Source: Piscirickettsiaceae bacterium (lineage in GTDB: Bacteria; Pseudomonadota; Gammaproteobacteria; Nitrosococcales; Methylophagaceae). From it: DNA of 64,000 nucleotides. Positions within the stretch are counted from its first letter, which is position 1, and each line of letters opens with the position of its first letter. Positions 1 through 64,000 of the stretch are shown one piece after another. The stretch spans positions 248,001-312,000 of the forward strand of contig JABSQM010000014.1 in the NCBI GenBank assembly GCA_013215805.1, given 5' to 3'. The position numbers and the translations under genes were made by a program. The notes beneath the pieces were generated by a model, which was not told the DNA's origin, searched no databases, and was given only the letters and a program-made list of their open reading frames with translations.

Positions 1-149
1 TAATAAATAGCGATATGAAAAATCCTATACAAGCTAGCTTCAATTTGATATTTCAGGAGCCATCAGTAAGTAGTATTATCATTGGTACTATGAATGCTGC
101 CCATATGAAGGATAATGTGAAAAAAGCTATGTGCGCCTTGAAAAAATAA
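1..149 (+). CDS. C-terminal end of an aldo/keto reductase (5' part lies outside the window)
   Basis: A frame open from base 3 ends at TAA 147-149 and gives 48 residues. The stretch EPSVSSIIIGTMNAAHMKDN matches the last strand and helix of aldo/keto reductases, where a VSSVIVG-type segment contacts the cofactor and is followed by a helix of the form xxxHxxxNV. The catalytic Tyr/Lys/His region is outside the window, so neither substrate nor integrity of the gene can be judged. The AKR call rests on one motif, but its position right before the stop is where the family has it. Confidence 0.6.
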   Translation, partial: INSDMKNPIQASFNLIFQEPSVSSIIIGTMNAAHMKDNVKKAMCALKK

Positions 150-1528
150 TAATTTATCACTGATGATATATTTTTACCACCCTGCACCCCAAAAAATTAA
201 TGTAATTATTCTTTGACAAAAAGTAATAATATTTTATCAAATTCATTCAACATTTTTATATTATATGTTTATTTAAAGAGTATATGCTGAAAGAACGAAA
301 AATATAATCATGAATCACAAGCAAATTAATCTGTAAAATTAGCATATAAACTATATATTGAATAGAACATGTATATTTCCAAAACTCTCCCTGTCTAAAA
401 TTCATAAAAATTAAAATAGAAAGAGAACTATACTGTGCTAAGCAGGCACAAATGGACTAATTGAGATAATGGAAAATAATAAACGTAAAATAAATGTTGA
501 GTGAACTTCATAATAAAGAACAAAATACGCAAAAAATCTAAATATACCTTTGACCTTGAAAATTAATAGAGAGTATTGTGAAACTAGTTGAATTCCCAAC
601 AACACAAAACTTATTTCAAGTAGCAATAATTAATAAAGTCTAATGAAAACAATAGAAGCATTATAAGCTTTAGACACCTATATGCATCAAGTTTCAAAGA
701 TTCTTCAAAAAATTGAAGTTTCGGAAAATTCATGAATATTTTAATGTATAATTCAAATTATATTATATTTATAAAAATATTGTAAAGATAATCAAAAAGT
801 TTAGTGAAATTATGTGAAATCAAAATCAAAAGACAATATCATGAAATATATAAATGGAGATATTATAAAGTGTAATTAAAAATAAATATGATTGTAATAT
901 TTTTATTTAAAAATTCTCAAACTCTTAGACATATCATTGATGCAATTTATTTTTTAATTTTATCAAAAATTGATAAAAATATTAAAATCTATGCTTTGAA
1001 ATATTTTTAAAGACAATAACATATCACCTCCTCATTATATTATTATAAAAAATAATGAAGACTATACTGTATTATACAATAACTTAAAATATTAAAAATA
1101 TAATAGACTAAATTAGTCATAATAAAAAGTTTTTATTTAAAAATGAATACCACCAACCAACTTAGATGCTTTTTGCCATATACGAAAATAAGACAGATAT
1201 TATTTATTTTACAAATGCCCATAAGCCGAATAGCCAAAATAATTATAAATCTGTTGAAATTAAAAATACCGGCATGACTCTTGATGATTACAAAAATAAA
1301 AAAGAGAGGGGTAATAATGATTGTTCAAAAGATGGAAAGCTCTGATAGTAGTAGATTGTAATTTATCATTAATCTAGCACAAAAATATACTTTATTGTCG
1401 TCTGAGCACAATTACTAAAATTGATCATGATATCGCCACGTCCTTCTTAATAATATTGAAATTTATAGAATAAATAGTGAAATATTTCAAATCCCTTTAA
1501 ATTACAAAGTAGTTATAGAGATATTTTG
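150..1528. other. Long AT-rich spacer without recognisable genes
   Basis: About 1.4 kb between the aldo/keto reductase end and the 3' end of hldE. Only short frames occur; their translations are low-complexity Ile/Leu/Phe/Lys strings expected from AT-rich DNA. A 44-codon frame at 1143-1277 has no recognisable motif. I see no tRNA-like cloverleaf. It is best read as eroded DNA from one or more lost genes. Confidence 0.6.
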
Positions 1529-2977
1529 TTATTTATACTTACCAGTTATTTTATCAATAATCATTGTAGTGGAACAATTAGATATCATTCCCATTACTAT
1601 AACTTGACCGCCATAACCCTCAACAATATCCCAGCCTATTACATTTTCCTTATCGTAGTCACCACCTTTTACTAATATATCAGGTTTTATTTTACGTAAT
1701 AAATATTCGGGAGTGTCTCCCTTAAAAGGAATAACCCAGTCAACTGCACCTAATGCGGCCAATACAGCTAATCTCCTCTCGGTTGTATTTATCGGTCGGC
1801 CGACACCTTTTAATTTAGCAACAGATTCATCGGTATTAATAGCAACGATCAATCGATCACCTAAAGCTCTGGCTTGCTGTAAGTAGCTAACATGTCCAGC
1901 ATGCAATATATCAAAACAACCATTGGTGAACACAATTTTTTCACCACGTTGTTTCGCATATTTGGTTTCTATTCTTAATTCCTTTAAGGTAACGATATTA
2001 GTAAAATCATGATTAGTATGGTTCCCACTTTGGTAGAGTTGATATTCAGCCTGCAATTCATGTTCACGGACCGTTGCCATACCCAGTTTACTAACTGAAA
2101 TACTGGCAGCCACATTGGCCATTGTTACGGCTTGTTGTAAGCTTCTACCAGAGGCCAATGCAGCTGCAATTGTTGAAATGACAGTGTCGCCTGCACCTGT
2201 GACATCGAATACCTCTTTAGCGATAGCTGGTAAATGAAACTTTGGTCGATCCTTTGTGATTAGAGACATACCATGCTCACTACGAGTTATAAGCAGCGCC
2301 TTAACATTTAATAATTCAATTAAATTTTGGGCCTTTGTCAGTAAATCTACCTCAGACTTAATCTCACCAACGATTGCCTCAAATTCTGTCATATTGGGTG
2401 TAATGAGATCTGCTCCATTATATTTCATGAAGTCTGGCCCTTTGGGGTCAACTAATACCGGAACATTATGTTGTTTTGCTAAATTTATCCAGTGCTGTGG
2501 ATTAGACAAAGTACCTTTATTATAATCAGAAAGAATAATTATTGATGTATTAGATATTATTGGCTCTATAAGTGATTTCAATGCTTCCCACTCATTATTA
2601 TCAAACCGTTGCTCAAAATCCATGCGTAATAATTGTTGCTGATTACCAATAACTCGTTGTTTAACTATTGTGTCATTATTTAAGGTCTGATGAATAGCAC
2701 ATCTAATACCCACTTCATTCAACTGCTGTTGCAAGGTATTAGCCGCATGATCCTGACCGGTTATACCTCCTATGTGGCATCTCACACCTAAAGAGGCAAT
2801 ATTCATTGCCACATTCGCAGCACCACCAGGCACATATTTTATATATTCAATATTAACTATTGGAACTGGAGCTTCAGGTGAGATACGATTAGCTCTACCA
2901 TAATAAAAGGTATCTAATATCAAATCACCAATGATCAGGACGTGCACACTAGAAAATTTAAAGAATTTATTTTTCAT
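1529..2977 (-). CDS. hldE: Bifunctional heptose 7-phosphate kinase / heptose 1-phosphate adenylyltransferase HldE
   Basis: 482 residues, the normal length of the fused enzyme. Residues 1 to about 320 form a PfkB/ribokinase domain with the VTGAGDTVIS signature carrying the catalytic Asp. Residues from about 344 form a cytidylyltransferase-like domain starting FTNGCFDILHAGHV, with the HxGH nucleotide-binding motif. The protein phosphorylates D-glycero-D-manno-heptose 7-phosphate at C1 and later transfers AMP to the heptose 1-phosphate, making ADP-heptose for the LPS inner core in the cytoplasm. It is transcribed after waaC, 21 bases downstream of its stop, so substrate synthesis and transfer genes are paired. 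Both domains look intact, which implies the cell still builds a heptose-containing LPS. Confidence 0.95.
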   Translation of the reverse strand: MKNKFFKFSSVHVLIIGDLILDTFYYGRANRISPEAPVPIVNIEYIKYVPGGAANVAMNIASLGVRCHIGGITGQDHAANTLQQQLNEVGIRCAIHQTLNNDTIVKQRVIGNQQQLLRMDFEQRFDNNEWEALKSLIEPIISNTSIIILSDYNKGTLSNPQHWINLAKQHNVPVLVDPKGPDFMKYNGADLITPNMTEFEAIVGEIKSEVDLLTKAQNLIELLNVKALLITRSEHGMSLITKDRPKFHLPAIAKEVFDVTGAGDTVISTIAAALASGRSLQQAVTMANVAASISVSKLGMATVREHELQAEYQLYQSGNHTNHDFTNIVTLKELRIETKYAKQRGEKIVFTNGCFDILHAGHVSYLQQARALGDRLIVAINTDESVAKLKGVGRPINTTERRLAVLAALGAVDWVIPFKGDTPEYLLRKIKPDILVKGGDYDKENVIGWDIVEGYGGQVIVMGMISNCSTTMIIDKITGKYK

Positions 2978-2998
2978 AATAGGTTCTCATTTTAGAAC

Positions 2999-4057
2999 TT
3001 AATTGAGTATAAGAGGGTATGTTATCTTTGTCAGATACGGGTTTAATTTATCCCAAATTGATTCAACATTTATATTCGCCATACATACTGGCTCATCATT
3101 TTTAGAGCTCCTTAATGGACAGATACGTTTATAACATGGGGAGCATGCTAAATTACTAAGGATATACTGTTGATTATTTCCATGTGTGCCAATCAATTGG
3201 ACATCTGTTGCACCATAAATAGTCACCATAGGAACATTAGACACTGCTGCAACATGAGCTAAGCCAGTATCGCTGCATAAGGCGCCTTGAGAGTTTTGAA
3301 TTAATGCAGCAATATGATTTAACGAAAGTTTAGGTAAAGCATAGGCTTTATCACTGGCTCTGGCAATTTCTTGAGCACGTTGGTATTCCTCATCATTTCC
3401 ACACGGTAATAATACCGAGTACCCCCGTCCAACCACTTTATTAATGAGATATCGCCATGATGATAATGGCAATAATTTAGTAGCCCAACTAGCATTATGA
3501 ACAAATAATAAATAATACTTTGGTAACTCAAAGCCTAATTCTGGCAAGGGATAATTTTTTAAACTTACTCCATAATGAGCAAAGGTGGATGGTTTAATAT
3601 AGTTCAAAATTTTGGCCATTAATTCACGTAACCGTTCAATAGAATGCTGTCCTAGTTTAACTTGATATTTATATTTATAGGCCCAATAAGAAAATTTTTC
3701 TCTGCAGTTATTTTTATCAAAGCCATGAACATGACCTTTACGTAGTGATGAAACTAAGGCACTTTTCAGATTACTTTGTAGATCTATAATTACATCATAA
3801 TTATTGCTATTAAGATCACGATAAAAATTATATAAATATCCCTCATTCCACGCTAGCAGCAGTTGTTTGCGCCATTGACGGTTAGCAGTTTTGATTACTC
3901 GACGCACATTAGGGTGCCATAAGGGAATATCGGCAAACGCCTCATCAACAACCCAATCAAATTCTATATCAGGAAATACGGTTGCAGCATCAGTTAATGA
4001 TGGCAAGGCATGTATTAAATCCCCCATTGATGTTAGTTTGATTATAAGTATGTGTAT
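2999..4057 (-). CDS. waaC: LPS heptosyltransferase I WaaC, apparent ATA start codon
   Basis: Glycosyltransferase family 9; adds the first heptose to Kdo2-lipid A at the inner membrane, using ADP-heptose from HldE. The first in-frame ATG (4027) gives 342 residues beginning MGDLIHALPSL, which lacks the first beta strand. Upstream in the same frame are codons reading IHILIIKLTS, exactly the missing strand (family form MRVLIVKTSSMGD). The best Shine-Dalgarno, AAAAGGAG (4074-4067), is 9 bases upstream of an ATA codon at 4057-4055. Starting there gives 352 residues and places the catalytic Asp at position 13, as in E. coli WaaC. An in-frame TGA lies two codons further up, so no ATG/GTG/TTG start other than the internal one is available. 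The C-terminal half carries the GALCSDTGLAHVAA nucleotide-sugar site. Confidence 0.85.
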   Translation of the reverse strand: MHILIIKLTSMGDLIHALPSLTDAATVFPDIEFDWVVDEAFADIPLWHPNVRRVIKTANRQWRKQLLLAWNEGYLYNFYRDLNSNNYDVIIDLQSNLKSALVSSLRKGHVHGFDKNNCREKFSYWAYKYKYQVKLGQHSIERLRELMAKILNYIKPSTFAHYGVSLKNYPLPELGFELPKYYLLFVHNASWATKLLPLSSWRYLINKVVGRGYSVLLPCGNDEEYQRAQEIARASDKAYALPKLSLNHIAALIQNSQGALCSDTGLAHVAAVSNVPMVTIYGATDVQLIGTHGNNQQYILSNLACSPCYKRICPLRSSKNDEPVCMANINVESIWDKLNPYLTKITYPLILN

Positions 4058-4066
4058 GACAAATCA

Positions 4067-4074
4067 CTCCTTTT
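4067..4074 (-). promoter_or_regulatory. Shine-Dalgarno of waaC pointing at an ATA codon
   Basis: The reverse strand reads AAAAGGAGTG here, the only strong ribosome-binding site near the waaC start. It is 9 bases from ATA 4057-4055 but about 39 bases from the first ATG at 4027, so it supports initiation at the ATA codon rather than at the ATG. Confidence 0.6.
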
Positions 4075-4215
4075 GTTCTCCGCTATGTATTTATATTTTA
4101 GATGCTTTCCGCTCATATCATATTTATTGTAGTGTAATCAGATAGCTACGTCCTGACATAGTATCTATGCAATAAAATACACACATATTATCCTCTTATA
4201 AATTATATAATTTAT

Positions 4216-5151
4216 TTAGCACAATGGATTATCACGGTGCTGTAGGAGTATTTTCAGGAAGGCATTTGGGTCCTTAATTTGAGTTAACGCACCTTTGCGT
4301 GGAAAAAATGTGTCTTGCAAACGAGAAAACCAAAAACGTGAAGCCGCAATTCTTAATACTAAATTCCATTTTTCTTGCTCATTTTTGGTTAGCGGCCTTT
4401 GTCCTGAATAAGCAGCCATTAATACTTGGTAACGTGTCCGTCCTATTAAACCTGTTTCATCAACACACCAATCATTTACCATAACAGCCAAATCATAGAG
4501 CAGATATTCATCACAGGCATGATAAAAATCAATTATTCCCCTCAGCTCGTTGCCTTCAAATAGGGCATTGTCACGAAACAAATCTGAATGAGTGAGCCCC
4601 AATGGTAAAGATAGATTTCGGTATTCTGATTGCAATCTTAGCTCATCTTTTAAAATACTGGAGGTTTGATCGTCAAGTAAAGGTGACAATACATTAGCTA
4701 CTTGATGGCACCATGATAGACCACGCTCATTAACACGATGTAGATGGAAATCTTGAGCAATGATATGCATTTGTCCCAATACATTACCAATAGCTGAACA
4801 TTGCTCTAATGTCGTAACAGAATTAATGCTTCGACCAGATAAGCGTAAAACCAGAATAGCTGGTTTGCCACATAGATTTTTCACATAATTACCACGTATA
4901 TCTGTCATAGGCTGTGCAGAAGGGATATCATGTTGATAAAAAAAAGCCATGACATCTATAAAATATAGTAACTCGTTGAATCCATGTTTTTCAAATAAAG
5001 TCAATACAAATCTACCTTGGTCTGTTGTAACAAAATAATTTGTATTTTCTATGCCATGATAGATACCTTCATAAGATAATAAATTACCTACTGAATAATC
5101 ATCTAAAAATGAAATTAATAATTTACGTTTTATTTCAGTGTATACTGACAT
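4216..5151 (-). CDS. thrB: Homoserine kinase ThrB (APH-fold type)
   Basis: 311 residues, full length for the aminoglycoside-phosphotransferase-like homoserine kinases of beta and gammaproteobacteria. The N-terminus (SVYTEIKRK... GIENTNYFVTTDQGRFVLTL) is characteristic. The catalytic loop LTHSDLFRDNALF holds Asp and Asn of the kinase active site, and GIIDFYHA carries the metal-binding Asp equivalent to the DFG position. The enzyme phosphorylates L-homoserine with ATP for threonine synthesis. It is divergent from polA, the usual neighbour in betaproteobacteria. Other threonine genes (hom, thrC) are not in the window. Confidence 0.93.
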   Translation of the reverse strand: MSVYTEIKRKLLISFLDDYSVGNLLSYEGIYHGIENTNYFVTTDQGRFVLTLFEKHGFNELLYFIDVMAFFYQHDIPSAQPMTDIRGNYVKNLCGKPAILVLRLSGRSINSVTTLEQCSAIGNVLGQMHIIAQDFHLHRVNERGLSWCHQVANVLSPLLDDQTSSILKDELRLQSEYRNLSLPLGLTHSDLFRDNALFEGNELRGIIDFYHACDEYLLYDLAVMVNDWCVDETGLIGRTRYQVLMAAYSGQRPLTKNEQEKWNLVLRIAASRFWFSRLQDTFFPRKGALTQIKDPNAFLKILLQHRDNPLC

Positions 5152-5570
5152 TAAAAATATCCATATCCATTAAGTGCTTATCACCAGGATCTAATTTCAC
5201 CGATAATGCAAAGTGTGTACTACATCTCGTTAATTTTAAATATACATTACTATTATCATAATTTTATTACATAAATCATAATGGCAGCTAGTAATAGCAA
5301 CGGTGTTTTTTACTCATATGAAATATGTTGCTGGAAAGATATTTTTAATTATGTAATACCTATTTTCATTAATCACGTCTTAACTAAATCATTATTAATA
5401 ATAATAAATGCTTTGTATATGAATAAACCACACAAATATTAAACGACGAATACGTATACAATTACAATATCTAAAAAATAATTTGTACTAGATTCAAGTT
5501 TACATAAAGATACAATCTCTTGCTACAATAATTAAAAATTATTACTTATGATACATGCCGATAAACAACC
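5152..5570. other. Divergent thrB/polA spacer
   Basis: 419 bases between two divergent starts. It should hold both promoters. A possible sigma70 pair for polA is TTTACA and TACAAT just upstream of 5571, but with a 19-base spacer it is weak. No gene is visible; the small DUF2782 gene often found here in relatives is not recognisable. Confidence 0.4.
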
Positions 5571-6455
5571 ATGACTAAAACTCCGCCTTCCATACTTGTT
5601 GATGGCTCTTATTACCTTTATCGTGCTTTCCACGCGATGTCTAAGGCCGATTTACGAAATGCAGATGGTGAACCAACGGGTGCAGTACGAGGTGTAACAT
5701 ATATGTTGAATCGTCTCAAAAAAAATTACCCTGGTAGTAATATTGCTGTAATTTTTGATAGTAAGGGTAAAACTTTTCGCAATGATATATACTCTGAATA
5801 TAAAGCACAACGCACTCCTATGCCGGAAGATTTACGTTTTCAGATTCAGCCTATCTATGAGATTATTCAAGCTATGGGTTTGTCATTTCTATCTATTGCA
5901 GGAGTGGAGGCCGATGATGTTATAGGAACTTTGGCACATCAATTGACCAATCAAATAGATGCTGAGGTTGTGATTAGTACAGGAGATAAAGATATGGCTC
6001 AATTGGTCAATCGTCATATAACTTTAGTAAACACCATGACAGGAGGCATGATGGACATTAAGGGCGTACAGGATAAATTTGGCCTTCCTCCTGAATTAAT
6101 TGTCGACTATCTGGCTTTAATGGGCGACAAAGTGGATAACATCCCTGGCGTGCCAAGAATTGGAAAAAAAACGGCGTTATATCTTCTGCAAAATTTTAGC
6201 GGTTTGAATATAATCTATGAAAATCTAGAATTGATAAGTTCATTAGGCTTGCGTGGTGCAAAAAAAATACCTGAACAGCTTGCTAAAAATAAACATTTAG
6301 CAGAATTAAGTTATATCTTGGCAACAATTAAATGTGATGTAATATTAAATTTACCATTAGACAAACTTATTAATGGCCATCAGAATAAAGAAGAGCTCAT
6401 TCATTTATTCAGCAAGATGAATTTTGAGGATTTAGTACTGAAACTATCCCCATGA
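5571..6455 (+). CDS. polA: DNA polymerase I reduced to its 5'-3' exonuclease (FEN) domain
   Basis: 294 residues against about 900 for full PolA. The protein has the FEN active-site motifs: ILVDGSYYLYRAFHA, GVEADDVIGTLA, STGDKDMAQLV and GDKVDNIPGVPRIGKKTA (helix-hairpin-helix with acidic residues), then ends MNFEDLVLKLSP. The proofreading and polymerase domains are absent and only 259 bases separate its stop from dapF, so they were deleted rather than frameshifted. Such a protein can still remove RNA primers and flaps in Okazaki fragment maturation, while gap filling would need another polymerase. Exonuclease-only PolA is known from reduced insect symbionts such as Buchnera. Confidence 0.93.
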   Translation: MTKTPPSILVDGSYYLYRAFHAMSKADLRNADGEPTGAVRGVTYMLNRLKKNYPGSNIAVIFDSKGKTFRNDIYSEYKAQRTPMPEDLRFQIQPIYEIIQAMGLSFLSIAGVEADDVIGTLAHQLTNQIDAEVVISTGDKDMAQLVNRHITLVNTMTGGMMDIKGVQDKFGLPPELIVDYLALMGDKVDNIPGVPRIGKKTALYLLQNFSGLNIIYENLELISSLGLRGAKKIPEQLAKNKHLAELSYILATIKCDVILNLPLDKLINGHQNKEELIHLFSKMNFEDLVLKLSP

Positions 6456-6714
6456 AAAATATAGATATATGGATATGCATATTTTTGTATTCAAATTAAT
6501 AAATAAAATTTAAATTTGTCATATCGATCATAGATATAGGTATAAAGATTAGTTACGCTCTTGTAATATATTATACTATGAGTATCTTACATTAAGTGGC
6601 AAGTTACCTATGGTAGCCTTAGTCTTGGCCATATAGATTGAAAGATCTCATTTTAAGCTCTCTATACCTGACATAAGAAAAAACTGCATATATTAACAAT
6701 ACCTCATTCTATTT

Positions 6715-7578
6715 TCATTTATTATTAATAACGGTGTTAAATAGCAAATCCCACGAAAATTCTCCATCAAATACATGCATTGCTGGCCCGGTCATCCATA
6801 CTGACGATAAATCATCAGGCCACGTAATTAATAATTCCCCGCCAGGAAGTTCAACCTTTACCTCTCTTGCCAATAAATTTCTCTTAATACCGCTTACTAC
6901 AGCAGCACAAGCACCTGTTCCACAGGCTTTAGTTTCACCAACACCACGTTCGTAGACTCTAAGCATAATATGTTCAGGACTTATAATTTGCATGAAACCA
7001 GCATTTACACGTGCTGGAAAATAACTATGGCCCTCTATCAATGGACCTATGCTTTCCACTACGGTCGATTCAATGTTTTCCACTATCATAACTGCGTGAG
7101 GATTACCTATTGATAAGGCACTGACTTCCACCGATTCATTATTATCTAATGGTAATAGATATGTTAATGAGACTTTATCAGCATAAAATGGAACTTTATT
7201 TGGATCAAAGCAGGGCAATCCCATATCAACCTTAACCTTATTGCCGTCTTGTAACATGGGATGAATTACACCTGATAAAGTTTCTACTGATATCGTATTA
7301 GTATACGACATAATCTTATCTCTGATGAATATGGCAAAGCAACGGATGCCATTCCCACATTGTTCAACTTCTCTACCATCCGCATTGAATATTCTATATC
7401 GAAAGTCGACACCCGGCACCCTAGCCTTCTCCACGAGTAATAATTGATCACATCCAATACCAAAATGGCGATTCGTCAAAGATTGTATCTGTTTGATTGT
7501 CAAATTAATCCTTTGATTGATAGCATCAATCACAATGAAATCATTGCCAAGACCATGCATCTTGGTAAATTTTATCAT
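6715..7578 (-). CDS. dapF: Diaminopimelate epimerase DapF
   Basis: 287 residues from the ATG at 7578 (MIKFTKMHGLGNDFIVID, the family start); the frame continues upstream but that part overlaps lysA and is not conserved. The two catalytic cysteines sit in EQCGNGIRCFA and ETKACGTGACAAV. DapF converts LL- to meso-diaminopimelate in the cytoplasm, supplying both peptidoglycan and lysine. It starts 4 bases after the lysA stop, so lptM-lysA-dapF form one operon, the arrangement of many proteobacteria. Confidence 0.95.
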   Translation of the reverse strand: MIKFTKMHGLGNDFIVIDAINQRINLTIKQIQSLTNRHFGIGCDQLLLVEKARVPGVDFRYRIFNADGREVEQCGNGIRCFAIFIRDKIMSYTNTISVETLSGVIHPMLQDGNKVKVDMGLPCFDPNKVPFYADKVSLTYLLPLDNNESVEVSALSIGNPHAVMIVENIESTVVESIGPLIEGHSYFPARVNAGFMQIISPEHIMLRVYERGVGETKACGTGACAAVVSGIKRNLLAREVKVELPGGELLITWPDDLSSVWMTGPAMHVFDGEFSWDLLFNTVINNK

Positions 7579-7582
7579 AGCA

Positions 7583-8833
7583 TTATGCCGGCAACAATTG
7601 TTCGTTCTCATACAAAGATTCCACCGTTTCTCTCGCTCGGATTGGATATGCCCGATCATTGTCAACCATTACTTCAACAACTCTAGGCCGAGAATTGTAA
7701 TTCGAACTCATGGCAAACCCATAAGCACCAGAAGAACGTATTGCCAACAAATCACAGGTTTTAAGCGCTAATAAACGATCCTTCCCTAAAAAATCACTTG
7801 TTTCGCATATAGGGCCAACAATATCATATGTCTCCATCTGGGCTGTTTGATCCTGAATAACTGGCTGAATTTCTTGCCATGATTGGTATAAAGCTGGACG
7901 TAATAAATCATTCATTGCAGCATCAACTATTGCTATATGTCGTTCTTTAATTCGTTTGATATATTCTACCTTCGTGACTAAAATTCCTGCATTACCTGCA
8001 ATTGCTCGTCCGGGTTCCAGCAAAACTTCTAGGTTCAGACCATTGAATAATTTTCGTAAAGTCGTGGCATATTCTGCTGGTGTCGGCGGCATTTCATCCT
8101 TATAGTTGATTCCTAAACCGCCGCCAATATCAAGATGATTTAACTGAATACCATTTTCTGCAAGCTTATCTATAAGCACTAAAATCTTTGTTGATGCATC
8201 AACGAAGGGAGAGATGGAAGTTAGTTGAGAGCCGATATGGTAATCAATACCTACAACATTCAGATTAGTCATTGAATGTGCCTGAGCGTATACTAACTCA
8301 GCATCCGTAATAGCGATGCCAAATTTATTTTCTTTTAATCCTGTAGAGATATAGGGATGAGTCTGTGGGTCGATATCAGGATTGACTCGAATAGAAATCG
8401 CTGCGATTAATGACATTTCAGCTGCAATTTGATTGATTCTTTCTAACTCTTGAATAGACTCAACATTGAAACAACGAATGTTATGTTCTAAAGCATATTT
8501 AATTTCTACAACTGTTTTTCCAGAGCCTGAAAATACGGTACGATCTGCACGGCCACCAGCAACAAGGACACGAGCAAGCTCACCTGCAGACACTATGTCA
8601 AAGCCAGAGCCAAGCTTTGCTAAAACATTCAATACGGCAATGTTTGAATTAGCTTTTACTGCATAACAAACACTATGATGTTGACCAGAAAAAGCTTGAT
8701 CAAAAGCATGCCAGTGACGTTCTAATGCAGCACGTGAATAAATATATGCTGGTGTACCAAATTCTGCCGAAATATCAGAAACAGCAACGTTTTCAGCAAA
8801 TAAACGCCCTGATCTATAACAGAAATGATCCAT
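7583..8833 (-). CDS. lysA: Diaminopimelate decarboxylase LysA
   Basis: 416 residues, full length. A fold-III PLP enzyme: the PLP lysine is in CYAVKANSN, the glycine-rich phosphate loop in LDIGGGLGI, and the substrate Cys/Glu region in GPICETSDFLG. It decarboxylates meso-diaminopimelate to lysine, the last step. It lies between lptM (8 bases upstream) and dapF (4 bases downstream). Its PLP cofactor could be made by the pdxST pair about 2 kb away. Confidence 0.95.
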   Translation of the reverse strand: MDHFCYRSGRLFAENVAVSDISAEFGTPAYIYSRAALERHWHAFDQAFSGQHHSVCYAVKANSNIAVLNVLAKLGSGFDIVSAGELARVLVAGGRADRTVFSGSGKTVVEIKYALEHNIRCFNVESIQELERINQIAAEMSLIAAISIRVNPDIDPQTHPYISTGLKENKFGIAITDAELVYAQAHSMTNLNVVGIDYHIGSQLTSISPFVDASTKILVLIDKLAENGIQLNHLDIGGGLGINYKDEMPPTPAEYATTLRKLFNGLNLEVLLEPGRAIAGNAGILVTKVEYIKRIKERHIAIVDAAMNDLLRPALYQSWQEIQPVIQDQTAQMETYDIVGPICETSDFLGKDRLLALKTCDLLAIRSSGAYGFAMSSNYNSRPRVVEVMVDNDRAYPIRARETVESLYENEQLLPA

Positions 8834-8841
8834 GTTTATTT

Positions 8842-8952
8842 CTAACCTATCAATGTCCTGCTTGCTATCAGGTATAAATTTCCTTTATGACCGCAAGCAG
8901 TTAAAATAGTCAATATAAATAACACCAGTATAAAGTATTTACGACTCGTCAT
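8842..8952 (-). CDS. lptM: Very short LptM (YifL-type) lipoprotein
   Basis: A 36-residue frame just upstream of lysA. It has a basic start (MTSRKY), a hydrophobic stretch and the lipobox LTAC with Cys at residue 20, followed by GHKGNLY, matching the conserved CGxKGxLY of LptM/YifL, whose gene precedes lysA in many proteobacteria. LptM is an outer-membrane lipoprotein reported to assist maturation of the LptD LPS translocon. Position, lipobox and the GxKGxLY motif together make the call, although the tail after the motif is only nine residues. It fits the retained LPS genes hldE and waaC. Confidence 0.8.
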   Translation of the reverse strand: MTSRKYFILVLFILTILTACGHKGNLYLIASRTLIG

Positions 8953-10214
8953 CTTCCTAATTACCATGCTTTCTCGCAATTAATACCGACAATAATATCA
9001 ATGAATAATGAAGACCAGTTTTACATTGATAACCAAAATTAATTCTAACAAACATATTAATGATACCCTTTATTTGAAACAAAGTAGCTATAAAATTTCA
9101 GTAATGTGGAAAAATATCTTGTTATTGATGAATGGCTAAACGAGGTAATTCACATAAATTACACAGCAATATAGACAAATATCCAGGAAAACCCCTAATT
9201 ATTATCATCTAAATTAATAAAAAATACTAAAAAGTAATATCTAACCACATTATTTAATGTTGTTTGGCAGGAAGATGAGTCATTATATCTCACTATGATA
9301 TGTGATGTGGGAGAGTGCATTCAAATCTACAACCTCATTTAAAGATGACCTTCTTGCCAGAAATAGGATATTTAATAATCTTAATCAAAGAATATGTTCA
9401 TGCTAATGGGAGCATATATCTTTGTTAAAGATGACTGATAAAATAAATAAAACGTTATTAACTTTGATTGTGAATATAATTTAAAAACATCTATCAGATC
9501 CATAAATCAAATTTCGGATCTTGTAATAGCCAAATCTTAATAAATGCCATATTGTTTATTGCCTATGCGGCATTACAGGTTTTTCAAGATTCAATATAAA
9601 ATTATCGGTTTCTAAATATGTTATTAATCATTTATTATAAATCATGTAAATACTTTTGAGATAAGCTATAAATCAGTGATAACTGTATATATTTTATATA
9701 GCCAATATTTACCCTATTAATATTAAAAGTTTTGACACAGCTAATGTTTTCGTTTTCTATATATTCTATAATTTATAAAATAATTACATAACTCTTGGAT
9801 TATGTCTTTTATCTGAATAATAAAGAGCTATATACTAACTTATATATTTTTCGAAGGCACCATCTGCATTTCATTTTAACAACTATGATAATCATAATAA
9901 TTTAAATAATCGTAAGATATATAACAGTTAACACCTTTAGTTTCAAAGTCCGAATAACCATATATTAGGATGTAAATGCATCCTAGGGCCATTTACTCAA
10001 AAACTTATGTATATTGCATATTTTAAATTATATGATAGCTATAAGCCCATGGAATCATCATTGTTATTTATTTAAAAAGAAAATAGTTTGTGATATATTT
10101 AGTTACATATATATTTCATATATTATTAATTAATGTCTAACAATTTATTCATATAAAATATTAGATATAATATGTTTAGATCTCAACCCTATGTATTTAT
10201 TCCAGATATATCTT
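8953..10214. other. AT-rich spacer without recognisable genes
   Basis: About 1.26 kb upstream of lptM and downstream of pdxT. cyaY, which often diverges from lptM, is not recognisable. No open frame with a motif, tRNA or repeat was seen. Confidence 0.5.
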
Positions 10215-10811
10215 CTAAAAATAAGGTCTAGTTATTAAAGCATGACCAAATGCTAATTGATGAAATAGGATGACATTATTCAATTCAGGATGAAATGTTA
10301 AACCAATATGATGTCCTTGACGTATAGCAACGGGCATATTATTATAACTTGCTAATACCTCAACATTAGACTCAAATGTATTAATCTGTGGTGCCCTAAT
10401 GAATGTGACATCAATATTTAGACTCCGTTTATTATCTATAATTACCGTAAGATTATCAATAAATGAATATGACTGTGGTCCATAGGCATTACGTGTTATA
10501 GTGATATCTAATATTTTTAATGTCTTAACACGAGAATCTTCTTGCTGTAATTTGCTGATAATTATCAAGCCAGCGCAGGTTCCTAGAATAGGAAATTTTC
10601 GCGCAAATAGCAATAAAGGTTGACGAAGATTAGAGATATCAATCAACTTGCTTATCGTGGTTGATTCGCCACCTGGAATGATCAATCCTGATATTTCATT
10701 TAATTGTTGTGGATAACGTATTAAGACTGATTGCATGCCTAGTTGAGCTAAAATATGACTATGTTTATCATAATCACCTTGCAATGCAAGTAAACCAATT
10801 TTAGCTACCAT
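10215..10811 (-). CDS. pdxT: Pyridoxal 5'-phosphate synthase glutaminase subunit PdxT
   Basis: 198 residues, normal length. Class-I glutaminase with the nucleophile Cys in [11 protein letters not shown], the oxyanion segment [11 protein letters not shown], and the His/Glu pair in GLTFHPEL. It hydrolyses glutamine and channels ammonia to PdxS. Its ATG (10811) lies inside the end of pdxS, overlapping by 7 bases, so the two are translationally coupled. Confidence 0.95.
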
Positions 10812-11692
10812 CCTCGGTTCTGCAAACGCTGTTCTTCAGGAATGTCAGAAATATCGATCCCTCTCATTGCGCCTTTTAATCCTGTTGAAATACTGGCTAA
10901 TTTCTGAAAATCATCAAAATAAGTAACTGCTTCTACGATGGCTTCTGCTCTTCGCGCAGGATCTACACTCATGAAAATACCTGAGCCAACAAAAACAGTT
11001 TTTGCCCCTAATTGTATCATTAAAGCAGCATCTGCTGGAGTAGCAATACCACCGGCTGCAAAATGTGGGACAGGTAACTTCCCAATTTTTGCTACTTGGC
11101 AAACTAAATCAAAGGGCGCGCCAATATCTTTGGCCTTTGCCATTAGCTCTTCAATGTTCAAGCCATTAAGGCCTCTTATTTCATATTGAAGCTGACGCAT
11201 ATGACGAACGGCTTCCACAATATTGCCACTACCTGCTTCACCCTTGGTACGAATCATACATGCACCTTCCCCAATGCGACGTAATGCCTCTCCTAAATTG
11301 CGACAACCGCAAACAAAAGGAACATTGTAATCATGTTTCCAAACATGATTAATATCATCTGCTGGCGTTAGTACTTCACTTTCATCGATGAAATCAACGT
11401 TTAACGCCTCTAATATTTGCGCTTCCACCAAATGTCCTATACGGCATTTGGCCATCACCGGGATGGTAACTGCCTGTTGAATTTCCATGATTATTTCTGG
11501 ATCACTCATTCGTGCTATTCCACCATCCTTTCTAATATCTGCTGGAATACGTTCTAAGGCCATTACTGCAACAGCACCCGAATTCTCTGCAATTGTTGCT
11601 TGTTCCGGGTTAGTAACATCCATAATTACGCCACCTTTTAACATTTCTGCTAAACCTACCTTTATTGCAAAAGAAGTTGTATTTTGTTTCAC
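10805..11692 (-). CDS. pdxS: Pyridoxal 5'-phosphate synthase subunit PdxS
   Basis: 295 residues from a GTG at 11692, chosen because GGAG lies 9 bases upstream and the family begins near [14 protein letters not shown]; a TTG 15 bases earlier keeps the frame open but has no ribosome-binding site. PdxS is a TIM barrel that makes PLP from ribose 5-phosphate, glyceraldehyde 3-phosphate and ammonia. Visible active-site parts are [21 protein letters not shown] and [14 protein letters not shown]. This DXP-independent route is the less common one in beta and gammaproteobacteria, most of which use PdxA/PdxJ. Confidence 0.95.
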
Positions 11693-11707
11693 TGTTTGAA
11701 TCTCCAA

Positions 11708-13170
11708 AAAATACCCACGGCTAAATTAATTTGAATATGGATTTTTATTATTAGGATAATGATTATTAATTAATCCATTAATGAATGGTCATTGATATTC
11801 TTTAATACCTTGAAATGCCCTCAATATGTGTCGCAATGTATAATTGGCAAATAACCCATTCTACAAATTGTAATAAGCAGTCATACTACAATAATCAAAT
11901 GATTTCACCTTAGATTGAAAATCCCATAACTACACCATGTACTATAATACTGTAGTGTATTAAGTCACTATCTATTTAACTAAAAGTTGTGCTAATATGA
12001 AAATAATATCATTGTTATATGGATACATATATAACTATAAATTACTTACCATGCCTAAAAAGCAAATGTATTATGTCTCGTGGAAATAGCTTTTTAACAT
12101 CCATTTTACACAAAAGCATAATTTATAAAAAATTATATTATTTAATTTGAAGTATTTTAAATCCGTACTTATTATTTTGTGCTTTCATATTTACTCATAT
12201 GACTATCGGCGCTATGAAGTCTATGTACTTCCTAACATCCATTAATATCTACTATGGAAAAGTTAGGTTTATGAAATCATAGTCACATGATATTAATCGT
12301 GATACCACTACTGATTTGCTAGCATCGAAATTGATATTTTTAATTATAGCTTATAAATTATTTTACAGCCGACTTAATTGATATCAATAAGATACCTTGA
12401 ATAATAAATTTACAGATTTTAATAAATGCCAGCATCTAATGAAAATTTAATAGTACAAGCTGATACAGGAAATGAAGTGTGCACTGAACTATTATTTCAT
12501 TTAAGGAACCTTCAGTAGGGATTAATCATAGTAAGAATATTGGTAACTGCCAGTATATTTCCGTATAAATTTAGTACTTTTATATTGATTAAAATTGCGT
12601 AAAAATATATTTAGGCCATGCTCAAAATATTTTTTCATATTCTCTCATATTAATTATTAAGCGTCATTAGATTGCTGAGAAAATCATCATTCAGAATAAA
12701 TTCTACAACATCGCTCTTAAACGTAGTTTACAGAATTATTAATGTTGTTATTTAAAGTTTACTATTCATTTATAATTTCAAGAGAGAGTAAAAGTAATCG
12801 TGATACATCACATTATGATGTATCACACTTAATATAAATTTCCTACCTGAGGCTAATTTATAAGTATATCATTCATTAAATTATCGTTGGTATCCCAAGT
12901 CATCAATTTTTACAACCTTGTTGGCTACCAGTAAAAAACTATATGAATAAATAGCTAAAAGCAGCTTTAATATTTACCGATTATTCTTATTAATTTATTT
13001 AATATTTATAATATTATCATAAGCTATTATCTCCAAATTAGTTAGAGTAACATGCAAAATAATAACTTGATTTCAATGGCAACTATATAAATAATATTTT
13101 CATTTTGCACTTTTTTAAAATACTACTATTAATATAATTTTAAGATTTATTCAAAGCTTGATTTAAATTT
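11708..13170. other. AT-rich spacer with one strong palindrome
   Basis: About 1.46 kb between divergent pdxS and coaE. No gene is recognisable. The one clear structure is the 11-base perfect inverted repeat at 12800-12826, listed separately. Confidence 0.5.
12800..12826. repeat. Perfect inverted repeat (11-base arms, 5-base centre)
   Basis: GTGATACATCA, then CATTA, then TGATGTATCAC. The arms pair perfectly. No T-run follows, so it is not a plain terminator; it lies 345 bases upstream of coaE and far from pdxS. The right arm, TGATGTATCAC, occurs again at 33480-33490 downstream of gyrB. It could be an operator for a dimeric regulator, a surviving terminator stem, or chance in AT-rich DNA. Confidence 0.6.
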
Positions 13171-13773
13171 ATGTTAAAAATAGGTCTCACTGGAGGAATT
13201 GCCGTCGGCAAATCTACAGTATGCAAATTATTTTCGTACTATGGAATAACTGTTATTGATGCTGACGTTATTGCTCACCAATTAGTTAAGCCAAGACAAA
13301 AATGCTTAGATAATATCATTAATATTTTTGGAGAGCATATGCTATTAGATAATGGCAATCTTGACCGCCCTCGACTACGCCAACTTATTTTCTTTGATTA
13401 TAAAGCAAGATGGCAATTAGAAAAAATTATACATCCAAAGATTAATGAGCAACTGATCAAACAGAGTGAAATGGCGTCTTCATATTACTGCGTTTTATCT
13501 ATTCCTTTATTATTTGAAACTGGTACCGCCATGCTAGTAGATCGAACATTACTTATTGAAAGCAGCGTTAAACATCAAATAACACGCGTTTGCCAAAGAG
13601 ATGATATATCTATCTTACAAGCAAAAGCTATTATCAATAGTCAGCTCTCATCAACTCAGAAAAGATCAAAAGCTGACGATATTATTCATAACAACAGATC
13701 CCCCGAAGATCTAACCACTATCGTAGAAAGACTTCACAAACAATATATGAATGTTGCTAAGGCAACCTTATAG
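13171..13773 (+). CDS. coaE: Dephospho-CoA kinase CoaE
   Basis: 200 residues, full length. Starts MLKIGLTGGIAVGKSTVCKLF with the P-loop GGIAVGKS, followed by DADVIAHQLV (substrate-binding) and the lid region with RDDISILQAKAIINSQLS. It phosphorylates dephospho-CoA, the last step of CoA synthesis. The usual neighbours (pilin peptidase, zapD, yacG) are absent; the gene stands alone between two long spacers. Confidence 0.95.
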   Translation: MLKIGLTGGIAVGKSTVCKLFSYYGITVIDADVIAHQLVKPRQKCLDNIINIFGEHMLLDNGNLDRPRLRQLIFFDYKARWQLEKIIHPKINEQLIKQSEMASSYYCVLSIPLLFETGTAMLVDRTLLIESSVKHQITRVCQRDDISILQAKAIINSQLSSTQKRSKADDIIHNNRSPEDLTTIVERLHKQYMNVAKATL

Positions 13774-14434
13774 GTTATGTGAGAGTAGATTTATAATAAT
13801 GAATAATAGATGTATTAGTCACAGAACAAGTATGGATGTTCAGGCCATAACGTTTATCTTAACTTAGATGATGATGATTGCCATCCATTCTCAATAATTA
13901 AACTATCGATATAGTTAATTATAATTTATATATGCTAATTAGGTGTGGAAAAACATGGCAATCAGAAAGTATTATAATATGAGCAATAGTAATTTATATA
14001 TTACTTAAATTTATGGCTCGTCTGTTAATTGATTTATTGTGAGAACAATTATTTATATATGAATAATATTTGTAGCAATATAAATAACTGAAGCTACTAA
14101 AAGACGAGGAACACAATTTTGTATAAATAAGGTGAGATAATTTTAGATAAAAAATAAATGCAAACGCTTTAATTTATAGGAGAATAAGCAAAATATTATT
14201 TTTAACATCTAATATATTTGATAAGTAAATATACAACAAATACCCTGCCTAGTAACCAAATATAAAATAGGTCATAGATGTTGCATAAATATTCTACTAA
14301 ATGATTCATTACACATCATATTAAATTTAAAGGTGATAGTCATATGCCGAATTTAACCATGAAAGAGGATTTATCGGTTGTAGTAATCATAATAAGTTTC
14401 TCAAAGTTAAATTTGATAATTACTTGAAAGGCCG

Positions 14435-14448
14435 GTGTAAATTTACAC
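14435..14448. repeat. 14-base perfect palindrome GTGTAAATTTACAC
   Basis: Self-complementary over 14 bases in a spacer between two convergent genes, followed by TCC. Operators recognised by dimeric regulators look like this, but the position downstream of both genes gives no target. Function unknown. Confidence 0.4.
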
Positions 14449-14571
14449 TCCATCATTGATTATGGCTTAATAAACTCCAATATTATTCGGAATAAATTTT
14501 GAAGGCAAGTCAATGTATCAAGATATATTGATGATATACATAGTTCGTGTATTGCAAATTTTCAATCATTA

Positions 14572-14605
14572 ATAATGCAGATAATGCAGATAATGCAGAT
14601 AATGC
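14572..14605. repeat. Tandem repeat of ATAATGCAG, about 3.8 copies
   Basis: Three exact copies of the 9-mer ATAATGCAG and a fourth partial copy ATAATGC run head to tail. A multiple of three bases, but no gene reads through it. Probably replication slippage; could be variable in copy number between strains. Confidence 0.9.
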
Positions 14606-14736
14606 TACAATATTAAAATGATAATTTTTGTAGCGCTCCTATTTCATTTGACTGCGAATGACCCTAAGATATCAATATTAATGGGCTAATCCTGTAAAAT
14701 ACGTATCAATTCAAAGATAAACAAATAAAATTATTG

Positions 14737-15813
14737 TTAGGCATCACCCGCAATGGAAATACCTTGTTCATATGAAAAATTAATCATTCTATTCAGGGGC
14801 AGCAATGCTTGTTGTCGAGTTCTCTCATTCACCTCAATTATATTGGTCATGTCACGTAAAGTTTCATATAAATTACTGAGAGTATTCATTGCCATCCACG
14901 GACAGTGAGCACAGCTTTTGCAAGTGGCGCTCTTTCCACCTGTGGGCGCAGGAATAAGTAATTTTTCAGGAACTGCCTGACTCATTTTATAAAATAAACC
15001 TTGATCTGTTGCAATAATTAAAGTATTTGCTGGTGAAGATTTTCCTACATTAATGATTTGTTTGGTGGATCCCACGAAGTCTGCCCTGGAGATTATGGCC
15101 TCTGGTGACTCTGGGTGAGCTAAGACCTCAGCATCAGGATATTTCTTCATCAATTGTTCAAGTTCATGTGATTTAAACTCATCATGAACAACACAATGAC
15201 CTTGCCATAAAATCATATCGGCCCCTGTTTTATTTTTAATATATCGACCTAAATGACGATCTGGCCCCCAAATAATCTTCTTACCCTGGGCCATTATATT
15301 TTCGATAATCTGTATAGCATTGCTAGACGTTACTATCCAATCTGCTATGGCCTTCACCTCTACACTAGTATTGGCATATACTACCACCTCACGATCCGGG
15401 TATTCATTACAAAATCGGCTAAATTCATCTATTGGACAGCCTAGATCCAATGAACACTCCGCATTTAAAGTCGGCATGATTACAGTTTTTTCGGGACTAA
15501 GTATTTTCGCAGTCTCTCCCATGAAACGTACACCGCATATCACTAAAATTTTAGCATCATGTTGCACACCAAAATTAGCCATGTCCAAGGAGTCAGAGAC
15601 ATATCCCCCAGTTTTATCGGCTAAGGCCTGGAGTTCATCGTTAACATAATAATGTGCGATAAGAACGGCATCTCTTTGTTGTAATAAATCTCTGATTTTA
15701 TTGGTATAACTTACTCTTTCAATTTTAGTTAGCCAAGGATTAGGGATAATATCATTAATGATATTATCAATGTTAGTTTGCAATTGCTGAGGAATAGTTT
15801 TGGCAATACTCAT
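14737..15813 (-). CDS. nadA: Quinolinate synthase NadA
   Basis: 358 residues from ATG 15813, which has GAGG 6 bases upstream; the longer frame would need a TTG. The protein condenses iminoaspartate with dihydroxyacetone phosphate to quinolinate for NAD, using an oxygen-sensitive [4Fe-4S] cluster. Candidate ligands are Cys in [13 protein letters not shown], in [10 protein letters not shown] and in [16 protein letters not shown], the three NadA cysteine regions. HPESPEA and GSTKQIIN substrate segments are also present. nadB and nadC are not in the window. Confidence 0.95.
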
Positions 15814-16155
15814 TTTCAACCTCGCTCTTTGTATAGATAACAGTTAAACGATTAATCTTGTATTAGATAATAGCTGTGTTTTATTATTAATAAATTAATC
15901 GCTACCTGAGTTATAAAGTTAATGCACTGTCTTAATCTTCTAATTATCATTATACTTTTCCATGGGACCTAGGTTTCAGAAACCATAGCATCACTATTCC
16001 TCCAAACTTATGCATAAATTAAGATCATGCATATAATTACACTATAAGTCAGAATTTACAAATAATTGTCAATAAACAACAAATCTATATATTGTCATAT
16101 AAAGCACAATTAATAAATAATATTACCTTCACTGAACAGCACATGCTTTAATTTC
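15814..16155. other. Spacer between nadA and the zinc-finger gene
   Basis: 342 bases without a recognisable gene, tRNA or strong hairpin; it should contain the nadA promoter. Confidence 0.4.
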
Positions 16156-16353
16156 TTAATCATTCACCAAAATATATGATGTACCGCAATAAGGACACAA
16201 AATATTTCCCATTTCTTCCACGTCTAAGTACACCCTAGGGTGGACATCCCATAGCGTAACATTAGATATGGGAGGGCAGCTTAAGGGTAAATCATCATGT
16301 CTAACTTCATAGCATTGCTCACTACATACTTTAAGTGTTCTATGTTTACCCAT
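16156..16353 (-). CDS. Small CHCC-type zinc-finger protein
   Basis: 65 residues with a good ribosome-binding site (GGGAGAG, 4 bases before the ATG). It has Cys26, then WDVHPRVYLDV (His38), then CPYCGTSY (Cys53, Cys56): the C-H-C-C ligand set and the HPRVxL...CPYCGT signature of the zf-CHCC family. The family includes the mitochondrial complex I subunit NDUFS6; in betaproteobacteria it is a common stand-alone protein of unknown function, often near LPS or aminotransferase genes. It follows aspS closely (29 bases) and is probably cotranscribed. Confidence 0.88.
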   Translation of the reverse strand: MGKHRTLKVCSEQCYEVRHDDLPLSCPPISNVTLWDVHPRVYLDVEEMGNILCPYCGTSYILVND

Positions 16354-16382
16354 ACAACTCTCCCATTGTCTGAAAATATATT

Positions 16383-18161
16383 TTATATTTTTAATGTTGT
16401 TGTGGTCGGATATCTAAGATCCTTCAACTGTGAATCACTCACATTACTAGGTGCATTAGTTAGAGGACAGCTAGCTGATTGTGCTTTCGGAAAGGCAATC
16501 ACATCACGTATCGAGGACGAGCCAGTCATTAACATTGTTAAACGATCCAAACCAAATGCTAAGCCGCCATGAGGAGGGCAACCAAACTGTAAAGCCTCCA
16601 ATAAAAAACCAAATTTATCCTCCGCATTTTCTTTGCTAATACCCAATATTTCAAATACTTTACTTTGTACATCTGACGTATGAATACGTATAGATCCTCC
16701 CCCAATCTCAATACCATTTATCACTATGTCATATGCACGTGATAAACATTTTCCTGGATCGGTATTCAGCAAATCAATATCATGTTCATCAGGTGCAGTA
16801 AAAGGATGGTGCAATGATTTCCAGCGATTAGACTGTTCGTCCCATTTAAACAATGGAAAATCAATGATCCATATCGGACGCCATCCGTGTTGAACTAGAT
16901 TTAGATCTAGGCCTATCTTAACCCGTAAAGCTCCTAATGCATCGTTCACAATGTTAACTTTATCTGCCCCAAAGAATAATATGTCACCCGTTTGCGCCTT
17001 AGTCCTTTTTATAATTGCAGCGAGAGTATCATTAGATAAAAATTTTAGAATTGATGACTGCAAACCTTTTCGACCAGCGCCGCTATCATGGACCTTTATA
17101 TGAGCCAAACCTTTCGCACCGTAGGTGTTAACGTATATAGTGTATTCATCAATTTTTCTCCTACTAATATTTGCTCCATCCGGCACACGCAATACAGCAA
17201 CACGACTTTCATTATCATTTGCTGAGGTAGAAAATATTTTGAAATCTACCATTTTCATCAGATCACCGACTTCAACTAATTCTAAGTCAATTCGCAAATC
17301 AGGCTTATCACTTCCAAAACGAGATAATGCCTCCACATAGCTTATCCTTGGAAATGGATCAGGTAAGTGTTCTTCTAAAATATTAAAAAATAAATCACGA
17401 ATCATAGTCTCCATTAAAGTCATAAACTGATCTTCATGGAGAAAGGAAGTTTCAATATCCAATTGAGTAAATTCAGGCTGTCGATCTGCGCGCAAATCTT
17501 CGTCACGGAAACAACGTACAATCTGATAATATCGATCAACTCCAGAAATCATTAATAACTGCTTAAACATCTGGGGTGACTGGGGCAAGGCAAAAAAATT
17601 ACCTGGACAAGTACGACTAGGAACTAAATAATCTCGCGCTCCCTCAGGAGTTGCTTTTGTCAAAATTGGAGTCTCAATATCCAAAAAGTTGTTATTATCT
17701 AAAAAATTACGTAACTGTCGGGTGATATGAGAACGGAAACGCAATTTTTGTAGCATTTCCGGACGACGTAAATCTATATAACGATATCGTAAACGAATAT
17801 TTTCGCTTACTTCTTTTTGCTCCGTTACTGGGAATGGCAGTATCTTAGAGATATTAAGAATCTTGAGATGCTTAGCAATAATCTCAATATCTCCACTTTT
17901 TAGAGACGAATTATAACTACCCTTTGGGCGTAGAGCTACCACTCCTCTTATTTGTAATACATATTCACTACGAACAGCCTCTGCTACTGCAAAGCTTTCA
18001 GCATCTTCTGGATTACAAACTATTTGAACCAAACCTTCACGATCCCGTAAATCGATAAAGATAACGCCTCCATGATGACGACGACGGTGCATCCAACCGG
18101 ATACGGTTACTGTTTGACGATTCAATGTCTCATTCACATCTCCGCAATAATGGCTCCGCAT
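16383..18161 (-). CDS. aspS: Aspartyl-tRNA synthetase AspS
   Basis: 592 residues from ATG 18161 ([11 protein letters not shown], the bacterial AspS start); the frame extends 21 codons upstream into the DUF502 gene but without similarity. Order: OB-fold anticodon-binding domain ([20 protein letters not shown]), class-II motif 2 ([20 protein letters not shown]), GAD insertion domain, and motif 3 ([15 protein letters not shown]). It charges tRNA-Asp; whether it also mischarges tRNA-Asn cannot be decided from the sequence alone. It follows the DUF502 gene, an order typical of beta and gammaproteobacteria. Confidence 0.95.
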
Positions 18162-18207
18162 AATTTTTCCAAATATTTTATTTAATTCTTCTAACAATCG
18201 TGAGTGA

Positions 18208-18831
18208 TTATTTTTTAATATCATTAATAAAATTATCTTTTTTCCAATCTGGTACTACTACACCCATAGAAATAATCATTTTCAAACCTTCTTCGACACC
18301 CATGTTCAATTGAACAACATCTTTGTTTGGTATCATCAACACAAAGCCCGATGTTGGATTAGGCGTTGTCGGAATAAAAACACTAATCATATCTAATTCT
18401 GTTTTAGATTGTACCTCCCCCAGACTGTCCGAAGTCATAAACGCTAGACTCCACACTCCTTTGCGAGGATATTCGATTAACAATACCTTGCGAAATGATT
18501 TAGCATCTGCTGCTAATACAGCTTCTAAAATTTGTTTTATTCCCGTATATAGACTACGTACCAACGGAATCCGAGACAAAAGAGACTCCCATGCCGCAAC
18601 AATTCTTCTCCCCAGTAAATTCGCGACTATTATACCAGTAATTAGGACTAATATTATTGCTAGCACAACCCCCAGACCTGGAATATGAAATTTCAAGATA
18701 ACATCAGGGTGATATGATGCTGGTAGCCATAATAATATTTTATCTAGAAAATCTATTACAGCCCTAATAATCAGAAAGGTTATGCCTACTGGCATCCAGA
18801 CTAACAATCCAGCAATTAGGTATTTACGCAT
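18208..18831 (-). CDS. DUF502 family membrane protein
   Basis: 207 residues. Two N-terminal hydrophobic segments (about residues 5-25, [20 protein letters not shown], and 51-73, [20 protein letters not shown]) are followed by a soluble part with [13 protein letters not shown] and [17 protein letters not shown], the two most conserved DUF502 blocks. An inner-membrane protein of unknown function found next to aspS in many proteobacteria; the fmdB-like gene that usually precedes it is missing. Confidence 0.92.
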
Positions 18832-20995
18832 GTAATCTCTACTGTATTATGATTTATTTTTAACTAAATAACCGCATACATATTTTTCTTCTTGCTTCAT
18901 ATCATACTAATAATCCCCTACTCAAGCTATCCTACATACCTGATAAGCCATTGTATCTTATTCAATCAAATAATCCACTAACATTATGTTTAAGAATATA
19001 ATGAAATTGACTAGTTTTCCATTATTTGGGTATTTTGAGATAAATACTTTATTTATAAAGGATTAATGCAAAACTAAAATTCTATAACCATAAGCTCGTT
19101 TTTTATAATTGCTGTAATTACATGGCTATATTCTATCCTCAGTTTTCTCATATTTTAATACCTTTATAAAAAGGGATGATTTTGGTGCATAATTTTTTAT
19201 GCTGAAGGGTTATATTGAAAAGTTTAATCCACAACGAATATATGTCAATATCTTTCCATGTTTCCCGTGATTAACATAAATTTTAGTTAAGATTAAGTGA
19301 GTATAGACAGTTGCCCCCATGTATTAAGATGATATTAATGTCTTCAAAACAACTTCTCAGGTTGTTCGAATAGATGGTTAATCATATTACGGATTGACAA
19401 AAATATTATTCATAAATTTACGCCTGTAAAGTTGAAGGCATCGATATCCAATTATACTCTATCTGACGACGAAAGTTTCATTGGATATCGCGCAATCATT
19501 AAATTCAATATCGTCATATATCTTATATTTGAATCGTAATTTTATAGACCTTGAATTTTATCTTTAATAATGTGAGCATACTGCTTAATACTAATCCTTT
19601 AAATTAGAGGTAATTATACTTGTATCTCTAAAGACACTAAGTAATTAATGATTTTATCAAGTTACAAGACAGTTAAAAACTACCAATCAATCTTAATATA
19701 AAAGAAACGGTCATATGAGAGGAAAGGCACTACTGATAAATATCATCTGTTATAAACAGTGCATCTCCTTCCATACAGATAACATCAATTATATCCCATA
19801 CTTTTACTGTAAAAGTTAAATTGCTGGTAAATTAAATTTATCTAACTCCAAATTTATATACGTTTCATTAATCTTTGTACCATTGGATTCAGCAATCCCC
19901 AGAGTTTATCTAAAGATATTTCAATTATTTATCTACGAAATGGAAACTACTTAAAGACAGAATCGTTATTAGAAATATTCATTTTGTATCTCAACATCAA
20001 TTGCTTTGATAGTGTTATGATAATAGGCAAGCATGAACACCTAGTGATTGACAGTACTCAATGCGACAAGGCATGGAGGCATCATCTAAGAACATACCAC
20101 ACTATTTGAGATGATAATAACTTTTACATTAACAACAGTTATGAAATTTGATATTTGTCGATTAATTTGTAAAATACCTAACAGATAAATCAATCTCTTA
20201 TTCTGTGAGTTGATACAGCCAAACCGATAGTAATACATTTAAAAATTTTTATAAATGTAAGATGCCCCCCGCATTTGGGTGAAATACTATTAAAAATGAA
20301 TATTAATTGTCTCCACTACTCACAAACGAATTACGCAAGTGGATGATATAAAATGCGTAATCTATAAAAAATTCATCACCAATAAGATTTTTATACAAGG
20401 GGCAGTGCCAAATAAACTTTCCTGAAGTAGCAGATACTATGAATGCTTAAACATAATTAAGTATACATTACATAATTTATATTTTATGACTAATGCAACA
20501 ATGTAAATTTAACATCTAAGTATTATTAGTCTTTATAGGTAGATCACCTATGGCTTTAAGATAATTCATCTAAAAAATTATGATTGCTGAATAATTCTGA
20601 CTACTAAAGCTAATATTAAATAATATCTATAACTTAATATTATATTACATATATTTATTTTTATACAATACACAACCCTTTCTCTAAAAGATACTGTGTG
20701 TTAAATAACCTCACAGAAAGGGTAATTATTTTAAGTCTATTTCAATAATACTTATTAACATCAAACTTACTGCGAATAATCTCGCCTTACAGATTTTCTA
20801 ATAGAGAATATCCTATCTACCATATCTAATTCTTGGAAATTAGTCTGTACAAGAATGATGAGTCTGACACGTTCTACCTAGAGACAATGTCAATAAAGTA
20901 TTAATGATTTAAATCCGTTCAGGTCCTGTTCAGCTTTATTATGTCAGGCTATATTTAATGCTATTTTTAAATTAAATTGAGAGGGCAAATATAAC
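18832..20995. other. Longest gene-free spacer (about 2.2 kb)
   Basis: No intact gene. The only stretch with local protein-like character is near 20021-20110, a possible transposase remnant listed separately. The pseudoazurin promoter should lie near 20900-20990. Confidence 0.5.
20021..20110 (+). pseudogene. Possible fragment of an IS5-type transposase
   Basis: One frame reads KHEHLVIDSTQCDKAWRHHL and then ends in TGA. IS5-group transposases carry a similar segment, (E)x(L/M)(I/V)DSTIVRAHxHAAG, around the first catalytic Asp. The DNA here is less AT-rich than its flanks. Only about 25 residues can be aligned and no inverted repeats were found, so this is a weak call. Confidence 0.25.
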
Positions 20996-21418
20996 ATGAA
21001 TTTTGGCAAATCGCTTATTGGAACAATAGCAGCAACATTAACTCTATTCTCCACAGTAATTTTAGCGGCAGAGCACATAGTAACGGCCAAAGTTACATCA
21101 TTTAAGCCCACAGTCATTAGAATTTCTATTGGTGATACTGTTTCATGGGACAAAATGAGTGGTCATACTACTGAAACCATTCAGGGAATGATTCCTCAGG
21201 ATGCAAAAGGATGGATGTCTGCTATTAGTGAAAATTTCACCACCCCGCCACTTACCGTCGAAGGTATTTACTTTTATAAATGTACGCCTCACTGGGGGGC
21301 AGGTATGGGTGGAGTTGTCATAGTTGGTGAGCCAACCAACTTAGCAAGTATTGAAGGTACAAAACCAAGAGGTGCTGCTAAAAGGTTGTTAAAGAAAACC
21401 AAGAAAGCACTTAAATAA
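20996..21418 (+). CDS. Pseudoazurin-type blue copper protein
   Basis: 140 residues with a Sec signal peptide (cleavage near residue 24, VILAA then EH) and a clear ribosome-binding site (GAGGG). The cupredoxin domain shows all type-1 copper ligands: His57 in SGHTTETIQGM, Cys96 and His99 in YKCTPHWGAGM, and Met104. The ETIxGMIP and KCTPHxGxGMxGVVxVG blocks are those of pseudoazurin. It would carry single electrons in the periplasm, typically from cytochrome bc1 to a copper nitrite reductase or other terminal acceptor. It sits just upstream of petABC on the same strand. A Lys-rich tail after residue 120 is longer than in many relatives. Confidence 0.88.
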   Translation: MNFGKSLIGTIAATLTLFSTVILAAEHIVTAKVTSFKPTVIRISIGDTVSWDKMSGHTTETIQGMIPQDAKGWMSAISENFTTPPLTVEGIYFYKCTPHWGAGMGGVVIVGEPTNLASIEGTKPRGAAKRLLKKTKKALK

Positions 21419-21421
21419 TTA

Positions 21422-21476
21422 AGATCAGATTCTAAGCCACGGTAGCCTGCTCACAATATAAGCAGGCCTGTGATCT
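21422..21476 (+). terminator. Nested hairpin after the pseudoazurin gene
   Basis: Inner stem GCCTGCT / AGCAGGC (21445-21451 and 21461-21467) is perfect with a 9-base loop; an outer pair AGATCA / TGATCT (21422-21427, 21471-21476) encloses it. It begins 3 bases after the pseudoazurin stop and is followed by an AT-rich stretch but no clean T-run. It may terminate or attenuate transcription into petABC, or protect the copper-protein mRNA 3' end. Confidence 0.5.
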
Positions 21477-21631
21477 GAATTAAATTTAATTTGGATCTCA
21501 TCGCTAACTATACATACTAATTGTGATATTATTTTACCGATACCAAAATATTGCTCAGCGGTAACGTGAGGATCACTCGCCTTTGAGCAAAACATAATTT
21601 CCATGATTGTAACGCTAGGAAATAGATCTTA

Positions 21632-22237
21632 ATGAATAAAATAGTTGATAATGACAAAAGGCGATTTTTAACTACAGCTGCTAGTATAGTTGTTGGGGGT
21701 GTAGGTACCATTGCTACTGCCGTACCATTCGTTGCGTCTATGCTTCCAAGTGCTAAATCCAAAGCGGCTGGTGCTCCAGTTGAAATTGACATCAGTAAAT
21801 TGGAATTTGGACAACAGATTATTATAGAATGGCGCAAAAAACCGGTTTGGATTGTACGCCGTTCAGAAGAAACTATTCGAGAGTTAAGTAATATTGATAA
21901 TATTCTGCTAGATCCCAATAGCAGTAATACGAATCAACAGCCTGAGTATTGTAAAAATGCATCTCGTTCCATCAGGGATGAATTTCTAGTTTTAATAGGA
22001 GTTTGCACACACTTAGGTTGTTCGCCGACCTATGTTCCCAAGATTGAGGCTGGCAGTAAAAACCTTGGTGATGATTGGAATGGTGGTTTCTTTTGTCCAT
22101 GTCATGGATCAAAATTTGATTTAGCTGGTCGCGTACACAAAGGGGTCCCAGCTCCGAAAAATTTGGCTGTTCCTCCTCATCATTTTATAGGTAATAACCG
22201 CATTCGCATAGGTGATGAATTACAAGGAGATGTATAA
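21632..22237 (+). CDS. petA: Ubiquinol-cytochrome c reductase Rieske iron-sulfur subunit
   Basis: 201 residues. The [2Fe-2S] ligands are Cys125/His127 (GVCTHLGCS) and Cys155/His158 (FFCPCHGSKFD), with Cys130 and Cys157 for the disulfide. The N-terminus is an uncleaved Tat signal anchor: DKRRFLTTA then a hydrophobic helix (about 15-38). The twin-arginine position reads Lys9-Arg10 when aligned to the S/T-R-R-x-F-L consensus. The subunit takes electrons from ubiquinol in the periplasm. Its TAA overlaps the petB ATG by one base. It is the one clear Tat client in the window, which also encodes TatABC. Confidence 0.96.
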   Translation: MNKIVDNDKRRFLTTAASIVVGGVGTIATAVPFVASMLPSAKSKAAGAPVEIDISKLEFGQQIIIEWRKKPVWIVRRSEETIRELSNIDNILLDPNSSNTNQQPEYCKNASRSIRDEFLVLIGVCTHLGCSPTYVPKIEAGSKNLGDDWNGGFFCPCHGSKFDLAGRVHKGVPAPKNLAVPPHHFIGNNRIRIGDELQGDV

Positions 22238-23466
22238 TGCTAGCTAACTTAATTGGATGGATAGACGAACGTTTTCCTGCCACCAAATTATGGAAAGAAC
22301 ATTTATCTGAATATTATGTTCCCAAAAATTTCAACTTCTGGTATTTCTTTGGTTCTTTAGCATTATTGGTCCTGGTATTACAAATAGTTACCGGCATTTT
22401 TCTCACTATGCACTATAAGCCAGACACGAATCTGGCCTTTGCTTCAGTTGAATATATTATGCGCGATGTCGAATGGGGTTGGCTAATAAGATATCTACAT
22501 TCCACAGGAGCATCCGCTTTCTTTGTCGTGATATATCTGCATATGTTCCGTGGCCTCATGTATGGCTCATATAAACAACCTCGTGAACTCGTATGGATAT
22601 TCGGCATGCTAATTTATTTAGCACTCATGGCGGAAGCCTTTATGGGATATTTACTACCATGGGGACAAATGTCTTACTGGGGAGCTCAGGTCATAATCTC
22701 CTTATTTGGCGCCATACCATTCATTGGAGAGCAACTGTCCCTATGGCTTAGAGGTGATTTTGTAATTGCTGATGCGACACTAAACCGTTTTTTTGCATTT
22801 CATGTTATTGCTGTACCATTAGTACTGATCGGTCTAATTGTAGCCCATATTATAGCCTTGCATGAGGTCGGCTCTAACAACCCTGATGGCATAGAAATTA
22901 AAAATTATAAAGATAAAAGGGGTATCCCAATTGATGGTATCCCATTTCATCCCTATTACACAGTAAAGGATATTATGGGCATGATCGTCTTTTTGTTTAT
23001 TTTCTCCTCAATTTTGTTCTATATCCCCGAATTTGGCGGTTGGTTTTTAGAACATGATAACTTTATTCCTGCCGATCCATTCAAAACTCCAGAGCATATC
23101 GCTCCAGTATGGTATTTCACGCCTTTTTATGCGATTTTACGTGCCATTCCAAGTATGGCTGGTTCAGCATTTCCTGGTGTTATTGCGATGGGATTGTCAA
23201 TCTTGTTTTTATTTTTAATACCTTGGTTAGATCGCAGCCCTATAAAATCAATTAGATATCGTGGAATTTACTTCCGTATCGCACTGGTTTCATTCATAAT
23301 TAGCTTTCTTACCTTAGGATTTTTAGGAACACAACCAGTCACTGGGCTTTATACGTTACTAGCTCAAATATGCTCTACTATTTATTTTGCATTTTTTATT
23401 TTAATGCCTTTTTATACAAAAATAGATAATGATAAACCTGTGCCAAAAAGGGTTACATTCAAATGA
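22237..23466 (+). CDS. petB: Cytochrome b of the bc1 complex
   Basis: 409 residues with eight or so hydrophobic helices. Haem ligands are the His pairs in helices B and D: RYLHSTGASAFF / YLHMFRG and FAFHVIAVP / HIIALHEVGSNNP. The quinol-site PEW-like motif appears as PVWYFTPFYAILRAIP (PVW variant). A ribosome-binding site AAGGAGA overlaps the end of petA. It oxidises ubiquinol and drives the Q cycle in the inner membrane. The last four bases overlap the petC start (ATGA). Confidence 0.96.
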   Translation: MLANLIGWIDERFPATKLWKEHLSEYYVPKNFNFWYFFGSLALLVLVLQIVTGIFLTMHYKPDTNLAFASVEYIMRDVEWGWLIRYLHSTGASAFFVVIYLHMFRGLMYGSYKQPRELVWIFGMLIYLALMAEAFMGYLLPWGQMSYWGAQVIISLFGAIPFIGEQLSLWLRGDFVIADATLNRFFAFHVIAVPLVLIGLIVAHIIALHEVGSNNPDGIEIKNYKDKRGIPIDGIPFHPYYTVKDIMGMIVFLFIFSSILFYIPEFGGWFLEHDNFIPADPFKTPEHIAPVWYFTPFYAILRAIPSMAGSAFPGVIAMGLSILFLFLIPWLDRSPIKSIRYRGIYFRIALVSFIISFLTLGFLGTQPVTGLYTLLAQICSTIYFAFFILMPFYTKIDNDKPVPKRVTFK

Positions 23467-24176
23467 AAATATTAATTCTAGCAATATTTATTAATTTACT
23501 GTATCTATCCTCAGGTTCGGTTATAGCATCTGGAGATGGAGTATACCTAGATAAGGTAGATATCGAAATAACAGATAAGGCGTCGCTGCAGCGTGGTGCC
23601 AAAATTTTTGTTAACTATTGTTTAAGCTGCCATCAAGCATCCTATATGCGCTATAACCGTATGGGTAAAGATATAGGCCTAACAGATCGTCAAGTTATCG
23701 AGAATCTTATGTTTGCCTCAAATAAAATTGGTGACACAATGACCATTGCTATGCGGGGAAAAGATGCGAAAAAATGGTTTGGTATGACTCCACCAGATTT
23801 ATCGGTAATTTCTCGTGCAAGAGGTACAGACTGGCTTTACACCTATCTACGTACTTTCTATTTAGATGAGTCTAAAATTATGGGTACCAACAATGCAACC
23901 TTCAAAAATGTTGGAATGCCTCATGTCTTATGGAAACAGCAAGGATATCTAAAGAAAGAGGATAAAACTAACGATTTAATATCAGCAACTAAAGGTATAA
24001 TTACAGAGCATGAATATGATATCATGATTAAAGATTTAACAAACTTCTTAGCATATCTCGGCGAACCATCAAAAATTCAGCGCTTATCATTGGCAAAATG
24101 GGTTTTGTTATATCTAGTACTATTTTTCTTAGTAGCTTTTTCCATGAAAAAATCCTTTTGGAAGGATGTAAGCTAG
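23463..24176 (+). CDS. petC: Cytochrome c1 of the bc1 complex
   Basis: 237 residues. Signal peptide (about 1-22), haem c site CLSCH (Cys53, Cys56, His57), the distal Met region, and a C-terminal membrane anchor (about 210-230, WVLLYLVLFFLVAF). It passes electrons from the Rieske centre to periplasmic carriers, plausibly the pseudoazurin encoded upstream. Completes a three-gene petABC operon. The sspAB genes that often follow in betaproteobacteria are missing. Confidence 0.95.
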   Translation: MKILILAIFINLLYLSSGSVIASGDGVYLDKVDIEITDKASLQRGAKIFVNYCLSCHQASYMRYNRMGKDIGLTDRQVIENLMFASNKIGDTMTIAMRGKDAKKWFGMTPPDLSVISRARGTDWLYTYLRTFYLDESKIMGTNNATFKNVGMPHVLWKQQGYLKKEDKTNDLISATKGIITEHEYDIMIKDLTNFLAYLGEPSKIQRLSLAKWVLLYLVLFFLVAFSMKKSFWKDVS

Positions 24177-24459
24177 TATTAGCATACTAATAATATTAGT
24201 AGTGAATTAAAATTTTATAACTATCTTTCAATGTACTCTTCAAATTTTCATTGCTCTACACGAGATCCAGTCAATATTCAACTTAATTATGTCCATTAAC
24301 AGTTACACACTGGATAAATTAAAATAAAGCATCTCCACAATAACCTCCACCCCCAGTACTCCTAAATAACAATGAACATTGCATGTGTATATATCATGTA
24401 GATATTCCCATCGATAGAAAGACCTAAACATAAAGACCAATTTTGATAATCAGCCATAT

Positions 24460-25026
24460 TCAATATCTATTAACACGTATTATGAAAAATTTAATATCAT
24501 TATGAAGCAATTGTGTCTGCATATTAACAACCTCTTTTTTATCTATGATTGGCCCCACCTGCACACGATGCCAAATATCTCTATTATTAATCTTAACGGT
24601 TTCTATTTCTGATTCAATACCTAATAATGATAGTGTTGTCTTAAAATTATCAGCATCGTTTAATTTCCTAAATGAACCAACTTGTAATATGTATCCTATC
24701 TTTTCTGCATTTCTAATTATAATATTATGTTTCTCAGGAGGATAGACTATGATGTTCCTATTTTCTGTCCAATTATTATTCGTAATTACCTCCATATTTG
24801 GCAATAATGTATAAAAATCGAATATAGGCACTGCCAATTCTAATTCTATATTTGATTTTGTAATATCAACAATTTCAATTCTTGTACCTGTGCTTGGACT
24901 AACGCCATTTCTAAGATTTAATAAAAACATTACTATAATGACAGATACTAAGATTAGCAATATGCCCCTCCCATAGTAATGATGTTTTATATAGTACATT
25001 ACGCATATATCTTTTAATGACCACAC
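24460..25026 (-). CDS. SPOR-domain membrane protein
   Basis: About 188 residues from a GTG (AGAAGG four bases upstream); the first ATG is at 24999. One N-terminal membrane helix (GILLILVSVIIVMFLLNL), a linker, and a C-terminal SPOR domain (YILQVGSFRKLNDADNF ... HRVQVGPIIDKKEV). SPOR domains bind denuded peptidoglycan at the septum. A SPOR gene directly after argS is common in beta and gammaproteobacteria. The protein is less conserved than its neighbours but the domain is clear. Confidence 0.82.
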   Translation of the reverse strand: MWSLKDICVMYYIKHHYYGRGILLILVSVIIVMFLLNLRNGVSPSTGTRIEIVDITKSNIELELAVPIFDFYTLLPNMEVITNNNWTENRNIIVYPPEKHNIIIRNAEKIGYILQVGSFRKLNDADNFKTTLSLLGIESEIETVKINNRDIWHRVQVGPIIDKKEVVNMQTQLLHNDIKFFIIRVNRY

Positions 25027-25038
25027 ACAACCTTCTAT

Positions 25039-26799
25039 CTACATTGATTCTAGTGTAGATATACCCATAATTGTCAAGCCATTAGCAATGACCTGACGAA
25101 CAGCTACCACTAAAGTTAGTCTTGCTTGACTTAATTTAGTATCATTAATAATAAAGTTATGCGCATTGTAATAGGTGTGAAAAGCACCGGATAAATCTGT
25201 TAAAAAATGAGCTAAAATATGAGGCATATGCTTTAAAGCTGCAAACTCCAATATTTCAGGATAACGTGCCAACATAGTTAATAAATCTCGTTCATGAGAT
25301 TCAACTAATTTGCCAAGATTAGTCTCCCCTATCGTTCTATTCCAAATGAGATCACTATCTGCCAAACGCCTAAAGACTCTACAAATACGAGCATGAGCAT
25401 ATTGAACATAATAAACTGGATTATCCTTATTTTTCAACTTAGTTAACTCAAGATCAAAATCCATATGTTGCTCAGCACTATGCATCACATAAAAAAAACG
25501 AGCTGCATCTTTACCAATTTCCTCACGTAATTCCCTTAAGGTTACAAATTCACCGCTACGCGTAGACATAACAACCTTATCCCCGCCCCTATATAACACT
25601 GCAAATTGAACCAACAAGACCTTTAATCGACTTTCATCTTGATTCATAACTGCCAAAGATGCCTTAATACGTGGTATATAACCATGATGGTCTGATCCCC
25701 AAATATTTATTACCTCATCAAAACCTCGTTGAAATTTATTTAAATGATAAGCTATATCGGAAGCAAAATAAGTCGTCTGCCCATTATCACGAACCACTAC
25801 ACGATCCTTTTCATCACCAAAATCAGTGGACTTGAACCACCACGCACCATCTTTTTGATAAAGAACATTGGCGCATTTTAACTTTTTTATTGCCTTATTA
25901 ACTGCACCTGATTCAATTAATGACAGTTCTGAAAACCATTCATCATAATAACTGCCGAAATCAGACAAATCATCACTAATATCTAATAAAATTGTATTTA
26001 AACATAAATCAAATATTTTACGATATTCTGACTGACCTAATAACTGCTTAGCTTTTTCAATTAAATCATCAATATAAACATCCCCATTACTATCATCTGG
26101 TTGCTCAAACGAAATATCAGTAAATATTTCTAATGTAGAATAGAAAAACTCGTCTCCATAATTAGCATGTAATATTTTAGCTATATCTATTACATATTTT
26201 CCCCTATAAGCACTACTAGGAAAAATTATATTTTCACCGCAAACATCAAGATAACGTAACCATACGCTGATAGCTAAGATATTTACTTGGCGACCCGAAT
26301 CATTTACATAATATTCACGGTGAACTTTAAATCCAATAGTCTCTAATAGATTGCTAATAATGGATCCATAAACCGCACTACGCCCATGACCTACATGTAA
26401 TGGCCCTGTTGGATTTGCTGATACAAATTCAACCTGAATACACTTGCCCTTTCCTACATAACTTTTCCCAAAATTATCTTTAGTAGCAAGAATACATTTA
26501 ACTACTTGCAACTTTGAATCAGACGATAAGGTGAAGTTAATAAATCCTTGTCCAGCAATATCTATTTTGTCGATAACATCAGTTTTTGGTATCGCTTTGA
26601 CTATGATGGAAGCTATTTTAAAAGGATTAATACTAGTTGTCTTTGCTAATGTCATTGCTATATTGCTGGCGAAATCTCCATAGACTTTATTCTTTGTGCG
26701 TTCCACCCGAATTTTTGGTATATTAACATTAGGGATCTTACCTTGCTTAATAGCAGAAATTAAAGCTATTTCAATATTCTTTTTAAGATGATATTTCAA
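25039..26799 (-). CDS. argS: Arginyl-tRNA synthetase ArgS
   Basis: 586 residues. Starts with TTG at 26799 (GAGG about 10 bases upstream); no ATG is available before conserved sequence. N-terminal Add-1 domain, then HIGH region ANPTGPLHVGHGR, the KMSK-equivalent VVMSTRSGEFV, and the C-terminal anticodon-binding helices with YYVQYAHARICRVFRR. It charges tRNA-Arg. Twelve bases separate it from the SPOR gene, so they share an operon. Confidence 0.95.
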   Translation of the reverse strand: MKYHLKKNIEIALISAIKQGKIPNVNIPKIRVERTKNKVYGDFASNIAMTLAKTTSINPFKIASIIVKAIPKTDVIDKIDIAGQGFINFTLSSDSKLQVVKCILATKDNFGKSYVGKGKCIQVEFVSANPTGPLHVGHGRSAVYGSIISNLLETIGFKVHREYYVNDSGRQVNILAISVWLRYLDVCGENIIFPSSAYRGKYVIDIAKILHANYGDEFFYSTLEIFTDISFEQPDDSNGDVYIDDLIEKAKQLLGQSEYRKIFDLCLNTILLDISDDLSDFGSYYDEWFSELSLIESGAVNKAIKKLKCANVLYQKDGAWWFKSTDFGDEKDRVVVRDNGQTTYFASDIAYHLNKFQRGFDEVINIWGSDHHGYIPRIKASLAVMNQDESRLKVLLVQFAVLYRGGDKVVMSTRSGEFVTLRELREEIGKDAARFFYVMHSAEQHMDFDLELTKLKNKDNPVYYVQYAHARICRVFRRLADSDLIWNRTIGETNLGKLVESHERDLLTMLARYPEILEFAALKHMPHILAHFLTDLSGAFHTYYNAHNFIINDTKLSQARLTLVVAVRQVIANGLTIMGISTLESM

Positions 26800-28297
26800 A
26801 ATAGAAAATCCTCACATGAAATCAATCATGACATATTAACCGATCCTCTAGTATGATCACATCCTTATTGACTGGCCATATGAATACAAAAAATGGATAA
26901 TTTTACAATTCAAAAATACTATCATTTAAATACATTAGATAAATTAATATCGTTTGCTCTACTTATCTTCATCTAATTTAAATTAAATTATTATCCATAT
27001 ATTTATTTTTGATGGCTCATACATTGAGATCAGTAGTGCACTGTGAAAGTCATTTACTATCAATAAGAGGTTCTAAATATTCTATATTTTATAATTAACA
27101 AGTACATGTAACTATAATTATTTAAAAAAAAACATATTCAATAAAACCGCGATAGTTATTAATAATTTTAAGAGATACTTATCCATAAAAAGCACCAACT
27201 TAACATCTAAAATAAGTATTAAACACCTCATTTCAGTGGAAAATATGAGCTATCTTTAGAGCACTCATATTAATAATATTAGCACTAGATTGAAATATAT
27301 GCCCTATTTAAAAATATTTATCTAAATATTTTACTCACTCAAACTACTGACCAGATATGTAATGGCATATCAAGATGCAAAGAAGTATTATAATATCCTG
27401 ATTTTAATAAATATGATTAGCACAATTTATTTAACAAATGTATAATGTTGCAATCGTAGTAACAAATTTTTCTTCGCACAAAAAATATATCCAACAACAT
27501 GAGCATGTTGATCTAAGTTCATTATTCTTATAATATCCATCAATTGTTATGTTAAAGTACATTTAATATCTTGGTATCTATTGTAATTAGTATTAATAAT
27601 ACTAGCATTAAGTATTTCTTCTTCTGATATTACCCTTGATCTTTTAATTACTGATTCAAGTCTTTATTAATTAAAACACGGTATCACTGTAATTATAAAT
27701 AATAACTTAATATTAAATATGCAAAATTGAAAAAATATAATATTATTGCTGTATTGCGAAATACTCTCAGATATATCTAACTCGATTTACTTACACAAAA
27801 TATGAACTGCTCAATCTATAAGAAAAATATTAATTATATAATTGGTAAAGCTGCCCTACAGATAACAAAACAATTAAAGTCTATATTTAATTCTGCCATA
27901 TTATTTTTTAAATAGGAATAGTATTCATATATATGTATAAAAATTATGCATGACGTGCCAATTATTCATGCCGTGATACCAGAATTTATTAAATAAACTA
28001 AAAGTAGACAAGTATTATAGTTATAGATTATGATAATACTTATGGATTATTAGGATCGGACGATATAGAAAAATTACTTTCAAAAATGTAATTAGAGTGA
28101 ACAAATTTGCACTAAATTTTGTAATATATATAACTGTTACAGGCATATATTAAAATCTATAACAGAAGAAAGAAATTGCCGAATTATCAAAAAATTATTA
28201 TTTATATGAATCATATATTCACTCTTACATATAAAATTGATACTATCTATAATAATTATAATATGGGCAGTGTGTAATACCATTATTATAAATTATA
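26800..28297. other. AT-rich spacer without recognisable genes
   Basis: About 1.5 kb between argS and folA. priA, the frequent neighbour of argS, is not recognisable, even as fragments. Several TA-rich runs but no repeat or RNA gene that I can support. Confidence 0.5.
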
Positions 28298-28798
28298 TTA
28301 TAAGATAACCCTCATTCTATCGTAAACCACAAAACTATAAGGATATTGATTCTCTTCATCGGACACATGATCCTCGCGTCTTATTTCTCTCCATTGGCTC
28401 TCATCCCAATCGGAAAACCAAGAATCGCCCTCTAATTCAGCATTAACATGAGTCATGTAGACTCTATTTACTCTCGGTAGAAATTGTTCGTACAATGACG
28501 CCCCCCCTATTACCATGATTTCTTTGCCATAATTAGATGCAGCACATAATGCTCGCTCCAATGATGATGCCACGGTACAGCCATCCACATGGTAGTCAGT
28601 ATTTGAAGTGACAACTATGTTTTTTCTTCCAGGTAATGGTCTACCTATAGATTCATATGTATTTCTTCCCATCAAAAGAGTTTTGCCAATTGTTAATCTA
28701 CTGAAATATCTAAGATCTGCAGGTAATCTCCAAGGTAAAATATTATTTTTACCGATCAGACCCTGCCTATCCATTGCAACAATAATGACTAATTTCAT
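28298..28798 (-). CDS. folA: Dihydrofolate reductase FolA
   Basis: 166 residues from ATG 28798 (MKLVIIVAMDRQGLIG). Features: NILPWRLPADLRYF with the Trp and catalytic Asp of the folate pocket, TIGKTLLMGRNTYESIG, and VIGGASLYEQFLP for NADPH binding. It reduces dihydrofolate to tetrahydrofolate. With folM, folK and folB elsewhere in the window it shows that the folate branch is kept. Confidence 0.95.
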   Translation of the reverse strand: MKLVIIVAMDRQGLIGKNNILPWRLPADLRYFSRLTIGKTLLMGRNTYESIGRPLPGRKNIVVTSNTDYHVDGCTVASSLERALCAASNYGKEIMVIGGASLYEQFLPRVNRVYMTHVNAELEGDSWFSDWDESQWREIRREDHVSDEENQYPYSFVVYDRMRVIL

Positions 28799-29773
28799 TG
28801 TCAATAATACCGATAATTTTCTGGGAAATATCTATAATAAAATTTATTTTGGTTATTTAGCTAAATTGCAAGGCAATGATTAAATTTTAATGTAAATGAG
28901 GTTCTTGCCCCTGCTGACAGTTAAATCTTGCTCAAATATATTTATATACATAGCATCTCACCTTAAGATTAGCTATTTACTGCACCAATTTATACTATTT
29001 TTATAAATTCATAGTTACATTAATAATTGATCATTTGTACCATGGAGTTAAAAACATTAGGTTGCCTTTTCCTCAGTAAGGCACTGCCTCTAGAAAAATT
29101 TGGTAAATGATATAGCCAATATTATTTTGCTAAACTATTAATTGCAATAAATCACGCATAATAATAAAATGCTTATCAACACTAAACCTTGATTACTCAG
29201 ATGCAACCTTACACTCTACACTACTTTCCATCACTTTCAGTTCAAAATTACTTGTAAATTAATATGGACATTAGGCGAGTTATGAAGCTAAAGGACTAAA
29301 ATATGGATCATATATCTACATCCATATCTGTTATATTAATTTAATATTTAATACAAGACAGCTCCTGATAATAACGAAGACTGTGCTCAACCTGAAGTAA
29401 TAGTACACAATCATATTGTAACTATTAAATTTTCAAGGTATTGTTAGTTTGTTTAAAAACAAGTACTCATTTTAATATTACCATAATACTCTTACCCGAA
29501 TTAGCAACTATTTAGTAACCATTGAGTCTACATAATATATATTCAGCTCTTTCTAAGTATTGCATATTGTGTAACAATAATGATTAAATAGGAAATATAG
29601 TATGCTTTACATACTTAATATATTATTCATCCGATAAAATTTATAATTTTTAAATTAAGATGATTCAATCATACATTGATATTTTATTGTAAATAGACAA
29701 ATATAATACCTATTTTTTATACGTATACCTCTTTACAACAGTTATTTTTATACAGGAAGCAAAGGACAAGACG
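28799..29773. other. Divergent folA/metE spacer
   Basis: 975 bases between two divergent starts. A TATAAT at about 29703-29708 upstream of metE may be part of its promoter but no well-spaced -35 is present. I did not recognise a SAM or cobalamin riboswitch or a MetJ/MetR site. Confidence 0.4.
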
Positions 29774-32053
29774 ATGGTCATTACTCATAACCTTGGTTTT
29801 CCACGCATCGGAAATAATCGAGAATTAAAATTTGCATTAGAAAAATTTTGGCGAGGGGAATCCGATAAGTATGAGCTGCTACAGACGGCTAAAATTTTGC
29901 GTCAAACTCATTGGAAGAGACAAAAGCACCTTGACTTACTACCAGTAGGTGACTTCTCTTTGTATGATCATGTGCTTGATACTAGTATTTTGGTTGGCAA
30001 TTTACCCAAACGATCAAATCCAGAACAAGATGAATTGACAAGATATTTCCAGATCGCACGCGGTCAGTCACATAAACATAGTCAACAAATAGCAGCTGGT
30101 GAAATGACTAAATGGTTTGATACTAACTATCATTATATTGTTCCAGAATTTGATGTTAACACTACCTTTAGTCTTAATGACAATATACTAATAAATCAAA
30201 TCAAAGAAGCTAAAATACTAGGTTATAATGTCAAACCTGTTATTTTAGGGCCTGTAACTTACTTATGGCTAGGAAAGACTAGAGACGGAAGTAATAAACT
30301 TGATTTATTAGATAGTTTACTCGCAATTTATCAAAAACTGTTCAGTATCCTAAATGAGTATGGAGTAGAATGGGTTCAAATTGATGAACCGATATTAGTA
30401 ACTGAATTAAGTCCGACATGGATACACGCCATAGAAAGATTCTATTTTGCACAAAATGAATCATCCGTGAAATTATTGTTAACTAGCTATTTTGGTGAGC
30501 TACAAGAGAATATGAATTTTACTTGTCAACTACCAGTATCTGGATTACATATTGATGCCATAAATGGTTTTGACGAAATTAATAAGGTAATCGATTGCTT
30601 ACCTAACCATAAATTTCTGTCTCTTGGAATAATAAATGGTCGTAATATTTGGATTAATAATTTAAATAAAACCTTGGATTGGCTTACTCCTATACACAAA
30701 CGTTTGAAGGATCGCCTGTGGTTAGCTCCATCCTGTTCTTTACTTCACGTACCTGTTGATCTAAATAACGAAGATAAGCTAGATGATGAGATTAAATCTT
30801 GGCTGGCCTTTGCTATACAGAAGCTTGATGAACTCAATATTCTAGCCAAGGCACTTAATCATGGTAAAAATGCTGTAATTGAAGAGCTATTAGTTAATGG
30901 GCTGGCTATTAAATCACGCCAAAGATCAGGGCGCGTACACAATCCTATAGTACAAAAACACGTTTCAAAAATTAATAGTGAGCTAGTTTTGCATAGAACC
31001 CCATACTTAAAGCGTGTAAAAGCTCAAAAAAAGCTATTTAATTTACCATTATTTCCAACTACAACTATCGGTTCATTTCCTCAAACGGAAGATATACGCT
31101 TCATGCGAAAACAATTGCGTTTAGGTAAGATCAATTATCAATTTTATCAGGAATTTATAAAAAAAGAAATTGCATATACCATTAAACAACAGGAGAAAAT
31201 TGGACTTGATGTGTTGGTTCATGGTGAACCTGAGCGAAATGATATGGTGGAATATTTCGGTGAACAGCTTGATGGTTATGCTCTTAGCGAGTTTGGATGG
31301 GTACAATCTTATGGTTCAAGATGTGTGAAGCCTCCGATTCTATTTGGAGATATTTCGCGCTCCCAAGCAATGACAGTTGAGTGGGCTAGTTATGCTCAAT
31401 CATTAAGCAATAAGCCAGTTAAAGGTATGTTAACCGGCCCCGTAACAATCTTAAATTGGTCCTTCGTCAGAGATGACCAGCAGTATTCAGAATCCTGTTT
31501 ACAATTAGCATTAGCTATTCGTGATGAGGTTCTGGACCTTGAGCGCGCCGGCATTAATATTATTCAAATTGATGAAGCCGCCCTACGCGAAGGATTGCCA
31601 CTAAGAAAAACTCAATGGTCAGAGTATTTTAGCTGGGCCATTAATAGTTTCAAAATAGTTACACATAGCGTAAGAGATGAAACTCAGATCCATACCCACA
31701 TGTGTTATTCTGAATTCAATGATATCATTCAAGCCATCGCTGATATGGATGCCGATGTCATCACTATAGAAACTTCACGCTCAAATATGGAATTACTTGA
31801 TGTATTCAATGAATTTAGATATCCAAATGAAATTGGCCCAGGAATATACGACATACACTCACCAAATATTCCAACGGTAGATTATATGGTCAGCCTGATT
31901 GATAAGGCATCTCAACGTATTCCAGCAGAACGTTTATGGATAAACCCTGATTGTGGGTTGAAGACTCGCCGTTGGGACGAGGTAAAAACTGCGTTAAAAA
32001 ATATGGTTGCAGCTAGCCATATATTACGTTCTAATTTAATCAATCTAGTATAG
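29774..32053 (+). CDS. metE: Cobalamin-independent methionine synthase MetE
   Basis: 759 residues, full length, ribosome-binding site AGGAAGCAAAGGA. Two homologous barrels; the C-terminal one carries the zinc ligands in HTHMCYSEF (His, Cys) and NPDCGLKTR (Cys), plus [13 protein letters not shown] and [10 protein letters not shown]. It methylates homocysteine with 5-methyltetrahydropteroyltriglutamate. Keeping MetE means methionine can be made without vitamin B12. It depends on the folate pathway kept in the same window. Confidence 0.96.
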
Positions 32054-33757
32054 ATAGACCGTATATAGCTTAAATTTTAAGTTAAGATACTTTGTCAAGA
32101 TAAATATCCGACTTTAGAAAATAATTTTAGGAATGTAATTGTTTTAAAAAACTAACCTTAATAGTGTGTAATCGTACAATAATTTTCTGGGATAAGTGAG
32201 TATAAGTTTGAATGATCAGTGACAGAAAATTTTTCAGAGATGATATTCGAAATAATTGTGAGAAGTGAGCTATCGAGTTACTAACTAAAAGCAAGCGAAT
32301 ACACCCTATAATTTGTAATATCTATACAATAACTTTCATTATATAAGGTCACTGGTACTATATATTTTAAAAATATGGATTTTATTAAACAGGAAACATA
32401 TTAACCTCAGTTTTGATTCGATACATATAGAACAAGCACTACATCGTAGTAATCATAGAGTTAATATTGTTTTGAAAAGTAGATTCAATTATTTTTATAG
32501 GTGCATAAATCATAACTTAGATATTACAAGGTATAAAATATGATTATCCGTTTTTCATACCATCCACAAGAAAGCAGTAATATATATTGATACACTTATA
32601 TATGACCCAAGTCCATCTAATAACAATTGATTGGGTATACAGAAATTACCTTCTCAATAGTATAGAGTTGAGAGGACAATTGTATTGTACATACATGCTT
32701 AAGCAATTTATAGTTTTGATGAGATGAAGCTAGATAATAATGGATATTAATATCATTGAGTCAATCCATCATCTCTCTTTATACTAACTGATAGATTATA
32801 TATTGATACTAATAAATATGGACTGAATGAGAATTAAGGTACTCACTAATAAATTTAAGGTTTAAAGTGTAGTGGCAAAAATTAAAAATAATAATTTTAT
32901 TTTAGTAGCAATCAAGGTCACAGTGGTTAAAATCAACCCCCTGATTTTTTGGAAACATTAACTACCCATAAACGAATAAGATAAATAGCTATCTTATTAA
33001 GTAGATCCACAAATCACAGCGAATCATAATATATATAATTTCATAGATAGTTCACACGTTTAAAAATTAAAGCACTATAGATTATATTTATCCGCTGGCT
33101 TAAATATCTCTACAGTGGGTATCACTGGTTAACATTATATAAAATATCGCTATTATAACTGGAATTACTTGTTTTGGATTGGGAAAACAACACTATCATA
33201 AATGAAGTCAAAATGTTCATGACCGTACTAATAAAATTATCACTGTGCGAAAGATAACAAGCTCATCTATTTGAGACTTTTATATAGTGATACTAATGGC
33301 ATCTATTCAATATATTTTGCCATAGTGTATATTCAAATATTATGATCGATTGGTACAGCTGTGAGTAAAAGATATTAATAGATGTTTGTGATTATACAAC
33401 ATATCCAAATAATACAAGAGATGATAATGAAGTAGCATTAGAGCATTTTAAATTGATTATAATGCACTTCATTGCTATTTGATGTATCACGTATCATCTT
33501 AAATAAGTTAAGGAAGATCATAAGATAGTCTATATTATCATAGACTCTTATAATAAATTAAGTAATATTACATGTAGTTATACACCTACATATATCGCAA
33601 CATAATATAGCCAATATAATGTTTGCATTGTTTAATACCTTGGATAATATAGAATTGACATTTAAATGCTCCATTGCATTTAAATTATTCCTTACTGATT
33701 ATATATCTTCCTCCTCTTTATGGGGAGGAAGATATGTCTATCCAGAAATCATATTAA
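32054..33757. other. AT-rich spacer between convergent metE and gyrB
   Basis: 1.7 kb with no recognisable gene. It contains the strong hairpin next to the gyrB stop (33703-33735) and a second copy of the 11-mer TGATGTATCAC at 33480-33490. Both flanking genes end here, so no promoter is expected. Confidence 0.5.
33703..33735 (-). terminator. Strong hairpin downstream of gyrB
   Basis: ATATCTTCCTCC (33703-33714) pairs perfectly with GGAGGAAGATAT (33724-33735), and the stem can extend inward by a G-T and a C-G pair. It starts 22 bases after the gyrB stop. No long U-run follows on the gyrB transcript, so it is either a non-canonical terminator or a 3'-end stabiliser. Confidence 0.55.
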
Positions 33758-38054
<4,297 letters not shown>

Positions 38055-39587
38055 ATGAGTAAAAATTTATTCAGATCTACCTCTATAGTTAGCATGATAA
38101 CCCTGTTATCCCGTATTGTTGGCTTTATTCGAGATGTTATAATAGCTCGACTATTTGGTGCGGGACTGGTCATAGATGTATTTCTTATAGCTTTTAAAAT
38201 ACCTAATTTTTTACGTCGTTTATTTGCTGAAGGCGCATTCTCACAGGCCTTCATTCCTATTTTAGTGGAATATCGCCTGCGTGGAAATAGAGATCTCAAA
38301 TATTTGATTGTAAATACTAGTGGTACTTTAGCATGTATACTATTTATCATCACCACTATAGGCATATTGGCAACGCCAATACTAGTGATAATATTTGCTC
38401 CAGGCTTTATAAACAAGGAAATACAGATTAATTTGGCAAGTGAATTATTAATGCTTACTTTCCCCTATCTATTTTTCATTTCACTCACTGCCTTATCTGG
38501 TTCAATATTGAATTGTTTTGGCAGATTTGTGATACCAGCATTTACGCCAGTTCTCCTAAATTTATCCTTGATAGCATTTACTATATGGCTATCCCCCAAA
38601 TTAGATCAACCAGTTATAGCTTTAGCTTGGGGGGTATTATTTGGTGGTGCGATACAGTTATTATTCCAAATTCCTTTTCTAATAAGTATAGGGCAGCTGC
38701 AAATGCCTCGTTGGGGATGGAATGATAGCGGCGTACAAAAAATTATTAAACTGATGTTGCCAGCGATATTTAGCGTTTCTATATCACAAATAAATCTTCT
38801 CCTTGATACCCTTTTAGCCTCCTTTCTTACTATTGGCAGCATTTCGTGGTTGTATTATTCTGAACGCCTAGTGGAATTGCCATTAGGGGTGATTGGTATT
38901 GCTTTGTCCACAGTAATATTACCATGTTTATCTACAAAATACGCTACTGCACCAAAGGATGAATTTGCACACACTATTGATTGGGCTTTGCGTTGTGTTT
39001 TAGTCATCGGTACTCCCGCAGCTATGGGCTTAATTTTTCTTGCAGAACCATTACTATTAACCCTATTTCAATATGGGGAATTCAGCCTTGACGACGCACA
39101 CAAAGCCTCCCTGAGTTTAATGGCTTATGGTGTAGGTTTATTGCCATTTATATTAGTCAAGATATTGGCTACTGGCTATTTCGCCAGACAAGATACCAAG
39201 ACTCCAGTGAAAATTGGTATCATCACTATGATAATTAATATGATATTAAATATCATTTTAATGCTACGATTTGCACATGTCGGGCTAGCCATGGCTACAT
39301 CCTTATCCGGATTTTTAAATTCCTATTTATTGTTTATTGGATTGCGTATATCAGGTATCTATAGGTCTAACACAAAGTGGTCCTGGTTTATAGCGAAATT
39401 ATTCGTGGCTAATATAGGCCTATTAGTATTATTACTATTCCTAACGCCTTCAAATACGGTTTGGGGAAACTGGGACATGTATCAGCGTTTCAGTAATTTG
39501 TTAGGCATAATATGCATGACGGTATTAATGTATTTTGGAATATTGACTCTTATGGGTATAAAAACAAAAAGTTTATTCAAATTATGA
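38055..39587 (+). CDS. murJ: Lipid II flippase MurJ
   Basis: 510 residues with about 14 membrane helices. The N-terminus SIVSMITLLSRIVGFIRD and the MviN signature RRLFAEGAFSQAFIPIL are diagnostic. It moves lipid II across the inner membrane for peptidoglycan synthesis. ribF/ileS, which often follow, are replaced by a dead IS6 element. Confidence 0.95.
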   Translation: MSKNLFRSTSIVSMITLLSRIVGFIRDVIIARLFGAGLVIDVFLIAFKIPNFLRRLFAEGAFSQAFIPILVEYRLRGNRDLKYLIVNTSGTLACILFIITTIGILATPILVIIFAPGFINKEIQINLASELLMLTFPYLFFISLTALSGSILNCFGRFVIPAFTPVLLNLSLIAFTIWLSPKLDQPVIALAWGVLFGGAIQLLFQIPFLISIGQLQMPRWGWNDSGVQKIIKLMLPAIFSVSISQINLLLDTLLASFLTIGSISWLYYSERLVELPLGVIGIALSTVILPCLSTKYATAPKDEFAHTIDWALRCVLVIGTPAAMGLIFLAEPLLLTLFQYGEFSLDDAHKASLSLMAYGVGLLPFILVKILATGYFARQDTKTPVKIGIITMIINMILNIILMLRFAHVGLAMATSLSGFLNSYLLFIGLRISGIYRSNTKWSWFIAKLFVANIGLLVLLLFLTPSNTVWGNWDMYQRFSNLLGIICMTVLMYFGILTLMGIKTKSLFKL

Positions 39588-39607
39588 TTCGGATTCATAG
39601 GAAATAG

Positions 39608-40475
39608 AGGATCCATTGAAAAAAATAGCTTCATAACTTAATATTTGCTTTCTCTCACAGCAGTCTAACTATTTATAAGCAACCCCGACTGCACATGGAA
39701 ATACTTAGCCCCCTGATGTTATCCTCTGGTACATCCGTTGGTATGGCTCCGCTTCCTTAAGTTACGCTAATCTTAGCGATATGTTGACTGAACAAGGAAT
39801 TGAGGTACTCTTCAACCCTCTATAGATGGTTTGTCGCATATGGCCCAGAGCTAAGAAAGCATCTTAGTCACAGCTATCAGTTCATCCGTGCCGACTTCTA
39901 ATAGCGGCTCGATGAAACCTATGTTAAAATGAAAGGAAAATAGCATTACCTGTGCCATACTATCAATGAGCGTAGGGAGACGCTAGACTTTCATCCCCCC
40001 CCCCAAGCACGATAACCATACAGCTTACCAGTGCCCGAAGCACTGCCTACGTTACTATCAAAAAGGCAGACAGCTAAAAAATATTGAACGCGGACAAGCA
40101 TACATCTTACGCCTATGCTATCGCTTGCTGGAAAAGAGAACAAAAGCTGCGAAAAGACATAGAGCAACGGCAGATAAAGTGCCTCAACAATGGTATCGAA
40201 TCCGACCATGCCCCCGATTAAAAAAACTCATCGACAAAGGACGGGATTTCTGAGTACGAAAACGAGCCTAGTCAACTATCCAAGGCTACTGGTCGCTAAG
40301 AATACTGAACAAGGAACAGTTTGATTTATGGTTACGTCGTAACGAGCGAAAGACGCTCGTGCGGGAGCAATCCGCCTTGATTAATCTCTTCTTCACTGTG
40401 AAGACTGTCTCTACCTGATAAATAGATCAAAGTCAGGTTAAATTTACCTATTGTTATCTTTTGTAATAGACCCTA
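39608..40475 (+). mobile_element. Degenerate IS6-family insertion sequence
   Basis: About 868 bases bounded by imperfect inverted repeats: AGGATCCATTGAAAAAAAT at 39608-39626 and the complement of AGGGTCTATTACAAAAGAT at 40457-40475 (14 of 19 positions match). IS6 ends typically begin GG(G/C)xCTGTTGCAAA. The inside has visibly more G+C than the surrounding DNA and contains the broken transposase. I see no convincing 8-base target duplication. It is inserted between murJ and ompW. Confidence 0.75.
39680..40420 (+). pseudogene. Broken IS6-family transposase
   Basis: Fragments in changing frames read in order: PDVILWYIRWYGSASLSY (N-terminal), LYRWFVAYGPELRKHLSH, then RLDETYVKMKGK-stop-HYL with the first catalytic Asp and a Trp codon turned to TAG, ETLDF, and a late CLNNGIESDHAPIKK-like segment corresponding to the third catalytic region (family NNRIEQDHRxIK). 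A run of ten C at 39996-40005 lies near one frame break. Several stops and shifts make it inactive. Confidence 0.85.
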
Positions 40476-40511
40476 AATAAACTGATTGTACATCTTATCT
40501 ATCAATAACAT

Positions 40512-40551
40512 AAAAAAAAGGACCCTCACCATTTGATGAGGATCCTTTTTT
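40512..40551 (-). terminator. Rho-independent terminator of ompW
   Basis: On the reverse strand the stem GGATCCTCA / TGAGGGTCC (one G-T pair) with an 8-base loop is preceded by A's and followed by a run of eight T's. It begins 18 bases after the ompW stop. This is the most canonical terminator in the window. Confidence 0.9.
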
Positions 40552-40568
40552 AGGTTGAAAATGAAATT

Positions 40569-41294
40569 TTAGAATTTACGACCAATACCTATACCAAATA
40601 CAAACGGATCAATGTCAGTATCGATCTTAGCACTTGCATCTTGATGAATATCCGTAAATTTAGCTTCAGTATGCATATCAATATATTTCACATCTAAATT
40701 CATGAACCAGTCCTCATTTAATGCTATATCTACCCCTGCCTGTGCTGCTAGGCCCCAAGAGTCTTTCAATTCAACTGAGCTTATAACCTCTTTTTTATCG
40801 TCATCTTTTTTGGCCACACCAGAACTAATTGGTATATTAGCATTGTAAAAATGGGTATAATTAATTCCTGCGCCTATATACGGACGGACATTCGAGTTAT
40901 TTAAAAAATGATATTGCAAAGTCAAAGTTGGAGGTAATATTTTAGTCACAATAACATTCTTTGAGCCAGATGTTAGTGCTTCACCAAGTTTTTCCGTTGC
41001 TGAAACAACATGCTGCGAATAGCCTAGAATTAACTCAACACCCCAGTTAGAAGAAAGCATATATGTGATGTCTAATTCTGGAACAGCATCATCACTCACC
41101 GTAGCACCTTCACCTAAGCTTGTTGTATTAGTGCCAGATCCTAAAACAAGGTCACTACTATTAGAATTAGTATTGATATTGATTATACGTCCTCTAACTA
41201 ACCAATCACCTTGCTCATAAGCCATCGCAGGCGTTGTCATGGTTGTAACTGTGGTCGCAACAATAATTGCAGCTGCGAAATTTCGTATCTTCAT
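40569..41294 (-). CDS. ompW: OmpW-family outer membrane protein
   Basis: 241 residues. Cleavable signal peptide (Ala-rich, cut near TTPAMA then YEQGDWLVRGR), then an eight-stranded barrel with the OmpW blocks PELDITYMLSSNWGVELILG, LPPTLTLQYHF and RPYIGAGINYTHFY, ending in the C-terminal Phe needed for Bam assembly (GIGIGRKF). OmpW proteins form narrow hydrophobic channels. It has a clear promoter, a strong ribosome-binding site (AAAGGAG) and a strong terminator, so it is probably well expressed as a single-gene unit. Confidence 0.93.
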   Translation of the reverse strand: MKIRNFAAAIIVATTVTTMTTPAMAYEQGDWLVRGRIININTNSNSSDLVLGSGTNTTSLGEGATVSDDAVPELDITYMLSSNWGVELILGYSQHVVSATEKLGEALTSGSKNVIVTKILPPTLTLQYHFLNNSNVRPYIGAGINYTHFYNANIPISSGVAKKDDDKKEVISSVELKDSWGLAAQAGVDIALNEDWFMNLDVKYIDMHTEAKFTDIHQDASAKIDTDIDPFVFGIGIGRKF

Positions 41295-41339
41295 TAATAT
41301 TTCTCCTTTGAAAAATCAGATTATTTTATGTGAATATGA

Positions 41340-41369
41340 ATTATACTGTACTATCATGCTCCTCGCCAA
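41340..41369 (-). promoter_or_regulatory. Sigma70-type promoter of ompW
   Basis: On the reverse strand TTGGCG (41369-41364), an 18-base spacer and TATAAT (41345-41340) lie about 46 bases upstream of the ompW start codon. Confidence 0.6.
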
Positions 41370-42521
41370 AAAAATTATTGTAATCCAGATCAAGTAAGTT
41401 AAATTATTACTAGCCATAGACATCTAATAAATAGAGAAATGGAACTATAGCACTCCTCTTCTTTAAAAGCACTACTAAACTCCATAGTATTATATGGATA
41501 ACCTTAAATTTATTAAAGATATATTTTATCTTTCTAGAATATTAATATTTAATATATTATATAGACATATTAAATATAATGCTTTGTTATATTGGACAGA
41601 TGTAGTACTTAATTACCAAATGGTATGTAAGTTGATCTGCTTTGTGATTATTCAGGTGTATTCATCACAAGATATTTAAATTTTTCTATATTTCTCAAAA
41701 GATATGGATCCCCCCCTATTATAACAACTAATCTGTTATTCTTACAGCAATAAAAATAAACGACTGACAGTCTCAACGGCTAAGCCAATATAATGCGCAA
41801 TATCTCCTCAAGATATACTAAGTTTAAAATCAGTTGCCGAAAAGCCTAGTTTTATAAAAATATGTGAATATACATAATAGTATAGGTCGCTAATTTTTCA
41901 TCTGCATATTTTTTACCTAATCGCAACAACAAATTTTTATCGCTCGATGATTATTCTATTATCCTAAATAATAATTAAAATTATAATAGTAGCACTATTT
42001 TTCCCATGTCCTTCATATTGTCGTATGGTGATTAACGAAAGGTACTGCTTTCTAAGGCTTTTACATTAAATTAATAAAATTGCTGATATAATAACATCTA
42101 ATTCAACAAATTCACCGGGAAAATAAAATCCTGTAACTTGTTCTAGTCCATCATCGGCAGAAATAGTTTTTAAATATCTATAACGAACTATAAATCATGG
42201 ATTAAAATTTAAATTGAATATAAATAATAGTTGTCCAAATTCGTGCATTTAGATACGTTTAATAATTTTATCCAACTTTTCTGAATCATCATGATGTAAT
42301 CAAAGCTAGGAGCATAATCCATATAATTAGCACTCTTGATAAAGTACTTGATATTCTTGTGTAAGATTCACTAGATCTTAGAATGGAGGTATCAAATTAT
42401 TAGACGACATTACATAACTTAGCTGCTGCTTACCGCATGATACTCCTTAAAATACATATTACTTTAAATATGGCTGTAAAACAATTACCATACTATACAT
42501 GCTGATCCTCAGGATAAACTC
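41370..42521. other. AT-rich spacer between ompW and hisB
   Basis: About 1.15 kb between divergent ompW and hisB. hisG, hisD and hisC, which usually precede hisB, are absent from the window and no remnants are recognisable. No his leader peptide with a His-codon run was seen. Confidence 0.5.
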
Positions 42522-43115
42522 ATGATATCTCGTATCGCAACGGTTGTACGTAACACTTTAGAAACTCAGGTTAAAGTAAATATTAATCTTGACGGAACGG
42601 GTCAATTTAGTGCAGAAACTGGTATTAATTTTCTAGATCATATGATGAATCAAATTGCCCGCAATGGATTATTTGATATGTCGGTCATTGCCAAAGGAGA
42701 TTTGCATATTGATGCACATCACACTGTTGAAGACATTGGCATCACCTTAGGGCAGGCTCTAAAACTAGTTATAGGAAATAAGGAGGGCATGCTACGTTAT
42801 GGTCATGCATATGTTCCTTTGGACGAAGCATTATCTAGAGTTGTGATAGATTTATCTGGACGACCAGGAATTAAGTTTAATGTTAAATTTACTCGAGATA
42901 AAATTGGTGAATTTGATGTAGATTTATTTTATGAGTTTTTCCGTGGTTGTGCTAATCATGCCGCAATTACACTACATATTGATTTGATCAGAGGCTACAA
43001 TGCGCATCATATTGCAGAAACTATTTTTAAAGCGTTTGGTAGAGCATTACGAATGGCAGTCACCTTAGAACCACGTGCCTTAAAACAACTACCATCAACA
43101 AAAGGAACTCTATAG
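42522..43115 (+). CDS. hisB: Imidazoleglycerol-phosphate dehydratase HisB
   Basis: 197 residues, the monofunctional form (no phosphatase domain). Metal-binding motifs [42 protein letters not shown] and NAHHIAE are intact. It dehydrates imidazoleglycerol phosphate to imidazoleacetol phosphate. First gene of the his-hinT-tat cluster. Confidence 0.96.
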
Positions 43116-43206
43116 TACTGCTACCTTATTATTAGCAAAAGCAGTAAAATAGATATTTCTATTACAAATACACGGGTACAATAAAATTCATTTAATTCAT
43201 TAAAAC

Positions 43207-43863
43207 ATGAAATTATTTATGCGACAAGTAGCAATCATTGATTATGGCATGGGCAATTTACGTTCTGTACATAAAGCCCTAGAAAGAATAGCTAAAAATA
43301 ATGCTATTATTAAGATAACCTCTAATTCAAAACAAATTTTAGCTGCTAGTCATGTAATACTTCCAGGTGTGGGTGCGATTCGTGATTGCATCCGTGAACT
43401 TCAACGATTACAGCTTGATCATGTTGTATGCGAAGTGGCAAAACAAAAACCGTTATTAGGAATATGCCTTGGCATGCAAGCGTTATTGACCTGTAGTGAA
43501 GAAAATGGTGGTATTAATAATTTAGGCCTCATTCGAGGAAATGTATGTCGTTTTGATATTCAACACAGTACTAATGGCGAACACCTAAAAGTACCTCATA
43601 TGGGGTGGAATAGGGTAAATCAAACCTTATATCATCCTATGTGGAATAACATAGATCAAAACAGTTATTTTTATTTTGCTCACAGTTATTTCGCAACGCC
43701 TAATGAAGCGCTTGTTATTGCAGCCACTACTTCCTATCTAAACACATTCGCTTCTGCGATATATAAGGAGAATATATTTGCAGTACAGTTTCACCCAGAA
43801 AAAAGTCAGCATGTTGGCCTACAATTACTTAAAAATTTTTTAGATTGGGACGGTCAATCCTAA
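43207..43863 (+). CDS. hisH: Imidazole glycerol phosphate synthase glutaminase subunit HisH
   Basis: 218 residues from ATG 43207; an ATG at 43219 (MRQVAIIDYGMGNLRSV) fits the family start better and neither has a good ribosome-binding site. Triad: Cys in LLGICLGMQALL, His and Glu in VQFHPEKS. It supplies ammonia to HisF. A 91-base spacer separates it from hisB. Confidence 0.95.
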   Translation: MKLFMRQVAIIDYGMGNLRSVHKALERIAKNNAIIKITSNSKQILAASHVILPGVGAIRDCIRELQRLQLDHVVCEVAKQKPLLGICLGMQALLTCSEENGGINNLGLIRGNVCRFDIQHSTNGEHLKVPHMGWNRVNQTLYHPMWNNIDQNSYFYFAHSYFATPNEALVIAATTSYLNTFASAIYKENIFAVQFHPEKSQHVGLQLLKNFLDWDGQS

Positions 43864-43897
43864 ATATAACTGAATATAATTTTACAGGTGAATATTT

Positions 43898-44641
43898 ATG
43901 TTGCTAATCCCTGCTATTGATTTGAAGAAAGGACAATGTGTTCGTTTGCGTCAAGGTCGCATGGAGGACAGCACAGTGTTCTCCAGCGATCCACTTGCTA
44001 TGGCAAAAAAGTGGTTAAAAGCAGGTGCTAAACGATTACATATAGTCGATCTTGATGGTGCCTTATCCGGCAAGCCTGTTCATAAAAAAATAATAAAGCA
44101 AATTTGTACAAACTTTCCCGATATTGATGTACAGGTAGGTGGCGGTATAGGTGATGAAGATACCGTTCAGGACTATATTGAGGCGGGTGCACGTTACGTT
44201 ATTATTGGTACCAAAGCAATTAATTCACCTGATATCATTGATAATATTTGTGCTAAATTCCCTGGTCATATCGTTATAGCCCTTGATGCAAAAGATGGCA
44301 AAGCAGCAACTGACGGCTGGTCTAATATATCGCATTATAAAGTTATTGACATTGCTAAACATCTTAATCCTATAAATATTGAAGCTATTATTTACACTGA
44401 CATCAGCCGTGATGGTATGATGCAAGGTGTAAACTTATCTTCGACTAGAAACCTCGCACGTGAAATCAAGATCCCGGTAATCGCCTCAGGTGGCATTAAT
44501 AGCTACGATGACATCATAAAATTATGCCGTTATGAAAGTGAGGGGATAACAGGTGCTGTTATTGGTCGAGCTATCTATGAAGGGGTGATTGATTTAGCTA
44601 AAGGTCAGCATTTAGCCAATCACCATACCTCCACCGCATAA
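43898..44641 (+). CDS. hisA: ProFAR isomerase HisA
   Basis: 247 residues; a half-barrel repeat TIM barrel. Catalytic Asp in [19 protein letters not shown] and the second in [14 protein letters not shown]; phosphate loops [11 protein letters not shown] and [11 protein letters not shown]. Isomerises ProFAR to PRFAR in histidine synthesis. Confidence 0.96.
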
Positions 44642-44663
44642 TAATTCATTCTCAGGTTATTAC

Positions 44664-45437
44664 ATGGCTTTAGCAAAACGTATCATTCCCTGTCTTGATG
44701 TCGACAACGGACACGTCGTGAAAGGAGTGAGGTTTATTGATATTCGTTATGCAGGAAATCCAGTTGAGGTAGCCAAATACTACGATCAGCAAGGTGCGGA
44801 TGAGATTATTTTTTTAGATATCGCAGCTACCCACCATAATCGCAATACTATGGTGAATATGGTTGAAGCAGTAGCTAGTCAAGTCTTTATTCCATTGACG
44901 GTTGGTGGGGGAATTCATACTACTGATGATATACGAAACATGCTGAATGCTGGTGCAGATAAAGTTAGCATTAATTCCGCTGCGGTGACAAATCCCACAT
45001 TCATAATAAAAGCTGCTGAAAAATTTGGTTCACAATGTATTGTCGTGGCGATTGATGTTAAAATAGACACCAAGTCAAGTGAGGAGCCCCAGTGGGAGGT
45101 TTTCATCCATGGAGGGCGTACGCCAACAGGTTTAAAAGCAGTAGAATGGGCGAAGGAGGTAGTATCTTATGGTGCCGGAGAAATTTTGCTAACTAGCATA
45201 GATCGTGATGGAACTAAGTCTGGATTTGATCTTAATATTACTCGTGCAATCAGTGATACTGTATCAGTACCTGTTATTGCTTCCGGGGGTGTCGGTAAAT
45301 TACAAGACCTAATCGATGGTATTAAAAAAGGTAAGGCTGATGCCGTCTTAGCGGCAAGTATCTTCCATTTTGGAGAATACTCTGTACAAGATGTCAAACA
45401 TCAAATGCTAAGCCAAGGTATCGAGGTTCGCCTGTAA
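44664..45437 (+). CDS. hisF: Imidazole glycerol phosphate synthase cyclase subunit HisF
   Basis: 257 residues. Catalytic Asp in [17 protein letters not shown] and in [14 protein letters not shown]; phosphate loops [11 protein letters not shown] and [10 protein letters not shown]. With HisH makes imidazole glycerol phosphate and AICAR. The last base of its stop codon is the A of the hisI ATG, so they overlap by one base. Confidence 0.97.
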
Positions 45438-45817
45438 TGCCTTGGTTAAATCAAATTAAATGGAATGTTGATGGCCTGATTCCAGTAATAACGCAAGAAT
45501 TTGACTCTAATCAAGTACTTAATTTAGCATGGATGAGCAAAGAATCATTGACACTTTCCGTAAAGAAAGGCTATGTAATTTATTGGTCACGTTCCCGTAA
45601 AAAGCTATGGAACAAAGGTGAACAGTCTGGTCATAAGCAGCTAATTAAACATATAAATCTAGATTGTGATGATGACACTCTACTAATAAAGGTGGAGCAA
45701 ATTGGAGGCATAGCCTGCCACACTGGTCGACATCACTGCTTTTATCAGAAATTGCAAAACAATAAATGGATAACAACCTACGGAGTATTGAAAGATCCAA
45801 AAGAAATATACGTATGA
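45437..45817 (+). CDS. hisI: Phosphoribosyl-AMP cyclohydrolase HisI
   Basis: 126 residues, separate from HisE. Family motifs: ARMxN-like LNLAWMSKESL, YWSRSRKKLWNKGEQSGH, and the metal-binding DCDDDTLLIKVEQ and ACHTGRHHCFY. Opens the PR-AMP ring. Ends in ATGA shared with hisE. Confidence 0.95.
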   Translation: MPWLNQIKWNVDGLIPVITQEFDSNQVLNLAWMSKESLTLSVKKGYVIYWSRSRKKLWNKGEQSGHKQLIKHINLDCDDDTLLIKVEQIGGIACHTGRHHCFYQKLQNNKWITTYGVLKDPKEIYV

Positions 45818-46131
45818 ATGACATCCTAAATAAATTAAATAAGGTGATCCAAGCATGTAAGAATGATGATTCAGAACAATCTTATGTTGCTAGTTTATAT
45901 AGGTCAGGTACAGATACGATCCTTAAAAAATTAGGAGAAGAGGCTATTGAGACTGTAATTGCCGGCAAAGCAGGCAATCGCGATGAAATTATTTATGAGA
46001 TGGCTGATCTTTGGTTTCATAGTCTAGTTTTATTAGCTCATAACAATATCGATCTACAAGCCGTATTAGGTGAACTTAACCGCCGTTGGGGTGTGTCTGG
46101 AATAGAAGAAAAATATAGAAGGAGTGAATAA
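45814..46131 (+). CDS. hisE: Phosphoribosyl-ATP pyrophosphatase HisE
   Basis: 105 residues from ATG 45814, which overlaps the hisI stop by four bases; a longer frame inside hisI is not real. Contains SYVASLYRSGTDTILKKLGE and EEAIETVIAGK, the MazG-like metal-binding helices. Hydrolyses PR-ATP to PR-AMP. Its stop overlaps the hinT ATG by one base. Confidence 0.95.
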   Translation: MNDILNKLNKVIQACKNDDSEQSYVASLYRSGTDTILKKLGEEAIETVIAGKAGNRDEIIYEMADLWFHSLVLLAHNNIDLQAVLGELNRRWGVSGIEEKYRRSE

Positions 46132-46457
46132 TGATAGATTGCTTATTCTGTGAAATTATTGATGGTAGCGTTGCTTCCAGCAAAGTATATGAGGATAAGC
46201 AATTATACGTTTTTAAGGATACTCACCCCAGATCTGAAGTGCATATTTTGGTTGTACCTAAAGAGCATATTAAAAGTATCAACGAGTTAACAAATGAACA
46301 CCAAGTACTAATTTCAACAATGGTATTACAATTATCGGAACTTGCTCGTTCGCAGGGCTTAGTTAATGGTTTTAGAACTGTCATTAGTACAGGTCCAGGC
46401 GGAGGTCAAGAGATTGACCATTTACATATGCATATTTTGGGAGAAAAAATTTGCTAA
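46131..46457 (+). CDS. hinT: HIT-family purine nucleoside phosphoramidase HinT
   Basis: 108 residues; HIT triad His97-x-His99-x-His101 in DHLHMHILGEK, and CLFCEIIDGSV start. HinT cleaves AMP-linked phosphoramidates such as adenylated intermediates formed by aminoacyl-tRNA synthetases. Its place between hisE and tatA is the usual betaproteobacterial order. Confidence 0.95.
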   Translation: MIDCLFCEIIDGSVASSKVYEDKQLYVFKDTHPRSEVHILVVPKEHIKSINELTNEHQVLISTMVLQLSELARSQGLVNGFRTVISTGPGGGQEIDHLHMHILGEKIC

Positions 46458-46491
46458 ATCACCCCACTAGCAAAATGTAGAGGAGATCATC

Positions 46492-46734
46492 ATGAGTTTA
46501 GGTGGAATTAGCTTATGGCAATTATTGATAGTTCTATTGATCGTTATCTTATTATTCGGCACAAATAAATTGCGCTCATTAGGAAGTGATTTAGGTAATG
46601 CCATAAAAAATTTTAGACGATCGATGAAGGAGGGAGAACAAACTACGGACACTGAGAATGATCAAATTATACAGCAAAAGCCCCCTCCCCAGACCAAGGC
46701 ATATAAATCTGAAAAGGATGAACAACCGAGATAA
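46492..46734 (+). CDS. tatA: Sec-independent translocase protein TatA
   Basis: 80 residues, strong ribosome-binding site (AGAGGAGA). One membrane helix ([17 protein letters not shown]), the FG hinge, then an amphipathic helix ([19 protein letters not shown]) and a charged tail. TatA forms the pore-like assembly that moves folded proteins. Confidence 0.95.
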
Positions 46735-46739
46735 ACATT

Positions 46740-47027
46740 ATGTTTGATATAGGTTTCTGGGAATTATTACTTATTGTTATTGTCGCTTCGGCTGTATTTG
46801 GCCCCGAACGGTTACCTAGATTAATCCGAGTCATAGGTTTATGGTTCGGACGTGCCAACCACTCCATACAGTCCATTCATAATGAAATATCACGAGAACT
46901 ACTTATTGAAGAGTCTAAACAAGCATTAGATAACATAGTAAAGCCACCAAGAATAAACGAAGAGACTTCACAAATTCAAGGATATATGAAACATAAGGAT
47001 AGAGATGGACACCGAAGATCATCATAA
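46740..47027 (+). CDS. tatB: Sec-independent translocase protein TatB
   Basis: 95 residues, shorter than E. coli TatB (171). MFDIGFWELLLIVIVASAVFGPERLP is split here as helix FWELLLIVIVASAV plus hinge FGPERLPRLIR, which is TatB rather than TatA. The tail is cut short as in many reduced genomes. Overlaps tatC by 23 bases. Confidence 0.94.
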   Translation: MFDIGFWELLLIVIVASAVFGPERLPRLIRVIGLWFGRANHSIQSIHNEISRELLIEESKQALDNIVKPPRINEETSQIQGYMKHKDRDGHRRSS

Positions 47028-47733
47028 ACCCTTAATATCCTATCTTATAGAATTAAGAGGTCGTTTATTAAGAGGCGTGTTATCCGTATTAATTATTTCG
47101 TTTATATTATTACCATTTTCAAATGACTTATATCACTTTCTATCAGAACCGTTATTGCAATATCTACCAAAATCTAGCGGAATGATTGCAATAGAGGTAG
47201 CATCGCCATTTTTAACGCCATTCAAACTTACCCTAAGCTCAGCTATTATGCTAGCAGTACCTATACTGCTTTACCAATTCTGGGCTTTCATTGCTCCTGG
47301 CTTATATGATAGTGAACGTAAATTAGTATTTCCCTTATTATTTGCCAGCACTACCTTGTTTTTTTTAGGTGTTATATTCGCCTATTATATAGTGTTTCCA
47401 CTTATTTTTGGATTTCTGACACAGGCAGCGCCTGAAGGCGTCAAGGTAATGACTGATATTAGCAGTTACTTAGATTTTGTTTTGAGATTATTCTTCGCCT
47501 TTGGGCTAGCATTTGAAGTTCCTATTGCCACTATTTTACTGATCTGGACTGGCGTATCAACGCCTAAAACACTGTCTGAAAAAAGACCATATATTATCGT
47601 TGGCGCCTTTGTGATTGCCATGTTATTAACACCACCAGATATTATCTCACAGACATTATTAGCAGTACCAATATGGCTACTATTTGAATTTGGTTTGGTG
47701 TGCGCAAGGTGGTTTCCTAAAAGACTGAACTAA
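47005..47733 (+). CDS. tatC: Sec-independent translocase protein TatC
   Basis: 242 residues with six membrane helices. The N-terminal HKPLISYLIELRGRLLRG with the essential Glu, and FLTPFKLTLSSAIMLAVPIL are the signal-binding parts. TatC recognises twin-arginine signals with TatB. The complete TatABC set is kept, and the Rieske subunit PetA is the visible client. Confidence 0.96.
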   Translation: MDTEDHHKPLISYLIELRGRLLRGVLSVLIISFILLPFSNDLYHFLSEPLLQYLPKSSGMIAIEVASPFLTPFKLTLSSAIMLAVPILLYQFWAFIAPGLYDSERKLVFPLLFASTTLFFLGVIFAYYIVFPLIFGFLTQAAPEGVKVMTDISSYLDFVLRLFFAFGLAFEVPIATILLIWTGVSTPKTLSEKRPYIIVGAFVIAMLLTPPDIISQTLLAVPIWLLFEFGLVCARWFPKRLN

Positions 47734-47993
47734 AATTATTTATAAGAAATAATAAGATTTATATATCAACCTATTTAGAGTATATAGAATAAAAACGTGT
47801 GTCTGTGCACAAACATATTAAGATGATATCATAGATATGGATAATTGGTATCTCTATAATATCCATAGTAAGGGTTTTTAGCCCTTGGCTATTAAATCTT
47901 TATTTATGGAAGATCCGTTAATATCATATGTTGTACTAATTTTATTTTTCTAGTTTTAGATATATAAGGAGCTGTATATATCATCATAGTTTT

Positions 47994-49334
47994 TCACAAA
48001 TTATTCAAAGCTATAATATGTATTCCTTTCAATAAGTTTAATGCTTGTGATAAATAATAATCATTCACAACGAGGGGAATGGTAACATTTAATTCCTCAT
48101 CGCTTATAGGTTCAATCTTATCTTTTTTTGTTTTTTGTTTACTGCTACTGCTATGTTCCAGATGACCGGATAGATCCTGTTCACGTAACTGTGTAGCATC
48201 ATTAATTTTAAGCATACTTATATTAATATTCTCTATTTCAACATCAGGTATAATGCCTTGAGCTTGAATGGAATGACCAGAAGGCGTAAAATAGCGTGCG
48301 GTAGTAATTTTGATGGCATTATTGTTGTCAAGAGGCATCAAGGTTTGTACCGAACCCTTACCAAATGTTTTAGAGCCCAAAATGACTGCTCTATGGTGAT
48401 CTTGTAAAGCACCAGCTACAATTTCTGATGCTGAAGCCGAACCGCCATTAACTAATACTATTAATGGAGAGCCCTTCAAAATATCAGTTGGTGCTGCATA
48501 AAATGCGCGGGAAGAATTTCTAATTCGACCCTCAGTATAAACAATTTTACCTTCACTTATAAAGGTATTAGAGACATCAACTGCGGCATCTAATATTCCA
48601 CCAGGATTGTTACGTAAATCAAGTACCAAACCTTTGAGTTCACTACTATTATTATTTTCTTTCAATGTATTAATAGCCTTACTTAAGCTGTCACCAGTGC
48701 GAGATTGGAAGGTGCTAATTCGTATATATCCATAACCAGGTTCAATCATTCTATGTTTAACGCTTTCCATTTTGATAAAGGTACGCGTTAATTTTATTTT
48801 AAATGGCTTATGATCGCCTTTTCTAATTATAGTTAGCAATAATTCACTATTAGGCCTTCCCCGCATAATATCGATAGCCTCACTTAGAGATAGACCCTTA
48901 ACAGAAGCATTATTAAGACGAATTATTAAGTCACCAGATTGAATATCACTACGGGCTGCTGGAGTATTATCGATAGGGGCCACAACTTTGATAAACCCAT
49001 TCTCCATAGTTACCTCTATTCCTATACCACCAAACTCACCTGAAGTACCTTCATGTAGCTTTTTTAGATCATTAAAATCAAGATAAGTGCTATGAGGATC
49101 AAGGCTCGACAGCATTCCCTCAATTGCATACTGCAATAACTCTTCATCTTCAATATGATCAACGTAACCATTTTTAATAATACCAAAAATTTCTGCAAAG
49201 TTGCGTAAATTATCTATAGGCAGCTCGGATAATATTTTAACTTTGCTGGCCAAAACAATTTGCCCAAAAAATAGCGATGCACCTAGAAAAGTACCTAATG
49301 ACATAAAGCCAAAAGAACATGTAAAAAAATTCAT
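47994..49334 (-). CDS. ctpA: C-terminal processing peptidase CtpA (S41)
   Basis: 446 residues from ATG 49334; the frame extends to a TTG four codons upstream. N-terminal signal/anchor, PDZ domain (about 95-180, FGGIGIEVTMENGFIKVVAP), and the S41 core with catalytic Ser in NGGSASASEIVAGALQ and Lys in GSKTFGKGSVQTL. A periplasmic protease that trims C-terminal peptides, often with peptidoglycan hydrolases as targets. It is 23 bases downstream of envC; ctpA-envC-gpmI is a common betaproteobacterial operon. Confidence 0.94.
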   Translation of the reverse strand: MNFFTCSFGFMSLGTFLGASLFFGQIVLASKVKILSELPIDNLRNFAEIFGIIKNGYVDHIEDEELLQYAIEGMLSSLDPHSTYLDFNDLKKLHEGTSGEFGGIGIEVTMENGFIKVVAPIDNTPAARSDIQSGDLIIRLNNASVKGLSLSEAIDIMRGRPNSELLLTIIRKGDHKPFKIKLTRTFIKMESVKHRMIEPGYGYIRISTFQSRTGDSLSKAINTLKENNNSSELKGLVLDLRNNPGGILDAAVDVSNTFISEGKIVYTEGRIRNSSRAFYAAPTDILKGSPLIVLVNGGSASASEIVAGALQDHHRAVILGSKTFGKGSVQTLMPLDNNNAIKITTARYFTPSGHSIQAQGIIPDVEIENINISMLKINDATQLREQDLSGHLEHSSSSKQKTKKDKIEPISDEELNVTIPLVVNDYYLSQALNLLKGIHIIALNNL

Positions 49335-49357
49335 ATGAATTTCCAATTAAAAATTGA

Positions 49358-50518
49358 CTAACTTATTTTTTTCAACCATTTCAGCGGATTGATTGGTTTT
49401 CCTTTATGTCGCATCTCAAAATATAAACCAGAATATTCATGCATTCCTCGAATACCGCTTTGGGCTATTAGTTCATCAGTAGAAACATCCTCTCCGACTT
49501 CCTTAAATAAAGTTTTATTATTACCATACAGCGTCATATACTGATCGCCATGATCAACAATTATCAATAAACCAAAACCTTTTAACCAGTTTGCAAACAC
49601 AACTCTTCCAGGTGCGGATGCAACAATATTATCTCCAGTTGAGGTGGCAATAATAATGCCCTGCCAAGTTAGTTTTCCAATATTCCTATTTTTGCCATAT
49701 CGCGCTAATAATTCACCTTTAACTGGCCATGTCAATAGGCCTAAACGCGTATGAAAAGGTTTATATTCTGATATTATTCGTTGTCTTAGATTTTCGATTT
49801 TAGGAACAAATTTATTAATCGGGGGCAATAATCCATGTAAGTAACGTTTTTCTATTTTCAATAATTTGAGTTCGCTATCTTTCGCCAGTATTTCTTTTTC
49901 TAACAATATTAGTGTGTCTTGGCTTCGCCTGGTTTTACTTAGTAATATTTGCTGTTTTTTTTGTTCTTGCCGATGTAGTTGTTGCCGATATTTTTGCACG
50001 GCAAATAGACTATTATACTCCTGAGTCAAAATTTTCAGGCTGTCTTTAAGTTCAACCAATCGCCGTTTTCTAGCTTGGTGAATATAACGATAATAAGTCA
50101 TGATCCTTGCTAATTCAGCGGGGTTATTTTTATTTAACAAAATTTTTATATCACTATTTTGAAATTTAATATAAGCCGCTCGTACCTGACTTAATAATAC
50201 GTCAATTTGCTGCTTGTGAAAATTCTGTTGCTCAAATTTCATCTCACTTAATATTGCTAATTTTCTAGCTCCCTGTTGAAGTTGTTTTTTTAAATTAAAT
50301 ACCAAATTATTCAGTTGGGATATAGTATAACTTTGTTGTTTTAACTGTTTGTAAAGTGTTTCTTTAGAGTCTTTGCTTTTACTCAACCCCTCATCAAGAA
50401 ATTTAATTTCAGTTTTGACACTATTAAGCTGTTGGCTATAATCTGCCATAGCCCAACTAGATAAGCTACATAGAAACAAGTTGATAAGGCTAAGGCGAAC
50501 TAACATAGATGCGTTCAT
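49358..50518 (-). CDS. envC: Murein hydrolase activator EnvC
   Basis: 386 residues. Signal peptide (about 1-25, cut after SWAMA), long coiled-coil region (about 30-245, rich in Lys, Gln and Leu), and a LytM/M23 domain (GLLTWPVKGELLARYG ... GFGLLIIVDHGDQYMTLYGN ... GLYFEMRHKGKPINPLKWL). The metal-binding residues of active M23 peptidases are not conserved, as in EnvC, which activates AmiA/AmiB amidases at the septum. Its ATG overlaps the gpmI TGA (ATGA). Confidence 0.94.
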   Translation of the reverse strand: MNASMLVRLSLINLFLCSLSSWAMADYSQQLNSVKTEIKFLDEGLSKSKDSKETLYKQLKQQSYTISQLNNLVFNLKKQLQQGARKLAILSEMKFEQQNFHKQQIDVLLSQVRAAYIKFQNSDIKILLNKNNPAELARIMTYYRYIHQARKRRLVELKDSLKILTQEYNSLFAVQKYRQQLHRQEQKKQQILLSKTRRSQDTLILLEKEILAKDSELKLLKIEKRYLHGLLPPINKFVPKIENLRQRIISEYKPFHTRLGLLTWPVKGELLARYGKNRNIGKLTWQGIIIATSTGDNIVASAPGRVVFANWLKGFGLLIIVDHGDQYMTLYGNNKTLFKEVGEDVSTDELIAQSGIRGMHEYSGLYFEMRHKGKPINPLKWLKKIS

Positions 50519-52050
50519 TTAGTTTTAATAAGTAGATGAGTACTCATTTCTGCTGGGATAGGTAAATCCATCAATGCCAACATAGTTGGTGCAATATCTG
50601 ATAATGTACCGTGTGTTTCACACCTAGCCTTGCGACCCATGAAAATTAGTGGCACGGGATTGCTTGTGTGAGCGGTATGTGCTTGTCCTGTCTGTTCATT
50701 AAGCATTAACTCGGCATTTCCATGATCAGCAGTAACAATCATCTCACCTCCCACGTCACTCAATACCGACCATATTTTTCCAAGATGCTTATCCAGTACC
50801 TCAATAGCCTGAATAGCAGCATCGTAATTGCCGCTATGACCCACCATGTCCGCATTAGCATAATTGCAAATTATGACATCATATTTGTTGCTTTTGATAG
50901 CATTTAATAAATTATCTGTAAGTTCAGATGCACTCATCTCTGGTTTTTTGTCGTAAGTATCGATTTTAGGTGAAGGTACTAGAATTCGATCTTCACCGTC
51001 GAAGGGCTCATCACTGCCACCATTAAAAAAAAAGGTGACATGAGCATATTTTTCGGTTTCGGCAATTCGCAGTTGTTGTAGACCTAGCGAGGATATATAT
51101 GAACCTAAAACATTATTAAGTTTTTTGGAAGGAAATGCTATTGGAGTATTGAAATCTTTTTTATATTCAGTTAAAGAAACGAACGTAGATAAATTGATAT
51201 TACGGATCAGAGGAAAGCTATCAAACTGTGGGTCTATGAATGTATTGGTCAGTTGACGTGCCCGATCCGATCTAAAATTCATAAAAAATATTGCATCACC
51301 ATCTTCAAGTCTAATTATTTGATCTCCGATTGAAGTGGCCTGCACAAATTCATCAGATTCGTTCCTCTGATAGGCCATATCAAGTGCCACTGAGGCATTT
51401 TCTGCATTATAAGTGCCTATGCCATTGGCAATTAATTGATAGGCCTTAGTTATTCGCTCCCAACGTTGATCGCGGTCCAAAGCGTAAAAACGACCAATAA
51501 TGGAGGCAATTTTTCCACATCCCAGTTGTAATATAATTTTTTCCAACGCATTAATTGAAGAATGGGCACTCTTAGGAGGTGTATCACGTCCATCGAGAAA
51601 AGCATGCACATAAACCTCTTTGGCGCCGCGCTGGATTGCTAATTTAACCATAGCATAAATATGTTCTTCATGACTGTGTACTCCGCCTGGAGATAAAAGC
51701 CCCATAATATGTACGGCTTTTCCATCATCTAGGACACGATCAACAGCATTGGTCAATGTACGGTTGGTAAAAAAAGAACCAGTCTTAATAGATCTACTAA
51801 TGCGGGTGAGTTCTTGATAGACTACACGACCAGCACCTAGATTGAGATGCCCTACCTCTGAATTGCCCATTTGATTGCTGGGTAGGCCAACACTAGCCCC
51901 AGATGCGCTGATCAACATGTGAGGATAGTTTGACCATAATTTGTCCCATATTGGTGTGTGTGCAGCTTGGATAGCATTATATTTTAGATCTTCGCTATAA
52001 CCCCAGCCATCCAGGATTATTAGTGCTAATGGTCGATGAGGGTTGTTCAT
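50515..52050 (-). CDS. gpmI: 2,3-bisphosphoglycerate-independent phosphoglycerate mutase GpmI
   Basis: 511 residues, full length. Metal/phosphate sites: LIILDGWG, the nucleophile Ser64 in GNSEVGHLNLGAGR, MNFRSDRARQL, NYANADMVGHSG and VTADHGNAE. Interconverts 3- and 2-phosphoglycerate in glycolysis/gluconeogenesis, with Mn. First gene of the gpmI-envC-ctpA operon. Confidence 0.96.
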   Translation of the reverse strand: MNNPHRPLALIILDGWGYSEDLKYNAIQAAHTPIWDKLWSNYPHMLISASGASVGLPSNQMGNSEVGHLNLGAGRVVYQELTRISRSIKTGSFFTNRTLTNAVDRVLDDGKAVHIMGLLSPGGVHSHEEHIYAMVKLAIQRGAKEVYVHAFLDGRDTPPKSAHSSINALEKIILQLGCGKIASIIGRFYALDRDQRWERITKAYQLIANGIGTYNAENASVALDMAYQRNESDEFVQATSIGDQIIRLEDGDAIFFMNFRSDRARQLTNTFIDPQFDSFPLIRNINLSTFVSLTEYKKDFNTPIAFPSKKLNNVLGSYISSLGLQQLRIAETEKYAHVTFFFNGGSDEPFDGEDRILVPSPKIDTYDKKPEMSASELTDNLLNAIKSNKYDVIICNYANADMVGHSGNYDAAIQAIEVLDKHLGKIWSVLSDVGGEMIVTADHGNAELMLNEQTGQAHTAHTSNPVPLIFMGRKARCETHGTLSDIAPTMLALMDLPIPAEMSTHLLIKTK

Positions 52051-52332
52051 ACAATTATCCCTGATTTGCTAAGAAAAGTGTTGATGAGCGGCAATGTTAT
52101 ATTTGATACATTAAAAACATTGAAGATAACGTATATTATATGTTTTTTTTAACGAAAAATAGTCTTTGTATGATGGGTAGGGATTAATATTTTGGCTAAA
52201 GACCTCAATTTCAGTTAATAGCAGCATGTAGCACAGGTGAACGATTATGTTTAAATAATCATATCCAAGATTTTAAGAATGATTTAGAGCAGTAAATAAT
52301 GCAGTAATAAATCCATCAATGAAGGTTGTATT

Positions 52333-52749
52333 ATGGGAAATATAGGCGAATTTATAGTAAATCACTGGTTTTTAGTAGCATTGTTCCTTGTATTGTCATG
52401 GCTAATATTCTCTAATGACTTCCATCAAAAGATGAATGGCTTTTCACAGATTAGTACAGCACAAGCCATTCAGATTATTAACAAAAATAAGGGTTTGTTT
52501 GTCGACATTCGAGAAGTAGTTGAATTCAATAAAGAACATATTTCAGATTCAATTAATATTCCTGTATCAAAATTGACGGAGAATATGGCGAAGTTGAAAA
52601 ATCCTACTGATCCTATCATTTTAATTTATGGAAATGGTCAGCGCGCACATGTTGTCGTGAAGCAATTGCAAAAAAATAATTTTACGGATATTTACGTTCT
52701 GAACGGTGGATTGAATGCTTGGAAAGATGCCAAGCTACCCCTGTTTTAG
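52333..52749 (+). CDS. Membrane-anchored rhodanese-like protein, active-site Cys replaced by Tyr
   Basis: 138 residues: an N-terminal membrane helix (about 11-26, HWFLVALFLVLSWLIF) and a rhodanese fold (LFVDIREVVEFNKEHISDSINIP ... LNGGLNAWKDAKLPL). The active-site loop normally reads (V/I)xxCxxGxRS; here it is LIYGNGQRA, with Tyr99 (TAT 52627-52629) in the Cys position. TGT to TAT is one transition. Sulfur transfer should be lost, although the fold looks intact. The gene precedes grxC as in related genomes. Confidence 0.88.
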   Translation: MGNIGEFIVNHWFLVALFLVLSWLIFSNDFHQKMNGFSQISTAQAIQIINKNKGLFVDIREVVEFNKEHISDSINIPVSKLTENMAKLKNPTDPIILIYGNGQRAHVVVKQLQKNNFTDIYVLNGGLNAWKDAKLPLF

Positions 52750-52792
52750 TCAAATAATAAATTATCATTTAATGATTAGGAGATATATAAGA

Positions 52793-53053
52793 ATGGCAAA
52801 GGTCGAAATTTATTCATCGGAACACTGCCCTTACTGTGTAATGGCAAAACAGTTATTAGATCGGAAAGGCATTATCTATAAAGAAATTAGAGTTGATCTT
52901 AATCCTGAAAAACGTCAGGAGATGTTAAAGAAGAGTCGTCAACGTACCGTGCCTCAAATATTCATAAACAATTAATCGATAGGCGGCTATACAGATCTAT
53001 TAGCTATGGATAATACGCAAAAATTAGAAGGTATGTTAAAGGCAATAACGTGA
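52793..53053 (+). pseudogene. grxC: Glutaredoxin 3 gene interrupted by an in-frame TAA
   Basis: Starts at ATG 52793 (AGGAGA upstream; MAKVEIYSSEHCPYCVMAK with the CPYC site at Cys12/Cys15). The frame stops at TAA 52973-52975 after VPQIFINN, giving 60 residues instead of about 86. Reading on in the same frame gives SIGGYTDLLAMDNTQKLEG and a natural end at TGA 53051-53053, the expected glutaredoxin C-terminus (family INDxHIGGCDDL). So the stop is one C-to-T change (CAA or CAG to TAA). The truncated form lacks the GG-D glutathione-binding segment. Either a fresh pseudogene or read-through. Confidence 0.85.
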
Positions 53054-53585
53054 CAAATAAGGAAAGTCATAATTATAGGAACGCATCATTATCATAAAAC
53101 GTAAGATAATAAAATTATAATGTACTGTCTAAAAGATCGACATGAGGTATGTCTATTATAATAATTTAAATATAGCTATATTTTTTATAAGTCAAAATAC
53201 CACGTGGAGAGAATATATAAAATTAAATTTGTAAATAAATTGTCAATGCTAATTTTTGAGGCAGGCATTATCGTAAAAAATTAGCAATAAAACCAAATTT
53301 TTCAGGAAGAGTGAAACAAGACATCATCCCCCAATTAATTTTTATGCGTATAATTTTGAAAAGGGGAAGGGTGTTAATTAGAAATTATCATATCCTAAAG
53401 TTTTTTTATATTATATCGAAAGTTATTTTTACATGCTGTTTCCTAGATGATTTTTTACAATTGGTAATTTTAGCTGTTGAATTGAAATAATATACGTAGC
53501 TTAAAAAAAGGGGACTAAATTTCAAGGCAAATTCATAGGTCATAGAGAACACACTAACTATTCTAGGTTGTAATTTTTACTATTG
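53054..53585. other. Spacer where secB would be expected
   Basis: 532 bases between grxC and gpsA, the place of secB in relatives. No intact secB. A short frame around 53220-53283 ends LIFEAGIIVKN, faintly like the SecB QAGIF segment; too short to call. Confidence 0.35.
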
Positions 53586-54593
53586 ATGTCTAAACATCTT
53601 TTCCCCACGACAGTTATAGGTACAGGAGCATGGGCTACCGCTTTAGCAATTGCCATCGCTAGGAATGGCAATGAGGTACAGCTATGGGGTAGAAATACTC
53701 AGCATTTATATGATATGCGAATTACGCGCAGTAATGATCTGTACTTGCCAGGTATGAGATTACCTGACGAAATAAAATTTGAGCCTAACTTTAATGACGC
53801 CATAACCTTAGCAAGACATGTGTTGATCTCCGTACCAAGTGTAGCTTTTGTAGAGATATTAAAAAAGGCTAAGCCACTATTAGCCGATAAAACACCATTG
53901 AGCTGGTCTACAAAAGGTCTTACACCAAAAACAGGTGATTTTCTATTGGATACGGCAACAACAATGCTAGGTACATCACGTAACTTAGCAGTTATTTCTG
54001 GACCCTCTTTTGCCGCAGAAGTTGTCAAGAATTTACCAACAGCAATTATCGTTGCCTCACAAAGTAAAATATTTGCCCAAGATTTAGCATCTGCATTGCA
54101 TAGTTCAACTTTGAGAGTATATACGACTGATGATGTCTTAGGTGTACAAATTGGTGGTACGGTAAAAAATGTATTAGCAATTAGCACAGGAATATCTGAT
54201 AGCTTGGGTTATGGCGCCAATGCACGTGCAGCACTGATAACCAGAGGTATCGCTGAAACACTACGTTTTGCTACACGTTTAGGTGCTAGAATAAAGACTA
54301 TATCTGGTTTATCAGGTGTTGGTGACTTAATTTTAACTTGTACGGATAATCAAAGTAGAAACCGCCAATTAGGTCTAGCCATAGGTCGAGGTTTGACTGT
54401 TTCTGAAGCAATCACTGAGGTGGGTAAGACAGTTGAAGGCATCTATGCTGCTCGAGAAGTGTTCAAACGGGCTCGAGAAATTGGTGTAGAAATGCCTATA
54501 ATTGAACAAATTTACAAGATTTTATTCGAGGGCAATGATCCACGTAAAAGTGTGCAGACCCTACTTCATAGGGAACAAAAATCAGAAATATAG
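53586..54593 (+). CDS. gpsA: Glycerol-3-phosphate dehydrogenase (NAD(P)+) GpsA
   Basis: 335 residues from ATG 53586. Rossmann motif VIGTGAWATALA, GPSFAAEV, catalytic Lys in GGTVKNVLAIS, and GLSGVGDLILTCTDNQSRN. Reduces dihydroxyacetone phosphate to sn-glycerol 3-phosphate, the start of phospholipid synthesis; PlsY, which uses that product, is about 4 kb downstream. Confidence 0.96.
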   Translation: MSKHLFPTTVIGTGAWATALAIAIARNGNEVQLWGRNTQHLYDMRITRSNDLYLPGMRLPDEIKFEPNFNDAITLARHVLISVPSVAFVEILKKAKPLLADKTPLSWSTKGLTPKTGDFLLDTATTMLGTSRNLAVISGPSFAAEVVKNLPTAIIVASQSKIFAQDLASALHSSTLRVYTTDDVLGVQIGGTVKNVLAISTGISDSLGYGANARAALITRGIAETLRFATRLGARIKTISGLSGVGDLILTCTDNQSRNRQLGLAIGRGLTVSEAITEVGKTVEGIYAAREVFKRAREIGVEMPIIEQIYKILFEGNDPRKSVQTLLHREQKSEI

Positions 54594-55376
54594 CTTACTC
54601 TATGTTGCAATATAATAAAAATAAGCTATGAACAATATATACAATTATAAATATTGAGTATGAAACTTTATATGTTATGTAAACAGATTTAGTTTATAGA
54701 GGAGATATATTTGTACTTATATCTATCATCTGACAAAGATAGCGTACCATTAAGAAATGAATTTCAGATGCTTGTGAAAATGAACAGTTAGAATTAAAAT
54801 CATGACTCATAATCTCTGATAAAACTGCAGAAAAATTTGCCCATAGAGATAAACGTCATAATATCAAATAAATTATCTAAATTCAAGTTTACTTATAGTA
54901 CTTATACTATATCAAGAAGCTGACTGTTATCATAATATAATTAACTGCTTTATTTTGCAAAACTGAATATGTGTAGATAAATAATTATGCATGTTATATT
55001 AATTTAAGTTAAAAAGCACTGATATGTCAATTCTGTAAGTATCAGTAGGCATTGTAAATGCGTAATACTAATGTATTTGATGTTACTAATTATATTGATT
55101 GCTGAATTTGATTATTATCAAGCATACATAAAATGTACTATGTACCAAATATAAATATTGCCTCAAACTAAGGATAATTACATCCTTTAAGTCCGAATAT
55201 TAAAGATGTGGGATAAACATTAATCCTATTAATATTACAGATGTCTATGAAGAAAGTATATTTGATATAAATGAAAAATTTTCTTAAAATGAAGATCCAT
55301 AATCCTGAGCATTAGACAAAGATAGCCCGAAGCTTCATATCATTGAGATGTATGCATATCCCTGTCATTCATCGCT
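54594..55376. other. AT-rich spacer between convergent gpsA and the MidA-like gene
   Basis: 783 bases; no gene, repeat or clear terminator recognised. The tRNA methyltransferase gene that often follows gpsA is absent. Confidence 0.45.
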
Positions 55377-56543
55377 TTATAATCGATGGCTTTGATCATT
55401 AAACTGAATACGAGGCAATAAAAATTTAAGATTATTAGTTAAAGTTAGTACTTTAAAAGACTCACCCATTTCACTGGGAAGGATGAGTTGTTTTATCTCT
55501 GAAGCTTGCTGAATCGATCGTAGCGGGTCATGGCTCCTTAAAGTTTCAAGTTTCAAAATATCACCAGAAATTAAAAAATTTGCTTGAGATTGAAAGCCAG
55601 CTATATCCAAGTTATGGTTATATGCCACGGTAGCCAAAGAACTAAAATTAACATGTGCTGTAATATCCTGCAATCCTGGGAACAATAAAGGATTGTCATG
55701 ACCTCGATTTTGAAAATAACACATTAAAGTCCCTAATCTCCGTTCTTGATGATAATAATCATTTTGAGAGTATCCATAATCAATAATAAAAATAGCTCCT
55801 TGATCCAATAATTCGGCAATGCTGATTAACCATAGATCAGATAATATATTTATTTCTGTTGTATATTCTTGATGACCAATTATTTGCTGCACTTTTTGTG
55901 CTTTTATGAGAAGTTCTGATTCCAAAATTTCGTTTTTGTACCATTGAAGTTCACCTGCTGAATTAATCTTTATATATAGCTCCTCGATATGTTCATCTGA
56001 GAAATATAATAAATGAAAAGGCATTGCATCGCAGACTTCATTTGCCAAAATGACACCTGTAAGATTAGTGGGTAGATAATCCAGCCATTGTATTAAATGA
56101 CTTAGATGGGGGATAGCATCTTCTATTAGTCGTCGCTGTCTAGTGCGTAAATTGGCACTTACCTCGATGATAAAATAATTATTTGGAAGACTATTTAAAT
56201 GATCTAGTTCAAGTAATATGTCCACAACCATTTTTCCGCTACCAGCACCAAATTCTAAGATATCAGCATTGAAAAGTTGCTTCATTACATCCATCACATG
56301 ATGAGCAAAAGCGCGAGAAAATAACGAAGATATTTCGGGGGCAGTTGTAAAGTCACCACCATAATTAATTTTAGGACTATCGACACTGTAATAACCCAAA
56401 TTTGGATAATAAAGACACAGATTCATATAATCAGCAAAATTAATTTTCCCGCCAGCTATACCAATTAGGTACTTAATCCTAGATAATAATTTTTCACTGT
56501 GCTGTTGCGCATTTTCATCAGGTATGGGTAATGTAGTAGGCAT
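55377..56543 (-). CDS. MidA/NDUFAF7-family SAM-dependent methyltransferase
   Basis: 388 residues from ATG 56543 (MPTTLPIPDENAQQHSEKL, the usual betaproteobacterial start); an ATG at 56558 would add five residues and make the start abut the folM ATG. SAM-binding motif ILEFGAGSGKMVVDIL; conserved FADYMNLCLYYPNLGYYS, GGDFTTAPEISSLF and FIIDYGYSQNDYYH blocks. The mitochondrial relative dimethylates an arginine of a complex I subunit; the bacterial target is unknown. Divergent from folM. Confidence 0.85.
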   Translation of the reverse strand: MPTTLPIPDENAQQHSEKLLSRIKYLIGIAGGKINFADYMNLCLYYPNLGYYSVDSPKINYGGDFTTAPEISSLFSRAFAHHVMDVMKQLFNADILEFGAGSGKMVVDILLELDHLNSLPNNYFIIEVSANLRTRQRRLIEDAIPHLSHLIQWLDYLPTNLTGVILANEVCDAMPFHLLYFSDEHIEELYIKINSAGELQWYKNEILESELLIKAQKVQQIIGHQEYTTEINILSDLWLISIAELLDQGAIFIIDYGYSQNDYYHQERRLGTLMCYFQNRGHDNPLLFPGLQDITAHVNFSSLATVAYNHNLDIAGFQSQANFLISGDILKLETLRSHDPLRSIQQASEIKQLILPSEMGESFKVLTLTNNLKFLLPRIQFNDQSHRL

Positions 56544-56558
56544 TAAAGGAGATTTCAT

Positions 56559-57281
56559 ATGCTAGAAAATGCAGTTTTAATAACGGGCGCAGGTCGTCGT
56601 ATAGGTCTTCATATTGCTAAACGTTTGTTTGACGATGGGCATACTGTCATTGCTCATTATCGAAAATATACAGATGATATTAACATCTTGACAGATATGG
56701 GTATAACCGTCATTCAAGCTGATCTAAATCATAGTAATAAAATATTGCAATTTGTGGCCAATTTAAAAACATGTTGTTTAAGTTTCAGAGCTATTATACA
56801 TAATGCATCCTCATTTGAGGCTACTTCCGAGAACCTCAGCAAAGCGGCTATCCAATTTGACAATTTCTTCAATGTACATATGAAAGCACCCTTCCTGATT
56901 AATCAAAGTTTACAGTTTCTGATGGTAGGTGAAATCAATGATCCTGCTAATATCATTCACATTACAGATATTAATGCAAAGAATCCGACGCCAATATTCG
57001 ATATTTATGGCGCCACTAAGGCAGGACTACATAATTTAACCTTGGTTTTAGCTAAAAAATTCGCTCCTACAATCAAAGTTAATTCGATTGCTCCAGGACC
57101 AGTATTATTTGCTGAGCAACATTCTGGTCAAACACGCGGTCAGATATTAAATGAGACCTTACTGGCTAAAGAAGGGGGGGCAGAGTCAGTATATTTGGCA
57201 ATAAAAAGCTTGTTGACTAATCCTTTTATTACCGGTTCTAGTATTACAGTAGATGGTGGTCGCCGTCTGACCAAAAGTTAA
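56559..57281 (+). CDS. folM: Pteridine reductase-like short-chain dehydrogenase (FolM type)
   Basis: 240 residues, ribosome-binding site AAAGGAGA lying inside the start of the divergent gene. SDR motifs: VLITGAGRRIGLHIAKRL (the GAGRRIG form typical of pteridine reductases), IIHNASSFEAT, and YGATKAGL with catalytic Tyr/Lys, ending ITVDGGRRLTKS. It probably reduces dihydrofolate or dihydromonapterin with NADPH. Next to folK and folB, so a folate role is likely. Its last 96 bases overlap the 3' end of folK on the other strand. Confidence 0.85.
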   Translation: MLENAVLITGAGRRIGLHIAKRLFDDGHTVIAHYRKYTDDINILTDMGITVIQADLNHSNKILQFVANLKTCCLSFRAIIHNASSFEATSENLSKAAIQFDNFFNVHMKAPFLINQSLQFLMVGEINDPANIIHITDINAKNPTPIFDIYGATKAGLHNLTLVLAKKFAPTIKVNSIAPGPVLFAEQHSGQTRGQILNETLLAKEGGAESVYLAIKSLLTNPFITGSSITVDGGRRLTKS

Positions 57282-57743
57282 AGCATCAATATTTACTGAA
57301 ATACCTGACTGTTGAATTTGATATTCAGCATGATACAAAAAAGCAAGGAGCTCATCTATTAAGGGATACAAAAAATATTCATCAGTAATACTAAAAGCTG
57401 GGAGAACCTTATCATCAGGAAACGTGAGCATCGATAAAATATCCAAATCTGCAGTCCTATTATTAATTTTCTTCATTGGATCACTATGATTTCTACCTAA
57501 TTTAATTTCAATATCATTGCAAATATTTTTTAAATTATTTTCAGTGATATTGGTCTCGATGAAAATAACGGTATTCAGAAAATCGTGGTCACTATTTATA
57601 CCTACAGGTGGAATCCTCAATATACGACTAACATGAAGAGTAAGAAATCTCTCTAGCAATAATATAATAATTTGCGCAATATTATCACCTGGATGTATGT
57701 TACTACCTATCCCTAGTAAATATCCTTTATGAATTTCACTCAT
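57186..57743 (-). CDS. folK: HPPK, 6-hydroxymethyl-7,8-dihydropterin pyrophosphokinase FolK
   Basis: 185 residues from ATG 57743. GYLLGIGSNIHPGDNI start, DHDFLNTVIFIET, and the metal-binding and catalytic part RNHSDPMKKINNRTADLDIL. Transfers pyrophosphate from ATP to the pterin. About 25-30 residues longer at the C-terminus than common FolK; that tail is encoded antisense to the end of folM and is probably non-conserved run-on. Start overlaps the folB stop by 8 bases. Confidence 0.9.
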   Translation of the reverse strand: MSEIHKGYLLGIGSNIHPGDNIAQIIILLLERFLTLHVSRILRIPPVGINSDHDFLNTVIFIETNITENNLKNICNDIEIKLGRNHSDPMKKINNRTADLDILSMLTFPDDKVLPAFSITDEYFLYPLIDELLAFLYHAEYQIQQSGISVNIDALTFGQTATTIYCNTRTGNKRISQQAFYCQIY

Positions 57744-58104
57744 CAATTTGAATACGTTTGATAATTATTTTAGCTATATTCTGCCCATGAAGAGTGACAG
57801 GTTTACTAAGGGTAAGCTGTATCTCAGGGATTGGGAATTCTTCTAATAATAAGCCACATAGATCTTCAGCCAGTGTTTCGATGATTTGGTATCTGCTTTT
57901 TTCGACAAATTCCACGATGATATTAACCATATCTCCATAATGTAGAGTATCATTAATATGATCTCTCGTTGCAGCCATGCTGATATCCCAATCCATTTCA
58001 AAATCAAAGGTAAGTGTCTGTAGTATCTTACGTTCCCATGCATAAATACCGATGATAGCATTTATTTTAAGATCATTAAGTATGATTTTATCCATAATTT
58101 TCAT
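57736..58104 (-). CDS. folB: Dihydroneopterin aldolase FolB
   Basis: 122 residues (a second ATG at 58095 gives 119 and starts like the family). IILNDLKINAIIGIYAWER with the substrate-binding Tyr/Trp-Glu region, DTLHYGDMVNIIVEFV, ETLAEDLCGLLLEEF and TLSKPVTLHGQ carrying the catalytic Lys. Splits dihydroneopterin to the substrate of FolK. 66 bases divergent from plsY. Confidence 0.93.
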   Translation of the reverse strand: MKIMDKIILNDLKINAIIGIYAWERKILQTLTFDFEMDWDISMAATRDHINDTLHYGDMVNIIVEFVEKSRYQIIETLAEDLCGLLLEEFPIPEIQLTLSKPVTLHGQNIAKIIIKRIQIDE

Positions 58105-58170
58105 TCAAAAGTAGAAATAACTGTCTTCAAAACCATATAATGAAACAAATGAACTGGGTTTCACAATATC

Positions 58171-58749
58171 ATGCTTGAAAACTTTGCTTTGCTGCCGATT
58201 GTTTTGATCAGTGCATATTTAATAGGTTCATTATCTAGTGCTATTCTCTTATGTGAACTGATGGGGTTACCTGACCCAAGATCAAAAGGTTCAAGAAATC
58301 CTGGTGCAACTAATGTGTTACGCTTCGGCGGTAAAAAATTGGCATTCATTGTATTGATTATTGATGTATTCAAAGGGGCATTACCCGTTATTATTACCTG
58401 TTTTCTAGGGTTCGATCAAACATGGATGGCCGCCACTGCTTTTCTTGCTTTTTTAGGCCATCTTTATCCACTTTTTTTCGAGTTTCAGGGTGGCAAAGGA
58501 GTTGCTACCGCCTTAGGTGGTTTTTTGGCTATATCCCCTTTAATGGCGATTCTAGTTTTGTCCACTTGGGTTATAGTTTGTCTGATTAGTCGTACTTCTT
58601 GGTTATCTGCCATCACTGCCGCAGTGATGAGCCCTATGTATAGCTTATGGTTGATTGATAATATCCATGCTCGTTGGATAGTCTTTATTATGTCTATTAT
58701 GCTATTATTTCGTCATCGTAATAATATGAAGTTATTAATGTTTGATTAA
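58171..58749 (+). CDS. plsY: Acyl-phosphate:glycerol-3-phosphate acyltransferase PlsY
   Basis: 192 residues with five hydrophobic segments. The three PlsY motifs are visible: SAYLIGSLSSA and GSRNPGATNVLRFGGKK, DVFKGALPVI, and GHLYPLFFEFQGGKGVATALG. Adds the first acyl chain to glycerol 3-phosphate at the inner membrane using acyl-phosphate. plsY divergent from folB is a common proteobacterial layout. Confidence 0.95.
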   Translation: MLENFALLPIVLISAYLIGSLSSAILLCELMGLPDPRSKGSRNPGATNVLRFGGKKLAFIVLIIDVFKGALPVIITCFLGFDQTWMAATAFLAFLGHLYPLFFEFQGGKGVATALGGFLAISPLMAILVLSTWVIVCLISRTSWLSAITAAVMSPMYSLWLIDNIHARWIVFIMSIMLLFRHRNNMKLLMFD

Positions 58750-59713
58750 GATAGTTTAAAATCATGAGAGGTAATTTTGATATTGATACTTATGAACAAT
58801 GGTAGAATATTCAGATCATTTTTGCTAATTCGTAGCTCATTAACCAGACAATATATTTATAGTATATGTAATTTACCAAGTATTTCATATGCTTTACATT
58901 TACCACCGCATTAAGGTCGTTCATGTCAACTAAAATAGTTTTTACTATACATTACCTCCCAAATATTTAATATATTTAGGTAAAAGTATGAATCCAAGTT
59001 TCTTATTCAACTTAATAATGCCTATTATAAGTTAACCCATAGCCTTAAAATTTCAATAATTTATTTTTCAGTCACCACATAATGTCAATAAAAATTAATC
59101 TCCATTAGATTATAGTTAGTACTTCTATTACAGCCATGGAATATGTAATGTAGCACTAACAACTATAAATTAGATCTCAAAAATTTCATATAGCTGATAA
59201 CATTCAACAAACTGTCATTAAAATATTGATATAGGCATTAACTAAATTTTTAGATAACACGCCTAATGTGAATATTGCAATGATCTTTTGCCACTCTATC
59301 CATCAAAAATGAATGAAAAATATCTCCTGTCTATAATCAGTAAGGAACTAACTTTAATTAAGGTTAATCACTATTCATAATGAATGATAATACAAGATCT
59401 ATATTATACGGTTTGAACCATTTGTCTTATCTATATTGGTCCATAATTGCCTAAATATCAGATGTCCTGCATATATCAGTAGATCTATCACATGAAATAT
59501 ATCGTCCTACAGAAAAATAGAAAATTTACAATATTAAATACTATGCAAATATATACATAAAAATAAAAGTATCATTGATATACTAACTCTATAAATGACT
59601 CTACTTAGGTGGAGCAAGCATAACTAACACTTACTGAATCGTAACTCATAAATACAAACCTTATTAGGTTATTAGAATGAAATAATTTTATGTGATAAGT
59701 AATAACACAGAAA
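58750..59713. other. AT-rich spacer between convergent plsY and tsaD
   Basis: 964 bases with no recognisable gene, RNA gene or terminator. Confidence 0.45.
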
Positions 59714-60721
59714 TTATGGAGGACTAAGATCATTAATTGGCCAATAAGGTCGAACATAGAAACCTAAATTCATCTCCCCCCCAGAATTGACCTTACGCAT
59801 GGCACCAGCAAAGGCAATCATTGCGCCATTATCGCTACAGAAACTAAGACGAGGATAATGGATATCTATATCGGGAATAGAATATAATTTTGTTCGTAAT
59901 GCTTTATTCGCACTAACACCACCAGCTACTACCAGAGTATGTAGTTTAGTTTGTTTTAAAGCTCGCCTACATTTAATTACTAAAGTTTCTATCGCTGCTG
60001 TTTGGAAAGCAAGTGCTATATCTGCCCTATCTTGCTCCGTTTGACCGCAGCTACGCCACGTATTCATGGCAAATGTTTTTAAGCCACTAAAGCTAAAGTT
60101 TAACCCGGGCCTATTAGTCATAGGCCTAGGAAATTTATATTTATTAGGTCTGCCTTTTTCAGCTAAATTTGCTAATAACTGACCACCTGGATAATTCAGG
60201 CCAAGTATTTTAGCGATTTTATCGAAAACTTCGCCAACAGCATCATCCATGGATTCACCCAATAATGTATATCTACCTATGCCTAACACTTCAACTAGTA
60301 AAGTATGACCGCCAGAAATTAGTAATGAGATGAATGGAAATTTTGGAGGATTAACCTCTAATAACGGTGATAATAGATGGCCTTCCATATGATGAATGGC
60401 GATGGAAGGAATATTTAAGGCCCAAGCAAGGCTACGACCAATGGAAGCACCAACTAACAAGGCTCCGGCCAGACCTGGACCGGCTGTATATGCAACAGCA
60501 TCAATTTCCAAACAAGTTAACTGTGCTTGATTTAATACTTGATTGATAAGTGGCAAAATCTTTTGTATGTGATCTCTGGAGGCAAGCTCGGGGACAACCC
60601 CGCCATATTCAGAATGTAATTCAATTTGACTGTAAAGTCTATGTACCAATAGATATTTTTCAGTGTCATATATTGCGATACCTGTTTCATCGCAGGAGGA
60701 TTCAATACCTAAAACTCGCAT
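59714..60721 (-). CDS. tsaD: tRNA threonylcarbamoyladenosine synthase subunit TsaD
   Basis: 335 residues. ASKHA fold with [19 protein letters not shown], the metal-binding [40 protein letters not shown] and [13 protein letters not shown]. Completes t6A37 on ANN-decoding tRNAs with TsaB/TsaC/TsaE, which are outside the window. Divergent from rpsU, the classic proteobacterial arrangement. Confidence 0.96.
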
Positions 60722-60750
60722 TTAAGTGTTTTTCAGCTTTTTCTTATTTG

Positions 60751-60772
60751 AAAGAGTACAATGATACTCTTT
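60751..60772. repeat. Perfect inverted repeat between tsaD and rpsU
   Basis: AAAGAGTA (60751-60758), CAATGA, TACTCTTT (60765-60772). It lies 30 bases upstream of the tsaD start and just before the rpsU -35 box, so it could be an operator or part of the tsaD leader. Function not shown. Confidence 0.45.
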
Positions 60773-60781
60773 ACGCAAAAA

Positions 60782-60811
60782 TTGTATTTAACTATTTAAT
60801 TTTTGTATAAT
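60782..60811 (+). promoter_or_regulatory. Sigma70-type promoter of rpsU-dnaG-rpoD
   Basis: TTGTAT (60782-60787), an 18-base spacer and TATAAT (60806-60811), 43 bases upstream of the rpsU start codon. This is the best-formed promoter near the macromolecular synthesis operon. Confidence 0.65.
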
Positions 60812-60853
60812 ATTAATTATTAATATATCTATACTATGGGAGGAAATAAATCG

Positions 60854-61069
60854 ATGCCAGCAGTACGTATAAAAGAAAATGAACCATTTGATATTGCTTT
60901 ACGTCGCTTCAAACGCGCCTGCGAGAAAGCGGGCACTGTATCAGGAGCCCGTGCTCGCGAAGCTTATGAAAAACCAACAACCGTGCGTAAACGTGCTGCC
61001 GCCGCTGCAGTCAAGCGTCACCAAAAGAAATTATTACGTAAAAACGCGAGCCGCATCCGCTTATATTGA
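60854..61069 (+). CDS. rpsU: Small ribosomal subunit protein S21
   Basis: 71 residues from ATG 60854; an ATG at 60836 is in frame but GGGAGG lies between the two and serves the second one, and [20 protein letters not shown] is the family start. The basic tail ([19 protein letters not shown]) is typical. First gene of the rpsU-dnaG-rpoD operon. Confidence 0.96.
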
Positions 61070-61253
61070 AATATATACTTCAAATATTTGTAAATAAAGA
61101 CAAAGATACACCTTAAATATTTAATAAATTACTGATTTGTATGGTAACGATATTGCGATTATAGGTTAACTGCATTAAATATTAAGTACCTGATTATTTT
61201 ATACAGGTTGTATTAAAAATATACGGACAACCCCCCATTATTAAGAGTTTGTG

Positions 61254-62969
61254 ATGATTGGTAAAATTTCTTCAGAATTCATTGATGATTTACTTATTCA
61301 AGTTAATATTATTGATATTATATATAGTAGAATACCTCTCCAAAAATCTGGAAAAAATTTACGCGCTTGTTGCCCCTTCCATACCGAAAAAACAGCGTCA
61401 TTCACCGTAAGTTTAGAAAAGCAATTTTATCACTGCTTTGGTTGTGGAGCCCATGGAACCGCTATCAGCTTTTTGATGGAATATGAACGTATGGACTTTC
61501 TTGAATCCGTTCAAGAACTTGCAGTTCATTCTGGCATAAAAGTTCCTACCTCTAGTTTCTCACCTAATATTACTAACCATCAAAGTTGTTACAATTTACT
61601 CGATAAGGTAAGCCAGTATTTTATTGATCAATTACACTGCCATCATCAACATGATAAATTTGAAGATTATCTCAGGCAACGTGGATTATCAGCACAAATT
61701 ATAGAAAAATTTCATATTGGAATGGCCGCTGATAGTTGGAACGATTTATTAAAAAAATTTGGTGACACTGAACAAGACAAAAAACGATTAAATGATGTTG
61801 GATTGCTTAGTCATAATAAAGGGTATACCTATGATCGCTTTCGAAATAGGATAATGTTTCCTATACTTAATCGCCGCGGTCGTATTGTTGGCTTTGGAGG
61901 TCGTGTTTTAAATGATGATATGCCTAAATATTTAAATTCGCCAGAAACTATGGTTTTTCACAAAGGATATGAATTATACGGCTTATATCAGGCTATACAG
62001 GCCAATCATCGATTAGATAAAATTATAATTGTTGAAGGTTATATGGATGTAATAGTGATGGCTAATTATGGCATCAATAATGCTGTTGCGACCTTGGGTA
62101 CTGCAATAACATCAGAACATTTACGACAATTACTACGTAGTGCGCCAGAAATTATATTTTGTTTTGATGGTGATCGCGCTGGAAGTGAGGCATCTTGGCG
62201 TGCAGCAGAAAATACTTTACCCATGCTAGGAGGCAATCATGAATTTAAATTTATAGCCCTTCCCTCTGGAGAAGATCCCGATAGCTTGTTGCGAAAGGAA
62301 GGACCATATAAATTTAACCAATTAATTAAAAATGCCCAAAGTTATTCAGATTATTTCTTCTCGATCCTAAAAAATCGCGTAAACATTAATTCTATGGATG
62401 GCCGATCTAGATTGGTTGAAATTGTTAAGCCCTATCTATGGAATATACCTATAGGTGTTTATCGTGAAATGTTAGAACAACGTTTGTCTGAAATCAGTCA
62501 GATTAGTATATTGGTATTGAATAGACACTTAAGTAAACCTATAATCAATAAAGATAAACGTACATCACACTTACCAGCAAAAGTGATTTCTCCAGTACGA
62601 ATGGCAATTACTGTCTTATTACAATATCCTGGTTTTTATAAATGCGTAAATAAATATGATCATATAAAAATATTAGAGCAGCCAGGAATAGACGTATTGC
62701 TACGTTTACTAAAAATATTACGGATATATCCTCATTTAAATACTGCAGCTATATTAGAACGTTGGCGAGGAGATATAAATGGTGAGTATTTACAGAGGTT
62801 GGCACAACAGCCACTAAGCCTATCGATGGATGGCCTGAAAAACGAATTAATTGGCATTATGCATCATTTACAAACTCAAGCATTGCAAAAAAGACAGAGT
62901 AAATTGACAGATAAACCTCTAAATCAATTAACTAATTCTGAAAAAGCAGAGGTAAGATCATTTTATTAA
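61254..62969 (+). CDS. dnaG: DNA primase DnaG
   Basis: 571 residues from ATG 61254. CHC2 zinc ribbon with Cys40, His43, Cys61, Cys64 (ACCPFHTEKTASF, YHCFGCGAHG); TOPRIM with IIVEGYMDVIVM and CFDGDRAGSEASWRA; C-terminal DnaB-binding region is divergent. Makes RNA primers for replication. The GatB/YqeY gene that often sits between rpsU and dnaG in betaproteobacteria is absent; the gap is 184 bases. Confidence 0.96.
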   Translation: MIGKISSEFIDDLLIQVNIIDIIYSRIPLQKSGKNLRACCPFHTEKTASFTVSLEKQFYHCFGCGAHGTAISFLMEYERMDFLESVQELAVHSGIKVPTSSFSPNITNHQSCYNLLDKVSQYFIDQLHCHHQHDKFEDYLRQRGLSAQIIEKFHIGMAADSWNDLLKKFGDTEQDKKRLNDVGLLSHNKGYTYDRFRNRIMFPILNRRGRIVGFGGRVLNDDMPKYLNSPETMVFHKGYELYGLYQAIQANHRLDKIIIVEGYMDVIVMANYGINNAVATLGTAITSEHLRQLLRSAPEIIFCFDGDRAGSEASWRAAENTLPMLGGNHEFKFIALPSGEDPDSLLRKEGPYKFNQLIKNAQSYSDYFFSILKNRVNINSMDGRSRLVEIVKPYLWNIPIGVYREMLEQRLSEISQISILVLNRHLSKPIINKDKRTSHLPAKVISPVRMAITVLLQYPGFYKCVNKYDHIKILEQPGIDVLLRLLKILRIYPHLNTAAILERWRGDINGEYLQRLAQQPLSLSMDGLKNELIGIMHHLQTQALQKRQSKLTDKPLNQLTNSEKAEVRSFY

Positions 62970-63065
62970 TTAATTTAACCATAAAAATGGTGATAGAAAT
63001 TGGCTTTTTTGTTATAATTATATAGTTGATGTCAAATCATTCTCTGATGGGATTAAAGGGGTCTA

Positions 63066-64000
63066 ATGAAGGACCAGCAATCACGTATTAAAGCACTGAT
63101 AGCTTTAGGTAAGGAGCGTGGATACCTTACTTACAGTGAAATTAATGATCACCTACCGGAAGATATAGTAGATGCTGATCGGATCGAAGATATTGTAGGT
63201 ATGTTTAGTGACCTTGGTATTATGGTTCATGAAGAGAGTTTGGGTGCTAATGAAATAGAGCGCTTAGCCGAATCCACAACTGGTAATGATGATGTATCAG
63301 CTGAGGAAGCTGCAGCTATTTTAGCAGGCTCCGATGGCGAATTTGGTCGCACAACAGATCCAGTACGGATGTATATGCGTGAAATGGGCTCCGTTGAATT
63401 ACTTACGCGTGAAGGTGAAATTATGATTGCTAAAAGAATTGAATCCGGTTTGCGTGAAAGCCTGCTAATGCTGTCATTTTTTCCACCTTGCATTGATTCT
63501 TTCCTCCTCCAGTATGAGGAGGTTAAGGTTGGAAGAATGCGTTTAAATGAATTAATTAAAGGCTTCATATTATTGAATAATGATGACCTCCGAATGAAAT
63601 TACAATCTTCACAGACAACATCATCTGAGGAGGGGAATGAAAATGAAGATAAAGATGAGGATAGTAGAGAGAAAAGAGAGGATATAAATGAAATGGATTT
63701 GGCAGAGGCACATAAACGCTTTAAAAAATTATCTATATCCTTCAAAATGGCAACAAATTGTGGTGAAGATAAATTAATTAGAGGGCGTGAAGAAACAAGT
63801 GATTTATTTATGGAATTTAAATTATCTCCCAAAACAATTATTTATCTTAAAAATATAATGTCTGATACAATATTTGAAATACGAAAACAGGATAAAATTG
63901 TCTTAAATATTGTTGTTGAACAGGCACGCATGGAGCGTCGTGATTTTATTTATTCATTTTCTGGCAATGAAGTAAATACTGCCTGGTCAGATAAGCATAT
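63066..64000 (+). CDS. rpoD: Primary sigma factor RpoD (N-terminal part; cut by window end)
   Basis: Open from ATG 63066 to the window end, about 311 codons without a stop. Region 1.1 begins MKDQQSRIKALIALGKERGY and region 1.2 reads DPVRMYMREMGSVELLTREG; the following acidic stretch (EEGNENEDKDED) is the non-conserved region typical of proteobacterial sigma70. Core-binding and promoter-recognition regions 2-4 lie beyond the window. Closes the rpsU-dnaG-rpoD macromolecular synthesis operon. Confidence 0.95.
   Translation, partial: MKDQQSRIKALIALGKERGYLTYSEINDHLPEDIVDADRIEDIVGMFSDLGIMVHEESLGANEIERLAESTTGNDDVSAEEAAAILAGSDGEFGRTTDPVRMYMREMGSVELLTREGEIMIAKRIESGLRESLLMLSFFPPCIDSFLLQYEEVKVGRMRLNELIKGFILLNNDDLRMKLQSSQTTSSEEGNENEDKDEDSREKREDINEMDLAEAHKRFKKLSISFKMATNCGEDKLIRGREETSDLFMEFKLSPKTIIYLKNIMSDTIFEIRKQDKIVLNIVVEQARMERRDFIYSFSGNEVNTAWSDKH

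Follow-up and report, generated by a model that had tools for sequence, protein, structure and literature searches.

A probable very recent nonsense mutation in the glutaredoxin gene grxC of a Piscirickettsiaceae genome that appears to be in reductive decay

The glutaredoxin gene grxC of a Piscirickettsiaceae bacterium is interrupted by one in-frame TAA, and the frame continues intact on the other side of this stop. Has the gene just been broken, is the stop read through during translation, or did it enter the sequence as an error? An initial annotation had left these three options side by side. They are weighed here by a computational analysis of the window, meaning the whole stretch of 64,000 nucleotides that was analysed (C6:248001-312000; positions without a contig name refer to the window), together with the rest of the genome and its relatives, one same-genus genome (G001) serving as the reference for comparisons. 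Our answer is that a nonsense mutation most likely hit grxC very recently, in a genome that is undergoing reductive decay; the mechanism would be an ordinary one and the feature itself appears to be real.

Translation of the plus strand from 52793 to 53053 gives 60 residues, TAA, 25 residues and TGA, which confirms both the position and the content of the interrupted frame as first annotated. The 60 codons upstream of the stop (52793-52972) include the CPYC dithiol active site at residues 12-15, which the truncated product would indeed keep, and the TVP motif. The TAA itself occupies 52973-52975 and is followed by 25 codons (52976-53050) and by the TGA at 53051-53053; 10 bases ahead of the ATG stands an AGGAG that resembles a ribosome-binding site (52778-52782). 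With the glutaredoxin 3 model TIGR02181, residues 1-60 give an E-value of 5.9e-24 and 84.1 bits; this score falls below the whole-protein cut-off of 90 bits, as is expected because the protein is truncated. With the stop written as X, the full frame reaches 81.7 bits with the Pfam Glutaredoxin family (cut-off 22.9) and can be aligned with E. coli glutaredoxin 3 (PDB 1fov, 3grx) over residues 2 to 83. Judged from these alignments, the glutaredoxin match on both sides of the stop is not due to chance. The 25 codons had been described as the normal glutaredoxin C-terminus, and they do align as such with both G001 and the E. coli protein. They contain the motif GGYTDL, which aligns with E. coli glutaredoxin 3 and whose residues we take to be glutathione contacts; the earlier proposal that truncation removes part of the glutathione site is therefore plausible.

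Among the loci examined, the stop is private to this genome. A protein search of 58 genomes, including 34 relatives of the same family, returned grxC matches in 53, and only the genome's own match contained an internal stop; the gene was free of stops in all 34 family relatives. The closest named loci belong to Methylophaga and to metagenome-assembled genomes of Gammaproteobacteria, and from these names we assign the genome to the Methylophagaceae. At the column of the stop, every one of the 99 related loci carries a sense codon (E 36, K 27, Q 17, N 5, R 5, H 4, V 2, D 1, A 1, M 1), a count in which some genomes appear twice since two overlapping collections were used. AAA, GAG and GAA are the commonest codons at this column in a set of 54 close loci that includes duplicates, and several of the relatives' codons become TAA by a one-base change.

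Apart from the stop, the frame appears to have undergone little or no decay. Upstream of the stop, grxC shares 52 of 60 residues (87%) with G001, and downstream of it 14 of 21 aligned residues (67%); among 215 pairs of relatives with similar pre-stop identity, the median post-stop identity is 76% (5-95% range 57-90%). None of the 33 positions that are invariant in 32 relatives is altered, which makes the break look recent, and the six invariant columns after the stop are likewise unchanged. Private residues number two before and one after the stop in a comparison of 39 distinct sequences (relatives' means 0.8 and 0.3). Synonymous sites were saturated in nearly all pairs, which left dN/dS unusable for grxC. 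Taken as a pseudogene, the locus thus combines intact orthologues in relatives, a single lesion, no frameshift and little extra divergence. Two points count against a recent break: the lack of changes would also fit a sequence error or a working gene, and the frame does have its three private residues.

The surroundings of grxC have lost genes. Directly 5' lies an intact rhodanese-domain gene (52333-52749, plus strand), in what is presumably the yibN position, with no relative among viral contigs. On the 3' side, an AT-rich gap (26% GC, 53054-53582) takes the site of secB in G001 and precedes gpsA (53583-54593, plus strand), which is intact like the rhodanese gene. The window is collinear with a 20-kb stretch of G001 from dnaG to ctpA. 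Of the 16 G001 genes compared there, 11 have intact counterparts in the window, grxC has its stop, and four (secB, a 304-aa lipoprotein-like gene without a Pfam match, a DUF2058 gene and yqeY) have no match within the window and the 28 kb around it. Non-coding gaps stand in their places, at 53054-53582, 54594-55376, 58750-59713 and 60722-61250, respectively. No match to secB was obtained anywhere in the genome, and neither tblastn nor Pfam revealed a remnant in the 53054-53582 gap; the gene is present in all 20 family relatives searched. Coding density amounts to about 65% in the window (45 hand-picked genes) versus 92% in the G001 stretch (19 genes).

Further gaps of the window were scanned with Pfam, stops being written as X, in six frames for 8834-10214, 18832-20995, 26800-28297 and 32054-33757 and on the plus strand only for 11708-13170, 36176-38054, 53054-53582 and 54594-55376; nothing exceeded the cut-off and one weak match lay below it. 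The long gaps at 18832-20995, 26800-28297, 32054-33757 and, on the plus strand, 36176-38054 gave no Pfam matches and are probably eroded genes. At about 8869-8931 on the minus strand, just 5' of a diaminopimelate decarboxylase-like gene (named from sequence), a weak LptM lipoprotein motif match (E 0.0085, below cut-off) may mark a small gene. ARAGORN found no tRNA in the 64-kb window, nor did any Rfam family reach its gathering threshold there. Elsewhere in the window, polA (5571-6455) has only its 5'-3' exonuclease domains left (294 aa), 32% of the 913-aa G001 counterpart being matched.

At the level of the genome, the assembly comprises 27 contigs and 1.149 Mb, and its stated completeness and contamination are 100 and 0.04; the 34 family relatives range from 1.2 to 3.6 Mb, and the two same-genus genomes measure 2.1 and 2.4 Mb. 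High coding density would be expected of a streamlined genome in a free-living bacterium; the low density seen here, together with the gene losses, suggests decay in a population that is small, through restriction to a host or for another reason.

A census of lesions, in which open reading frames from 1.2 Mb of G001 were compared with 628 kb of this genome, places grxC among other broken genes. The strict threshold, with identity of 45% or more and coverage of 60% or more, admitted 238 loci to the comparison, and 15 of them were flagged. Nine of these were discarded, by judgement, as start-extension, end-of-protein or antisense artefacts: eight from their alignments, in sets of five (one opposite tatB) and three (one opposite rpoZ, two start extensions), and the ninth, with a stop four residues before the end, from the census row alone. 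The six kept are gshA, grxC, mutL, ftsK, tadA and a cobC-like gene. A looser threshold (250 loci, 21 flagged, 12 judged disrupted) added hpnD, a Crp-like regulator, spoT, clpB, uvrA and hemY. Each locus is named after its query gene in G001, and the clpB remnant may be another AAA+ gene. Multiple lesions, stops or frame changes, mark nine loci (mutL, ftsK, uvrA, clpB-like, spoT, hemY, hpnD, cobC-like and the Crp-like regulator); several of these older remnants retain stretches just 27-55% identical to G001, and such pseudogenes are spread over contigs C6, C12 and C23. The remnant of the Crp-like regulator lies within the window (41754-42407, minus strand), is 38% identical to the G001 gene and has 12 stops in the alignment. 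Only three loci have a single lesion: grxC and gshA, each with a TAA, and tadA, with a frameshift. The genome thus seems to hold pseudogenes of several ages, grxC standing at the young end.

The tadA gene, for a tRNA adenosine deaminase, is shifted near its start (C6, about 166722-166731), although tRNA-Arg(ACG) is present in the genome. In E. coli tadA is essential. The frameshift could be a fresh break, an error or a polymorphism.

The second fresh TAA falls in the same pathway as the first. The gshA gene, with which glutathione synthesis begins, lies on contig C12; it was examined because of grxC, and the census scan also recovered it independently. It matches PF08886 from end to end (9.8e-182), interrupted by a single TAA at C12:159996; PF04262, the E. 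coli-type family, gave no match, and PF08886 was the family used. Of 19 family relatives, 18 have Tyr and one His at the stop column, three rows (two from outside the family, one frameshifted) having been left out of this count. The gene occurs in all 20 family relatives searched. In one of them (G019, contig C5) it appears as two overlapping frames, a state that reflects a frameshift in the assembly or in the gene. Among positions invariant in the 19 relatives, gshA is changed at 11 of 162 upstream of the stop (0-6 in the relatives themselves) and at 6 of 62 downstream of it (0-2). Intact neighbours of grxC in this fast lineage are similarly altered at positions invariant in 31-34 relatives (gpsA 6.5%, envC 6.7%, ctpA 12.6%, gpmI 1.0%, yibN 0%), and we therefore make no claim of relaxed selection after the gshA stop.

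The frame of gshB is open. Glyoxalase I, a glutathione user, had no match in this genome; it scored over the cut-off in 10 of 13 family relatives and not in the other three. Thioredoxin-family proteins remain as two open frames of 113 and 615 aa, along with a thioredoxin reductase (named from sequence) and a second glutaredoxin, assigned to the monothiol type by its CGFS motif. We also considered loss of glutathione reductase as the trigger of the grxC break. TIGR01421, the sole reductase model searched, exceeded its cut-off in none of 34 genomes; its best score was 185 bits in this genome, 217 and 222 bits in the two same-genus genomes, and at least 456 bits in 8 of 20 family relatives. Both same-genus genomes combine low scores with an intact grxC, and absence of the reductase is therefore no explanation for the break.

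That at least two of three single-lesion genes should fall in a set of three or four genes among 238 has a probability of 3e-4 to 6e-4, calculated post hoc; since gshA was examined because of grxC and the gene set was chosen afterwards, this value is a hint. We see about an even chance that the glutathione system is now being dismantled as a unit, with gshA and grxC freshly stopped and gshB open, so that the cell would have to do without glutathione of its own or obtain it from a host or community. A bolder form, in which both UAA codons are leaky and the pathway is kept at a low level, is much less likely. Against the dismantling of the pathway speak the intact gshB, the two same-genus relatives that likewise lack a high-scoring TIGR01421 match, and the three of 13 family relatives that are also without glyoxalase I over the cut-off. 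In a shrinking genome, a redox gene with a lone stop is nothing unusual; it is the matching stop of gshA that turns the isolated grxC stop into a possible pathway loss. If both stops are real, the genome would show a complete thiol system midway through its loss, with gshA and grxC each at a first lesion, glyoxalase I not found, and gshB and thioredoxin still whole; the cell would then be predicted to rely on glutathione from outside or solely on thioredoxin. The glutathione system may thus be caught in the act of loss. Titles and abstract openings returned by a literature search made no mention of this loss.

How well, then, do the alternatives to a nonsense mutation survive? The strongest is an error of sequencing or assembly, or else a consensus drawn from a minority or mixed allele, in which case grxC would be intact in most cells. 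The 33 unchanged invariant positions are what this would produce, and the suspicious single frameshift of tadA in the same assembly raises the prior for error or polymorphism, at the expense of a real break. However, about 228 kb of aligned coding sequence (the 238 loci of the strict census) contains just three single-lesion genes by our judgement, which indicates a low error rate of the assembly, and two of these three share a pathway, by the post hoc probability given above. Substitution errors are, moreover, rarer than indels in most assemblies, and this too argues against an artefact. We regard an error or mixed allele as improbable, though it keeps more weight than either of the other alternatives.

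Translational readthrough, in which a leaky UAA would allow some full-length glutaredoxin to be made, is a far weaker candidate. Its support is limited, as far as the sequence tells, to the conserved frame, which runs to the natural stop with its six invariant post-stop columns unchanged, and to the fact that grxC and gshA were both freshly stopped by UAA. The latter means little, because 46% of all single-base substitutions that would create a stop in 18 window genes yield TAA. A suppressor tRNA or a lost release factor, either of which the initial annotation had suggested looking for elsewhere in the genome, was sought and not found. The genome has 31 tRNA matches, none of which reads UAA: ARAGORN assigned sense anticodons only at 30 loci, and the 31st match, inside a neighbouring examined locus, reads as tRNA-Ser. 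Two release factors with the RF-1 domain (354 and 362 aa) have open frames without stops, and together with the lack of a UAA-reading tRNA they make recoding unlikely. TAA also ends 24 of the 45 window genes, more than any other stop codon, and the relatives' residues at the two fresh TAAs differ, being mostly Glu, Lys or Gln for grxC and Tyr for gshA. Finally, the base after the grxC UAA is U, and U after a stop is a strong termination context in E. coli. General recoding of UAA is very unlikely on these grounds, and a leaky stop in grxC is very unlikely as well.

Least credible of all is a functional minimal redox protein of 60 residues under selection, which would explain the retained CPYC and TVP and a pre-stop identity to G001 of 87% that exceeds the neighbours (ctpA 68%, envC 56%, gpmI 79%, gpsA 75%, yibN 62%), but which leaves part of the fold 3' of the stop, has no counterpart with an internal stop in other genomes' grxC among the matches listed, and predicts a high pre-stop identity that the recent break of a conserved gene would give as well.

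Of the three options initially offered, the very recent nonsense mutation thus fits best: the frame is otherwise undamaged, none of the 33 invariant positions has changed, and the genome around it is decaying. In mechanistic terms, a single recent base substitution would have made the TAA after codon 60. Translation would halt there and release a 60-residue fragment with CPYC and without the last part of the fold, a fragment that is probably unstable, so that grxC would have lost its function. The mutation may have become fixed, or risen in frequency, in a lineage under reductive genome decay that could be host-associated, with mutation pressure and drift as the likely cause. The lesions in mutL and uvrA would, given the known roles of these genes in DNA repair, increase the mutation rate; new nonsense mutations should then arise often, and weakly selected genes would die. 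Within such a lineage the glutathione system could be one dying unit, with gshA bearing its own TAA, glyoxalase I not found and gshB open, and thioredoxin, thioredoxin reductase and the monothiol glutaredoxin could carry the remaining thiol work.

Compared with known systems, the frame resembles glutaredoxin 3 (GrxC; TIGR02181; PDB 1fov, 3grx) in its residues 2 to 83 with CPYC, TVP and GGxxDL, and its placement between a rhodanese gene and gpsA is that of G001; it differs in being cut by TAA after residue 60 and in the loss of secB, which adjoins grxC in G001. The recent nonsense pseudogenes of host-restricted bacteria share its single stop, otherwise intact frame and intact orthologues, and the reducing genomes of such bacteria share the low coding density, the older pseudogenes and the broken repair genes. 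The present genome differs in that both fresh stop mutations found lie in one pathway, and its host is a putative one. The Methylophagaceae symbiont of Idas mussels (PMC10199937), an animal-associated methylotroph, belongs by a name-based reading to the same family as the present genome, but its genome is given as 2.17 Mb, nearly twice as large.
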